Below, piece after piece: positions 1-46,753 of a stretch of 46,753 nt of DNA. Source of the DNA: an uncultured Lachnospiraceae bacterium (GTDB taxonomy: Bacteria > Bacillota > Clostridia > Lachnospirales > Lachnospiraceae); assembly GCA_944381505.1 (NCBI GenBank), contig CALWLK010000004.1, positions 1 through 46,753 of the forward strand. The letters run 5' to 3'. The notes beneath the pieces are model-generated. The model did no database searches, was not told the origin of the DNA, and saw only the letters and a list, made by a program, of their open reading frames with translations. Every line of letters starts with the position of its first letter. Within the stretch, counting starts at the first letter, position 1. The position numbers were made by a program, and so were the translations under genes.

Positions 1-53
1 TTTTTCCCGGTTTTTTGTTTTGTGGGTACGTCCGAAGAGAATGAAACCGACAA

Positions 54-127
54 GCCTCAATAGCTCAGTTGGTTAGAGCATCTGACTGTTAATCAGGGGG
101 TCCCAGGTTCAAGTCCTGGTTGGGGCG
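54..127 (+). tRNA. tRNA-Asn (anticodon GTT)
   Basis: A full cloverleaf can be drawn. The acceptor stem GCCTCAA pairs with TTGGGGC, the D arm is standard, the anticodon stem TCTGA/TCAGG closes the loop CTGTTAA with anticodon GTT at 88-90, and the T arm contains GGTTCAAGTCC. The discriminator base is G127 and CCA is not encoded. No clear promoter is visible in the 53 bases before it, so it may be processed from a transcript that begins left of the window. Confidence 0.95.
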
Positions 128-146
128 CTAAATATAAAAAGTTACA

Positions 147-181
147 GGGATTAAGCTTATCAATGCTTAATCCCTTTTTTT
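147..181 (+). terminator. Rho-independent terminator after tRNA-Asn
   Basis: A perfect 10-bp stem (GGGATTAAGC at 147-156 and GCTTAATCCC at 165-174) with an 8-base loop is followed by seven T. It ends the tRNA transcript just before the ribosome binding site of the acetyltransferase gene. Confidence 0.9.
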
Positions 182-200
182 AAAAATCGGAGGTGTAAAG

Positions 201-743
201 ATGAAACTTCAGAATGCGGAGAGAGCAGGATATATAGAGGATGTAATGGAGCTCTATGAGGCTGCCTTTCCCGAGGACGAGAAGAAACCTTTTGACTATA
301 TGATGTCTCTCGTGAGGGAGGGTAAGATGGAGATCCTTGCTATAGAGGAGGACGGGACCTTTGCAGGGCTTTGCATAACAGTTGCCGGAGGCAATGATAC
401 CTTCATTCTGGATTATTTTGCGGTGTCAAAGGAGAGAAGGTCCGCAGGCATCGGAGGCAGGGCTTTAAAACTTCTCTTGGATAATTACAGGGATAAAAAA
501 CTTATATTTGAGATAGAGAAGCCTGATCCCGCTGCGGATAATGCCGTTGACAGGGACAGAAGGAAAAGCTTCTATTTGAGGAACGGCGTTAAAGAGACGG
601 GAGTATTTGCCAACGTATATAACACTGACTTTGAGTTACTGACAAATGACGGAAATTTGAATTATGAGGAGTATGTTGATGCCCTCAGGTCATGCTTCGG
701 AGAGGAAAATTTAAAGAGATTAAATCCTTTTGAACTATTATAA
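201..743 (+). CDS. GNAT-family N-acetyltransferase
   Basis: A 180-residue soluble protein of the GNAT fold, which moves an acetyl group from acetyl-CoA to an amine. The acetyl-CoA pyrophosphate-binding motif is at residues 80-85 (RSAGIG form of the R/Q-x-x-G-x-G/A signature), directly after the beta strand LDYFAV. The length is typical of a single GNAT domain. The start follows a good GGAGG site at 189. The substrate cannot be read from the sequence. The gene stands alone between the tRNA terminator and the ftsH promoter. Family is confident, specific role unknown. Confidence 0.85.
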   Translation: MKLQNAERAGYIEDVMELYEAAFPEDEKKPFDYMMSLVREGKMEILAIEEDGTFAGLCITVAGGNDTFILDYFAVSKERRSAGIGGRALKLLLDNYRDKKLIFEIEKPDPAADNAVDRDRRKSFYLRNGVKETGVFANVYNTDFELLTNDGNLNYEEYVDALRSCFGEENLKRLNPFELL

Positions 744-771
744 AACTTTTATAAAATCTGTCTCTTACTCC

Positions 772-819
772 TTGAATATAATCGGAATGAGTAATAAAAT
801 TCATCTATCGGCCCGATAG
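772..819 (+). promoter_or_regulatory. Predicted ftsH promoter with a palindrome at the start site
   Basis: TTGAAT (772-777) and TAAAAT (795-800) are separated by 17 bases, matching a sigma-A promoter. A 15-base palindrome centred on CGGCCCG (805-819) lies at the expected transcription start and could be an operator or a small hairpin in the leader. No T-run follows it, so it is not a terminator. Confidence 0.6.
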
Positions 820-871
820 GTTTTGAACCGGGAAGGGCTGTATATATTCGGAAAGGAAACATACATAATAT

Positions 872-2881
872 ATGAAGATGTTTAAAAGGCGCAAAGCCTT
901 GCTCAGCAGAGTCGGATTGGGCAATATTTTTGATGGCATGGACGGCAGCAATCATGGGATGAGCTCCGGGAGCGGAGGCAGCAGAAATTCTCAAAATCGT
1001 CCGGGGCAGGGGCCTCAGACGCCGAAATCCCCTTTGGCTTACTACACCATAGCTGTCATAGTGATAATGCTTCTTTTGAACTTTTTTGTCTATCCTGCTC
1101 TTGCAAAGAAGGATGTAAAGCAGGTGAGCTACAATGAGTTTATTGAAGCTCTCGACAAGAGGGCGGTTGATGAGATCGAGCTTGATCAGGATACCATAGC
1201 CTTTACCTTGAAGGACCATAATAACGTGGTCTTTGAGACAGGAAGGATAAATTACCTTGGCGAAGTTGACAGGATGCTTGACTCCGGGGCAAATTTTACT
1301 CAGGAGATACCGAAATCCGTATCCCCCATATGGCTGCTGATCTACAACATGTTCCCGATCATTCTGTTTTTGGGATTCGGATATTTCCTTTCAAAGAAGA
1401 TGCAGAGCTCCATGGGTGGTGGCCTCGGAGGGATGCCCTTCGGAAAGTCCAATGCGAAGATCTATCAGAAGGATACGACAGGAGTCACCTTTAAGGATGT
1501 TGCCGGAGAGGATGAGGCAAAGGAACTTTTGACGGAGATAGTGGATTTTCTTCACAGGCCCGAAAAGTACAAGGCCATTGGCGCCAAAATACCTAAGGGA
1601 GCCCTTTTGGTGGGACCTCCGGGAACAGGAAAGACACTTCTGGCAAAGGCTGTGGCCGGAGAGGCTGACGTACCCTTCTTCTCCATATCGGGTTCCGAGT
1701 TTGTGGAGATGTTCGTGGGTATGGGAGCTGCCAAGGTCAGAGACCTTTTTAAGCAGGCTGAGGGCAAGGCTCCATGCATAATCTTTATAGACGAGATAGA
1801 CGCCATAGGAAAAAAGAGGGGCGCCAACGGAATTTCCGGAAATGACGAGAGAGAGCAAACCTTAAACCAGCTTCTCACGGAGATGGACGGCTTCGACGGG
1901 ACAAAGGGAGTTGTGGTGCTTGCCGCCACAAACCAGCCTGACGCTCTGGACCCGGCGCTCCTTCGCCCGGGAAGATTTGACAGAAGGATACCTGTCGAGC
2001 TTCCTGACATGCAGGGCAGGGAGGACATATTAAAGGTCCATGCAAAGGACGTGAAGATGTCGGGAAATGTGGACCTGACAGCCATTGCCAAAGCTTGCCC
2101 CGGAGCCAGCGGTGCGGAGCTCGCAAATATCATAAATGAGGCGGCTCTGAGAGCCGTGCGAGCAGGCAGGGAGAGAGTTGTTCAGTCGGATCTGGAGGAG
2201 AGCATTGAGGTGGTCATTGCAGGATACCAGAAGAAGAACAAGGTTCTCTCGGACAAGGAAAAGCTCATAGTGGCATACCACGAGGTAGGACATGCCCTTG
2301 TTGCAGCCAAGCAGACGGATTCCGCTCCTGTCCACAAGATAACCATCATTCCCAGGACCTCCGGAGCCTTGGGCTACACCATGCAGGTGGATGACGACGG
2401 AAACCATTACCTGTTAAATAAGGAGGAATTGGAGAACAAGATCGCCACACTTACGGGAGGCCGTGCCGCTGAGGAGCTCATATTCAAGACCTGCACCACA
2501 GGAGCATCAAACGATATAGAGCAGGCCACAAAGATAGCGAGACAGATGATAATGCGCTATGGAATGAGCAAGGACTTCGATATGGTGGCTATGGAAAATG
2601 TGGGGAACCAATATCTGGGAGGGGACGCCTCAATAGCATGTTCCCCCGAGACCATGACAGCCATAGACAAGGAAGTGGTGGAGCTTGTGAAGAGGCAGCA
2701 TGACAAGGCCTCAAAGATATTGAACGACAATATGATGAAGCTCCACGAGCTAGTTAAGTATCTCTATGAGAAGGAGACTATCACCGGAGAGGAGTTCATG
2801 AGCATACTTAATTCCGAGGAGAACACTCTCACAAAGAGCACCGAGGAGATAGATAAATATATCGCGGCCGGTACAAAGTAA
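872..2881 (+). CDS. ftsH: ATP-dependent zinc metalloprotease FtsH
   Basis: A 669-residue membrane-bound AAA+ protease that degrades damaged membrane proteins and regulatory substrates. A first membrane segment is at about 57-77, a short extracytoplasmic region follows, and a second segment is at about 150-173. The AAA module carries Walker A GPPGTGKT (248-255), Walker B with IDEID near 308-312, and the arginine-finger region RPGRFDRR. The zinc site HEVGH is at 470-474; Val replaces the more usual Ala, and the HExxH residues are intact. The N-terminus is longer than in many FtsH proteins, with a Gly/Ser/Asn-rich cytoplasmic stretch before the first membrane segment. It has its own promoter and a terminator after it, so it is monocistronic. 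Confidence 0.97.
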   Translation: MKMFKRRKALLSRVGLGNIFDGMDGSNHGMSSGSGGSRNSQNRPGQGPQTPKSPLAYYTIAVIVIMLLLNFFVYPALAKKDVKQVSYNEFIEALDKRAVDEIELDQDTIAFTLKDHNNVVFETGRINYLGEVDRMLDSGANFTQEIPKSVSPIWLLIYNMFPIILFLGFGYFLSKKMQSSMGGGLGGMPFGKSNAKIYQKDTTGVTFKDVAGEDEAKELLTEIVDFLHRPEKYKAIGAKIPKGALLVGPPGTGKTLLAKAVAGEADVPFFSISGSEFVEMFVGMGAAKVRDLFKQAEGKAPCIIFIDEIDAIGKKRGANGISGNDEREQTLNQLLTEMDGFDGTKGVVVLAATNQPDALDPALLRPGRFDRRIPVELPDMQGREDILKVHAKDVKMSGNVDLTAIAKACPGASGAELANIINEAALRAVRAGRERVVQSDLEESIEVVIAGYQKKNKVLSDKEKLIVAYHEVGHALVAAKQTDSAPVHKITIIPRTSGALGYTMQVDDDGNHYLLNKEELENKIATLTGGRAAEELIFKTCTTGASNDIEQATKIARQMIMRYGMSKDFDMVAMENVGNQYLGGDASIACSPETMTAIDKEVVELVKRQHDKASKILNDNMMKLHELVKYLYEKETITGEEFMSILNSEENTLTKSTEEIDKYIAAGTK

Positions 2882-2891
2882 AAAAATATTA

Positions 2892-2920
2892 GGGGGGGGG
2901 GTAATCACCCCTCCCTTTTG
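2892..2920 (+). terminator. Terminator after ftsH built on a G10 run
   Basis: A run of ten G (2892-2901) pairs with CCCCTCCC (908-915 of this kilobase) across a loop of about six bases, and TTTT follows. The G homopolymer itself forms the 5' arm. A second short hairpin (CGCCCTT/AAGGGCG, 2947-2963) follows with a weak T-run and may be a backup terminator. Confidence 0.7.
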
Positions 2921-2970
2921 TTAATTATATTACAAAAATCGGAAGACGCCCTTAACAAGGGCGCTTTCTA

Positions 2971-2999
2971 TTGAATTTTAAGGCTATATCCTATATAAT
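2971..2999 (+). promoter_or_regulatory. Predicted promoter of the GGDEF gene / polysaccharide locus
   Basis: TTGAAT (2971-2976), a 17-base spacer and a perfect TATAAT (2994-2999). Transcription would start near 3006 and give a leader of about 95 bases that contains a G9 tract and a seven-codon open frame. It is the best forward promoter before the locus and could drive the downstream genes by read-through. Confidence 0.7.
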
Positions 3000-3045
3000 A
3001 TTTACGTTAATCTCACCTGATTATATAAATCAACAAAAATACTTA

Positions 3046-3080
3046 GGGGGGGGGCAATGACTCAAATGGAAAGCCTTTAG
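3046..3080 (+). promoter_or_regulatory. G9 tract and seven-codon upstream frame in the GGDEF leader
   Basis: Nine G (3046-3054) precede an ATG at 3057 by two bases. That ATG opens a frame of seven codons ending in TAG at 3078-3080. The frame is in phase with the GGDEF coding region, and the codons between the TAG and the annotated ATG read like ordinary protein sequence. The tract may serve as a ribosome binding site for the mini-frame. Either a leader peptide or a shortened N-terminus is possible. Confidence 0.45.
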
Positions 3081-3101
3081 AGAAGCATAGACTTCAAGGA
3101 A

Positions 3102-4379
3102 ATGTACTCAGAGCTTATAGCTGCTCTGAACGGCATGTTCTACTCAGGACTTTTGGTGGAGCCTGAGAGAGATAAAGTCTTTGTATTTCAGAGCAGAGAT
3201 TGGAAAGAGATGGAGGGAAGAGAGACCTCTTGGACGGATTATCTGGCGCGCTATGCGGCCATATTTTCCGAGGAGGACAGGAGGGGCATAGAACAAAAAC
3301 TCTCCTGCATATCACTCAAAGAAGCGGCAGAGCGGGGAACGAAACCCTATATCTTAAATTATCCCTATAAAATCCACGGCAAGCAGGATCAGGTCAGTAT
3401 GTTTGTCATGCCGAAGAAGAACACGGCGGGAGAGGCGAAGGCCTACATATTTGTCAGACATTCAAACGAGGACCTCATGAGGCGAAGGATCATTGACCTC
3501 TATGTATATGACAACTTTGATTTTTTCATATACCTTGATGCAAAGACAAACAGCTATGAAATGTTCAGCGGAAACAAAGAGGGCGCTTCCGCCTTGCCGA
3601 AGGTCTGCAAAGACTACAGTTCATTGGTGACCGAGTACACGATGGATTACGTGGTTCCTGAGGACAGGGAGATGGTCATACGGGAGATGCAGACGGAAAG
3701 AGTCATAGAGCAGCTGGACAGACATGGAGTCCACAGCTTCTATTTCGGAATAATGGATGAGGACCATAATTATTTGAGGAAGCAGCTGAGCTACAGATAC
3801 TATGACCGTGAAGCGGGACGCATACTGATGACCCGCACCGATGTCACGGGAATATATCTCGAGGAGAGAGCAAGACAGAGGGAACTCAGGAAAGCAAGGC
3901 TTGGAGCCGAGACGGACACTCTCACGGGACTCTGCAATTACGGAGGCACAAAGCGGCGCATCACGGAAATGCTTGAGGGAAACGGAGAGGGAGCAGCTCT
4001 TTTGTTTTTGGACCTCGACAATTTCAAGGCCGTAAACGACAGGTTCGGACACCTTGTGGGAGACGAGCTCCTCAAAAAGACGGCGAAGGTGCTCAAGATG
4101 CAGACCAGGGAGAGCGACGTACAGGGAAGAGTAGGCGGAGACGAGTTCGTCCTGTATTTGGCGGACATAAAGGACAGGGCTCAGGCGGAGCTGTGTGCAC
4201 AACGTATCTGCGAGGCCGTAAGCCGTATAGCGCTTCCCGAAAAGGGAGTGCCCACCATCACCTGCAGCATAGGAATAGCCATGGCGCCTTATGAGGGAAA
4301 GAATTACGACACTCTGGTAAAGGCGGCAGACAGGCGGGCCTATGAGGCCAAGGCTCGGGGGAAGAACAGGTATATGTAA
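3102..4379 (+). CDS. Diguanylate cyclase (GGDEF domain protein)
   Basis: A 425-residue protein. Residues 1 to about 250 form an N-terminal sensory region with no membrane segment (PAS-like in character, not firmly identified). The GGDEF domain spans about 262-425. It has the intact active-site motif GGDEF at 345-349 and an intact inhibitory I-site RESD exactly five residues before it, so it should make c-di-GMP from two GTP with product feedback. The ATG at 3102 has AAGGA directly against it, which is poor spacing, so the start is uncertain. It is the first gene ahead of the polysaccharide locus, which suggests it tunes polysaccharide production. Catalytic prediction is strong, the regulatory link is inference. 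Confidence 0.88.
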   Translation: MYSELIAALNGMFYSGLLVEPERDKVFVFQSRDWKEMEGRETSWTDYLARYAAIFSEEDRRGIEQKLSCISLKEAAERGTKPYILNYPYKIHGKQDQVSMFVMPKKNTAGEAKAYIFVRHSNEDLMRRRIIDLYVYDNFDFFIYLDAKTNSYEMFSGNKEGASALPKVCKDYSSLVTEYTMDYVVPEDREMVIREMQTERVIEQLDRHGVHSFYFGIMDEDHNYLRKQLSYRYYDREAGRILMTRTDVTGIYLEERARQRELRKARLGAETDTLTGLCNYGGTKRRITEMLEGNGEGAALLFLDLDNFKAVNDRFGHLVGDELLKKTAKVLKMQTRESDVQGRVGGDEFVLYLADIKDRAQAELCAQRICEAVSRIALPEKGVPTITCSIGIAMAPYEGKNYDTLVKAADRRAYEAKARGKNRYM

Positions 4380-4451
4380 GGCTGTTCGGTTACTTAGCAG
4401 AGGGTATTGTTCCTCGAGATGATAATATAGAGCTGTCTTATCGGTGAGAAC

Positions 4452-5144
4452 ATGAAAAACAAAAACTATTATATAAATCCCGAAGAGGACGACAAAAGAA
4501 CTAATGAGAGATTAGAAAGGCTTCTGAGCAGGTCCTTTGCCAGATATTGGAAGAGGAAAAGAGTATTTGACATTTGTATGGCATCAATACTGCTTATATG
4601 TACCTCACCCGTAATGCTTTTGGTGGCTCTGGCTATCAAACTTGAGGACATGAAAAGTCCGGTGGTATATATGCAGAAGCGTATAGGCCGTCACGGGAAG
4701 CCCTTTGACCTTTATAAGTTCCGAACCATGGTCATGAATGCCGATGAACTGAAGGCGCAGCTGATGGATCGGAATGAAATGGACGGACCGGTCTTCAAAA
4801 TGAAGGACGACCCGCGCATCACGCACATGGGAAGATTCTTAAGAAGGACAAGCCTGGATGAACTGCCCCAGTTTTACAATGTGCTTAAGGGGGACATGAG
4901 CGTAGTGGGACCGAGGCCCCCGCTTCCGGAGGAGGTGGAGCAGTATGATGATTATCAGAAGCTTAGGCTTTTGGTCACTCCCGGAATTACGTGTATTTGG
5001 CAGACCCAACCTAACCGAAACAGCATAGCTTTTGATGACTGGGTGGATATGGATCTGGATTATATAGAACGGCGCACTATGTGCTTTGATCTCAAATTGA
5101 TCTTAAAGACACCTTTTGTCATGATAAAGAGGGACGGACGATAA
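4452..5144 (+). CDS. Polyprenyl-phosphate sugar-1-phosphate transferase (priming glycosyltransferase)
   Basis: A 230-residue monotopic phosphoglycosyl transferase of the bacterial sugar transferase family. It moves sugar-1-phosphate from a nucleotide sugar to undecaprenyl phosphate, the first step of repeat-unit assembly. One membrane-inserted helix is at about 39-62, followed by KFRTM (89-93), the family dyad Asp136-Glu137 in SLDELPQ, and the VVGPRP motif at 151-156. It lacks the extra N-terminal membrane domain of WbaP/WcaJ and is the short catalytic-core form. The sugar cannot be told from the sequence. No strong promoter is visible in the 72-base gap before it. A Wzx, a Wzy and Wzz-like genes downstream fit a Wzy-dependent pathway. 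Confidence 0.9.
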   Translation: MKNKNYYINPEEDDKRTNERLERLLSRSFARYWKRKRVFDICMASILLICTSPVMLLVALAIKLEDMKSPVVYMQKRIGRHGKPFDLYKFRTMVMNADELKAQLMDRNEMDGPVFKMKDDPRITHMGRFLRRTSLDELPQFYNVLKGDMSVVGPRPPLPEEVEQYDDYQKLRLLVTPGITCIWQTQPNRNSIAFDDWVDMDLDYIERRTMCFDLKLILKTPFVMIKRDGR

Positions 5145-5218
5145 GATGTCTTTCAGATAGAGCTGTTTTGAATATGAAGTGTTGTTTGATTTCCATGCAG
5201 TGACAGTTGGAGGATAAG

Positions 5219-6040
5219 ATGGGAAGATTCGGATCATCATTTATCGGAGGATATAAAAAGGCTGAGGTAGATGAGTATATAGAGGTACTCATGGATCAGC
5301 TTGAACAGCTGAAGACGCGGGTGGACGGCTTGAAAACTCCCGACGTCAGTGATATTCAGTCTCTAAACAGTGAGTCTGACGCCCTTAAGGCGGACAAAGA
5401 GAGGTTGGAGAGCGAAAACGCCAAGCTGAGTTCAGAGGTCAAGGAGCTTCGCTCAAAGCTTGCGGAATATGAAGGCAGCTATGAGAGTCTGTCGGGAGTC
5501 ATGTCGATAGCCAGGAAAGAGGCTGACAAGCTGGTAAGCAGGGCCAAGGAGGACGCTTCCGGCATAGTTGACAAAGCCAAAAATGAAGCTGATAAGCTGG
5601 TGGGTGATGCCCACAGGTCGGCAGAGAAGATCACAACTGACGCGAAGGTGGAGGCTCTCTACAGCAAGAAAAAGGCGGAGGAGGATATAAACCGGCAGTT
5701 CGAGCAGAAAGAACAGGGCATAGCCATGGCTAAAACCAGAGTGCTCGAATATGTCGAGGCATTTAATAATGCCCATGCTCAGATCATGGAGCTGCAAAAA
5801 CAGCTTACGCTGCTTGCAGGCAGGCTTCCTATTTATAAGGAGGATATATTCTCCACAGAGCCGATGCAGATAGTTGAAAAGCCCTCTGAGGAGCTGATAA
5901 AGCCTTCCATAGAGGATAAACAGGGCGCGGTTGCGGAAGAGATACATACAGAGGAAAACACTGACGGAGCAGGTATAATCATCAGCGATGATGAGCCTGA
6001 CAAAAGTATGACTGATGCTGAAAAGAAAAGAATCCGGTAA
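5219..6040 (+). CDS. DivIVA-like coiled-coil protein
   Basis: A 273-residue protein whose first 35 residues resemble the DivIVA membrane-binding domain (FIGGYKKAEVDEYI at 8-21), followed by long heptad-rich coiled coil to about residue 200 and an acidic tail. DivIVA-family proteins sit at curved membrane, such as poles and septa, and recruit partners. The ATG at 5219 is preferred over a TTG four codons upstream because GGAGGA lies at the correct distance. It sits inside the polysaccharide operon and overlaps the next gene by 26 bases. A role in placing polysaccharide assembly in the cell is inference. The family call rests on the N-terminal motif and coiled coil. Confidence 0.75.
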   Translation: MGRFGSSFIGGYKKAEVDEYIEVLMDQLEQLKTRVDGLKTPDVSDIQSLNSESDALKADKERLESENAKLSSEVKELRSKLAEYEGSYESLSGVMSIARKEADKLVSRAKEDASGIVDKAKNEADKLVGDAHRSAEKITTDAKVEALYSKKKAEEDINRQFEQKEQGIAMAKTRVLEYVEAFNNAHAQIMELQKQLTLLAGRLPIYKEDIFSTEPMQIVEKPSEELIKPSIEDKQGAVAEEIHTEENTDGAGIIISDDEPDKSMTDAEKKRIR

Positions 6041-7061
6041 GAACGGAAGAACCTGCAAAAGAATAAGCCTTGTGGCAATCATATGTCTTGGAATACCAAC
6101 TTTGATTTATGGAATCGCAATGAAAGGCCGTAGCCATCCGGTTCCGCTTTTTCAGGTATGTTGGGAGGACACTCCCAACAGCGACCGCTACTATGCGGTG
6201 AATATAGAGGATCAGTTATACGATATAAAAAAAGCGGTGGTGACAGCGCCAAAGGATACCGAAGGCAGAGCGGTATTTTACGACAGCGAAGGAGAGAGCA
6301 TTAAAGAATACTCTATTGTTTCAGGGGAGAATACTTTGGAGCTGACGCCTGACACAGAGATAGTGGTAATAGAGGCGGGATCATCAGATACGCTGAAACT
6401 TGAGGGGGAGCTCTCGGAGAAGGGACAAAAGGAAATGGAAAATGCACATCCTGATAACCCTCTCTATGCAAAAAGCCTTTCTGTTTTGGGAGACAGCCTC
6501 AGCGCATATACCGAGTATATTCCTGATGGGTATCTTACCTTTTATCCGTCTGAGGATGTGCAGAGGGTTTCGGACATGTGGTGGTACAGACTTGCCAAGA
6601 GTATGGGGATGTATCTGTGCAAGATCAACGCTTCTGCAGGTTCGGGAGTTACGGGATTGGAGATCAGTGAGTCAGGGGATGCGGGAGAAAGGGGCAAAGA
6701 ACTGCACCTGCCGGGATATACGCCGGATGTTATTTTTGTATGGTTGGGCGGAAATGATGCTTTGGCGGGTGTGAGTATGGAAAAGATAATGGAGGAATAC
6801 CACAACATTGTGCAGGATATCCTCCTTGCATACTCTGATTCCGATATATATTTATGTACATATATTGACTTGAGCCCTGAGTTGACACAGCTCAATAACG
6901 GGATAAGGGAGACTGCCGATGAATATGGAGTGCAACTGATGGATGTAGCCGATTGCGGCATAACGGCTGAGAACTACAGAGACTATATTCCGGACGGCGC
7001 GCACCCTAATAAAAGAGGATTTCGCTTGATCGCCGCGTGGATGGAATCGAAATTAAAATGA
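6015..7061 (+). CDS. Membrane-anchored SGNH/GDSL-family hydrolase
   Basis: A 348-residue protein with one N-terminal membrane anchor (about 17-37), a beta-rich region to about 150, and an SGNH hydrolase domain. Visible catalytic elements are the GDSL block with Ser161, the GGND block with Asn247, and the closing DGAHP block with Asp327 and His330, so the catalytic set is complete. Such enzymes act as esterases or acyltransferases, often removing or moving acetyl groups on surface glycans. The active domain should face outside. The start lies inside the preceding gene, implying translational coupling. An O-acyl esterase role on the locus polysaccharide fits the acyltransferases nearby but is inferred. 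Confidence 0.85.
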   Translation: MLKRKESGKNGRTCKRISLVAIICLGIPTLIYGIAMKGRSHPVPLFQVCWEDTPNSDRYYAVNIEDQLYDIKKAVVTAPKDTEGRAVFYDSEGESIKEYSIVSGENTLELTPDTEIVVIEAGSSDTLKLEGELSEKGQKEMENAHPDNPLYAKSLSVLGDSLSAYTEYIPDGYLTFYPSEDVQRVSDMWWYRLAKSMGMYLCKINASAGSGVTGLEISESGDAGERGKELHLPGYTPDVIFVWLGGNDALAGVSMEKIMEEYHNIVQDILLAYSDSDIYLCTYIDLSPELTQLNNGIRETADEYGVQLMDVADCGITAENYRDYIPDGAHPNKRGFRLIAAWMESKLK

Positions 7062-7104
7062 TGCAGTAGAGACGGAAAGAGCCGAAGAGACGGAGGCTAA
7101 CGGA

Positions 7105-8349
7105 ATGCAAAGTAAAAAAGCACAAAATACAGCGGGAAAATTGATTTGGGAAATAGCGTGCAGGCGCTTGGAAAAGACAGTGCCTACGGAAGTAATGACA
7201 GAAATTCATGAGATCAGGGTCCTGGGCTATGACGGCTCGGAGATCTCCTTGTCTTGCCCTGCCGGAAAGGGGCAGGAAGGATATGAGGAAAAGTACAGGG
7301 ATATCCTTACAGAAAACCTGTGCTGGGCTGCCGGACACGATATCACAGTCAATTTTCAGTATAAGAAGAAGGGGCTTCCCTCCGGAAAAACGACTGAGAA
7401 AATTTCCGGAGAAAAGCATGTGCTCGGAAAGGCCGTTTTGATGCTTGTGATCGCCGCAGCCATATTCTGCGCTTTGATCTTGGGAGTCAACATAAATTCA
7501 AACAAAACGTTTCGAGAGACATTTTACGAAACGGCCTCGGGAAAAGTCGCAGACAATCTCAGGATCATTCATCTGTCGGATCTGCATAATTCTACTTATG
7601 GAGCGGATAACTCCGAATTGATCCGGCGCATAGAGCTGTTAGCCCCGGACATTATAGTTATGACGGGAGATATGACTGAAAAAAGCGACGGCACAGCAGA
7701 TGTGACTGTTGAGCTTTGCAAAAGCTTGGTCAATACAGCGCCTGTCTATTATATCTACGGCAATAACGAAGAATCGGAGTTTATGAATTTTGAGGCCATG
7801 GAGCACGAGGAGATAGAGTCACTCTTCTTGGAGAAGGACAGGGAACTCAGGCTTGAAAGCTTCAAGGACTTGGACGGCGGCTTCAGAGAGCTTTTGGAGG
7901 CAGCCGGAGTAAATGTTTTGTGGAACGAGAAAGCGACGGTGGAGGTAAAGGGAGTATCAGTCGATATTTTCGGGATCCTCACAGGAGACACCGACAATTT
8001 CTGGAATTACATAGGGGAAGATTATGAAAGCTTTTTGACTGAGGATCAGGACCATTTCAAGCTGCTCTTGTCCCATGAGCCATACATTTTTGAGACCTTC
8101 GGACAGGGAGAATGGGCGGACCTCATTCTGTGCGGTCAGACCCATGGAGGAGTGGTAAGGCTCCCCAAGCTTGGAGGGCTGTATGAGCACAAGAACGGAT
8201 TTTTCCCTGAATTAAAGGGTGCCTATGTTTACGGGCAATATGACTTGGGCGGACCGTCTCTTATTGTCAGCTCAGGGCTTACAAACCGCAAAGCCGTAAG
8301 GATCAACAATCAACCGGAGTTAGTCGTGGTCGATGTAGCCCGGTATTAG
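7105..8349 (+). CDS. Membrane metallophosphoesterase with DnaA-domain-I-like N-terminus
   Basis: A 414-residue protein in three parts. Residues about 12-88 align without gaps to the N-terminal domain I of DnaA: an IWEIACRRLEK helix, a GSEISLSCPA strand, then EEKYRDIL and a final DITVNFQY strand. A single membrane helix follows at about 112-131. The rest is a calcineurin-like phosphoesterase with LSDLHN, TGDM, GNNE, LLSHEP and GQTHGG blocks. Two positions depart from the common motifs: GNNE instead of GNHE, and GQTH instead of GHTH, the latter changing a usual metal ligand. Positive residues before the helix put the N-domain inside and the enzyme domain outside. Substrate unknown. The gene lies between an SGNH hydrolase and Wzz-like genes. 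Confidence 0.8.
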   Translation: MQSKKAQNTAGKLIWEIACRRLEKTVPTEVMTEIHEIRVLGYDGSEISLSCPAGKGQEGYEEKYRDILTENLCWAAGHDITVNFQYKKKGLPSGKTTEKISGEKHVLGKAVLMLVIAAAIFCALILGVNINSNKTFRETFYETASGKVADNLRIIHLSDLHNSTYGADNSELIRRIELLAPDIIVMTGDMTEKSDGTADVTVELCKSLVNTAPVYYIYGNNEESEFMNFEAMEHEEIESLFLEKDRELRLESFKDLDGGFRELLEAAGVNVLWNEKATVEVKGVSVDIFGILTGDTDNFWNYIGEDYESFLTEDQDHFKLLLSHEPYIFETFGQGEWADLILCGQTHGGVVRLPKLGGLYEHKNGFFPELKGAYVYGQYDLGGPSLIVSSGLTNRKAVRINNQPELVVVDVARY

Positions 8350-8365
8350 TAACGGAGGTAGTGAT

Positions 8366-9739
8366 ATGTCGACAATGAAGATAATTGGCATTTTTGGGTT
8401 GATTGCTGTAGTGCCGGGGCTTTTAGGCTTGCTGAGATTATATTTTAAATTCGGTGATTCGGCATGGAACACTTTAAAGCGGGGCTTCCGATTGGGGCTT
8501 TCGTTTAAGCTTGGAACAGCCGTGCTTGCCATAGCTTGTGCAGGGCTGTTCGGACTGTGCTATCAGGCTGCCTCGGGAGGAGAAGCCGTAGCGATCATTT
8601 CGCTGAATTATCCTGATGCGTCCAAGGGGCAGAATGCCAACGGAACCAGATTTAACATGTCGGAGATCCTGTGTCAAGAGGTTCTGGAGAGAGCTATCAG
8701 AAAAGGAGCGTTTGAAAATGTGACGGTGGAAGATCTTTCTGATTGTCTCTCCGTAACACCTACGGTGCAGGGAGATTCCACTTCAGAGGACGCCTACCAT
8801 ATCTCTACGGAGTACGCGGTTATCTACAGGGAAAACGAAAAGACAGCACATCTTGATGCGAAAAATGTTGTCGGGGTAGTGGCGAATGCATACAAGGAAT
8901 TTTATATAGACAAGTATACAGATAATTTTGTGGCCTTGGATATCCAAATTGATCCGGAAGCTGATTTCAGCGGTTTGGACTATTTGGATATTGCAACCTA
9001 TCTGGAAAATCAGACCAATGTGATCTCGAATTATATGTATGCGCTCGGAGACGAGAATCCCGGCTTCATCTCTTCAGCAGGCGAGTCCTTCTATGAGCTG
9101 GCGGCACAGATAAGAGATATACGGTCCGTTCAGATCAATGACAATCTGAAGGCTTATCTTCTTCAGAACGGGATATCAAAAGACAGAGACAAATATATCG
9201 GACGGCTGACATATAACAACACTCTCTCAGGCTTTGAAAGAGAGAAGGATACCGCTTCTTATGATATCAGAAATGAAGCGATAGAAATGTATTCCGAAGA
9301 AATGACCCGTGTGGTCCTGGTTCCTACTTGGGACGAGGCCGGAGAATACTATATGGGCAGAACCAAGGTGGGCATAGATACCCTCTCCGTGGAAGCGGAG
9401 GCCTATAGTCAGCAGGCAGCGGCCACACAAAAGGAGATAGAGACAAATGACGAGACCATTCGCGCAATGGAGCAGAATGGGACGGATGGAATTGATGAAA
9501 AAGCTGAGATGATGATAGCGGATATCAGCAGCTCCATTGAACAGATCGCTGATAAGGCGCAAAAGGCCGGCCGGGAATATTCTGAAGCAAAGCTAAATTC
9601 TCTTATGTCAGGTACGGTTATCGAAGATTCTTTCCTGAGAGAGGTCATTCCGGTGGCTGTTTTTGTAATTCTGTTCTATATGGCGCTGAATGTATTTGTC
9701 GGCTCTTTCCGGAAAAAGACATCAGACAGGATGAGATGA
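8366..9739 (+). CDS. Wzz-like polysaccharide co-polymerase / chain-length regulator (first copy)
   Basis: A 457-residue membrane protein with hydrophobic segments at about 5-23 and 46-67, a large extracytoplasmic region rich in helix, and a closing membrane segment at about 430-450. This hairpin topology and the early strand AVAIISLNYPDAS followed by NGTRFNMSEIL are characteristic of Wzz/chain-length determinant proteins. Such proteins set the number of repeat units added by a Wzy polymerase. There is no kinase or tyrosine-rich tail. It is followed 46 bases later by a second, diverged member of the family, so the two may form one mixed complex. Family call is moderately strong; similarity was judged by eye. 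Confidence 0.7.
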   Translation: MSTMKIIGIFGLIAVVPGLLGLLRLYFKFGDSAWNTLKRGFRLGLSFKLGTAVLAIACAGLFGLCYQAASGGEAVAIISLNYPDASKGQNANGTRFNMSEILCQEVLERAIRKGAFENVTVEDLSDCLSVTPTVQGDSTSEDAYHISTEYAVIYRENEKTAHLDAKNVVGVVANAYKEFYIDKYTDNFVALDIQIDPEADFSGLDYLDIATYLENQTNVISNYMYALGDENPGFISSAGESFYELAAQIRDIRSVQINDNLKAYLLQNGISKDRDKYIGRLTYNNTLSGFEREKDTASYDIRNEAIEMYSEEMTRVVLVPTWDEAGEYYMGRTKVGIDTLSVEAEAYSQQAAATQKEIETNDETIRAMEQNGTDGIDEKAEMMIADISSSIEQIADKAQKAGREYSEAKLNSLMSGTVIEDSFLREVIPVAVFVILFYMALNVFVGSFRKKTSDRMR

Positions 9740-9785
9740 TCTCATATGACCGGGATAAAGGCCGGTGGAAAGGATAAGTTATAGT

Positions 9786-11786
9786 ATGAAGGAATTTCAG
9801 ATTTCTCGTTATATCAAAAAGTGGCTTCCTCTGATAATCGTGGCATGTATTGTAATGACAGCTGCAGTATATCTGTTTTTGTCATTCTCCCAGTCCTATG
9901 TCGCCTCTGCGGTAATTCGCTTTAATAATGAGAATGCGGTGGAAGGAAAAAATCCGGACGGCAGCGATTTGGATGTAAATAGTATTAAAGCTTCATCTAT
10001 CATGTCTCAGGTGATCAATAATCTTGAGCTTGATCAAAATCTGTATTCGGTGGACAGCCTGATCTCACGCATTCAGATCACCGAGGTGATCGACGAGGAC
10101 GAACAGGAGCGTAAGGACGCGCTGCTTGAATTGGGCGAGGAATATACATATGAGCCCACCACATTTATCGTGTCCTTTGAGGCCACCAACAGCGAGGGCC
10201 GAGAATTTGCCGGAAAAGTGCTGGACGAGCTTTTGGACGTATATTTTTCAGACTACAGCGAGCTCTATATAAACAGCGCTTCAACTGTCAACTCCATAAG
10301 CGAGATCTACGACTCAAATTATGATTACATAGAAATGGTTGAGCTCATTAATGACAATATCGGCGACACGGTCAACACTCTTTCGAGCCGTATTTCAAAT
10401 AACAGCACCTTCCGCTCGGCGACCACAGGCTACAGCTTTACAGATTTGGCTACGGAATTTAATTACATCAAGTCCGTAAAGATTTCCGAGCTTTTTTCTC
10501 AGATCTTCAAGTATCAGATAACAAAAGATAAGGACTTGCTGATATCAAAATATAATGAGAGGATCAAGGAAAACGGGCTTGCAGGCTCGGAAGCGCAGAA
10601 GAAGATCGACGATGTGCTGGAGCTTATGGATCTCTACGTTGAAAAAATGCGCGAGTCCGGAAATACCAACATTACCTCGGAATATATTTTGGATGAAGTA
10701 CACAACAGGGATCTTACGGACATCTATGGTGAACTCGTAGGAAACGGAGCGCAGACTGTTACCTATGACAAATTGATTTACAGCTGGAGGGACAATAAAG
10801 ACACAGATACATACGCCGTGATCGGTTCCGCGTACTGCAGATATGTACTTAATGAGTTTAATCGCTGTACAGGGGCGGACAGCCCGGCACCGATCGTATC
10901 GGAAGTCTCAGCTGCATCCGTGGACGGAACCGGGACGGACACTGCGGCTCAGACCGAGGCGGACGCTGCCGGATCATTTTTGAACCGGGAGATCGAAGAA
11001 AACACTTCTCCCTGCGCCGACTCTGATCTTACTTGCGCGGCTTTGAATACGCCGGGATATGACGGCATTGTAGAAGAGGTGCAGAATGAGATCCGCAGCC
11101 TGCTGGCGGAGCTGGATGAATTATACCGCATAGTTGAAGCGACAAACACTGAATATAATGAATATTTAGGCGCTGCCAACATTTCCACACTGTCTACCTC
11201 CTCCGTGAACGGAACTATAAATGTGGCTCTGTATACAGGGCTGGCGGCAGTATTTTTCCTGGTGATCTGCTGCTGCGGAGCTGTTCTGCTGGGACGCCTC
11301 AATGATATCATCCGATATGTATTCTACATGGATCATTTTGTGGAGATGAATAACAGGATAGCCTTTGACAATTATATCAAGACCTCGGGCAGGAAGCTTT
11401 TGAGCAATGATACCGCTTGTATCATGATTGCGATCAAAAACCAGAGAATGATCAACAATCAGTTTGGCAGGGACAGCGGAGACAAGCTGATCAAATTCTT
11501 TGCAGACAACATCAAAGAAACATTTGGGGAGGAAGGAAGCTATATTGCATATAACGGCAATGCTCAGTTCTTTGTGATCGAAAAAAGCATGCAGATGCCT
11601 CAGGCACAAAAGCTTTTGGAGTATTTCAAGCTTATTGTAGATAAAAGGGAGTTGCTCAGGGAAGCGGAAATCGAATATGAGATGGGACTTGCACATGCCG
11701 GACAGGAAGGCATACACAGGATCCGCAGTCTTGTCTCAAAGGCTGTAGCCAACCGAAAGAATTATGTTTCAAAGCCCGGGGATTAA
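9786..11786 (+). CDS. Wzz-like co-polymerase fused to a degenerate GGDEF domain (second copy)
   Basis: A 666-residue protein. A first membrane helix is at 13-34, then a long extracytoplasmic helical domain opening with AVIRFNNENA and NPDGSDLDVNSIKASSIMS, as in Wzz proteins. A second membrane helix lies near 478-502. The cytoplasmic C-terminus (about 515-666) has the order and spacing of a GGDEF domain, with NRIAFDNYI near its start. The signature is GNAQF at 591-595 instead of GGDEF, and no RxxD I-site precedes it, so it cannot be a cyclase. ATG 9786 is preferred to a GTG at 9765 because AAAGGAT lies 10 bases before it. Likely a chain-length regulator that senses a cytoplasmic signal; the ligand is inference. 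Confidence 0.75.
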   Translation: MKEFQISRYIKKWLPLIIVACIVMTAAVYLFLSFSQSYVASAVIRFNNENAVEGKNPDGSDLDVNSIKASSIMSQVINNLELDQNLYSVDSLISRIQITEVIDEDEQERKDALLELGEEYTYEPTTFIVSFEATNSEGREFAGKVLDELLDVYFSDYSELYINSASTVNSISEIYDSNYDYIEMVELINDNIGDTVNTLSSRISNNSTFRSATTGYSFTDLATEFNYIKSVKISELFSQIFKYQITKDKDLLISKYNERIKENGLAGSEAQKKIDDVLELMDLYVEKMRESGNTNITSEYILDEVHNRDLTDIYGELVGNGAQTVTYDKLIYSWRDNKDTDTYAVIGSAYCRYVLNEFNRCTGADSPAPIVSEVSAASVDGTGTDTAAQTEADAAGSFLNREIEENTSPCADSDLTCAALNTPGYDGIVEEVQNEIRSLLAELDELYRIVEATNTEYNEYLGAANISTLSTSSVNGTINVALYTGLAAVFFLVICCCGAVLLGRLNDIIRYVFYMDHFVEMNNRIAFDNYIKTSGRKLLSNDTACIMIAIKNQRMINNQFGRDSGDKLIKFFADNIKETFGEEGSYIAYNGNAQFFVIEKSMQMPQAQKLLEYFKLIVDKRELLREAEIEYEMGLAHAGQEGIHRIRSLVSKAVANRKNYVSKPGD

Positions 11787-11828
11787 GAAATGACCTTGGC
11801 GGAAAGTATATGAAAAGGAGAGAAGCCG

Positions 11829-13109
11829 GTGTTTGAAAAACAGGTAAGTAAAAATATAGCCGCAGTATACTTCATTGTACTTGCTGTATTAAGTTACTAT
11901 TTTGTCGATAAAACACTCACGGCTACTATAGGTATCGCTTTTCGCCAAATTTTTGTTGTACTTTTTATCTTATCAGGCTTTGTGTGCTGGCTAATCAAAC
12001 CGGATATCGCGAGGACCTCAATTTTATTGAGGTCCTCATTGGTACTTTGCGTTCCGCTTGCCGTAATGGTCTTAATATCCCTTTTCCTGTGGGTCTTTCA
12101 ACAAACGGAGATAGAGATCATCGCTAATGCCTTTTATACGTATTTTCTGTATATGAACGAAATACTGGCTGTTTTGGTGGCGGTTGTGTTTCTGCTTTTA
12201 TTTGGCGAAAGAGGGATATGGTACAACCTTTTTGCTATCATAATCGCCAACCTGCTTTTGATAGCAACTATCATGGCGGAGCATGGTGTCGGAGCATATC
12301 TTAATGAGCTGTGGATATTGATAAAGACCTTTGCGGGAGAGACCGGAGATATTATTAGGGAGGCGGAGATACATGAGCTGGCCTTTTGCCTCGGCTTGTA
12401 CGAACTCTATATGATCTTGAATTTCCGTAAAAAGCTATGGTTTATTTTGCTCTTTATCGCAGCAACCTTCTGCTTTGTCTCCGCCTTTAAGAGGATCGCC
12501 ATGGTCGCGATACTGGTGGCGAGTATTTTGGGACTGATATTAAAATTCCCGGCAAGGAGGAAAGGCGCGGCTACGCTTTCCAAGGTGATCATGATCATGG
12601 TGGCCGCCCTCGGCATATTGGCATATGCCTATATATTTGCGGTAAAGATGGGAGTCTTCCAACAGCTGGAGGAGCAGGGCGTCAACGTCACAGGAAGAGC
12701 GGATATATATGAGCTGTTTGATAAATACTATACTTTTTCCCCGGCGTATATAGGATACGGGATGGGCTATGTGTATTATCTTCTCAATTCAGAGATATCG
12801 CTGTATACCTCGGCGATCCACAATGATTTCCTGGGAATGTATATTGATCTGGGCTTTTGGGGATTTTTGATCTGGTTCATTTCAGGCTTTGCCCTGAGAG
12901 TATGGTATTTCGGGCGAAACGGAAAAACGGAGAATAAAGCTGTGGTATTTGCCATCATGGTCTACATGTTTATCGTCTTCAGCACGGATAATACCCTTAC
13001 CTTCCAGATGGTATATTCCGTCACCGCGCTCATCATTATGGGCCAGGGATTTGACAAAAAAACCCGGGAAGAGGAAAAACGATTATTCGGCAGTGCTCAA
13101 AGGACATAA
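11829..13109 (+). CDS. Wzy-like polysaccharide polymerase (O-antigen polymerase/ligase family)
   Basis: A 426-residue integral membrane protein with about ten hydrophobic helices and a larger outside loop (around residues 275-325, containing YIGYGMGYVYYLL and the HNDFLGMYIDLG block). That pattern is typical of Wzy/O-antigen-ligase family proteins, where a conserved His-Asn region lies near the end of the large loop. It should join lipid-linked repeat units on the outer face of the membrane. It starts at GTG 11829, with AAGGAGAG eight bases upstream. Its place directly after the two chain-length regulators supports the assignment. Wzy sequences diverge quickly, so topology and context carry much of the call. 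Confidence 0.8.
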   Translation: MFEKQVSKNIAAVYFIVLAVLSYYFVDKTLTATIGIAFRQIFVVLFILSGFVCWLIKPDIARTSILLRSSLVLCVPLAVMVLISLFLWVFQQTEIEIIANAFYTYFLYMNEILAVLVAVVFLLLFGERGIWYNLFAIIIANLLLIATIMAEHGVGAYLNELWILIKTFAGETGDIIREAEIHELAFCLGLYELYMILNFRKKLWFILLFIAATFCFVSAFKRIAMVAILVASILGLILKFPARRKGAATLSKVIMIMVAALGILAYAYIFAVKMGVFQQLEEQGVNVTGRADIYELFDKYYTFSPAYIGYGMGYVYYLLNSEISLYTSAIHNDFLGMYIDLGFWGFLIWFISGFALRVWYFGRNGKTENKAVVFAIMVYMFIVFSTDNTLTFQMVYSVTALIIMGQGFDKKTREEEKRLFGSAQRT

Positions 13110-13141
13110 GCGGCGCCTGATGTTCTGAAAGAAGGGTGAAT

Positions 13142-14164
13142 ATGTATTTTTCAGTGATAGTCCCTGTTTATGGCATAGAAGACTGTCTCTGCGACAGTGT
13201 TGACAGCATATTAAATCAATCGTTTGAGGATTTTGAACTGATATTGGTGGATGACGGCTCGCCGGATAAGTGTCCTGATATCTGTGATGCATATGCAAAA
13301 AAGGATGGCAGGGTCCGAGTCATTCATAAAGAAAACGGGGGCCAGGCCGATGCCCGCAAGGCGGGGCTTCGACTCGCAAAGGGAAAGTATATTGTCTACA
13401 TCGACGGCGATGATATGGTAGAAGAGTCGATGCTGGAGGATGCCTGTAAACTGTTGGAAAAATACCATGTGGATCTGGTGTCCTTTGCATATGCCTCGGG
13501 AGCAGGAAGCGATAGAAAAGCTTACAGTCAAGCTATATGTGAACCTGTGGCTGAGGGGTATTATGACAAGGAGAGAATGAAGCGGGAAATCTATCCGAAG
13601 CTGCTGTCAGACAAATATTCAAAGGCCATGTTTTATACGCTGTGTATAAAGGCGATTAAAAGGGAGTTGATATACAGCTGTCAGATGGATGTAGACAGCC
13701 GCTCACGCCTGTGCGAGGATATCATGTGCATCGTTCCCGCCTATCTCAAAGCGGACCGGATCTATATAAGCCATAAGGTAGAGTATTATTATCGCTACCG
13801 CCCGGAGTCGTCCAGCAGGCTTTTTCAGACCTCAAAGTTTTACGAGCTGATCCTGGGACTGCAGTTTTTTGAAAAGCTGCCTGTGAGCTATGCCTGTGAC
13901 TTTTCGGGGCAGATCGACAGATATGCCCTGAGCATAAGCTTTAACATGCTTGATGCCGCAGCAAAGGGCGGAGACAGGGAGCAGCTTTCCGAGATATGCC
14001 GATACTTTGAAGATCCCGTTTTAAAGAGGCATATCTCAGATGCGCATTTAAAGAAAATGACTGTAAAAAAAAGGATCACAGCTAGATTGATGAGGCTTAA
14101 CAAAATTAAATATGCTTGGCGCTTTTTGAGAGCATGCGCCTTGATAAAAGAGAGATTCGGATGA
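13142..14164 (+). CDS. Family 2 glycosyltransferase
   Basis: A 340-residue cytoplasmic GT-A enzyme that adds a sugar from a nucleotide donor to a lipid-linked acceptor. The N-terminal block has IVPVYG, LILVDDGSPD, ENGGQADARKAGL and the metal-binding IDGDD motif near residue 95. The rest is the variable acceptor-binding half. ATG 13142 is used rather than the GTG six bases earlier because AGAAGGG is better spaced for it. The stop overlaps the next start as ATGA. Donor and acceptor sugars are not predictable. Confidence 0.9.
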   Translation: MYFSVIVPVYGIEDCLCDSVDSILNQSFEDFELILVDDGSPDKCPDICDAYAKKDGRVRVIHKENGGQADARKAGLRLAKGKYIVYIDGDDMVEESMLEDACKLLEKYHVDLVSFAYASGAGSDRKAYSQAICEPVAEGYYDKERMKREIYPKLLSDKYSKAMFYTLCIKAIKRELIYSCQMDVDSRSRLCEDIMCIVPAYLKADRIYISHKVEYYYRYRPESSSRLFQTSKFYELILGLQFFEKLPVSYACDFSGQIDRYALSISFNMLDAAAKGGDREQLSEICRYFEDPVLKRHISDAHLKKMTVKKRITARLMRLNKIKYAWRFLRACALIKERFG

Positions 14165-14910
14165 ATATTGCAGAGCTGATCACAGAAAAAATAAAAACCG
14201 TCAGAAAACGGCTGCTGTACCACCATAGGTACAGCTCCGACGCCTATTTGAATCACCTTCGCAGAGGCGGTGCAAGGATAGATAAAACAGTTCAGATAGT
14301 AATGCCGGAGACTGTATTTATCGACGCAACAGCTCCGTATATGCTTGATATGGGGAAAAACGTGTTTATAGCAGGAGGTGTTACGATCCTCACCCATGAC
14401 GCCTGCTGGATGGTACTGAAGGCGGAGGACGGAATGATCAGAGGACATGTGGCGCCTGTAAAGATCGGCAACAATGTCTTTATAGGGATGAACAGCACCA
14501 TACTCTGCGGCGTCAAGATCTGCGACAATGTGATCATAAGCGCCAACAGTCTGGTTGCATCCTCTATCAATGAGCCCGGGGTGTATGCCGGAAATCCGGC
14601 GAGACTTGCGGTTCCTTTGAAACAATATAGCGGTATAAGGGAGGCGAGACAGCTGAGGGAGGCTTATCAGGTGGCCTCATGTTGGTTTTCCTCCTTTAAA
14701 ACCAAGCCCCCCAAGGAGATATTCTCGGATTATTTTTGGCTGTTTGAGCCGAGGAAAACAGAAGAGCTTCCGGAAAGATTTTTGTTTCAAATGAGGCTGT
14801 GCGGGAATTTTGAAAAGACAAAGAAAGAGTTTTTGAATTCCGAACCGGAGTTTTCTGATTACGATGAATTTTGGGATTGGTGTATGGAGAAGATCAACAG
14901 GGAGAAATAG
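14161..14910 (+). CDS. Hexapeptide-repeat acyltransferase
   Basis: A 249-residue protein with a left-handed beta-helix built of hexapeptide repeats (KIGNNVFIGMNSTILCGVK and CDNVIISANSLV) and the closing NPAR motif near residue 148, as in WbbJ/Maa-type O-acetyltransferases. It likely transfers an acetyl or related acyl group from a CoA donor to a sugar. A C-terminal extension of about 85 residues rich in aromatic and acidic residues follows the helix. The start overlaps the preceding stop (ATGA), which fixes the start at 14161. It sits between two glycosyltransferases. Confidence 0.85.
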   Translation: MNIAELITEKIKTVRKRLLYHHRYSSDAYLNHLRRGGARIDKTVQIVMPETVFIDATAPYMLDMGKNVFIAGGVTILTHDACWMVLKAEDGMIRGHVAPVKIGNNVFIGMNSTILCGVKICDNVIISANSLVASSINEPGVYAGNPARLAVPLKQYSGIREARQLREAYQVASCWFSSFKTKPPKEIFSDYFWLFEPRKTEELPERFLFQMRLCGNFEKTKKEFLNSEPEFSDYDEFWDWCMEKINREK

Positions 14911-14911
14911 T

Positions 14912-15991
14912 ATGTGTATGCCTCAGGTCTCAATAGTTATTAGCGTCTATAACGGCTCGGATTTTTTGGAGGAGGCTCTGGAGAGCATTATTGCTCAGAC
15001 ATATAAAAATTGGGAATGTATCGTTATTGACGACTGTTCATCGGACAAAACCCCTCTGATATTAGAAAAGTACATAGAGGAGGAAAACAGGATCATCGTC
15101 CTTAGAAATCCTGTCAATTCAGGGCTTGCCGCTTCGCTGAACCGGGGGATAGCGGCAGCCTCCGGGAAATATATAGTCAGGATGGATGCGGACGATATCT
15201 GCAGACCGGACAGGATAGAGCGTCAGGTAAGCTTTATGGAGAGACACCCGGAGGTGTCTGTCTCCTCCTGCAGGTTTTTTTCACTTTGCGGCTCTGAAGC
15301 TGTTCCTCAGATGCTCGGAGAAAAGGGCGATCCTGAATCAACCAAGGCCCTTTTTTTGTTTTTTGACCCCATACTCCATCCGGGAGTGATAGCAAAGACA
15401 GAAGACATGAGGGAAATGACGTATTCCTCGGAGTATTCGCGGACAGAGGATCTGAAGCTGTGGACCGAAATGCTGATCCGGGGAAAAAAGTTTGCGGTAC
15501 AGGGCGAGTACCTTATGCTGTATAGGATCCATGAAAACCAAGTCACAGGCAAGTTTCACGAAAAACAGAGGGAGCAGTATAAAAAAATAATACTGCGGTT
15601 TTATGAGAAGATGCTGTTTTGCCTGTCTGAGGAGGAGGTGGAGCTGTTAGCTGAAGGAATCTACTATAAAGAAAAGGTTTCCGTGGAGGATTCCCGAAAA
15701 TTCTTTGTAAAGGTCCAAAGGGAGAACAAGGAAAAATTCGACCGACAGGCTGTGAAATATGCTGTCTTTGACGCTTATAAGGGCTTTCGGCACTGTGGAG
15801 TTTCGAGAATAAAAATGCTTATAAGTATGCTAAGGCTCACGGGACTTTTATTTACACTTTCGGAATTGCTGCGAAGAAGGAGGGCAACCTGCGAGGATAT
15901 AGCTTTGGCGGATGAGGCGGCGCCTATGTTCGGGTTGAGATTCAAAAGTAAGGATGGGAATATTTTGACTTATACAAAAGGAGAAAAATGA
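14912..15991 (+). CDS. Family 2 glycosyltransferase
   Basis: A 359-residue GT-A enzyme with IVISVYNGSDF, CIVIDDCSSDKT, PVNSGLAASLNRGI and the RMDADD metal-binding motif, typical of the WcaA-like branch. The ATG at 14912 is one base past the previous stop and has AGGGAGA at seven bases, so it is preferred to longer starts inside the upstream gene. The stop overlaps the following ACP start as ATGA. It should add one sugar of the repeat unit. Confidence 0.9.
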   Translation: MCMPQVSIVISVYNGSDFLEEALESIIAQTYKNWECIVIDDCSSDKTPLILEKYIEEENRIIVLRNPVNSGLAASLNRGIAAASGKYIVRMDADDICRPDRIERQVSFMERHPEVSVSSCRFFSLCGSEAVPQMLGEKGDPESTKALFLFFDPILHPGVIAKTEDMREMTYSSEYSRTEDLKLWTEMLIRGKKFAVQGEYLMLYRIHENQVTGKFHEKQREQYKKIILRFYEKMLFCLSEEEVELLAEGIYYKEKVSVEDSRKFFVKVQRENKEKFDRQAVKYAVFDAYKGFRHCGVSRIKMLISMLRLTGLLFTLSELLRRRRATCEDIALADEAAPMFGLRFKSKDGNILTYTKGEK

Positions 15992-16227
15992 TGGACAGAA
16001 CGGCTGTGGAACAAAAAGTCAAGGAGATAGTTTCAAATCTGACAGGGACGGGTGATATAAGCCCCGAGATGGATATTATGGAGGATCTTGGGTTTTCTTC
16101 CATAAGCTTGATGGAACTCATTGACTGTTTAGAGCAGGAGTTTCACATAAGTATTAAAGTTACGGAGCTTAAAAGAATATTTACCTTCGGAGATCTCGTT
16201 GACATGACAGAGAAAAAAGTCGGGTAA
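15988..16227 (+). CDS. Acyl carrier protein (first copy)
   Basis: A 79-residue four-helix carrier with the block DLGFSSISLMEL. Ser38 occupies the position that receives the 4'-phosphopantetheine arm. The motif is diverged from the classic DSL of fatty-acid ACPs, so it is more likely a dedicated carrier. It starts inside the stop of the upstream glycosyltransferase with a strong AAAGGAGA site. It ends the first forward block; the convergent flippase ends 12 bases later. A second ACP lies at 22495 next to a ligase. What is loaded here and by which enzyme is not shown. Confidence 0.88.
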   Translation: MMDRTAVEQKVKEIVSNLTGTGDISPEMDIMEDLGFSSISLMELIDCLEQEFHISIKVTELKRIFTFGDLVDMTEKKVG

Positions 16228-16239
16228 GCGGAGGGAGCC

Positions 16240-17769
16240 TTAAGCTCGGCGCCCTGAAATGAGCTTTGAGACCGTGGCAAACATGGTGGAGAACTCCTTC
16301 GTTCGGAAAGAGAGAAGGAGGAAGATCAAGTTGGGAACGATCAGGCAGATCACGCACCGGATAAACAGCCCGGGAAGTCCGTCTGCTGTTACTGCCATAC
16401 ATATAAAGCCTGTGATAATACAGCCGGCAGCCGTTGCTGCGGTGTAGATAAAAAGTCGCAGTACAAAGGGCCTCATGCTGCAGTGAAACAGCTTGCGGTG
16501 AATGATCATAGTCTGCCAAGGGTAGGAGATCAGAAGGAGGGACAAGATGGTGGAGATCAGGATACCGTAAACGCCGATAAACTGCACCAAAACAATGTTT
16601 GCAATTAAATTGAACAGATTTGAGGCGTAGGAACGCCACATATCTTCGCGCCAGAGTCCGGCGGCATCTTTATAGGTGCTCTGGACATTTTTTAATTGAA
16701 ATACATAGAAATATGCGCAGAAACAGATCACTACCCCAAAGTCAAACATCAGATCCTCTCCAACCCAAAGCTTCATAAACGGCTGATAAAGACAAAAGAG
16801 ACAGACGGTGCACCAACCGATGAGCCAAGCGTTGATGAAGGTGAGATTCATGTAATCTCTGTAGTTTTTTTCGTCAGACTCTGTAACGATGCTGTTGCCT
16901 ACTGAAGCCGTTATGGAATTATATACTGTTGAGATGACAGTGATGATCGCACTCATGATGTAGTAATAGTTATTGTATTTTGCCAGTACAATGAGTCCCA
17001 TAAAGCCGGAGATCACTACGCTGTCCACCGCATTGTAGATAACCGTCGTTATCTTTACGCTCAGAAGTGCCGTCGTCTTTTGAAATATCTGCCGCCTTGT
17101 TTCTTTGCTGAGATGTCCATGGCAGGAGTATTCGGGGTAGGATCTTTTTGCCGCGTATGCCGTCAGAAGATTGGTTATGACGGAGGCCGCGGGAAGCATG
17201 AGCACGTAATAGTAGTAATTTTTCACAGTCAATAAAATAATGATTTGGATCGACGTTTTTATAAACTCCACAAAGAGGGTTATGATCAAGAAGACATCGC
17301 TTCGCTGGTGGGCTATGAGCAGGGAAGAGCTGTAACCGAAACATATATAGCTCAAGACTACATTCAGCAAGTTTATAAAATATAGGATATAAATATTTAC
17401 ATCCGCTTCTACCGTGCCTGCGATCAAATAACGGATAAAGGGCATGATAGCCATACCGATGGCAAAAATAACGATGCCGATGAGAAAGTAGATTTTTCTG
17501 TACAGATTTAAAAGGGCGCAGATCATTTCAGAATCATGTTCTGCTATGGGCTTATACATACAGAAGGTAACGGCAGTCCCGAAGCCCAGCTCGGCCAGGC
17601 TCAAAATCTTTAAAACAGAAGTAAACAGGCTGTTTAGGCCCAGGTATTCCGCACCCAAGGTTTGTATCATTACCGTTCTCAGCAGAAATGACAAAAACAG
17701 GCTGCCGAATTTTACGATGATCCCCCATATGGCGTTAAATTTCGCGCGCTCCATCCTTCCCGGACTCAT
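16240..17769 (-). CDS. Wzx-type polysaccharide flippase
   Basis: A 509-residue membrane protein with 12 or more hydrophobic helices across its length, of the MATE-like polysaccharide transporter (MOP) family. The opening FGSLFLSFLLRTVMIQTLG and GLNSLFTSVL blocks are typical. It moves undecaprenyl-linked repeat units to the outer face for polymerization. It is the last gene of a three-gene reverse block; its ATG overlaps the preceding TAA (TAATG), and GAAAGGAAAG lies before it. It converges on the first ACP with no strong terminator visible between them. Confidence 0.92.
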   Translation of the reverse strand: MSPGRMERAKFNAIWGIIVKFGSLFLSFLLRTVMIQTLGAEYLGLNSLFTSVLKILSLAELGFGTAVTFCMYKPIAEHDSEMICALLNLYRKIYFLIGIVIFAIGMAIMPFIRYLIAGTVEADVNIYILYFINLLNVVLSYICFGYSSSLLIAHQRSDVFLIITLFVEFIKTSIQIIILLTVKNYYYYVLMLPAASVITNLLTAYAAKRSYPEYSCHGHLSKETRRQIFQKTTALLSVKITTVIYNAVDSVVISGFMGLIVLAKYNNYYYIMSAIITVISTVYNSITASVGNSIVTESDEKNYRDYMNLTFINAWLIGWCTVCLFCLYQPFMKLWVGEDLMFDFGVVICFCAYFYVFQLKNVQSTYKDAAGLWREDMWRSYASNLFNLIANIVLVQFIGVYGILISTILSLLLISYPWQTMIIHRKLFHCSMRPFVLRLFIYTAATAAGCIITGFICMAVTADGLPGLFIRCVICLIVPNLIFLLLSFRTKEFSTMFATVSKLISGRRA

Positions 17770-18950
17770 TATATAGCTTTCCTTTCAATTTCAGATATGA
17801 GAATATCAGCTACCTGTTTGTCTCCGGTCCCGTCTTCCTCAAGGCCGATCTTTTTAAAGAAGGCAAGACAGTCCTCCCTGTATTGTGAGGATGAAAAACC
17901 GGATATGCTGCGGCACAGCTCCTCCGAGTTCGACGATAGAGTAAAGGGCAGCTCGAAAGGGCTGAAATACAGCCTGCGGTCACCGCTTATATAGGATTGA
18001 AGATCAGGCGTGTATAAGAATACAGGCTTTCCGGCGAAAGCGGCGTCAAACATGCAGGCTGAGTAATCTGTGATCAAAACATCACATACAGCCAACAACT
18101 CCTCCACATCCGGATAGTAGGTGGCGTTTTTTATCTTTTCTCCGAAATCACAGACCAAAGGGAGTGCGGAGACGTTAGGGTGCAGCCTTAAAAGAAAGAC
18201 AAAGGGAGCACCATATAACCTGCTCAGACATTCAAGGCAGCGCAAATAGTCGAACAAATATATATCCGTTCTCATGTCTTTTCGGAATGTGGGGGCATAC
18301 AAGACTGTTTTTGCATTAAGAGGAAGGGAAAAATATTCTCTCACCTTCCTGTAAACGGAATCCGGAGTGTAAAAAAGAACGGATAAACGTGGCACACCGC
18401 TCTTTATGACAGGCCCATGATACCAAAAGCGATTTTTGTAAAGCTCATATCGGAAATCGTTGTTCGAATACATCAGATCTGTCATTGCCGCATCCTGCCG
18501 GGCTGCCTCTATATAGCCCGGGGGAAGGGTATCGGAAGCGTCGCACTCCCCGGCCTTTAAGGCCAAGGAGGAGTGCCAAGTCTGGACATAAAACTGCCCC
18601 TTCTTTTTTTCGGGCTTTTCAAATCCCTTTGAATTGAAGACCCAAATGTGTGAGGTGCTCAATTCATAGCGAGCCCGTTTTGAACCGAATTTCACCATTC
18701 GCACATCGTCGGGAAGATCCCAAAACTTCTTTCCCTTGGAAGGATCGGATACGAGCCATACCAGATCCAACCCGAGGTTTCGGCGTCTGAGCTCCTCGCA
18801 TATATATTTGGGATCGCATCCGTACCCATTTCCCTGAAAATTGGAAAAAACGATCTTGTTATTTTTGACCGGAAAAAGGGAAAAAAGCCTGTTTAAATGC
18901 CTACTGAGCCTTAATTTGCGGGACAGACCGGTATATAGAGATCTTATCAT
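17769..18950 (-). CDS. CDP-glycerol glycerophosphotransferase family protein (TagB/TagF-like)
   Basis: A 393-residue enzyme of the teichoic-acid glycerophosphotransferase family. Seen blocks are VQTWHSSLALKAGE (catalytic His region), MYSNNDFR, a YAPTFRKD strand, RLHPNV, and the nucleotide-binding LITDYSACMFDAAF motif near the C-terminus. The family moves glycerol-phosphate (or a similar polyol-phosphate) from the CDP-activated form. It lacks the extra N-terminal membrane module of TagF and is closer in size to TagB. It lies between the cytidylyltransferase that would make its donor and the flippase. One or few glycerol-phosphate units as a decoration is the likely product. Confidence 0.88.
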   Translation of the reverse strand: MIRSLYTGLSRKLRLSRHLNRLFSLFPVKNNKIVFSNFQGNGYGCDPKYICEELRRRNLGLDLVWLVSDPSKGKKFWDLPDDVRMVKFGSKRARYELSTSHIWVFNSKGFEKPEKKKGQFYVQTWHSSLALKAGECDASDTLPPGYIEAARQDAAMTDLMYSNNDFRYELYKNRFWYHGPVIKSGVPRLSVLFYTPDSVYRKVREYFSLPLNAKTVLYAPTFRKDMRTDIYLFDYLRCLECLSRLYGAPFVFLLRLHPNVSALPLVCDFGEKIKNATYYPDVEELLAVCDVLITDYSACMFDAAFAGKPVFLYTPDLQSYISGDRRLYFSPFELPFTLSSNSEELCRSISGFSSSQYREDCLAFFKKIGLEEDGTGDKQVADILISEIERKAI

Positions 18951-19375
18951 CCTTTAGAGTTTCCTTTGATAATATTGGATAAAATCGTGCTTGAGATCCC
19001 AACGGTATACGGAAAGTAGACGATCTGCACGTTAAGAGGAGCAAATACAGTCTCCCACCGGTCCCATTCAGGGGTCCCTCTCCAGTCAGAGCCGACAAAC
19101 ATTTTTTGAAAATGATATTTTTCCCAGGCTGCATATTTGTCCTTGTTTTCCTGAGGCACCACCTCGTCCACATATCTCAGAGCGGAAACGATGGCCGCCC
19201 TATCCTCGTAGGATATTACGGGACGCTTGTTTTTTGTGGATATGACAAGTTCGTCTGTGCTGACTCCGACAATGAGCCAATCGCAATGCTCCTTTGCCTG
19301 TCTGATTATATTTAAGTGTCCTATATGAAACAGATCGAAGACTCCTGTAGTGTATCCGATAATCTTTTTCTCCAT
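18947..19375 (-). CDS. tagD: Glycerol-3-phosphate cytidylyltransferase (TagD-like)
   Basis: A 142-residue nucleotidyltransferase that makes CDP-glycerol from CTP and glycerol-3-phosphate. Motifs are GVFDLFHIGHLNI (HxGH), RYVDEV, the WRGTPEW substrate loop, and the closing GISST signature. Length matches TagD proteins. It is the first gene of the reverse block, with a predicted promoter at 19421-19449, and overlaps the next gene by four bases. A related alcohol-phosphate substrate cannot be excluded, but the TagF-like neighbour supports CDP-glycerol. Confidence 0.9.
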   Translation of the reverse strand: MEKKIIGYTTGVFDLFHIGHLNIIRQAKEHCDWLIVGVSTDELVISTKNKRPVISYEDRAAIVSALRYVDEVVPQENKDKYAAWEKYHFQKMFVGSDWRGTPEWDRWETVFAPLNVQIVYFPYTVGISSTILSNIIKGNSKG

Positions 19376-19420
19376 AGCCGGTCCCTCAAACCTGTGATAC
19401 TGCCTTCGGACTACAGATAA

Positions 19421-19449
19421 AGAATAACATTTTGCAGGTTATAATTCAA
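19421..19449 (-). promoter_or_regulatory. Reverse promoter for tagD-tagF-wzx
   Basis: Read on the minus strand, TTGAAT (19444-19449) and TATTCT (19421-19426) are 17 bases apart. Transcription would start about 40 bases before the tagD ATG. A G9 tract lies eight bases upstream of the -35 box. Confidence 0.55.
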
Positions 19450-19457
19450 GTATAACA

Positions 19458-19466
19458 GGGGGGGGG
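19458..19466 (+). repeat. G9 homopolymer between divergent promoters
   Basis: Nine consecutive G sit between the reverse tagD promoter and the forward glycosyltransferase promoter. Tracts of this kind are prone to slippage, so promoter geometry could vary between cells. Confidence 0.8.
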
Positions 19467-19481
19467 TAAGGCGTATTTATG

Positions 19482-19510
19482 TTGCAGTCGATTTAAGATT
19501 ATGCTACGAT
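19482..19510 (+). promoter_or_regulatory. Forward promoter for the second glycosyltransferase block
   Basis: TTGCAG (19482-19487), 17 bases, then TACGAT (19505-19510) preceded by TG as an extended -10. Transcription from near 19517 would exclude an ATG at 19509 as a start and supports the ATG at 19560. Confidence 0.5.
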
Positions 19511-19559
19511 GAAAAAAACCGGTTGTCAGACCTTATTTAAGGAGAAACGGGTAAACGGA

Positions 19560-20624
19560 ATGAATGTGTTGATGGTGGGAGTGGATCAAACCTTTCCCGG
19601 AGGGATGTTTACAGTAGCGGAAAATTATCTTGGAGATGAAGAGTTTTGCAAAAAGACAAATTTGATTTATGTCCCGACGGCGACACGGTCGGGCAAGTTG
19701 GCAAAGATAAGGTTTTTCCTTAAGGCGTTGGCGCGGTTGGTGAGCCTGATACACAAAAGGAAAATCGACATTGTTCACATCCATATGGCTGAGAGAGGCA
19801 GTGTTTTCAGGGAGGGCTTTGTGGCTTGGCTGGCAAAAAGGATGGGAAAAAAAACAGTGATCCACATGCATGGGGCAACCATTGAGGACTGGTATGACAG
19901 GCAAGCCGGGCTCACACAAAAGCTTGCCTCATATTTGTTCGGACAGGCCGATAAAATGATCGTGTTGGGATATTCGTGGCTTCCTTTTATGGAAAGAGCT
20001 ATGGGAATAGGAAAAAAAGACAGGATCTCGGTGCTTCACAATGCTGTCCCCATATGGCATGAAAACAGATATGATCCCGATGCTTTGAATCTGCTTTTTT
20101 ATGGAGTTTTGGTTCCGAGAAAAGGAATAGATGATCTCCTTCAGGCTTATCAGAGCATTCTGGAAGAGATCCCTGAAAATATAATTTTGACGATTTACGG
20201 GGCTGACATTGAAAATAATATCCTCGCAAAGATCAAAGCGTATCATTTAGAGGGCAGAGCTGTTTATTGCGGCTGGATGACTTCGGACGAGCGCGAACAA
20301 TGCTTTTCAAAAACGATGCTGCATATTTTGCCCTCCTATAATGAGGGGCTTCCAATGACGATTTTGGAGACGATGGCCTTCGGCATACCCAATATCGCAA
20401 CTGATACTGCGGCCATACCCGAGGCCATAACAGACGGAGAAAACGGTCGCCTTGTGAGCCCCGGGGCCCCGGAGCAGTTGGCTCGGACAATGAAGGAGCT
20501 GATCGGTGACCCCGGGCTTCGCAGGGAGTACAGCCGAAGGGCATACCGGAGGGCGAAGGAGGAATTTTCGCTGCAAAGACATATGGATGATCTTTACGCA
20601 ATATATCAGAGCTTGCTTGAATGA
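19560..20624 (+). CDS. Family 4 glycosyltransferase
   Basis: A 354-residue GT-B enzyme. The N-terminal half opens with a beta-alpha fold around GVDQTFPGGM; the C-terminal donor half has FYGVLVPRKGID, then LPSYNEGLPMTILETMAFG with the conserved Glu pair, and GENGRLV. This is the classic GT4 pattern for retaining transfer from a nucleotide sugar. The start at 19560 is chosen because a predicted promoter overlaps the longer start at 19509, although the AAGGAG site is 15 bases away, so some doubt remains. It leads the second forward block. Confidence 0.88.
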   Translation: MNVLMVGVDQTFPGGMFTVAENYLGDEEFCKKTNLIYVPTATRSGKLAKIRFFLKALARLVSLIHKRKIDIVHIHMAERGSVFREGFVAWLAKRMGKKTVIHMHGATIEDWYDRQAGLTQKLASYLFGQADKMIVLGYSWLPFMERAMGIGKKDRISVLHNAVPIWHENRYDPDALNLLFYGVLVPRKGIDDLLQAYQSILEEIPENIILTIYGADIENNILAKIKAYHLEGRAVYCGWMTSDEREQCFSKTMLHILPSYNEGLPMTILETMAFGIPNIATDTAAIPEAITDGENGRLVSPGAPEQLARTMKELIGDPGLRREYSRRAYRRAKEEFSLQRHMDDLYAIYQSLLE

Positions 20625-20653
20625 ATAATACAAAAATATATGAGGGGGGGTAT

Positions 20654-21403
20654 ATGGCTTCAAAAAGGAAGTTTTTATTTTCGGATCTGCCGATCGATGA
20701 TCTGACAATGGATGAGGCGATCGAGTCCGTCAGACAGAAGTTGAAGAACAAAGAGAGCATGTTTGTCGTCTATGTGAACTCCGATGTGGCAGTCAAGGCT
20801 GAAAAAGATGAAAAACTGAAAAGAGCGATCCGGTCGGCAGATATGATCTTGGCTGACGGGATGCCCTTGGTCTGGATATCCCGTTTTTACAGACAGCCTC
20901 TCAGACAGAGAGTCGCAGGGGCTGACATGGTCCCCCGAATTTGCGAAATGGCTTGGAGAGAGCAATACGGCTTGTTCCTTTTGGGAGGCAGAGAGGACGT
21001 GCCGGAGGCTGCGGCTTCGAATCTTAAGAAGCGTTTTCCCGGCATCAAGATAAACGGAGTCTATTCGCCTCCGGAGGGCTTTGAAAAAAACAAGGAGGAG
21101 CTTCAAACAATCAGGGATAAGATACGAGATTCCAAGGCGGAGATATTGATAGTCTGCTTTGGCTGTCCCAAACAAGAAAACTTCATCTACGAAAACAGAA
21201 AATCTTATGGCGCGCCGGTATCTGTCTGTGCGGGAGCCACAATAGATTTTTTGGCGGGACGTGTAAAGCGCTGTCCGCCATGGATGGGAAGGCTTGGCTT
21301 GGAGTGGCTGTACCGTTTTTTGAGGGAGCCGAGAAGATTATTTAAGAGGTATTTCATTGACGATATGTATATTTTTTATCTGGCAATAAAACATCGCAGA
21401 TAA
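20654..21403 (+). CDS. WecG/TagA/CpsF-family glycosyltransferase
   Basis: A 249-residue GT26 enzyme. Diagnostic blocks are VNSDVAVKAEKD, ADGMPLVWISRF (with the catalytic Asp), RVAGADMVP, the FLLGGRED strand and the CFGCPKQENFI signature. TagA and WecG add ManNAc or ManNAcA to a lipid-linked GlcNAc, so the enzyme probably adds the second sugar after the priming step. The ATG at 20654 is favoured because a GAGGGGGGG stretch (20642-20650) acts as its ribosome binding site; a longer start at 20621 overlapping the upstream stop is possible. Confidence 0.9.
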   Translation: MASKRKFLFSDLPIDDLTMDEAIESVRQKLKNKESMFVVYVNSDVAVKAEKDEKLKRAIRSADMILADGMPLVWISRFYRQPLRQRVAGADMVPRICEMAWREQYGLFLLGGREDVPEAAASNLKKRFPGIKINGVYSPPEGFEKNKEELQTIRDKIRDSKAEILIVCFGCPKQENFIYENRKSYGAPVSVCAGATIDFLAGRVKRCPPWMGRLGLEWLYRFLREPRRLFKRYFIDDMYIFYLAIKHRR

Positions 21404-21418
21404 GGAGGCGGGAACGGA

Positions 21419-22498
21419 TTGGAGCAAAAGATAAACAAGAATGTCATCGGGATGTGGGATGCGCTTAAGGGCGGCCTTGTTTTGGTCGTAATATTGGGGC
21501 ATACCTTTGCCACGGCGGCAGAGATTTGCCAAGTGTCGGAGTGGCCGATACTGTTTCGACTGATCTCAAAGAGTCAGGGAGTCGTAATATTTACCTTTTT
21601 TATCATTAGCGGATATTTGTTCAAGCCCAAGAAGAACGGAATCGGAAAACAGTATTTTTCTTATCTGAGGATATATCTCATAGCTTCTGTTGGGATAGTG
21701 TTTGCACAGATCATACATAATTATTTTTCCGGGACAGCTTGGAATGAACAGCTTGGAAGGCTGATTTTGGGGCTCTTTTACGGGGCGACAAGCCATTCTG
21801 TATTAAATGGAGTACGATTGATCTCCCCGGTCGCCATGTGGTTTTTTTTAGTCTTTATGAATGGGAGCCTGATCTTGCAGTGGATTATGAGGCTTAAGAA
21901 AGAAAAAATCAGGAATATGGTCATTTTCGGTGGAGTGATCATATTTTTCCTATGGTATGGCCTTACCGGACAGTGGGGAAAATATCCTTTTACAGATGCC
22001 CCTCTTTTTCCGATCCAGACAGGAGTGGCGGTCGGCCTGATGTATATAGGGTATCTGCTGAAAGAAAACAAGGTGCTGTTTCGACCCTTTAAGCTGTGTT
22101 TTTGCCTCACGGCAGCTATGTTCGCGTTGGCGGTTTTCTATTACGGAGATATGGATATAGTTAACAACCAATATAGGTTGGGGATCCTTGATTGGGCAGG
22201 AGGCATATGCGGAGCTGTCACGCTGATAGCGGTTTATATCAGGATCTGTAACCCTGATTGGAAGATCATAGAATGGCTGATGTGGTTAGGAAGGCGGAGT
22301 ATGTGGATCATCCCTATCCATTCCGTGGAGACGATGCTGATCCGCTGGGATGAGAGACAGAGCCTTGCAGCCGCAGGTGTTTGGCCCGCCGCCATTATCA
22401 TATTTATTTTAAGATGCACGATCATTGTTTTTATATGTCAAGTAATAGAAAAGTTGCAAAGAAAAATACAAATAAAGAAAAGGAAAACGGCAGTATGA
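21419..22498 (+). CDS. Membrane acyltransferase, acyltransferase-3 (OafA/WecH) family
   Basis: A 359-residue integral membrane protein with about ten helices. The first helix carries the family block WDALKGGLVLVVILGHT with the conserved His, as in O-acetyltransferases of the AT3 family. It should transfer an acyl group across or at the membrane to a surface polysaccharide. It starts at TTG 21419, ten bases after AAGGAGG. Its stop overlaps the start of an ACP gene (ATGA), and an AMP-forming ligase follows, so an acyl-ACP rather than acyl-CoA donor is a reasonable inference. Confidence 0.87.
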   Translation: MEQKINKNVIGMWDALKGGLVLVVILGHTFATAAEICQVSEWPILFRLISKSQGVVIFTFFIISGYLFKPKKNGIGKQYFSYLRIYLIASVGIVFAQIIHNYFSGTAWNEQLGRLILGLFYGATSHSVLNGVRLISPVAMWFFLVFMNGSLILQWIMRLKKEKIRNMVIFGGVIIFFLWYGLTGQWGKYPFTDAPLFPIQTGVAVGLMYIGYLLKENKVLFRPFKLCFCLTAAMFALAVFYYGDMDIVNNQYRLGILDWAGGICGAVTLIAVYIRICNPDWKIIEWLMWLGRRSMWIIPIHSVETMLIRWDERQSLAAAGVWPAAIIIFILRCTIIVFICQVIEKLQRKIQIKKRKTAV

Positions 22499-22737
22499 AC
22501 AGAGAAAAGATTTTAGAGTATATCATAAGCTCGATAGAAAGCATGGATACGGATGAAGCAGTAGACCCCGAGGCCTCCTTGATCGATGATCTGGGGCTGG
22601 AATCTCTGCAGATCTATGAATTGATCGCAGAACTTGAAGCGGTCCTCGGTATCCGTATCCCGGAGAAAATATTGATGAGAGTTGACACGGTGGAAGATCT
22701 GGCGGATGAAGTCTACCGATTGACAGGAGAGAAATAG
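22495..22737 (+). CDS. Acyl carrier protein (second copy)
   Basis: An 80-residue carrier protein with the block DDLGLESLQIYEL; Ser37 is the expected phosphopantetheine site. The start at 22495 is fixed by the ATGA overlap with the upstream acyltransferase. Its ligase neighbour starts one base after its stop, so the three genes are tightly coupled. The motif is nearer the canonical form than in the first ACP of the locus. Confidence 0.9.
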   Translation: MNREKILEYIISSIESMDTDEAVDPEASLIDDLGLESLQIYELIAELEAVLGIRIPEKILMRVDTVEDLADEVYRLTGEK

Positions 22738-22738
22738 C

Positions 22739-24118
22739 ATGGTCGCATATCTGGTGGAAAAGCTGAGAGAGAACCCGAAGGACATCACAATAGGCTCTGA
22801 AGGAGAAACAACAGATAAGGATCGCTTTATTTTCGATATCGAAAGAGCCTGCGGATTTTGGAAGCATTATCGGGAGGGGAAAGGACATCATATCGGACTG
22901 ATAGCGGAGAACAGTTACCTATGGCTGGTTCAGTGCATGGGGATAATAGCCTCGGGAAACATTGTGGTAGCATATAATTATTTCCAATCAGAGGCGGATC
23001 TCAAACATTTGACAGAGCTCTCGGATACGGAGGTACTGGTGTGCGATGGGGGGTCGGCAGATGAGTATAGCGGTTTCGGGCTGCCGGTTTTGGAATTCCC
23101 GGAGGCAATGTCGGAATTCCCGGAAGCCATAGAAGAAAATCCGGAGGACGAGGTGGTTGCGATCCTTTTTTCCTCGGGAACAGGAGGAAAGAGCAAACCG
23201 GTCCCCTTGACAAAAAGGAACTTTTCGGCTTACGGCCTGATATGCCCGAAGGAGGCCTGCGGGGAGATGACACTGATGCCTCTTCCTCTGTATCATATAG
23301 GCGGGCTGTATTGCTATTATGATCTGGTGAAGGGCAACGATCTTATCATCAGCAGCGCAAAGAGATGGCTTCGCGATATTGAGAGAGGAGATATCACAAG
23401 GCTTTTTGTAGTTCCCGGAATGCTCAATCAGCTTTTTCAGAAGCTGGATTCAGGAACTCTTAAGTATGAGAAGCTTGAAAGCCTGAAAAATGTAGTTTCC
23501 CTTGGGGCCGCCTTGACAGAGGATCAGGAGGAGAGGCTCCTCTCAATGGGGATCCGGCTTGAGGTCTTCTATGGGTTGACAGAGACGACAGGGCTTATCT
23601 CGGGCCCGGGCGGTGAATATAAGAAGGGCTCATCCGGAAAGATCATGCCTTACGTGGAGGTAAGGACAGAAGACGGAGAGATCGTGGTCAAAGGCCCTAA
23701 CGTCATGGGAGGATACTATAAGCTTGAGGCACAGACCGAGGCTGTATTAAAGGACTCTTGGATGTACACAGGAGATATGGGGAGAACAGATGAGGACGGC
23801 TATCTGTATATATCAGGGAGGAAAAAGAATATCATCATTTTGGGAAACGGTGAGAACGTAAGCCCGGAGGAGCTTGAAGAAAAGCTGTATCGCTGTCCTT
23901 TGGTGTTGGAATGCAGAGTGTATGAAAATGAAGGAAGGCTCAATGCGGATATCTGTATGACAAAGGGGGAGCTTAGCTTGGAGGAGGAGCAAAGGGAGAT
24001 AGAAAGGTTTGTAAAGACTTTAAATAAATCTCTTCCTTTGACACATCGCATCACAGCCTTCAGGGCTTCCCGGGAACCTTTGGAAAAGACGGCTACCGGT
24101 AAACTGAAGAGAGATTGA
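22739..24118 (+). CDS. AMP-forming acyl/aminoacyl ligase (ANL superfamily)
   Basis: A 459-residue adenylating enzyme that likely charges the adjacent ACP. Motifs in order are FSSGTGGKSKPV (phosphate loop, about 143-155), FYGLTETTG (near 277), YTGDMGRTDEDG (near 345), SGRKKNIII, and a C-terminal ATGK with catalytic Lys455. It is shorter than typical acyl-CoA synthetases, mainly at the N-terminus. A small tandem repeat (EFPEA twice) lies near residues 118-128. GGAGAG is well placed before the ATG. The substrate, fatty acid, hydroxy acid or amino acid, is not readable. Position after ACP and membrane acyltransferase implies a polysaccharide acylation path. Confidence 0.88.
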   Translation: MVAYLVEKLRENPKDITIGSEGETTDKDRFIFDIERACGFWKHYREGKGHHIGLIAENSYLWLVQCMGIIASGNIVVAYNYFQSEADLKHLTELSDTEVLVCDGGSADEYSGFGLPVLEFPEAMSEFPEAIEENPEDEVVAILFSSGTGGKSKPVPLTKRNFSAYGLICPKEACGEMTLMPLPLYHIGGLYCYYDLVKGNDLIISSAKRWLRDIERGDITRLFVVPGMLNQLFQKLDSGTLKYEKLESLKNVVSLGAALTEDQEERLLSMGIRLEVFYGLTETTGLISGPGGEYKKGSSGKIMPYVEVRTEDGEIVVKGPNVMGGYYKLEAQTEAVLKDSWMYTGDMGRTDEDGYLYISGRKKNIIILGNGENVSPEELEEKLYRCPLVLECRVYENEGRLNADICMTKGELSLEEEQREIERFVKTLNKSLPLTHRITAFRASREPLEKTATGKLKRD

Positions 24119-24127
24119 GAGGGGAAC

Positions 24128-25096
24128 ATGCCTGCGATAACAGTGATAGTCCCTGTGTACAATGGGGAAAAATACATAAAAAGGTGTCTGGATTCCCTTT
24201 TGGTGCAGTCGTTTCGGGATATGGAGGTCCTGATGATCGACGACGGCTCCACAGACTGCTCCGGCGAGATATGCAGGGAATACGCTGAAAAACATAAAAG
24301 CTTTCGTTATATATACAAGGAAAATGGTGGTGCGTCCGAAGCCAGAAACTGCGGAGTCAAAGCGGCTATGGGGGATTGGCTTTCCTTTGTGGACTGCGAT
24401 GACTATGTGGAGAGAGATTTCCTTAAAAAGATGTGGGAGCAGGCTGTAGGATGTGGGGCACAGATGGTCTGCTGCGGCTACCTTTATGAAAAGAACGGCT
24501 ATGCGAAGCCCTATTTCTACCCTGTCTCGGGGCTTATCTCCCCTGTGGATTTTTGGAAAAGTATCTTGCTCGGAGAAGAGATAGGCGGATTCATGTGCAA
24601 CAAAATGATGAGAGCGGATATATTTCGAGGAATAAGATTCCCTAAAGGGAAGATATTTGAGGACAAGTTCATTCTCCCGCAATTGACGGAAATCTGCTCA
24701 GAGATCGCGGTCTTATCGGACACCCTATATCACTATGTTTTTCGCGGGTCTTCCTTGTCCAACGGATTCACAAAAGAAAAGGCCTATAATCTTATAGAGG
24801 CCCGAAATCGGGTCTACAGTTATGTGCGCGAAAGGTTCCCGGAATTGGAGGCGGTCTGCGAGATCTCCCGCATGAGGGAGGCTGTAGTCCTGTTTAATTC
24901 CATGGCAAAGAGTAGTAGCCTTGGCATGGATGAGATACTGAAAGGCGAGAGGGAATATATACTATGCCATTGGAAATATCGGAGATATTTGGAGCAAAAA
25001 TTAAGGCTTGGCGCTCTGATGATCAGATTGATACCCGGAGTGTACAAGAGACTGCAATATCTCAGAGGGATAAAAGAAAGAGAAAAAAATGAATAA
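24128..25096 (+). CDS. Family 2 glycosyltransferase
   Basis: A 322-residue GT-A enzyme with VIVPVYNGEKYI, LMIDDGSTDCSG, ENGGASEARNCGV and VDCDDYV in place of the usual DSDD motif (a Cys at that position). AGAGGGG precedes the ATG by a few bases. It overlaps the next gene by eight bases. It should add a sugar to the repeat unit. Confidence 0.9.
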   Translation: MPAITVIVPVYNGEKYIKRCLDSLLVQSFRDMEVLMIDDGSTDCSGEICREYAEKHKSFRYIYKENGGASEARNCGVKAAMGDWLSFVDCDDYVERDFLKKMWEQAVGCGAQMVCCGYLYEKNGYAKPYFYPVSGLISPVDFWKSILLGEEIGGFMCNKMMRADIFRGIRFPKGKIFEDKFILPQLTEICSEIAVLSDTLYHYVFRGSSLSNGFTKEKAYNLIEARNRVYSYVRERFPELEAVCEISRMREAVVLFNSMAKSSSLGMDEILKGEREYILCHWKYRRYLEQKLRLGALMIRLIPGVYKRLQYLRGIKEREKNE

Positions 25097-26138
25097 AAAA
25101 AAGCCTTTGATAAGCGTGATCATCCCTGTTTACAACACAGAGAAATATTTGAACAGATGTCTGGAGTCTGTTACAGGACAGAGTTATCCCGACCTGCAGA
25201 TCATCCTTGTGGACGACGGCTCGACGGACGGAAGCGGAGCGGCCTGTGACGAGTGGGCCAAAAGAGACGACAGGATACGGGTCATACATAAGGACAATGA
25301 GGGCTTGGGCCTGACGAGAAATTGCGGGATGAGGCATGCGGAGGGAGAGCTTGTCACATTCGTGGATTCCGATGACTATTTAGAGCCTGACGCCATGGAA
25401 AAGCTTTTGGGAGAGCTGCAAAAAAGAGGCGGAGATGCCTGCTATGGAGGCTGTATAGATGTGGCTCGTGACGGTTCAGAAACATATGGGACGCCTCCCT
25501 CAAAGACGGAGTACACAGGCAGGGAGGTCTTTGCGGGATTTGTGGGGGAGATCTTGGGAGCTCCGCCTGAAAGCTCAGGGAATGCGTTTGCAGGAGTAAG
25601 CGTTTGGGGAGCTTTATATAACTTGGAGTTTTTAAAGAAAAACTCCATATATCTCGAATCGGAGAGAGAGGTCCTTTCGGAGGATATTTTTTTTAATATT
25701 AAAGTATGCAGGGCAGCCGAAAAAATCATTATCGCTCCTTATTGCCTCTATTGCTACTGTGAAAACGACTCCTCCCTCACAAAGAAATACAGAGAGGATC
25801 GCTTTGAGGCGGTAAAAGGAATGCGGGCGCTTCTAAAGGAACGACTGGCACCTGAAGTGTACGAGAATGAGGAGCTGAAGCGGCGGATGGACAGAAATTA
25901 CATGGATAATCTGATCCACTGCATGAGGCTTGAGGTGATCTATAGGAAAAAAAACGGGCGCCCGTGGTGCATGGCGAAGCTGAGAGAAATGGCGGAGGAT
26001 CCGGTGACACGGCAGGTCCTTGGCGAGTATCCTATCCGCCGCTTGGGCAAAAAACAACGGCTGCTTTTTCGGGCGGTAAATGCCGGCAGAATCGGTATCA
26101 TATATATATTGGTGAAGCTGCGGTACAGGATATGGTAA
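25089..26138 (+). CDS. Family 2 glycosyltransferase
   Basis: A 349-residue GT-A enzyme, clearly a relative of its upstream neighbour, with VIIPVYNTEKYL, ILVDDGSTDGSG, NEGLGLTRNCGM and VDSDDYL. The N-terminal half is well conserved; the C-terminal half differs. It is the last gene of the polysaccharide locus. No canonical terminator follows, only AT-rich sequence and a short tandem repeat, so some read-through into rimP-nusA is possible. Confidence 0.9.
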   Translation: MNKKKPLISVIIPVYNTEKYLNRCLESVTGQSYPDLQIILVDDGSTDGSGAACDEWAKRDDRIRVIHKDNEGLGLTRNCGMRHAEGELVTFVDSDDYLEPDAMEKLLGELQKRGGDACYGGCIDVARDGSETYGTPPSKTEYTGREVFAGFVGEILGAPPESSGNAFAGVSVWGALYNLEFLKKNSIYLESEREVLSEDIFFNIKVCRAAEKIIIAPYCLYCYCENDSSLTKKYREDRFEAVKGMRALLKERLAPEVYENEELKRRMDRNYMDNLIHCMRLEVIYRKKNGRPWCMAKLREMAEDPVTRQVLGEYPIRRLGKKQRLLFRAVNAGRIGIIYILVKLRYRIW

Positions 26139-26154
26139 AAATTTTTTAAATTTC

Positions 26155-26192
26155 TGTGTTTTTGATACTTTTATGTGTTTTTGACACTTTTA
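26155..26192 (+). repeat. Two 19-base tandem units upstream of the rimP promoter
   Basis: TGTGTTTTTGATACTTTTA (26155-26173) is followed directly by a copy with one change (26174-26192). Each contains a -35-like TTGATA or TTGACA. They could be duplicated promoter elements or a regulator site. The TTGACA copy has a weak partner TATCAA at 26204. Confidence 0.7.
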
Positions 26193-26196
26193 CCCC

Positions 26197-26224
26197 TTGC
26201 TTTTATCAAAAGAAATGCTATAAT
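26197..26224 (+). promoter_or_regulatory. Promoter of the rimP-nusA-infB operon
   Basis: A perfect extended -10, TGCTATAAT (26216-26224), with TTGCTT (26197-26202) 16 bases before TATAAT. The transcript would begin near 26231. Confidence 0.75.
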
Positions 26225-26248
26225 ATATCCTGATATTGCTGATTGGTT

Positions 26249-26276
26249 TAAGGAGTGGACAGAAGTTCACTCCTTA
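26249..26276 (+). promoter_or_regulatory. Leader hairpin before rimP
   Basis: A 9-bp stem TAAGGAGTG/CACTCCTTA around a 10-base loop at the very 5' end of the predicted operon transcript. It buries an AAGGAG sequence that looks like a ribosome binding site. The true rimP site AAGGGGA (26290) lies outside it. Hairpins at this place are common before rimP in Firmicutes; the function here is not shown. Confidence 0.6.
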
Positions 26277-26307
26277 TAGTTTGCTTTTAAGGGGAAATCA
26301 GAGCACG

Positions 26308-26616
26308 ATGAAGGATTATTTAAAAAGGATCGACGAGTTTCTTTTGCCCTACCTTGAGAAGGAGGGCTATACCTTGGTGAAGACCGAGTTCGTGGAGGAG
26401 GATCACAATTGGTATTTGAGAGCCTACATCGATCTTATGGAGAAGACCGAGGAGAAGGAAGGCGTCGCCATCGAGGACTGCGTGAAGGTATCGCGGAGGC
26501 TGAGTAACTGGCTTGACAAGGAGGACTTTATAAAGGAGGCATATACCTTGGAAGTATGCTCTCCCGGATTTCTAAATCCCCCTTCTGAAATCGAAGGATC
26601 TGAAAATTGTCAATAA
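26308..26616 (+). CDS. rimP: Ribosome maturation factor RimP, truncated
   Basis: A 102-residue protein, while RimP is usually about 150. The N-terminal domain is well kept: DEFLLPYLEKEGYTLV, NWYLRAYID, DCVKVSRRLS and YTLEVCSPG. After SPG the normal frame breaks up and stops after about 15 residues, and the SH3-like C-terminal domain is absent, since nusA begins 19 bases later. In the +1 frame after a C5 run (26578-26582) codons read PLLKSKDLK, which fits the RimP consensus and stays open into nusA. ATG 26308 with AAGGGGA is the start. RimP helps mature the 30S subunit; this copy may be only partly functional or a decaying gene. Confidence 0.75.
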   Translation: MKDYLKRIDEFLLPYLEKEGYTLVKTEFVEEDHNWYLRAYIDLMEKTEEKEGVAIEDCVKVSRRLSNWLDKEDFIKEAYTLEVCSPGFLNPPSEIEGSENCQ

Positions 26617-26635
26617 AGGCGGAGAAAAAAAAAAA

Positions 26636-27898
26636 ATGAACACCGAACTTAAAGAAGCACTGCAATTATTGGGAAAGGAAAGGAACATACCGGAGGACGC
26701 GCTCCTTGAGGCAATAAAGAACTCGCTTCTTATCGCCTGCAAGAATCACTTCGGAAAGGCCGACAACATCACTGTAAATATCGATCCCGACACCTATGAG
26801 TACAAGATACTCCAGCAGAAGGAGACTGTTGAGACTGTGGAGGATCCGGTCCTTCAGATAAGCCTTGCCGACGCAAGGATGATAGAGCCGAAGGCCGAGC
26901 TCGGGGATATCATAAGCATAGAGATAGACTCAAGAAAATTCGGGCGCATAGCCACTCAGAACGCGAAGGGCGTTATAGTCCAGAAGATAAAGGAGGAGGA
27001 GCGCAACTCCGTCTACAATGAATTTGCGGCCCATGAGCACAGCATCATGACGGGAACCGTTCAGCGCTTCATAGGAAAGAACATCTCCATAAATCTCGGA
27101 CAGGCCGACGCCATACTTGCGGAGAGCGAGCAGGTAAAGAGCGAGAGCTACAGGCCCCAGCAGAGGCTCAAGGTCTACGTCATAGAGGTAAAGAACAATC
27201 CCAGAGGCCCCAGGATATCAGTATCCCGCACTCACCCCGACCTTGTGAGATGCCTTTTCGAGCAGGAGGTATCGGAGGTAAAGGACGGCACTGTGGAGAT
27301 AAAGGCCATTGCCAGAGAGGCGGGCTCAAGGACAAAGATGGCTGTTCTTTCCCACGACGAAAATGTTGATCCTGTGGGAGCCTGCGTGGGTGTGAACGGA
27401 GTCAGGGTAAACGCTGTTGTGGACGAGCTTCACGGTGAGAAGATAGACATCATAAACTGGGACGACAATCCCGCATATCTCATAGAGAATGCCTTAAGCC
27501 CCGCAAAGGTCATCTGCGTCGTTGCGGATGAGGACAACAAGGAGGCGAAGGTGATCGTGCCCGACTTCCAGCTCTCCTTGGCAATAGGAAAGGAAGGCCA
27601 GAACGCAAGGCTTGCCGCGAAGCTTACAGGCTACAAGATAGACATAAAATCAGAGACTCAGGCTCAGGAGTCCGGACTCTTTGAGGAGCTGGGAATGGAT
27701 GTTCCTCAGTATGACGAGGACGACGAGTACTACGCCGAGAGGATGGCGGAGAGGCTTTCCGCCGACGCTGAGGAGGCCGAGGCAGATGAGGTCGAAGCCG
27801 ACTACGGCGAGGAAGGCTATGCCGACAGCGACTATGCCGAGGAGGACTATCCGGCAGACTATGACGAGGCTGAAGCCGAGGCGGGAGAGGACGAGTAA
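26636..27898 (+). CDS. nusA: Transcription termination/antitermination factor NusA
   Basis: A 420-residue RNA-polymerase-associated factor. The N-terminal polymerase-binding domain covers about 1-125, the S1 domain about 135-200 (GTVQRFIGKNISINL), followed by KH1 (DPVGACVGVNGVRV) and KH2 (LAIGKEGQNARLAAKLTG). The last 60 residues are an acidic Glu/Asp/Tyr/Ala tail (about 361-420) instead of more structured repeats. The ATG is the end of a run of twelve A following GGCGGAG, a slippage-prone start context. It is the second gene of the operon. Confidence 0.97.
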   Translation: MNTELKEALQLLGKERNIPEDALLEAIKNSLLIACKNHFGKADNITVNIDPDTYEYKILQQKETVETVEDPVLQISLADARMIEPKAELGDIISIEIDSRKFGRIATQNAKGVIVQKIKEEERNSVYNEFAAHEHSIMTGTVQRFIGKNISINLGQADAILAESEQVKSESYRPQQRLKVYVIEVKNNPRGPRISVSRTHPDLVRCLFEQEVSEVKDGTVEIKAIAREAGSRTKMAVLSHDENVDPVGACVGVNGVRVNAVVDELHGEKIDIINWDDNPAYLIENALSPAKVICVVADEDNKEAKVIVPDFQLSLAIGKEGQNARLAAKLTGYKIDIKSETQAQESGLFEELGMDVPQYDEDDEYYAERMAERLSADAEEAEADEVEADYGEEGYADSDYAEEDYPADYDEAEAEAGEDE

Positions 27899-27914
27899 TT
27901 TCGCGGAGAGCATT

Positions 27915-28214
27915 ATGTCGGAGACGAACAGGAAGAAAAAACATATTCCCGGGAGGACCTGCGTAGGCTGCAGGGAGAAAAAGGAAAAATCGGAGCTTTT
28001 AAGGCTCGTTGCGGCGGAGGACGGAAGAGTCCTTCCCGATGAGACGGGGAAGGCCGCAGGGAGAGGGGCGTATCTTTGCAGATGTACCTCATGCCTTGAG
28101 AAGGCCATAAGATCCAAGGCTTTGGACAGGGCACTTAAGCTCACTGTGGTACAGGAAAACAGAGACCGCCTCACAGAGTATTTCTCGGAGAGATTCGGGA
28201 AGAAAGCGGATTAG
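27915..28214 (+). CDS. rnpM: RNase P modulator RnpM (YlxR family)
   Basis: A 99-residue basic protein with the YlxR signature GRTCVGCREKKEKSELLRLV near the N-terminus and the GRGAYLCR block plus a second Cys pair. RnpM of Bacillus binds RNase P RNA and lowers its activity; transfer of that role is by family. The ATG at 27915 follows GGAGAG. It lies in the normal nusA-ylxR-ylxQ-infB order. Confidence 0.92.
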   Translation: MSETNRKKKHIPGRTCVGCREKKEKSELLRLVAAEDGRVLPDETGKAAGRGAYLCRCTSCLEKAIRSKALDRALKLTVVQENRDRLTEYFSERFGKKAD

Positions 28215-28234
28215 GAAAATACCGGAGTTTTTGT

Positions 28235-28573
28235 ATGAATGATATAGAGAGAAAGAGAGTTTACGGGCTGATCGGCCTTTGTGCCAAGGCAAGGAAGCTG
28301 GTCTCGGGAGAATTCAGCACCGAGAGGTCTGTAAAAAGCGGAAAAGCCCGGCTCGTTATCGTGGCGAGCGACGCCTCCGACAATACCAAGAAGAAGTTTT
28401 CGGATATGTCGGAATTCAGGAAGGTCCCCTTCATCTCGGATCTGTGCGACAGGGATACACTGGGACACATAATAGGCAGAGGCTTCAGAGCCTCGGTGGC
28501 GGTGGAGGACGCAGGGCTTTCCAAGAGAATATTATCGCTGATAAACGGAGGGAATGAGAATGGGAACAGATAA
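28235..28573 (+). CDS. L7Ae-family ribosomal protein YlxQ
   Basis: A 112-residue RNA-binding protein of the L7Ae/L30e/S12e family. Visible are the opening [30 protein letters not shown] and a final GHIIGR block. It probably binds kink-turn RNA. It overlaps the infB start by 14 bases. Role outside the operon context is unknown. Confidence 0.9.
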
Positions 28574-31085
28574 GAATGAAGATATAAAAAAGCCGCAGGG
28601 AACGGACGGCGCGGCGAAGGCACCTGCAAAGAAAAAGCTCAGTGTGGTATTCCGTTCTCAGAACTCACAGAGTATGAAGGAGCTCCCCAAGGGCCTTAGA
28701 AAGGCTGTATCGGGGGAGCAGGGCGCAAAGGCTAAAAGCCCTGCTTCAAGGGAGCCTCAGAAGAAGGGCCCCAGGCCCCTGCCTCCGGGAACAAAGCCCG
28801 TAAAGCCTGCTGTCTACGGTGAGGAGAAGCCCGTGCACAGAAGACCGGAGGATACGGTGAAAGCGGTTCCCGCTCAGGGAGCAAGGCGTCCCGAGGGAGA
28901 GCAGAGAGCTTCCGATCAGACAGCAAAGCCTCGCTTCGACTCAAGACAAAAGGGAGAGTTTAAGGAGCGCGCCGACAGGCCTCAGTCAAAGCCCGGATTC
29001 CGCAAAAACGGAGCTGAGGGACAGAGGTCTGATGATGGCGAGCAGAAGAGGGGCGGTTTCTCACAGAAGGGAGAGGGAAGGCCCGGCGACAGAAGGAGAG
29101 GCACAAAGCCCGGGTCAAGGGACAATGCCCCCGCCTTTGAGGAGCCCTCGTCAAAGCCCTCTCAGAGCAGGACAAAAAATAACCGCACCTCGGACAAGAA
29201 GCACGACAAGAAGGACAAGTACAAGGACGATATCAGCGACGTAAAGCTTCAGAAGCCGGGAAAGGGAGCCTTCATAAAGCCCGAGCCTAAGAAGGAGAAG
29301 CCCGAGGAGGATATAAAGGTCATAGTCCTTCCCGAGAGCCTCACCATAAGAGAGCTCGCAGAGAAGCTCAAGGTCCAGCCCTCCATCATTGTAAAAAAGC
29401 TCTTCCTTCAGGGAAAGATGGTGACTCCTAACACGGATCTCTCCTACGAGGAGGCGGAGGAGATTGCCATGGAGTACGACATCCTCTGCGAGAAGGAGGA
29501 GAAGATAGACGTTATCGCCGAGCTTCTTAAGGAGGACGAGGAGGACGAGAAGGACATGGTTCAGAGAAGCCCCGTCGTATGCGTGATGGGACATGTAGAC
29601 CATGGAAAGACCTCGCTTCTCGACGCCATAAGGCAAACGAACGTCACAGCCAGAGAGGCCGGAGGCATTACCCAGCATATCGGAGCGTCTGTGGTAAGGG
29701 TAGGAGACAGAAAGATAACCTTCCTTGACACACCCGGTCACGAGGCCTTCACCGCTATGAGAATGAGAGGCGCCCAGTCCACAGATATCGCCATACTGGT
29801 GGTTGCTGCGGATGACGGAGTTAAGCCTCAGACCATAGAGGCCATAAACCATGCGAAGGCTGCGGGAGTTGAGATAGTAGTAGCCATAAACAAGATAGAC
29901 AAGCCTGCCGCAAATATAGACAGAGTAAAGCAGGAGCTGGCGGAGCAGGGACTCATAGCAGAGGATTGGGGAGGCTCCACCACAATGGTGCCCGTCTCCG
30001 CAAAGTCCCGCGAGGGAATAGGAGATCTCCTTGAGATGGTACTTCTGGAGGCGGATGTATTGGAACTCAAGGCAAATCCTAACCGTAAAGCCAGAGGTAT
30101 AGTGATAGAGGCCGAGTTGGATAAGGGAAGGGGCCCTGTGGCCACAGTCCTTGTCCAGAAGGGTACACTTAAGGTGGGCGACAATATAGCCGCGGGAGCT
30201 TCCTACGGCAAGGTAAGAGCCATGATAGACGACAAGGGCGGCAGAGTGAAGAAGGCCGGACCCTCTACTCCTGTGGAGATACTGGGACTTAGCGATGTTC
30301 CCAATGCGGGAGAGGTGTTCATGGTCTGCGACAATGAGAAGGATGCGAGAAATATCGCGGAGACCTTCATCTCCGAGAACAAGAACAAGCTTCTTGAGGA
30401 GACAAAGCAGAAGATGAACCTTGACGACCTCTTTGACCAGATAAAGGCGGGAAATGTCAAGGAGCTTCCCATAATCATAAAGGCGGACGTACAGGGCTCC
30501 GTGGAGGCTGTGAAGCAGTCCCTCTACAAGCTCTCAAACGACGAGGTGGCGGTAAATGTCATCCACTCAGGCGTGGGCGCCGTGAACGAGTCGGACGTGA
30601 ACCTTGCTTCGGCTTCAAACGCCATCATCATAGGCTTCAATATAAAGCCCGATGCCACGGCAAAGAGCATTGCTGAGCAGGAGAAGGTGGACATAAGGCT
30701 CTACAAGGTCATCTATCAGGCCATAGAGGACGTGGAGGCAGCCCTCACCGGAATGCTTGCTCCCGTGTACGAGGAGAAGATAATAGGACACGCTATAGTG
30801 AGACAGCTGTTTAAGGCCTCGGGAGTGGGAACCATTGCGGGCTCCTACGTTACCGACGGACAGGTGGAGAGGGGCGCGAGCGCCCGCATATTCAGAGGCA
30901 AGGACAAGCTCTTTGAGGGCCCTATAGCTTCTGTAAAGAGATTTAAGGATGACGTCAAGGAAGTAAAGACAGGCTTTGAGTGCGGACTTGTATTCGAGGG
31001 CTTCTCGGATCTTGCGGAGGACGATAATATCGAGGTCTTCAAGATGGTGGAGGTTCCCAGGACCGCAAAGAAGCAGAATGGATAA
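28560..31085 (+). CDS. infB: Translation initiation factor IF-2
   Basis: An 841-residue GTPase that places initiator tRNA on the 30S subunit. Residues 1 to about 255 are a long, basic, low-complexity tail rich in Lys, Arg, Pro and Gly. An IF2-N domain follows ([15 protein letters not shown]). The G domain has GHVDHGKT (344-351), DTPGHEAF and NKIDK. Domains II to IV follow in normal order. ATG 28560 is chosen because GGAGGG lies seven bases before it; an ATG two codons earlier is too close to the site. Confidence 0.97.
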
Positions 31086-31091
31086 CAGGTT

Positions 31092-31490
31092 ATGAAAAAA
31101 GGCAGCATAAAAAACAACAGGATAAACGGAGAGGTGATGCGCGAGCTCTCCTGCATTATAAGAGACGAGGTGAAGGATCCCAGGATTGATCCTCTCCTCA
31201 GCATTACCCACGTGGAGGTCACTCCGGATCTGCAGTTCTGCAAATGCTATATCTCGACTCTCGGCGGAGACAATTCTATGAAGAGGACCATCGAGGGGCT
31301 GAAAAATGCAGAGGGCTATATAAGGAGAGAGCTTGCTCACAGAGTGAATCTCAGAAAGACTCCGATAATACAGTTCATAGAGGACAGAAGCATTGAGTAC
31401 GGAGTCAACATGAGCCGAATGATAGACGAGGTGGCCCAAAAGGATAGGGAAAAAGGAAGCGCAGAGCCTTATGATGAAGGAGAAGTTTAA
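31092..31490 (+). CDS. rbfA: Ribosome-binding factor A
   Basis: A 132-residue KH-type protein that helps 16S rRNA maturation. Seen are the N-terminal RINGEVMRELSCIIRDEVKDPR helix, the SITHVEVTPDLQFCKCYIS strand pair and the closing LRKTPIIQFIEDRSIEYG block. It begins six bases after infB and overlaps the next gene by 20 bases. Confidence 0.95.
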   Translation: MKKGSIKNNRINGEVMRELSCIIRDEVKDPRIDPLLSITHVEVTPDLQFCKCYISTLGGDNSMKRTIEGLKNAEGYIRRELAHRVNLRKTPIIQFIEDRSIEYGVNMSRMIDEVAQKDREKGSAEPYDEGEV

Positions 31491-32442
31491 CGAGCTTTTG
31501 CGGCAGGCGGAAAGCATATGCGTGTTGGGGCACATAAGCCCTGACGGAGACTGTGCCGGTTCCACCCTTGGCGTGTACAATTACATAGAAAATATTTGCG
31601 AGAAGGACGGCCTTCGAAAGAAGGTCAAAGTATATCTGGAGGAGCTCTCGGATAAATTCGCATATTTACCCGGATACAGCGGGATATGCCACGACACCGA
31701 GGAGAAGGAGAGCTATGAGCTTGCGGTGGTGTGCGACTGCGGAGATTTCGGAAGGCTCGGCAAATATATGAGGTACGCAAAGGAGGCGAAAAGCGTATTC
31801 TGCGCGGACCATCATATAACAAATTCGGGCTTCGGAGACAACTCCGTAATAAAGCCTGATGCCTCCTCCACCTGCGAGGTGGTCTATGACCTCTTTGATG
31901 AGGCGTATATAGACAAGGACGTGGCCGAGTGCATATATACGGGGATAGTCCACGACACGGGAGTGTTCAGGTATTCCTGTACCTCGGGGCACACTATGTC
32001 CATTGCCGGAAAGTGCATGGACAAGGGTATAGACTTCGGAAGCATAATAGACGACAGCTTTTTCTCCATGAGCTTTCAGCAGAAAAAGATATTGGCGAAG
32101 GTCCTCACGGACAGTGCCCTCTCGGAGGATGGAAAGATAGTGACGGCCTACGTGAATTCCGCGGACATGAAGGCATTTTCCGTGGGCAAGAAGGATATGG
32201 ACGGTATAATCGACGAGCTGAGGACCACGGGAGGCGTACTCTGCGCCATATTCATGTACCAGATGATAAACGGGCAGTACAAGATAAGCATGCGCTCAAA
32301 TACAGACGAGCTTGATGTAAGCACTGTGGCGGCGTTCTTCGGCGGAGGCGGCCATGTGAGGGCTGCCGGATGCTCTCTCTCGGGAAAGCCTGAGGACATC
32401 ATTGCAAAGCTCACAGAGAGGATCCGTCTCCAGATAGGATAA
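31471..32442 (+). CDS. nrnA: DHH/DHHA1 phosphoesterase (NrnA-like oligoribonuclease/pAp phosphatase)
   Basis: A 323-residue protein with the DHH family motifs: SPDGDCAGS (24-31), VCDCGDFG, ADHHITN with Asp113-His114-His115, and a C-terminal DHHA1 motif GGGHVRAAG. NrnA removes nucleotides from short RNA (and pGpG in some organisms) and hydrolyses pAp. Position after rbfA is standard. Because pGpG is the breakdown product of c-di-GMP, a link to the upstream GGDEF gene is possible but not shown. Confidence 0.92.
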   Translation: MMKEKFNELLRQAESICVLGHISPDGDCAGSTLGVYNYIENICEKDGLRKKVKVYLEELSDKFAYLPGYSGICHDTEEKESYELAVVCDCGDFGRLGKYMRYAKEAKSVFCADHHITNSGFGDNSVIKPDASSTCEVVYDLFDEAYIDKDVAECIYTGIVHDTGVFRYSCTSGHTMSIAGKCMDKGIDFGSIIDDSFFSMSFQQKKILAKVLTDSALSEDGKIVTAYVNSADMKAFSVGKKDMDGIIDELRTTGGVLCAIFMYQMINGQYKISMRSNTDELDVSTVAAFFGGGGHVRAAGCSLSGKPEDIIAKLTERIRLQIG

Positions 32443-32443
32443 G

Positions 32444-34135
32444 ATGACGAAAAATATATACAACGGATTTTTAAACGTATACAAAGAAAAGGGCTGGACC
32501 TCCATGGATGTGGTGGCAAAGCTCCGAGGCATCCTGGGGATGCGAAAGATAGGACACGGCGGCACCCTTGACCCGATGGCGGAAGGGGTGCTTCCTGTTG
32601 CATTGGGGAAAGCCACGAAGCAGATAGACGCTGTGACTGAGGGCACGAAGACTTATGTTTGCGGGATGCTTATAGGCACGGTGACTGACACTCAGGACAT
32701 AACCGGAACTCCTGTAAAAAAGGCGACGGAGTCCGAGCTCTGTGAGTGGCAAAACCTTGAGGGAGACCGGCTCTCGGAGCACATAGCCGAGGCGGTAAAG
32801 AGCTTTGAGGGGGAGTACGAGCAGCTTACCCCCATGTACTCCGCGAGGAAGGTCAACGGCAGAAAACTCTACGAATATGCCAGAGAGGGCAGAGAAGTAG
32901 AGCGAAAGACAAAAAAGATAACGATTGATAATATTGTAATAGAAAAAATAGATTTTCCTCATGTGGTTATGACTGTAACCTGCAGTAAAGGTACTTATAT
33001 CAGGACTCTTTGCCACGACATAGGTGAAAAACTCGGTATAGGAGCCTGCATGGAATCCCTTGTGAGGACGAAGGTCGGAAGATTTTCCATTGAAAACGCG
33101 CTTAGGCTTTCCGACATAGAAAGGCTTCGGGATGAAAAGAGGGTGGACGAGGCCCTTGAAGTAGAGACCGACACGGCCGTGGCAATAGGAAAATTTGACG
33201 GCAGCCACTCCGGGCACAAAAAGCTCTTCAAAGAACTCATAAGGGATGCGGAAGGGCTCAGGCTCAAGACCTGCGCCGTGGTCTTCGATATGAACAGAAA
33301 GAATCTCAACAGCCTCGAGGACAGAAAGTCCGAGATATATGATCTGGGCATAGATTACGTGATGGGGCTTCCCTTTACCGACGAGCTCAGAAACATGGGA
33401 GCTGAGGATTTCGTGAGGGAGATACTCATAGGCAAATACCGGATGAAGCATATCTGCGCGGGACCTGACATAAGCTTCGGTTACAACAAGGAGGGAAATG
33501 CAGAGCTCCTTGAAAGCCTGTCTGAAAAGTACGGCTATAGCGTACACATCATAGAAAAGCTCACAGAGTACAACAGGGAGGTAAGCTCGAGCTTCATAAA
33601 GGAGGAGCTCTCTGAGGGAAATATGGAGAGAGTAAACGAGCTTCTGGGCTACAATTTTTCTTTCACGGGAACTGTGGTACACGGGAGGCATCTGGGAGAG
33701 ACGGTGCTCGGCTTCCCCACCATGAACCTCATAGTTGACAAGGAGAGGATGCTTCCACCCTTCGGAGTGTATGCAGTGAGGGTGTTCTTGTACCCTGATA
33801 CCGGGAGGCCGGGAGCCTGTGCAAAGTCCTTGCAGGGAGGAAAAGCAGGGAGACCGGGTGAGCCCTTGCTCATGTACGGGATAGCAAACCTCGGATTAAA
33901 GCCCACGGTGTCAGACGAGCCCGACTATGACCCTGAGAGAGTGGATCTCGAGACCAATGTGTTCGGTTTCTCGGGGGATGCCTACGGAAGGCGGATAAAG
34001 GTGGAGCTTTTGAGCTTCATAAGGCCCGAGAAAAAGTTCGGAAGCCTTGAGGAGGTGCGGGAGCAGCTTCTCAAGAAGGATATAGGGAGGGCAAAGGAGA
34101 TACTGAAAGAAAAATATAGTATAGAGCAGTTCTGA
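32444..34135 (+). CDS. Fused tRNA pseudouridine-55 synthase TruB / riboflavin kinase-FAD synthetase RibF
   Basis: A 563-residue fusion of two enzymes usually made separately. Residues 1 to about 240 are TruB, with GHGGTLDPMAEGVLPVA and catalytic Asp43, the PMYSARKVNGRKLYEYAREG block and SKGTYIRTLCHD. Residues about 245-563 are RibF: the adenylyltransferase GKFDGSHSGH motif, the GPDISFG block, then the flavokinase domain with GRHLGETVLGFPTMNL. An unusual Gly/Pro/Lys-rich insert follows the YAVRVF strand in the kinase part. There is no internal stop or start signal between the halves. Both enzymes should work; one polypeptide makes FMN/FAD and modifies U55 of tRNA. Confidence 0.93.
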   Translation: MTKNIYNGFLNVYKEKGWTSMDVVAKLRGILGMRKIGHGGTLDPMAEGVLPVALGKATKQIDAVTEGTKTYVCGMLIGTVTDTQDITGTPVKKATESELCEWQNLEGDRLSEHIAEAVKSFEGEYEQLTPMYSARKVNGRKLYEYAREGREVERKTKKITIDNIVIEKIDFPHVVMTVTCSKGTYIRTLCHDIGEKLGIGACMESLVRTKVGRFSIENALRLSDIERLRDEKRVDEALEVETDTAVAIGKFDGSHSGHKKLFKELIRDAEGLRLKTCAVVFDMNRKNLNSLEDRKSEIYDLGIDYVMGLPFTDELRNMGAEDFVREILIGKYRMKHICAGPDISFGYNKEGNAELLESLSEKYGYSVHIIEKLTEYNREVSSSFIKEELSEGNMERVNELLGYNFSFTGTVVHGRHLGETVLGFPTMNLIVDKERMLPPFGVYAVRVFLYPDTGRPGACAKSLQGGKAGRPGEPLLMYGIANLGLKPTVSDEPDYDPERVDLETNVFGFSGDAYGRRIKVELLSFIRPEKKFGSLEEVREQLLKKDIGRAKEILKEKYSIEQF

Positions 34136-34167
34136 GCTTGAAGAAGCCCTGTAAAATAATTTCCGGA

Positions 34168-34193
34168 AGTACCCATGACAGAGTGGATGCCTC
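34168..34193 (+). repeat. 5' arm of a split inverted repeat flanking the toxin gene
   Basis: AGTACCCA (34168-34175) and AGTGGATGCCTC (34182-34193) are exactly complementary to TGGGTACT (34421-34428) and GAGGCATCCACT (34402-34413) on the other side of the toxin gene. A transcript covering both sides could fold back on itself, and the antisense RNA carries the same sequence as this arm. Confidence 0.8.
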
Positions 34194-34225
34194 CGAACTA
34201 CATACAGGGGGGGGAGGTGGTGCTT

Positions 34226-34342
34226 ATGACAGCATTTGAGATGATCTCGGTTATCTTAGCCGTTGCGTCCTTAATGGTCGCAGTCGGTATGTTCATAGTC
34301 GCACTGCTTACCTTTCTCGACAAGAGGAATAAGCGTAAATAA
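34226..34342 (+). CDS. Holin-like type I toxin (38 residues)
   Basis: A tiny hydrophobic protein opening with MTAFEMISVILAVASL and continuing through one membrane helix to the basic, charged end DKRNKRK. The N-terminal MTxFE pattern, single helix and polar tail match the putative holin-like toxin family found in Firmicutes. A strong GGAGGTGG site (34213-34220), partly made of a G8 run, lies before the ATG. A convergent RNA with a perfect promoter overlaps the 3' end, as in type I toxin-antitoxin loci. Excess peptide is expected to disturb the membrane. The gene is easily missed by size cut-offs. Confidence 0.85.
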   Translation: MTAFEMISVILAVASLMVAVGMFIVALLTFLDKRNKRK

Positions 34343-34390
34343 AAACGCCACCCTGTCTGCCAACAGGGTGGCAGTGTCTTTTATAGACAC
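34337..34390. terminator. Two-way terminator shared by the toxin mRNA and the antisense RNA
   Basis: A perfect 10-bp stem, GCCACCCTGT (34347-34356) with ACAGGGTGGC (34363-34372), and a six-base loop. On the minus strand it is followed by GTTTTTATTT, a strong terminator for the antisense RNA. On the plus strand only AGTGTCTTTT follows, so toxin transcripts may partly read through into a second small hairpin (GTGTCT/AGACAC, 34374-34390). Confidence 0.8.
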
Positions 34391-34436
34391 ATAATCCACT
34401 TGAGGCATCCACTTTTGGAGTGGGTACTTTCTTTTC
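34337..34436 (-). ncRNA. Predicted antisense RNA antitoxin
   Basis: About 100 bases from a start near 34436 to the terminator T-run near 34337. It overlaps the toxin mRNA 3' end, with only the last few codon bases inside the coding region. It contains a small hairpin CCACT/AGTGG near its 5' end and the AGTGGATGCCTC element also seen in the toxin leader. Layout matches a type I antitoxin. Not tested by expression. Confidence 0.75.
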
Positions 34437-34442
34437 ATCTTT

Positions 34443-34471
34443 ATTATACTTAACATAGACCTGAAATTCAA
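34443..34471 (-). promoter_or_regulatory. Promoter of the antisense RNA
   Basis: On the minus strand, TTGAAT (34466-34471), a 17-base spacer and a perfect TATAAT (34443-34448). Nothing protein-coding follows in a normal arrangement, so the promoter most likely drives the short RNA. Confidence 0.8.
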
Positions 34472-34494
34472 GCAAATATGTGAAAAATAGGGAA

Positions 34495-34523
34495 TTGACA
34501 TTCCGGCTCACTGATGATAAACT
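34495..34523 (+). promoter_or_regulatory. rpsO promoter
   Basis: A perfect TTGACA (34495-34500), 17 bases, and TAAACT (34518-34523). The predicted rpsO leader is about 100 bases, long enough for control by S15. It lies about 25 bases from the divergent antisense promoter. Confidence 0.75.
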
Positions 34524-34559
34524 CTAACAGTTGAATCGCCCGGGCACGGTCTTTAGGAA

Positions 34560-34610
34560 CTCCACCGGAGGCTTTGTTTGAGGCAGGTATTCATCAGAAA
34601 TACTGATGAA
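34560..34610 (+). promoter_or_regulatory. Structured rpsO leader, candidate S15 autoregulatory site
   Basis: A small CTCC/GGAG hairpin (34560-34570) is followed by an 8-bp perfect hairpin, TTCATCAG/CTGATGAA (34590-34610), that ends eight bases before the AAGGAGGA ribosome binding site. S15 controls its own mRNA through structured leaders in several bacteria. Function here is inferred from position. Confidence 0.45.
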
Positions 34611-34632
34611 AAGCTTTAAGGAGGAAAGAAAG

Positions 34633-34899
34633 ATGATAAGCAAAGAGAAGAAGCAGGAGATCATGAAGGCTTACGGCCGCAAGGAGGGGGATACAGGTTC
34701 ACCCGAGGTTCAGATAGCGGTACTCACAGAGAGGATCAACGAACTCACCGAGCACCTCAAGAAGAACCCTAAGGACCATCACTCAAGAAGAGGACTTCTC
34801 ATGATGGTAGGTCACAGAAGAGGACTTCTCGACTACCTTGCAAAGAAGGATCTTGAGGGCTACAGAGCACTCATTGCGAAGCTTGGAATTCGTAAGTAA
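34633..34899 (+). CDS. rpsO: 30S ribosomal protein S15
   Basis: An 88-residue ribosomal protein that binds the 16S rRNA central domain. The sequence shows the family blocks [45 protein letters not shown] and a closing LGIRK. ATG 34633 with AAGGAGGA eight bases upstream gives the standard length; a longer in-frame start at 34606 is not needed. It has its own promoter and terminator, and pnp follows as usual. Confidence 0.97.
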
Positions 34900-34921
34900 T
34901 TCAAAATATACAGGTATTGAA

Positions 34922-34965
34922 AACACCCCTTGGCAGAAGAAAGCTTTTGCGAAGGGGTGTTTTTG
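34922..34965 (+). terminator. rpsO terminator
   Basis: AACACCCCTT (34922-34931) pairs with AAGGGGTGTT (34952-34961), extended by an inner GCAGAAG/CTTTTGC stem, then TTTT. It separates rpsO from pnp. Confidence 0.88.
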
Positions 34966-35006
34966 AGAACTAAAATGCTGTTTGATTATGGTTAGCAGCT
35001 TATTTT

Positions 35007-35048
35007 AAGAGAATTTTCTCTTGTAAATATCTGCAAATAGTTTAAAAT
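35007..35048 (+). promoter_or_regulatory. pnp promoter region with an inverted repeat
   Basis: TTGTAA (35021-35026), 16 bases and TAAAAT (35043-35048). An inverted repeat AAGAGAA/TTCTCTT (35007-35022) overlaps the -35 box and may be an operator. The rest of the 34966-35102 gap shows nothing else clear. PNPase is often self-regulated through its leader, but no large hairpin is seen here. Confidence 0.5.
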
Positions 35049-35102
35049 AATATAGGACTTTAGAAGAGAGTTGGAAAGATAAGAAAGGAAAAGGAATAAA
35101 AG

Positions 35103-37301
35103 ATGTACGATGAATTCAATACGTACTCCAAGCCTTCGGAGAAGGAGTACAAGACTTATTCCATGGAGCTCTGCGGCAGAACGCTTTCGGTGGATATCGG
35201 CAGAGTGGCGGCACAGGCAAACGGCGCCGCATTTATGCATTACGGAGATACTACAGTGCTCTCCACAGCTACGGCTTCAAAGGAGCCCAGAGAGGGGATA
35301 GATTTCTTCCCTTTGAGCGTTGAGTATGAGGAGAAGCAGTATGCCGCGGGAAAGATACCCGGCGGTTTCAATAAGAGAGAGGGAAAGCCCTCGGAGCACG
35401 CTATACTCACTTCAAGAGTTATAGACCGTCCCATGAGGCCCCTTTTCCCCAAGGATTACAGAAATGACGTTACCTTAAACAACCTTGTGCTGAGCGTTGA
35501 TCCCGACTGTGCCCCCGAGGTCACAGCCATGTTGGGAGCATCCCTTGCCACAGCCATATCCGACATACCCTTTGACGGCCCCTGCGCCGCTACTATGGTG
35601 GGACTCGTTGACGGAGAGCTCGTGTTCAATCCCACAAATGATGAGAAGCAGAAGTCGGATCTCTCCCTCACAGTTGCCTCCACAAGAGAGAAGGTCATCA
35701 TGATCGAGGCCGGAGCCAACGAGGTTTCTGACGAGGTGATGATAGACGCCATCTACAAGGCTCACGAGATCAACCAAAAGATAATAGCTTGGATGGACGG
35801 CATAGTTGCCGAGGTCGGAAAGGAAAAGCACAGCTATCAGTCCTGTGCAGTCCCCGAGGAGCTTATGGAGGCCATAAAGGCGGAGGTTCCCGCAGAGGAG
35901 ATGGAGACCGCCGTATTCTGCGACGACAAGCAGCAGAGAGACAAGAACATTGACGAGATCACAGCCCGCCTCAAGGAGAAGTTTGCGGACAACGAGGAGT
36001 GGCTTGCCCTTCTTGGAGACGCTATCTATCAGTACGAGAAGAAGACCGTGAGGAAGATGATCCTCAGAGACAGAAAGAGGCCCGACGGCAGAGGCATATC
36101 GGAGATAAGGCCCCTTGCAGCGGAGATAGACGTGGTTCCCAGAGTACACGGCTCGGGAATGTTCACCAGAGGACAGACTCAGATCTTGAATATCTGTACT
36201 CTTGCGCCCCTCTCGGACGCTCAGAAGATAGACGGACTTGACGAGAATGTTACTCAGAAGAGATATATGCACCACTACAACTTCCCCTCATATTCTGTGG
36301 GAGAGACCAAGGTCTCAAGAGGCCCCGGAAGACGTGAGATAGGACACGGAGCTCTGGCCGAGAAGGCCCTCATCCCCGTGCTTCCCTCCGAGGAGGAGTT
36401 CCCCTACGCCATAAGGACAGTCTCCGAGACTATGGAGTCAAACGGCTCCACATCTCAGGCTTCCGTCTGCGCGTCATCACTTTCCCTGATGGCTGCCGGC
36501 GTGCCCATAAAGACCATGGTTGCGGGAATATCCTGCGGACTTGTGACAGGTGACACAGATGACGATTACATCGTGCTCACAGATATTCAGGGACTTGAGG
36601 ACTTCTTCGGCGACATGGACTTCAAGGTTGCCGGAACCCACAAGGGTATCACCGCCATCCAGATGGATATAAAGATCCACGGCCTCACAAGGGCTATCGT
36701 GGAGGAGGCTATAAAGCGCACTCACGAGGCTCGCCTCTACATCATGGACGAGATCATGGCTCCCGTTATCAGCGAGCCCAGAAAGGAGCTCTCAAAGTAC
36801 GCTCCCAAGATAAGGATGACCTCCATAGATCCCACGAAGATAGGAGATGTGGTAGGAAAGCAGGGCAAGACCATCAACAAGATCATCGAGGAGACAGGAG
36901 TTTCCATAGACATAGAGGACGACGGAAGAGTATCTGTCTGCGGCACCGACGAGAAGATGATAGAGAAGGCTATCGAGATCATCGAGGGCATAGTCACAGA
37001 GGTGGAGCCCGGCATGGTGGTATCGGGAACGGTATTCAATATCATGAGCTTCGGAGCTCAGGTGGAGTTCCTCTACAACAAGAAGGGACTCATCCACATC
37101 TCAAAGCTTGCAGATAAGAGAGTGGGCAAGGTCGAGGATGTGGTAAAGGTCGGAGACGAGGTCACAGTCAAGGTCCTTGAGATAGACAAGATGGGAAGGA
37201 TAAACCTCAGCATGAGGCCTTCGGACATAAACGCGGGAAACAGAGTAAGACGCGAAAAGCATGCGGATAACAGCGAAGCGGAAAAGAATGATCAGGAATA
37301 A
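35103..37301 (+). CDS. pnp: Polyribonucleotide nucleotidyltransferase (PNPase)
   Basis: A 732-residue phosphorolytic 3'-5' exoribonuclease. The first RNase PH domain opens with GRTLSVDIGRVAAQANGA; the second carries the catalytic block GAGEEF-like region around REIGHGALAEKALIPVLPS, and GDTDDDYIVLTDIQGLEDFFGD supplies the catalytic Asp residues. A KH domain (IGDVVGKQGKTINKII) and an S1 domain (GTVFNIMSFGAQVEFL) close the protein. It forms a trimer in RNA decay. Standard position after rpsO. Confidence 0.97.
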   Translation: MYDEFNTYSKPSEKEYKTYSMELCGRTLSVDIGRVAAQANGAAFMHYGDTTVLSTATASKEPREGIDFFPLSVEYEEKQYAAGKIPGGFNKREGKPSEHAILTSRVIDRPMRPLFPKDYRNDVTLNNLVLSVDPDCAPEVTAMLGASLATAISDIPFDGPCAATMVGLVDGELVFNPTNDEKQKSDLSLTVASTREKVIMIEAGANEVSDEVMIDAIYKAHEINQKIIAWMDGIVAEVGKEKHSYQSCAVPEELMEAIKAEVPAEEMETAVFCDDKQQRDKNIDEITARLKEKFADNEEWLALLGDAIYQYEKKTVRKMILRDRKRPDGRGISEIRPLAAEIDVVPRVHGSGMFTRGQTQILNICTLAPLSDAQKIDGLDENVTQKRYMHHYNFPSYSVGETKVSRGPGRREIGHGALAEKALIPVLPSEEEFPYAIRTVSETMESNGSTSQASVCASSLSLMAAGVPIKTMVAGISCGLVTGDTDDDYIVLTDIQGLEDFFGDMDFKVAGTHKGITAIQMDIKIHGLTRAIVEEAIKRTHEARLYIMDEIMAPVISEPRKELSKYAPKIRMTSIDPTKIGDVVGKQGKTINKIIEETGVSIDIEDDGRVSVCGTDEKMIEKAIEIIEGIVTEVEPGMVVSGTVFNIMSFGAQVEFLYNKKGLIHISKLADKRVGKVEDVVKVGDEVTVKVLEIDKMGRINLSMRPSDINAGNRVRREKHADNSEAEKNDQE

Positions 37302-38496
37302 AAACAAACTCACGAAAATCCTAACAGTCTCACTTATGATTACCATGGGAGCTTCTCCCATGGTAAATCCATATGCCGAAGTGATATATGCTCCCGGCAC
37401 GAGCGTGAACGCAGGTCCGGGGGTATCGGGAGGCTCGGGTGCGGAGACGGATTGGAGCAAGGTGGCTCAGGGAGCCATGGTCATAGATCAGAGCATTCCC
37501 GAAGGTACTGTGAATTTCACCGCCATGGAGGTGCCTGATCCCATAGTCAAGGTCCCTGACATGTACACCTATGATTTCATGGTCCACGATATCGAGGAGC
37601 TGAGAAAGGCCTACCCCGAGCACATGACCGTGAGGAGCATAGGACAAAGCCATGACGGGCGGGAGATATATGAGGTGATGATAGGAAATCGCAATGCGAG
37701 GAATCACGTCCTCATACCTGCGGCCATACACGGCAGGGAATATATCACGACCAACTTGGTCATGAAGCAGATAGAGTATGCCCTCTGCTACTATGACACC
37801 GGAGGCTGGGACGGGAAGCGGATTTCGGATATGTTTGAGGAGACCTGTTTACATTTCGTGCCTATGGCGGACCCCGACGGAGTGAGCATCAGCCAATTCG
37901 GCCTTGAGGGCATAAGGAGTGAGGAGCTTAAAAAGGGTATAGAGGAATGCTACGCAAACGATGTGGCTGCGGGGAGGACTTCGGACACTTTTGAAAATTA
38001 CCTCAAAAGGTGGAAAGCAAACGCTCGGGGCGTAAACCTCAATCAGAACTTCAACGCCAATTGGGAGACCGGAAAGGGCTCGGCTACCGCCCCCTCATAC
38101 TCCTATTACGGCGGGCCTTATCCTGAGTCCGAGAACGAGACGAAGGCCCTTGCAAGCCTCTTTAAATGCAGGAGCTACAAGGCTGTGATAAACTACCACT
38201 CCATGGGAGAGGTCATCTACTGGGATCTTGACGGGAACAAGGTCAGAGAGAAATCAAGATTTCTTGCGAACAATGTAAGCGCCTTGACAGGCTATACCCT
38301 GCTGTACTCGGGAGAGGGAGCGGGATTTAAGGATTACGTTCAGCTCTTCGGAACAGGGACTCCCGCAGTGACTGTGGAGGTGGGAAAGGGAACAGCGCCC
38401 GTACCCTCCTCTCAGATGAGTGAGATCTGGGCGGAGAACAAGTTCGTTTGGCTGTACGCCATGAAATACGCTGCGGAAGGTTATTATCAGTATTAA
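37288..38496 (+). CDS. Secreted M14-family zinc carboxypeptidase
   Basis: A 402-residue exported enzyme. A signal peptide with basic residues then a hydrophobic core (about 8-25) opens the protein. The peptidase domain shows HGRE with zinc ligands His148 and Glu151, the NLNQNFNANW block, the third ligand His304 in NYHSMGE, and the catalytic Glu364 in TVEVGKG. M14 enzymes of this branch trim peptides, some of them peptidoglycan stem peptides. The ATG at 37288 places the signal peptide at the N-terminus; an ATG at 37261 inside pnp is also possible. It overlaps the end of pnp. Confidence 0.88.
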   Translation: MIRNKNKLTKILTVSLMITMGASPMVNPYAEVIYAPGTSVNAGPGVSGGSGAETDWSKVAQGAMVIDQSIPEGTVNFTAMEVPDPIVKVPDMYTYDFMVHDIEELRKAYPEHMTVRSIGQSHDGREIYEVMIGNRNARNHVLIPAAIHGREYITTNLVMKQIEYALCYYDTGGWDGKRISDMFEETCLHFVPMADPDGVSISQFGLEGIRSEELKKGIEECYANDVAAGRTSDTFENYLKRWKANARGVNLNQNFNANWETGKGSATAPSYSYYGGPYPESENETKALASLFKCRSYKAVINYHSMGEVIYWDLDGNKVREKSRFLANNVSALTGYTLLYSGEGAGFKDYVQLFGTGTPAVTVEVGKGTAPVPSSQMSEIWAENKFVWLYAMKYAAEGYYQY

Positions 38497-38512
38497 TATA
38501 AGGAGCAACTGA

Positions 38513-39973
38513 TTGGATATGGAAAAGATAAGGACTCGCTACGCCCCTTCGCCTACAGGACGTATGCACGTTGGAAATTTGAGAACCGCGCTTTACGCTT
38601 ATCTCATAGCAAAGCATGAGGGAGGAGATTTTATCCTGAGGATAGAGGACACCGACCAAGAGAGAGAGGTGGAGGGCGCAGTAGATATAATTTATGATAC
38701 TCTGAGACAGACAGGCCTCGTGCACGACGAGGGCCCTGACAAGGACGGGGGCTGCGGGCCTTACGTCCAGTCCGAGAGACAGGCAAAGGGTATCTATCTC
38801 GAGTACGCAAAAATGCTTGTGGAGAAGGGAGAAGCATACTACTGCTTCTGTACTCCCGAGAGGCTCGAGAGCTTAAAGACCGTTGTAAACGGCGAGGAGA
38901 TAATGCAGTATGACAAGCATTGCCTCTCTCTGACAAAGGAGGAGGTGGAGGAGAACCTCAAGAAGGGGATGCCCTATGTCATAAGGCAGAACAATCCGAG
39001 AGAGGGGCAGACCACCTTCCACGACGAGCTTTACGGGGATATAACCGTGGACAATGCGGAGCTCGACGACATGGTGCTCATAAAGTCCGACGGCTTCCCC
39101 ACCTATAATTTTGCAAACGTGGTGGACGATCATCTCATGGGCATAACTCATGTGGTCAGAGGAAACGAGTATCTCTCCTCGGCCCCCAAGTATAACAGGC
39201 TCTATGAGGCCTTCGGCTGGAGGGTGCCCGTGTATATACATTGCCCTCTCATAACTGACGAGAACCACAAGAAGCTCTCAAAGAGGAGCGGACACTCCTC
39301 CTTTGAGGATCTCATAGATCAGGGTTATATACCTGAGGCGGTGGTCAATTTCGTGTCGCTTCTCGGTTGGTCTCCGGAATCAGACAGGGAGATATTCAGC
39401 CTTGAGGAGCTGGTGAAGGAGTTTGATTATCACAGGATCTCAAAGAGCCCTGCGGTATTTGACATGGTGAAGCTCTCATGGATGAACGGAGAGTACCTTA
39501 AGGCTATGGACTTTGACCGCTTCTACAAGCTGGCGGAGCCCTACCTGAAGAAGGTCATCACAAAGCCCTACGACTTAAAGAAGATTGCCAATATGGTAAA
39601 GACCCGCATAGAGGTGCTGCCTGACATAGAGGGACACATAGATTTCTTTGAGAAGATGCCCGACTATGATATTTCCATGTACAATCACAAAAAGATGAAG
39701 TCCACGCCTGAGACCTCTCTTTCGGTTTTGAAGGATGTCATTCCCTTGCTTTCGGAGCAGGAGGACTTCTCAAACGACGCCCTCTTTGAGACTCTCAAAA
39801 AGTACGGGGAGGAGAAGAGCTATAAGACAGGCTTTATCATGTGGCCCATCCGCACCGCTCTCTCGGGAAGGGAGATGACTCCCGCAGGGGCGACGGAGAT
39901 AATGGAGGTCCTCGGCAAGGAGGAATCATTAAAGAGACTTAATGCGGCTGTGGAAAAACTTTCCGCTTGTTAA
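38513..39973 (+). CDS. gltX: Glutamyl-tRNA synthetase
   Basis: A 486-residue class I synthetase. The HIGH motif appears as HVGN in [18 protein letters not shown], and the KMSKS motif as KLSKRSG. The catalytic half is well conserved to about residue 330, followed by the anticodon-binding half. The TTG at 38513 is seven bases from AAGGAG and is the better-spaced start; an ATG two codons later is the alternative. It could be non-discriminating in a Firmicute lacking glutaminyl-tRNA synthetase, which is inference. Confidence 0.95.
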
Positions 39974-39982
39974 GGGAAATGT

Positions 39983-40003
39983 AAGCGTAAAAATACGTTT
40001 TTT
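39983..40003 (+). terminator. gltX terminator
   Basis: AAGCGTA/TACGTTT with an AAAA loop and a T6 run. The stem is short and A/T-rich with one G-T pair, so it is weak. Confidence 0.5.
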
Positions 40004-40028
40004 GTAAAACACGCGAAGTCCGATTGTG

Positions 40029-40057
40029 TTAACATTATATTTAAAATCGACTGTAGT
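40029..40057 (+). promoter_or_regulatory. Possible promoter of the CAP-domain gene
   Basis: TTAACA (40029-40034), 17 bases and TGTAGT (40052-40057), about 30 bases before the ATG. Only a moderate match. Confidence 0.35.
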
Positions 40058-40087
40058 ATGTATTTTATGAAAGAGGCGGAGAGTTTT

Positions 40088-40981
40088 ATGAGAAGATCGC
40101 TTAAGACAATATTTGCGGCAGGGATTTTTTCCGCGCTGCTTTCTGTAAGCGCCTTTGCGGCGGGGTGGAAGCAGACGGGAGATGTGTGGCATTATATTGA
40201 CGATGAGGGCAATGCCTTAAAGGGCTGGCACAATATCAAAGAGGAAAACGGAGACAAGACCTACTGGTACTACTTCGATCCCGACACAGGGGATATGGCT
40301 ACCGGCTGGAGAGAGATAAAAGAAGCAAACAGCGACGCAAGGCACTACTATTTCTTTGACGAGGTAAACGGGGCCATGTGGGTCGACATGGTGACTCCTG
40401 ACGGAAACTACGTAAACGCCGACGGCGTTTGGATAGAGGAGGGAAAGCCCGAGGAGAATGCTTCGACAGCGGAGACAGGCTCTCAGTCCGAGACCTCCGA
40501 GGAGCAGACAAAGGCTGAGACCGAGACCGTAGGGAACGATTCTGAGGGAGCTTCCGTTGACAGCGTACAGAGGAGCGAGGAGGCCTATGCCGAGAGGCTC
40601 CTTGAGCTCCTCAACGAGAGGAGGAGAGCCGAGGGACTGCCTGACTTTAAGACGGATGAGAAGCTTGCGGAGGGAGCCCGCATAAGGGCCGAGGAGCTCA
40701 CCCGCTCCTACAGCAGCTTGAGGCCCGACGGCAACAAATCAAAATATGCCATAGACGGCTGGGAGAATTACTCCGCCCTTGTGGAGATAAAGGACAGAGC
40801 TTCATCACCTGAGGAGACTGCAGCCGACTGGGCCGTGGAGGGAAGCTCGGAGGAGCTTATACTCAGCGACAGCTTTGTTCAGGGAGGCAAGACCTTCAGC
40901 TTTACTGATATAGGCATAGGATGTAAGGAAAAGGACGGAGAACTCTTCTTCGCCGTATTCCTCAACGGACATTCCGATTGA
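40088..40981 (+). CDS. Secreted CAP-domain protein with cell-wall-binding repeats
   Basis: A 297-residue exported protein. A signal peptide ends with AFA-A near residue 22. Two to three Trp/Tyr/Gly-rich repeats (WKQTGDVWHYIDDEGNALKG and similar, about 24-115) match cell-wall/choline-binding repeats. A low-complexity Glu/Thr/Ser linker (about 118-170) leads to a CAP/SCP domain with LLELLNERRRAEGLPDF and ARIRAEELT blocks. It should sit on the cell surface. The CAP domain function is unknown. GGCGGAGAG places the start at 40088. Confidence 0.85.
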   Translation: MRRSLKTIFAAGIFSALLSVSAFAAGWKQTGDVWHYIDDEGNALKGWHNIKEENGDKTYWYYFDPDTGDMATGWREIKEANSDARHYYFFDEVNGAMWVDMVTPDGNYVNADGVWIEEGKPEENASTAETGSQSETSEEQTKAETETVGNDSEGASVDSVQRSEEAYAERLLELLNERRRAEGLPDFKTDEKLAEGARIRAEELTRSYSSLRPDGNKSKYAIDGWENYSALVEIKDRASSPEETAADWAVEGSSEELILSDSFVQGGKTFSFTDIGIGCKEKDGELFFAVFLNGHSD

Positions 40982-41005
40982 CAGACAGGAGAAACGACCT
41001 GATAT

Positions 41006-42916
41006 ATGGACTTCAACAGCGCGCAGCTTAAGGCTGTCAGACATAAAGACGGACCTATGATGGTTCTTGCGGGACCGGGCTCGGGAAAGACAACGGTGCT
41101 TACCGAGAGGCTTAGATTTTTGACAGAGGAAGAAAACGTGCCTCCCGAGAGCATCCTCGTTCTGACCTTCAGCAGGGCTGCCGCGGAGGAGATGCGAAGG
41201 CGCTACGAGGAAAAGAGCCGGGACAAAACGGGGAGGATATGCTTCGGCACATTCCACTCCGTTTTTTTCGCTATACTCACAGAATATGGAGGATATACGA
41301 GGGCTTCCATAGCGGACGAAGGGCTGAGAAGAGCGGTGATAAGAGAGCTCTTGCAGCGGGATGGCGAAAGCGTAAGCTACAGCGACGAGACCGCGGAGGC
41401 CATACTCTCGGAGATAAGCTTCGTAAAAAACACAGGGCAGGAGCTCTCCGAGGTCCCGGAGGAGAGGTTTGGATCTCTTAAGAAAATGGACTTTCTGAGG
41501 ATATTTGAGGGCTATGAGAGGCGCCTTCGGGAGCAGGGGAAGCTTGACTTTGACGACATGCTCACAAAATGTACGGAGCTTTTTAAAAAGAGGCCGGATG
41601 TTCTCGCAAGCCTTCGCAAAAGGTACCGATATATCCTTGTGGATGAATTTCAGGATATAAACAGCATCCAGTATAAGGCGGTCCGCCTGCTTGCATATCC
41701 ACTCAACAATCTTTTCATAGTCGGAGACGATGACCAGAGCATCTACAGCTTTCGAGGGTCCGATCCTGCCATCATGCTGAATTTTCCCAAGGATTACAAG
41801 GATTTAAAGAGCGTTCTGCTCGCATCAAATTACAGATCTTCCTCAAAGATCGTAGAGACTTCATCAAAGCTCATTTCCCACAATAAAAACAGATATAAGA
41901 AAAAACTCATATCGGAGAGAGGCGGAGTCTCAGGCTTTAGAGTGCTCTCCTTTGAAAATGAGGAGGAGGAGACGGAGCACATAGCCGGAGAGCTTTTAAA
42001 ACTCAAAAAGAGCGGTAAGGATCTCTCGGAGGTATGCGTTCTCTACCGCACCAACAGGACCCCTGAAAGGCTCTGCGCAAGGCTCATAAAAGCGGGCCTC
42101 GAATTCTCGCTGAGAGAGAGCTGCCCGAACCTGTTCCACACCTTCAGCTCAAGGGATATTTTTGCCTATCTCTATTTTGCGGAGCTTTTTTATCTGTACA
42201 AAAGAGGCGTGAAAAAGGAGGTGGCGGCGGAGGAGTTCATAAGGATAATGAACAGGCCTGTGAGATACATAAGCAGGGCCGCTGTGGCGTCATCCGACAG
42301 GCGGGACGTGAAGGCGTTCTTTGACTCATTATCGTCCTTTTACGGTGAAAAGACAGAGATAAGGAGAAGCATAGGGAGGCTGTACGCGGACTTGGAGGAG
42401 TTGGCGGAGCTTCCGCCTCAAAAGGCGATATTTTTTATAAACAAAAAGATTGGCTATGAGGATTGGGTAATAGATTCTTTTGAATCCGAAAAAAAGTCGG
42501 AAATATTAAAGGACATGGACAGCCTCCGGGCTCATGCAAAGGGGATAAAATCCTTCAGGGATCTCAGGGCATATGCGAAGGAGTACAGCTTAAGACTTGA
42601 GGAGGCCTCCCGGAGGAAGAAGGAAAAAAGTAAAAATTGTATTAATTTTATGACCTTTCATGCCTCAAAGGGGTTGGAGTTTGATATAGTATATATAATA
42701 GACGCCATAGAGGGGGTGACTCCCTACAAAAAGGCCTCCGAAAGGGACATGGAGGAGGAGCGCAGGATGTTCTATGTGGCCATGACGAGGGCCAGGAACG
42801 TTCTTCACATATTCTACACAAAATCTCATTACAATAAGCCCTGTAAAAGATCAAGGTTTGTTTCTGAGATAACGGAGGGAAAGATAAAACTGCCATGGAA
42901 GAACTTAAGGTTTTGA
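41006..42916 (+). CDS. UvrD/PcrA-like ATP-dependent DNA helicase
   Basis: A 636-residue superfamily 1A helicase. Walker A GPGSGKTT is at 23-30, TFSRAAAEEMRRR is motif Ia, VDEFQD is motif II, and GDDDQSIYSFRGS is motif III. YRTN and TFHASKGLEFDIVYI plus VAMTRARNVLHI cover motifs IV to VI. It is shorter than PcrA (about 720), with a reduced C-terminus. It likely unwinds DNA in repair or recombination. The next gene overlaps it by 22 bases, suggesting joint expression with the two-component pair. Confidence 0.92.
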   Translation: MDFNSAQLKAVRHKDGPMMVLAGPGSGKTTVLTERLRFLTEEENVPPESILVLTFSRAAAEEMRRRYEEKSRDKTGRICFGTFHSVFFAILTEYGGYTRASIADEGLRRAVIRELLQRDGESVSYSDETAEAILSEISFVKNTGQELSEVPEERFGSLKKMDFLRIFEGYERRLREQGKLDFDDMLTKCTELFKKRPDVLASLRKRYRYILVDEFQDINSIQYKAVRLLAYPLNNLFIVGDDDQSIYSFRGSDPAIMLNFPKDYKDLKSVLLASNYRSSSKIVETSSKLISHNKNRYKKKLISERGGVSGFRVLSFENEEEETEHIAGELLKLKKSGKDLSEVCVLYRTNRTPERLCARLIKAGLEFSLRESCPNLFHTFSSRDIFAYLYFAELFYLYKRGVKKEVAAEEFIRIMNRPVRYISRAAVASSDRRDVKAFFDSLSSFYGEKTEIRRSIGRLYADLEELAELPPQKAIFFINKKIGYEDWVIDSFESEKKSEILKDMDSLRAHAKGIKSFRDLRAYAKEYSLRLEEASRRKKEKSKNCINFMTFHASKGLEFDIVYIIDAIEGVTPYKKASERDMEEERRMFYVAMTRARNVLHIFYTKSHYNKPCKRSRFVSEITEGKIKLPWKNLRF

Positions 42917-43566
42917 TAGTAGACGATGAGGAGAGGATGAGAAAGCTGGTAAATGACTTCCTGACGGCAAAGGGTTTCAAGGTATTGGAGGCCGCTGACG
43001 GAGAGCAGGCTATAGATCTGTTCTGTGCCGAAAAGGATATTGCCCTCATACTTTTGGACGTGATGATGCCGAAGATGAACGGCTGGGAGGTGTTAAAGAC
43101 CATACGAAAGATATCCAAGGTCCCCATCATAATGCTGACGGCAAGGGGCGAGGAGCAGGATGAGCTGCAGGGCTTCAAGCTGGGAGTGGACGAGTACATC
43201 ACAAAGCCCTTCTCCCCCAAGATACTGACGGCAAGGGTGGACGCCATACTGCGAAGGACCGGCACCGGGAAATCCGACCGTATGGAGTGCTCGGGCATAA
43301 GTCTTGACAAGACCGCCCACGAGGTGACGGTAAACGGAAAGCGTGTGGAGCTGAGCTACAAAGAATTCGAGCTTTTGGATTACTTTATGCAAAACAAGGG
43401 CATCGCCCTCTCCAGGGAAAATATATTAAATAATGTGTGGGATTATGATTACTTCGGAGACGCAAGGACCATAGACACTCACGTTAAAAAGCTTCGGGCA
43501 AAGCTGGGGACCGCCGGAGAGGCGATAAAGACGATTTGGGGCATGGGCTATAAATTTGAGGCTTGA
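42895..43566 (+). CDS. OmpR-family response regulator
   Basis: A 223-residue regulator. The receiver domain has the acidic pair near residues 10-12, phospho-acceptor Asp55 in LLDVMMPKMNGWE, and the conserved Lys in YITKPF. The winged-helix DNA-binding domain covers about 128-223 with ELSYKEFELLDYFM and HVKKLRAKLG. It is paired with the histidine kinase that starts inside its stop codon. Target genes are not known. Confidence 0.95.
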   Translation: MEELKVLIVDDEERMRKLVNDFLTAKGFKVLEAADGEQAIDLFCAEKDIALILLDVMMPKMNGWEVLKTIRKISKVPIIMLTARGEEQDELQGFKLGVDEYITKPFSPKILTARVDAILRRTGTGKSDRMECSGISLDKTAHEVTVNGKRVELSYKEFELLDYFMQNKGIALSRENILNNVWDYDYFGDARTIDTHVKKLRAKLGTAGEAIKTIWGMGYKFEA

Positions 43567-45296
43567 TGTCCGGGAACAGACCTTTAAAGAGGCCTGACAA
43601 AAAAGAGAAGGACGACATGAAACATTCGATAAGGACAAGATTTACCTTAATATTCATAGCTATAGTCGCTTTGATACTTATGGCCATGTACGGAGTAAAC
43701 AAATATTTTCTCGAGGACTACTACATGGATAATAAGGTGGAGGTGCTGAAGGAGGCCTACATCACCATAGACAAGGTGATCCTGGGAATAGAGCGGGACG
43801 GGAAGACCCTTACAGGGGTCATAGCCGAGGAGTTTGGAAAGAACATGGAAGACTCGAAGACCGTCTCCTCCTTCAGAGAGCTGAACGACAATTCCAATAT
43901 AAACATTGTTATGATAGACCCCGAGGGAAATGAGATAATCGCTGCCAGCAGAGAGGGAGATTTCCTTATTGACAAGCTCAAGCTCTATATCATGAGCCAA
44001 AGCGGCACCAAGGAGGACAGCTTCACCTCCCCGTTTTTTTACAGGATACGAAATATATTCGACGACCGCAATCTGAATGTGGCGGGGGAGTTCACCTTCG
44101 ACTTTGATCCCTTGGAAAATGCCGAAAATATTTATCAGAATGATTTTTACAGGATACAGAGGACCTTTGACAAAAGATCCAACACGGCCTATCTGGAGAG
44201 CTGGGGCTACTTCACAGACGGTGGCACCATCTTCCTTATGTCAATGCCTGTGTCCCTCATCCATGACAGCGTGGATATAACGAATCGCTTTCTGCTTATC
44301 GTGGGTATAATAGTCATGGTTTTGGGCAGCATAATAGTCTACGTCACCACGGGAATAATCACCCGCCCCATAAACAGGTTGGCAAAGATATCCGAGAAGA
44401 TGACTGCCCTTGACTTCGATGCAAGGTACGAGGGAAAGGCCGAGGACGAGGTGGGGATACTGGGCCACAGTATGAACATTATGTCGGAGCGTCTGGAAAA
44501 GACTATTGCCGAGCTCAAGACCGCCAATAATCAGCTCATTCAGGATATAGGCGAGAAGGAAAAGATAGACAAGATGCGCAGAGATTTCATCGCAAATGTC
44601 TCCCATGAGCTGAAAACGCCCATAGCCTTGATACAGGGCTATGCCGAGGGCCTTACCGAGGGCATGGCCGAGGATCCGGAGAGTAGAGATTATTACTGCA
44701 GCGTGATCGTAGACGAGGCCGGAAAGATGAACAAGATGGTAAAGCAGCTCACCTCCCTGAATAATCTCGAATTGGGAAATGACAGGACGGAATTTGAGCG
44801 CTTTGATATAGTGGGGCTCATAAAGAGCTTTTTGGAGAGCCAAAGGCTTATAATTAAGAAGAACGAGGCGAAGGTGGAGCTGAAAGCCCCTGAGCACGCC
44901 TATGTCTGGGCCGATGAGTTTAAGATAGAGGAGGTCCTTACGAATTATTTCAACAATGCCCTGAATCACTTGGCCGGAGAAAGGGAGATAGTAATAAGCG
45001 TTTCAGAGGAGACTGCGGCGGAGACCGGAAAACGACAGGAGGAGGACATCCTCCCCGAAAAGAGGATAATAAGGGTCAGCGTGTTCAACACAGGAGAGAA
45101 TATACCTGAGGAGGACATAGAAAAGATATGGGACAAGTTTTATAAGGTTGACAAGGCCAGGACCAGAGCCTACGGCGGCAGCGGAATAGGGCTGAGCATA
45201 GTCAAAGCCATAATGGAGTCCCACAATCAGAGCTGTTCCGTGAGAAATGAAAAAAACGGCGTTGAATTTGATTTTACTCTTGACGCGGATAAATAA
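43566..45296 (+). CDS. Sensor histidine kinase
   Basis: A 576-residue membrane kinase. A first helix (about 23-42), an extracellular sensor region of about 190 residues, a second helix near 245-265, then HAMP (TRPINRLAKISEKM). The phospho-acceptor His347 lies in SHELKTP; the N box NYFNNALNH and the GGSGIGLSIVKAIM G box follow. The start at ATG 43566 overlaps the upstream stop (TGATG); an ATG at 43617 with AAGGA is an alternative. The signal is unknown. Confidence 0.94.
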   Translation: MSGNRPLKRPDKKEKDDMKHSIRTRFTLIFIAIVALILMAMYGVNKYFLEDYYMDNKVEVLKEAYITIDKVILGIERDGKTLTGVIAEEFGKNMEDSKTVSSFRELNDNSNINIVMIDPEGNEIIAASREGDFLIDKLKLYIMSQSGTKEDSFTSPFFYRIRNIFDDRNLNVAGEFTFDFDPLENAENIYQNDFYRIQRTFDKRSNTAYLESWGYFTDGGTIFLMSMPVSLIHDSVDITNRFLLIVGIIVMVLGSIIVYVTTGIITRPINRLAKISEKMTALDFDARYEGKAEDEVGILGHSMNIMSERLEKTIAELKTANNQLIQDIGEKEKIDKMRRDFIANVSHELKTPIALIQGYAEGLTEGMAEDPESRDYYCSVIVDEAGKMNKMVKQLTSLNNLELGNDRTEFERFDIVGLIKSFLESQRLIIKKNEAKVELKAPEHAYVWADEFKIEEVLTNYFNNALNHLAGEREIVISVSEETAAETGKRQEEDILPEKRIIRVSVFNTGENIPEEDIEKIWDKFYKVDKARTRAYGGSGIGLSIVKAIMESHNQSCSVRNEKNGVEFDFTLDADK

Positions 45297-45308
45297 GTAT
45301 GCTATAGT
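45280..45308 (+). promoter_or_regulatory. Promoter of tRNA-Pro
   Basis: TTGACG (45280-45285) lies in the last codons of the kinase gene; 17 bases later comes TATAGT (45303-45308) with an extended TG. The predicted start is about 24 bases before the tRNA. Confidence 0.7.
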
Positions 45309-45338
45309 ATCTATCGTTCGCAAAGGACAACATAGGAT

Positions 45339-45413
45339 CGGGGTGTGGCTCAGTTTGGCTAGAGCGTCCGGTTAGGGACCGGGAGGTCGCAAGTTCAAAT
45401 CTTGTCACTCCGA
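45339..45413 (+). tRNA. tRNA-Pro (anticodon AGG)
   Basis: The acceptor stem CGGGGTG pairs with CACTCCG and includes C1-G72, with A73, the bacterial proline identity set. The D arm GCTC/GAGC, anticodon stem TCCGG/CCGGG with loop TTAGGGA (anticodon AGG at 45374-45376, G37 after it) and T arm GCAAG/CTTGT all form. CCA is not encoded. A34 is unusual in bacterial tRNA-Pro, where GGG, TGG and CGG are the common anticodons. Confidence 0.93.
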
Positions 45414-45431
45414 CTATAGCAAAATGAAGGG

Positions 45432-45475
45432 AAAAGCCCTGAATATCGTTAAAAAGACGGTATTCAGGGCTTTTT
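45432..45475 (+). terminator. tRNA-Pro terminator
   Basis: AAAGCCCTGAATA pairs with TATTCAGGGCTTT across a loop of about 15 bases and is followed by T-rich sequence. The reverse complement also has a T-rich flank, so it may also stop integrase transcripts. The following stretch to 45548 holds nothing else recognisable. Confidence 0.85.
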
Positions 45476-45548
45476 CATGCGTTTTGTGATCTCTTTTGCG
45501 CTTCCCGATTAACATAAAATATAGTCTGAATATCATAAAATACAGTAA

Positions 45549-45572
45549 AAATTTGCCACGAAATTTGCCACG
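45549..45572 (+). repeat. Two perfect 12-base tandem repeats beside the integrase gene
   Basis: AAATTTGCCACG occurs twice in direct succession, immediately past the integrase stop and between it and the tRNA. The location suits arm-type integrase binding sites or part of the attachment region. Confidence 0.7.
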
Positions 45573-45578
45573 GAAACT

Positions 45579-46604
45579 TTAACGAAAAATATCATTCAGG
45601 TGGGAGATCGTCTTTTCAGACATCTCATTTTTGTGATCTTCCAGAGTATGCCTGTAAACCTGATTTAAAACGGCTTCTGTTTTCCATCCGCCTTCCTCCA
45701 TGATGTAGGCATTAGGGATATTCAAAGAGTGTGCCGATGATGCGTAGTAATGTCTCAGCTTGTGCAGGGTAAAGCGAGGCAGCTCAAGTTTGTCCAAGGT
45801 ACGCTTGATGTAGTCCGTTATACTTTTCGGATGTCCCTTATAAATGTAGCCCTGCTTTTTTATGGTTTCTATGATTATAGGAGGGACTTCTACGGTTCGA
45901 GTTCCTGCAGTGGATTTTGTATTATCCCTTATAACCCACTCCTTGTCCTTATTCAGGAGTTTTGTGTTGTGGATATATATTTTATTGCCTTCGATGTCGT
46001 CGAGGCTCAAAGCGCATATTTCAGAGCGTCTGAGACCACACGAAGCAAGCATGACAGCCACTTCATAACGACTGCCTTTTATATGCTCGGCGAGCCTTTT
46101 TACATCTTCATCAACAGGGATATACACTTTCTTCTTTTTGGGCTGCGGCAATGTCGTATTAAGGATGAGCCCCGGAGAGGAGTATTTCAGGACAGCGCTT
46201 ATAAAGCCATGCATATCTCGAACGGTCTTGGGATCTGTGGCGGCAGCATAATGATTTATAAGATTTTGAACGTCTTTTTGAGAGATACGCTTGACAGCTT
46301 TTCCTGCAAATTTGGGATAATATTTCTTTAGATAATTGTTTTTGCGATCATATTCCCTGACGGAAGAGGGACTGAGGACATTATCTTTATCATCAATGTA
46401 TTCTTTTGCGGCTTTAAAAAAATTAAGTCCTTTTCCGTCTTCTCCGTTGCCAAGGTTGATCTCGTTCATTATAAGCTCGGCCGCCTCAAGCTCGGTAGGC
46501 TCGTAGTTGACCGTCACTTTGTAAGATATGCCTTTATAATTCTTCCTGATGCGGTAATTGCCAGAGGGAAGTCTTTCAATATTAACGGTAAATTTTTTTG
46601 CCAT
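45579..46604 (-). CDS. Tyrosine site-specific integrase
   Basis: A 341-residue recombinase. An arm-binding-like N-terminus and a core-binding domain (about 60-155) precede the catalytic domain. Catalytic residues are Arg192 in GLRRSE, Lys230 in NTKST, His281 and Arg284 in HKLRH, Trp307 in GGW where many relatives have His, and nucleophile Tyr317 in VYRHT. It reads toward tRNA-Pro. AGGAGG lies six bases before the ATG. The associated element presumably extends past the right edge; its other genes are not visible. The tRNA is the likely integration site, by analogy. Confidence 0.93.
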   Translation of the reverse strand: MAKKFTVNIERLPSGNYRIRKNYKGISYKVTVNYEPTELEAAELIMNEINLGNGEDGKGLNFFKAAKEYIDDKDNVLSPSSVREYDRKNNYLKKYYPKFAGKAVKRISQKDVQNLINHYAAATDPKTVRDMHGFISAVLKYSSPGLILNTTLPQPKKKKVYIPVDEDVKRLAEHIKGSRYEVAVMLASCGLRRSEICALSLDDIEGNKIYIHNTKLLNKDKEWVIRDNTKSTAGTRTVEVPPIIIETIKKQGYIYKGHPKSITDYIKRTLDKLELPRFTLHKLRHYYASSAHSLNIPNAYIMEEGGWKTEAVLNQVYRHTLEDHKNEMSEKTISHLNDIFR

Positions 46605-46621
46605 AATTATCCTCCTGAGAG

Positions 46622-46669
46622 TAATAAAAACAGCCTGAAGGAGAGTACACCTGCCTCTCCTTCGGCTGT
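46622..46669 (-). terminator. Terminator immediately upstream of the integrase gene
   Basis: On the minus strand ACAGCC-GAAGGAGAG pairs with CTCTCCTTC-GGCTGT (one bulge), and TTTTTATTA follows. It ends about five bases before the integrase ribosome binding site. It either closes an upstream gene beyond the window or acts as an attenuator for the integrase. The remaining bases to 46753 hold no gene that can be supported. Confidence 0.8.
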
Positions 46670-46753
46670 GAAGGATTCATTACCGATTAAGTTTTATTGC
46701 TTCCACACCTTGTCCGCTGCAACGGATTATCGAAGATTCAAAATTTTTTCATT

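Follow-up and report, generated by a model that had tools for sequence, protein, structure and literature searches.

The gene at positions 7105..8349 of the window (the whole 46,753-nucleotide stretch of DNA analyzed here) encodes a 414-residue protein in which a head, very probably homologous to domain I of the replication initiator DnaA and with the same fold, is followed by a membrane helix and a calcineurin-like phosphoesterase. The cluster that carries this fusion is a conserved Wzy-type sugar-coat operon of gut Clostridia, in which copolymerase-like neighbors nearly always accompany it. As an overall explanation, for and against which we consider the chances evenly divided, the protein may be a membrane-anchored accessory subunit of the Wzy-type exopolysaccharide assembly complex of Clostridia.

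The open reading frame lies on the forward strand, as do all window features located below; it starts with the ATG at 7105, downstream of a GGAGG at 7092-7096. The DnaA domain-I-like head occupies residues 4-86 (7114..7362), as defined by an AlphaFold2 model, Foldseek, and a comparison of the family profile with DnaA in the PDB. Its modeled elements are helix 4-25, helix 28-35, strand 38-42, strand 46-51, helix 57-76 and strand 81-86. A linker with a basic sequence (residues 87-104; 7363..7416), modeled at pLDDT <50 over 88-107, leads into a membrane helix (residues 105-130; 7417..7494) that reaches its peak hydropathy (mean 3.01) from residue 110 and is helical in the model. The phosphoesterase domain spans residues 134-414 (7504..8346) and is nearest to YaeI. 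Pfam family PF00149 matched residues 152-347 with 43.7 bits (E 5.5e-11), above its cut-off of 21.5, and the NCBIfam YaeI model scored 70.6 bits, short of its equivalog cut-off of 188. The order of head, membrane helix and phosphoesterase proposed in the first-pass annotation is thereby confirmed. A model of the whole protein, built from five rows, was of low quality (mean pLDDT 64.1) and served only to place the helix and to order the head elements.

A full-protein scan of the GTDB genome collection yielded 415 relatives, and 32 of the best 80 combine the head, the helix and the phosphoesterase, so the survey suggested for related genomes did recover the fusion. These 32 proteins and the window protein supplied the 33 heads analyzed below. 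PF00149 was detected after the head in all 33, and the 25 Pfam families listed for them included no replication initiator domain in that place. The window fusion itself is not a DnaA initiator, being a chain without an AAA+ or DNA-binding domain. A PDB search with a profile of all 33 full-length fused proteins returned no chain at E<=0.001.

The case for homology with DnaA is made by pooled profiles and fold, not by single sequences. A search of the window head against the DnaA_N family (PF11638) had been proposed as a check, and Pfam returned no match for it. Scored against an HMM of 35 DnaA N-termini, the window head reached 8.8 bits, a value equaled by 1 of 2000 shuffled sequences; against an HMM of 16 DnaAs from its own genus it reached 3.1 bits (21/2000 shuffles as good), and it scored 32.8 bits (0/2000) against a profile built from the remaining 32 heads. 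Taken on its own sequence, the window head is therefore only marginally DnaA-like. Among relatives in the same genus, the G019 head scored 21.7 bits against DnaA_N (E 1.6e-4, profile positions 3-61 of 65), under the curated cut-off of 24.6, and the G003 head had no Pfam match. Six of the 33 single heads matched DnaA_N at E<=0.1 (best 1.1e-4), as did four of the 33 whole fused proteins at E<=1 (best 0.0013), and the full DnaA model of NCBIfam touched L089 in that same region at E 0.036. Profile-profile comparison of five heads with 15 DnaAs by hhalign gave no significant similarity; larger sampling with other programs was supportive. The host assembly, G000 (86.6% complete), contained no DnaA_N match at E<=10, so a direct comparison with the DnaA of the host was impossible.

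Unrelated Pfam families scored like DnaA_N. Three heads each matched DUF4447 (best 2.5e-4) and RRM_PARP14_2 (best 5.7e-4) at E<=0.1, and we took both for chance. We also rejected DUF3420 (PF11900) as an assignment for the window head; its match (E 7.6e-4) was below the cut-off of that family, was found in 1 of 33 heads and covered 23 residues.

As a family, the heads were convincingly DnaA-like. Against the HMM of 35 DnaA N-termini, 27 of 33 outscored all 300 of their shuffles; the exceptions were the window head and L073 (1 shuffle each as good), L098 and L109 (2 each), L097 (7) and L111 (83). When the profile of 33 heads was searched against 177,635 PDB sequences, the best matches were B. 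subtilis DnaA (9.7e-5 and 1.1e-4) and T. maritima DnaA (0.014), ahead of the next sequence at 0.23, and the best DnaA alignment ran through 78 columns. At E<=0.001 in 392 genomes of the order, the same profile recovered the window and 24 DnaA-sized frames, 446-495 residues long; 19 were fetched, and every one carried the DnaA Walker pattern. Searched among 2584 ORFs that included 16 DnaAs, the head profile ranked four DnaAs, at 5.4e-6 to 5.6e-5, directly behind the family itself; four further ones scored 0.026 to 0.095, ahead of the first decoy at 0.43, and the remaining eight scored worse or were unlisted. In the reverse direction, an HMM of DnaA placed two fusion proteins next after DnaA itself (9.2e-5 and 0.0021), with the others at >=0.05 and the first decoy at 1.1. 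The similarity thus exceeds chance in both directions for the family, and marginally so for the window head alone. The first-pass claim of a column-by-column, gap-free alignment to DnaA stands for the family profile, through all 78 columns, and is inexact for the window head, which is one residue short in helix 2 in the 33-row alignment. Its proposed DnaA_N search has a similarly divided outcome: the window head is unmatched, and support comes from the sub-cut-off G019 match and from the PDB DnaAs found by the pooled profile.

The predicted fold points the same way. Modeled with the 33-row alignment, the window head had a mean pLDDT of 86.4 and a pTM of 0.75, with the order a1-a2-b1-b2-a3-b3 that defines the KH-like fold. 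Foldseek ranked B. subtilis DnaA domain I first and second in the PDB (4tps_D and 4tps_B, E 3.2e-4 and 7.3e-4, TM 0.73-0.82), and these were its only matches at E<=0.001. The structure comparison that had been called for thus gave the anticipated answer, the predicted window head being closest to B. subtilis DnaA domain I. Ranks 3, 4, 7 and 10 were DciA (of V. cholerae and D. radiodurans) and chain E of 5fkv, an E. coli polymerase complex, which we take to be tau; OsmC chains ranked 5 and 6. Domain I of the DnaA proteins from H. pylori (0.037) and E. coli (0.042) was also among the hits. DciA and DnaX domain V are described as having the KH fold in common with DnaA domain I (PMC9912922).

Could the resemblance to DnaA be chance, or a generic KH-like fold without common descent? 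The window head, unmatched by DnaA_N and scoring 8.8 and 3.1 bits against the two DnaA HMMs, would fit such an origin, as would the L111 score, the unrelated Pfam families that match single heads equally well, and the KH-like DciA next in the fold search. Against it, DnaA was the only protein picked from the PDB by the family profile at E<0.1, every DnaA-sized frame fetched from the genomes was a DnaA, and 27 of 33 heads beat all of their shuffles. We regard an origin without common descent as highly improbable, and return to homology with DnaA domain I.

The orientation of the protein in the membrane can be judged from its flanking charges. Over the 20 residues on each side of the helix, the 33 proteins together have 236 Lys or Arg before it and 98 after it. 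By the positive-inside rule, this excess places the head inside and the phosphoesterase outside, an arrangement that we consider likely from the sequences. The earlier proposal of the same topology is accordingly supported by the family, and much less by the window protein, whose helix is flanked by 4 such residues before and 3 after.

We traced the fusion at several taxonomic depths. Within the window's own genus, protein searches recovered the head from three of 25 genomes (the window, G003 and G019). A three-row profile found two clear fusions among 397 genomes of the family, the window and G264, and the genus of G264 contributed one more, G446, or 2 of 4 genomes there. In a survey of 391 genomes of the class, 79 had a match to the head profile at E<=0.001, of which 13 were strong (E<1e-17). 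Twelve of the strong matches are fusions: the window, nine complete genes in L172-L180, G873, and G836, which is cut by a contig end. The weaker matches are frames of 417-498 residues, the size of DnaA, with one exception of 204 residues; the frame in G865 has 417.

Two short proteins came to light in these searches. The thirteenth strong match, in G840, is a free-standing head of 97 residues (L182, 5303-5596, minus strand; HMM E 1.2e-24) that is flanked by genes for an SGNH hydrolase and an HD-domain protein; the 12 kb fetched contained no further recognized operon gene. L184 3367-3957, in genome G1027, encodes a 196-residue protein that matches the head profile at 1.6e-4 over 52 positions and has no Pfam match.

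A quick tree of 84 phosphoesterase domains gathered all 33 sampled fused proteins and nine unfused ones into one group of 42 (SH-aLRT 96). Head presence requires 7 changes on this tree, at least 4 of them forced by starred branches, and none of 500 shuffles needed as few. A six-frame search of the nine unfused clade loci revealed no hidden head at E<0.5. The tree is most simply explained by one gain of the head followed by several losses. The branches of L108, L109, L110 and L111 are long, and their placement is uncertain. Two unfused clade members, L095 and L108, come from contigs labeled Alphaproteobacteria and Abditibacteriota, though they fall amid Clostridia in the tree; these contigs are possibly mis-binned.

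The fusion gene is embedded in a recurrent set of neighbors, which substantiates its reported location in a polysaccharide operon. Pfam searches of the window gave the order PF02397 transferase, DivIVA-like protein, SGNH hydrolase, fusion, two copolymerase-like proteins, Wzy polymerase and glycosyltransferases. Homologs were counted over the 32 other fusion loci, some of which are shortened by contig ends. The priming sugar transferase (4452..5144; PF02397, E 2.5e-68) recurs in 27 of 32. The DivIVA-like coiled-coil protein (5207..6040; PF05103, 54.9 bits) recurs in 6, and the SGNH/GDSL hydrolase with an N-terminal hydrophobic segment (6015..7061; PF13472, E 5.1e-16) in 2. Downstream, the first copolymerase-like membrane protein (8366..9739), Wzz-like by topology only and without a Pfam match at 0.01, is present in all 32, and a copolymerase-like gene is the next recognized gene in 28. 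The second (9765..11786), which carries a GGDEF-like domain at its C-terminus (PF00990, 45.7 bits at residues 521-660), is present in 30, and the Wzy/O-antigen-ligase-type polymerase (11829..13109; PF04932, 43.5 bits) in 28. A relative of the L110 glycosyltransferase, detected by BLAST alone, occurs in 28. No tyrosine kinase was found among the 20 window proteins searched with Pfam.

In the nine unfused clade loci, the copolymerase-like, GGDEF-like, Wzy and glycosyltransferase genes are each present in 8, the transferase in 7 and the DivIVA-like gene in none. None of the copolymerase-like, GGDEF-like and Wzy genes therefore depends on the head, and since the head was lost repeatedly without a consistent loss of any recognized operon gene, it is not obligatory. 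The DivIVA-like gene is also missing from 26 of the 32 fused loci; being present in only six of them, its product was dropped as a general partner.

The GGDEF-like domain of the 9765..11786 protein has the signature NGNAQF, so this protein is probably not a cyclase. A survey of the signature in 70 relatives, in which 57 fit neither of the patterns tried, was too narrow. Another GGDEF-domain protein, which scores 130.2 bits and whose GGDEF signature is of the ordinary kind, is encoded just upstream of the operon, at 3102-4379.

DnaA domain I meets its partners through a small number of residues, and we compared these positions across the heads. At the alpha-2 position of B. subtilis W27, 28 of 33 heads have Trp and four have Phe or Tyr, with a gap in the window head; at the alpha-3 position of F49, two are aromatic and 18 have Glu. 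The alpha-1 position of E. coli Trp6, which we equate with B. subtilis W8, is Trp in nine heads, the window included. In B. subtilis, T26A, W27A and F49A are each lethal and each lose DnaD, according to PMC10201431, and PMC4285326 reports loss of SirA with W27A and F49A, but not with T26A. PMC5448010 describes dimerization of E. coli domain I through an alpha-1 patch with Trp6, and an H. pylori domain I that lacks the alpha-3 Phe yet has a partner, HobA. Loss of the alpha-3 Phe hot spot from most heads makes partners other than DnaD and SirA likely, and the conservation of residues makes it probable that most members still use the alpha-2 face, to bind such other partners.

Instead, the head might bind DnaA or its partners (such as DnaD, helicase or DiaA-like proteins) at the membrane and so couple sugar-coat production to the cell cycle. 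Its homology with DnaA domain I invites this idea, and the Trp retained in 28 heads is the residue that DnaD binding (PMC10201431) and SirA binding (PMC4285326) need. The binding of HobA by a DnaA without the Phe (PMC5448010) makes loss of this residue compatible with such partners. Nevertheless, in B. subtilis the single substitution F49A is enough to abolish DnaD binding (PMC10201431), and the heads mostly have Glu at this position; they are also distant in sequence from the DnaA of the host family, and were lost several times. We consider a tie to the cell cycle very unlikely.

A second alternative is that the head merely dimerizes the protein or, as a stable cytosolic anchor, aids its insertion, in which case any small soluble domain would do. 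Repeated head loss within the clade, with the operon largely unchanged, is in keeping with so generic a function, and the nine heads with the alpha-1 Trp, the window among them, have the residue of the E. coli dimerization patch (PMC5448010). The other 24 heads lack this Trp, however, whereas 28 retain the one on alpha-2 with which DnaA engages its partners, a pattern indicative of a binding face. Dimerization or anchoring alone seems to us rather unlikely. The preferred reading, a docking or dimerizing head that keeps an outside phosphoesterase near the polysaccharide assembly proteins, stands in our judgment about midway between acceptance and rejection.

Calcineurin-like phosphoesterases bind their metals through the motifs DxH, GD, GNxE, H and GHxH, and GNHE is the usual form of motif III. 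Alignment of the 84 phosphoesterases located these motifs in the window protein: motif I is DLH (residues 159-161; 7579..7587), motif II is GD (188-189; 7666..7671), motif III is GNNE (219-222; 7759..7770), motif IV is His324 (8074..8076) and motif V is GQTH (344-347; 8134..8145), with Gln replacing the first His of GHTH. This Gln, found in the window copy only among the 33 fused members, deprives it of the full metal-motif set. All seven metal-ligand positions are retained in 29 of 33. Motif III reads GNNE in 27 fused members, GNHE in two and otherwise in four. We dropped GNNE as a mark of the fused form, as it is shared by 24 of 51 unfused relatives; all 24 have complete ligands, so GNNE is not by itself the sign of a dead enzyme.

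A second homolog was found in three of the best 80 loci only, L109, L110 and L111. Each has, in the same operon, a degenerate fused phosphoesterase that has lost several ligand positions and a solo copy with GNHE and complete motifs.

If the outside domain were a pseudoenzyme, the protein would be purely a scaffold or sensor. Replacement of the motif III His in 31 of 33 fused members, the additional GQTH of the window copy, and the loss of several ligand positions in L109, L110 and L111 beside an intact solo paralog all suggest this; the seven ligands retained in 29 of 33, and the GNNE of unfused relatives with complete ligands, argue against it. A pseudoenzyme is possible, in our view, though doubtful.

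Under the accessory-subunit explanation, a YaeI-like membrane phosphoesterase of the operon would have captured a relative of DnaA domain I once, and several lineages would later have lost it. The cytoplasmic head could act as a docking or dimerization module through its alpha-2 face, and in some members its alpha-1 face, and so would hold the outside phosphoesterase beside the membrane proteins of the operon. Our best guess for the partner would be the priming transferase or else some cytosolic portion of the two copolymerase-like proteins, for example the GGDEF-like domain; DnaD- or SirA-type partners would be improbable with the alpha-3 Phe gone from most members. The outside domain may act on, or sense, a phosphate-containing intermediate such as an undecaprenyl-diphosphate-linked chain. 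An adaptor role for the head is plausible; our confidence in naming any specific partner is far lower than in the docking function itself. In the window copy, the gap at the alpha-2 Trp, the GQTH of motif V and the charge bias of 4 to 3 all count against the overall explanation. The original suggestion of an inside adaptor is partly supported, by the homology, the predicted fold, the charge-based orientation and the recurrent operon; it is weakened at the known B. subtilis partner site, where two of 33 heads are aromatic at Phe49.

More speculatively, the docking head of a replication initiator might have been co-opted as the cytoplasmic end of a sugar-coat phosphoesterase, coupling polymer export to a replication-linked or DnaA-like interaction network, with the 97-residue G840 copy as a soluble version of the docking part. 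We think this improbable.

Our searches of an open-access library, from which most subscription articles and every bioRxiv preprint are absent, turned up no account of such an architecture. DnaA domain I is regarded as a component of replication, and its recurrence as a membrane-bound copy tied to an operon suggests a portable docking module. The family makes available 33 natural variants of the head with changed partner faces, and offers a handle on the control of the Wzy-type polysaccharide machine in Clostridia.

Compared with known systems, the heads most resemble DnaA domain I (PF11638; PDB 4TPS, 2WP0, 2E0G), sharing its predicted fold, the order of its elements and the gap-free profile similarity, as well as the alpha-2 Trp in most heads and a Gly at the position of B. 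subtilis G71 in 30 of 33. They differ in being joined to a membrane helix and a phosphoesterase rather than to an AAA+ ATPase and a DNA-binding domain, in having mostly lost the alpha-3 hot spot, and in a G019 score below the Pfam cut-off. DciA and chain E of 5fkv share the KH fold, but match the structure more weakly and were not matched in the PDB sequence search. On the phosphoesterase side, the YaeI-like calcineurin phosphoesterases (NCBIfam PRK11340) have the same domain at full length, aligned over profile positions 45-270 of 271, and the window protein departs from them in its score (70.6 of 188 bits), its GNNE motif III, the GQTH of its own copy and the extra head. LpxG is more distant from the window phosphoesterase than YaeI.
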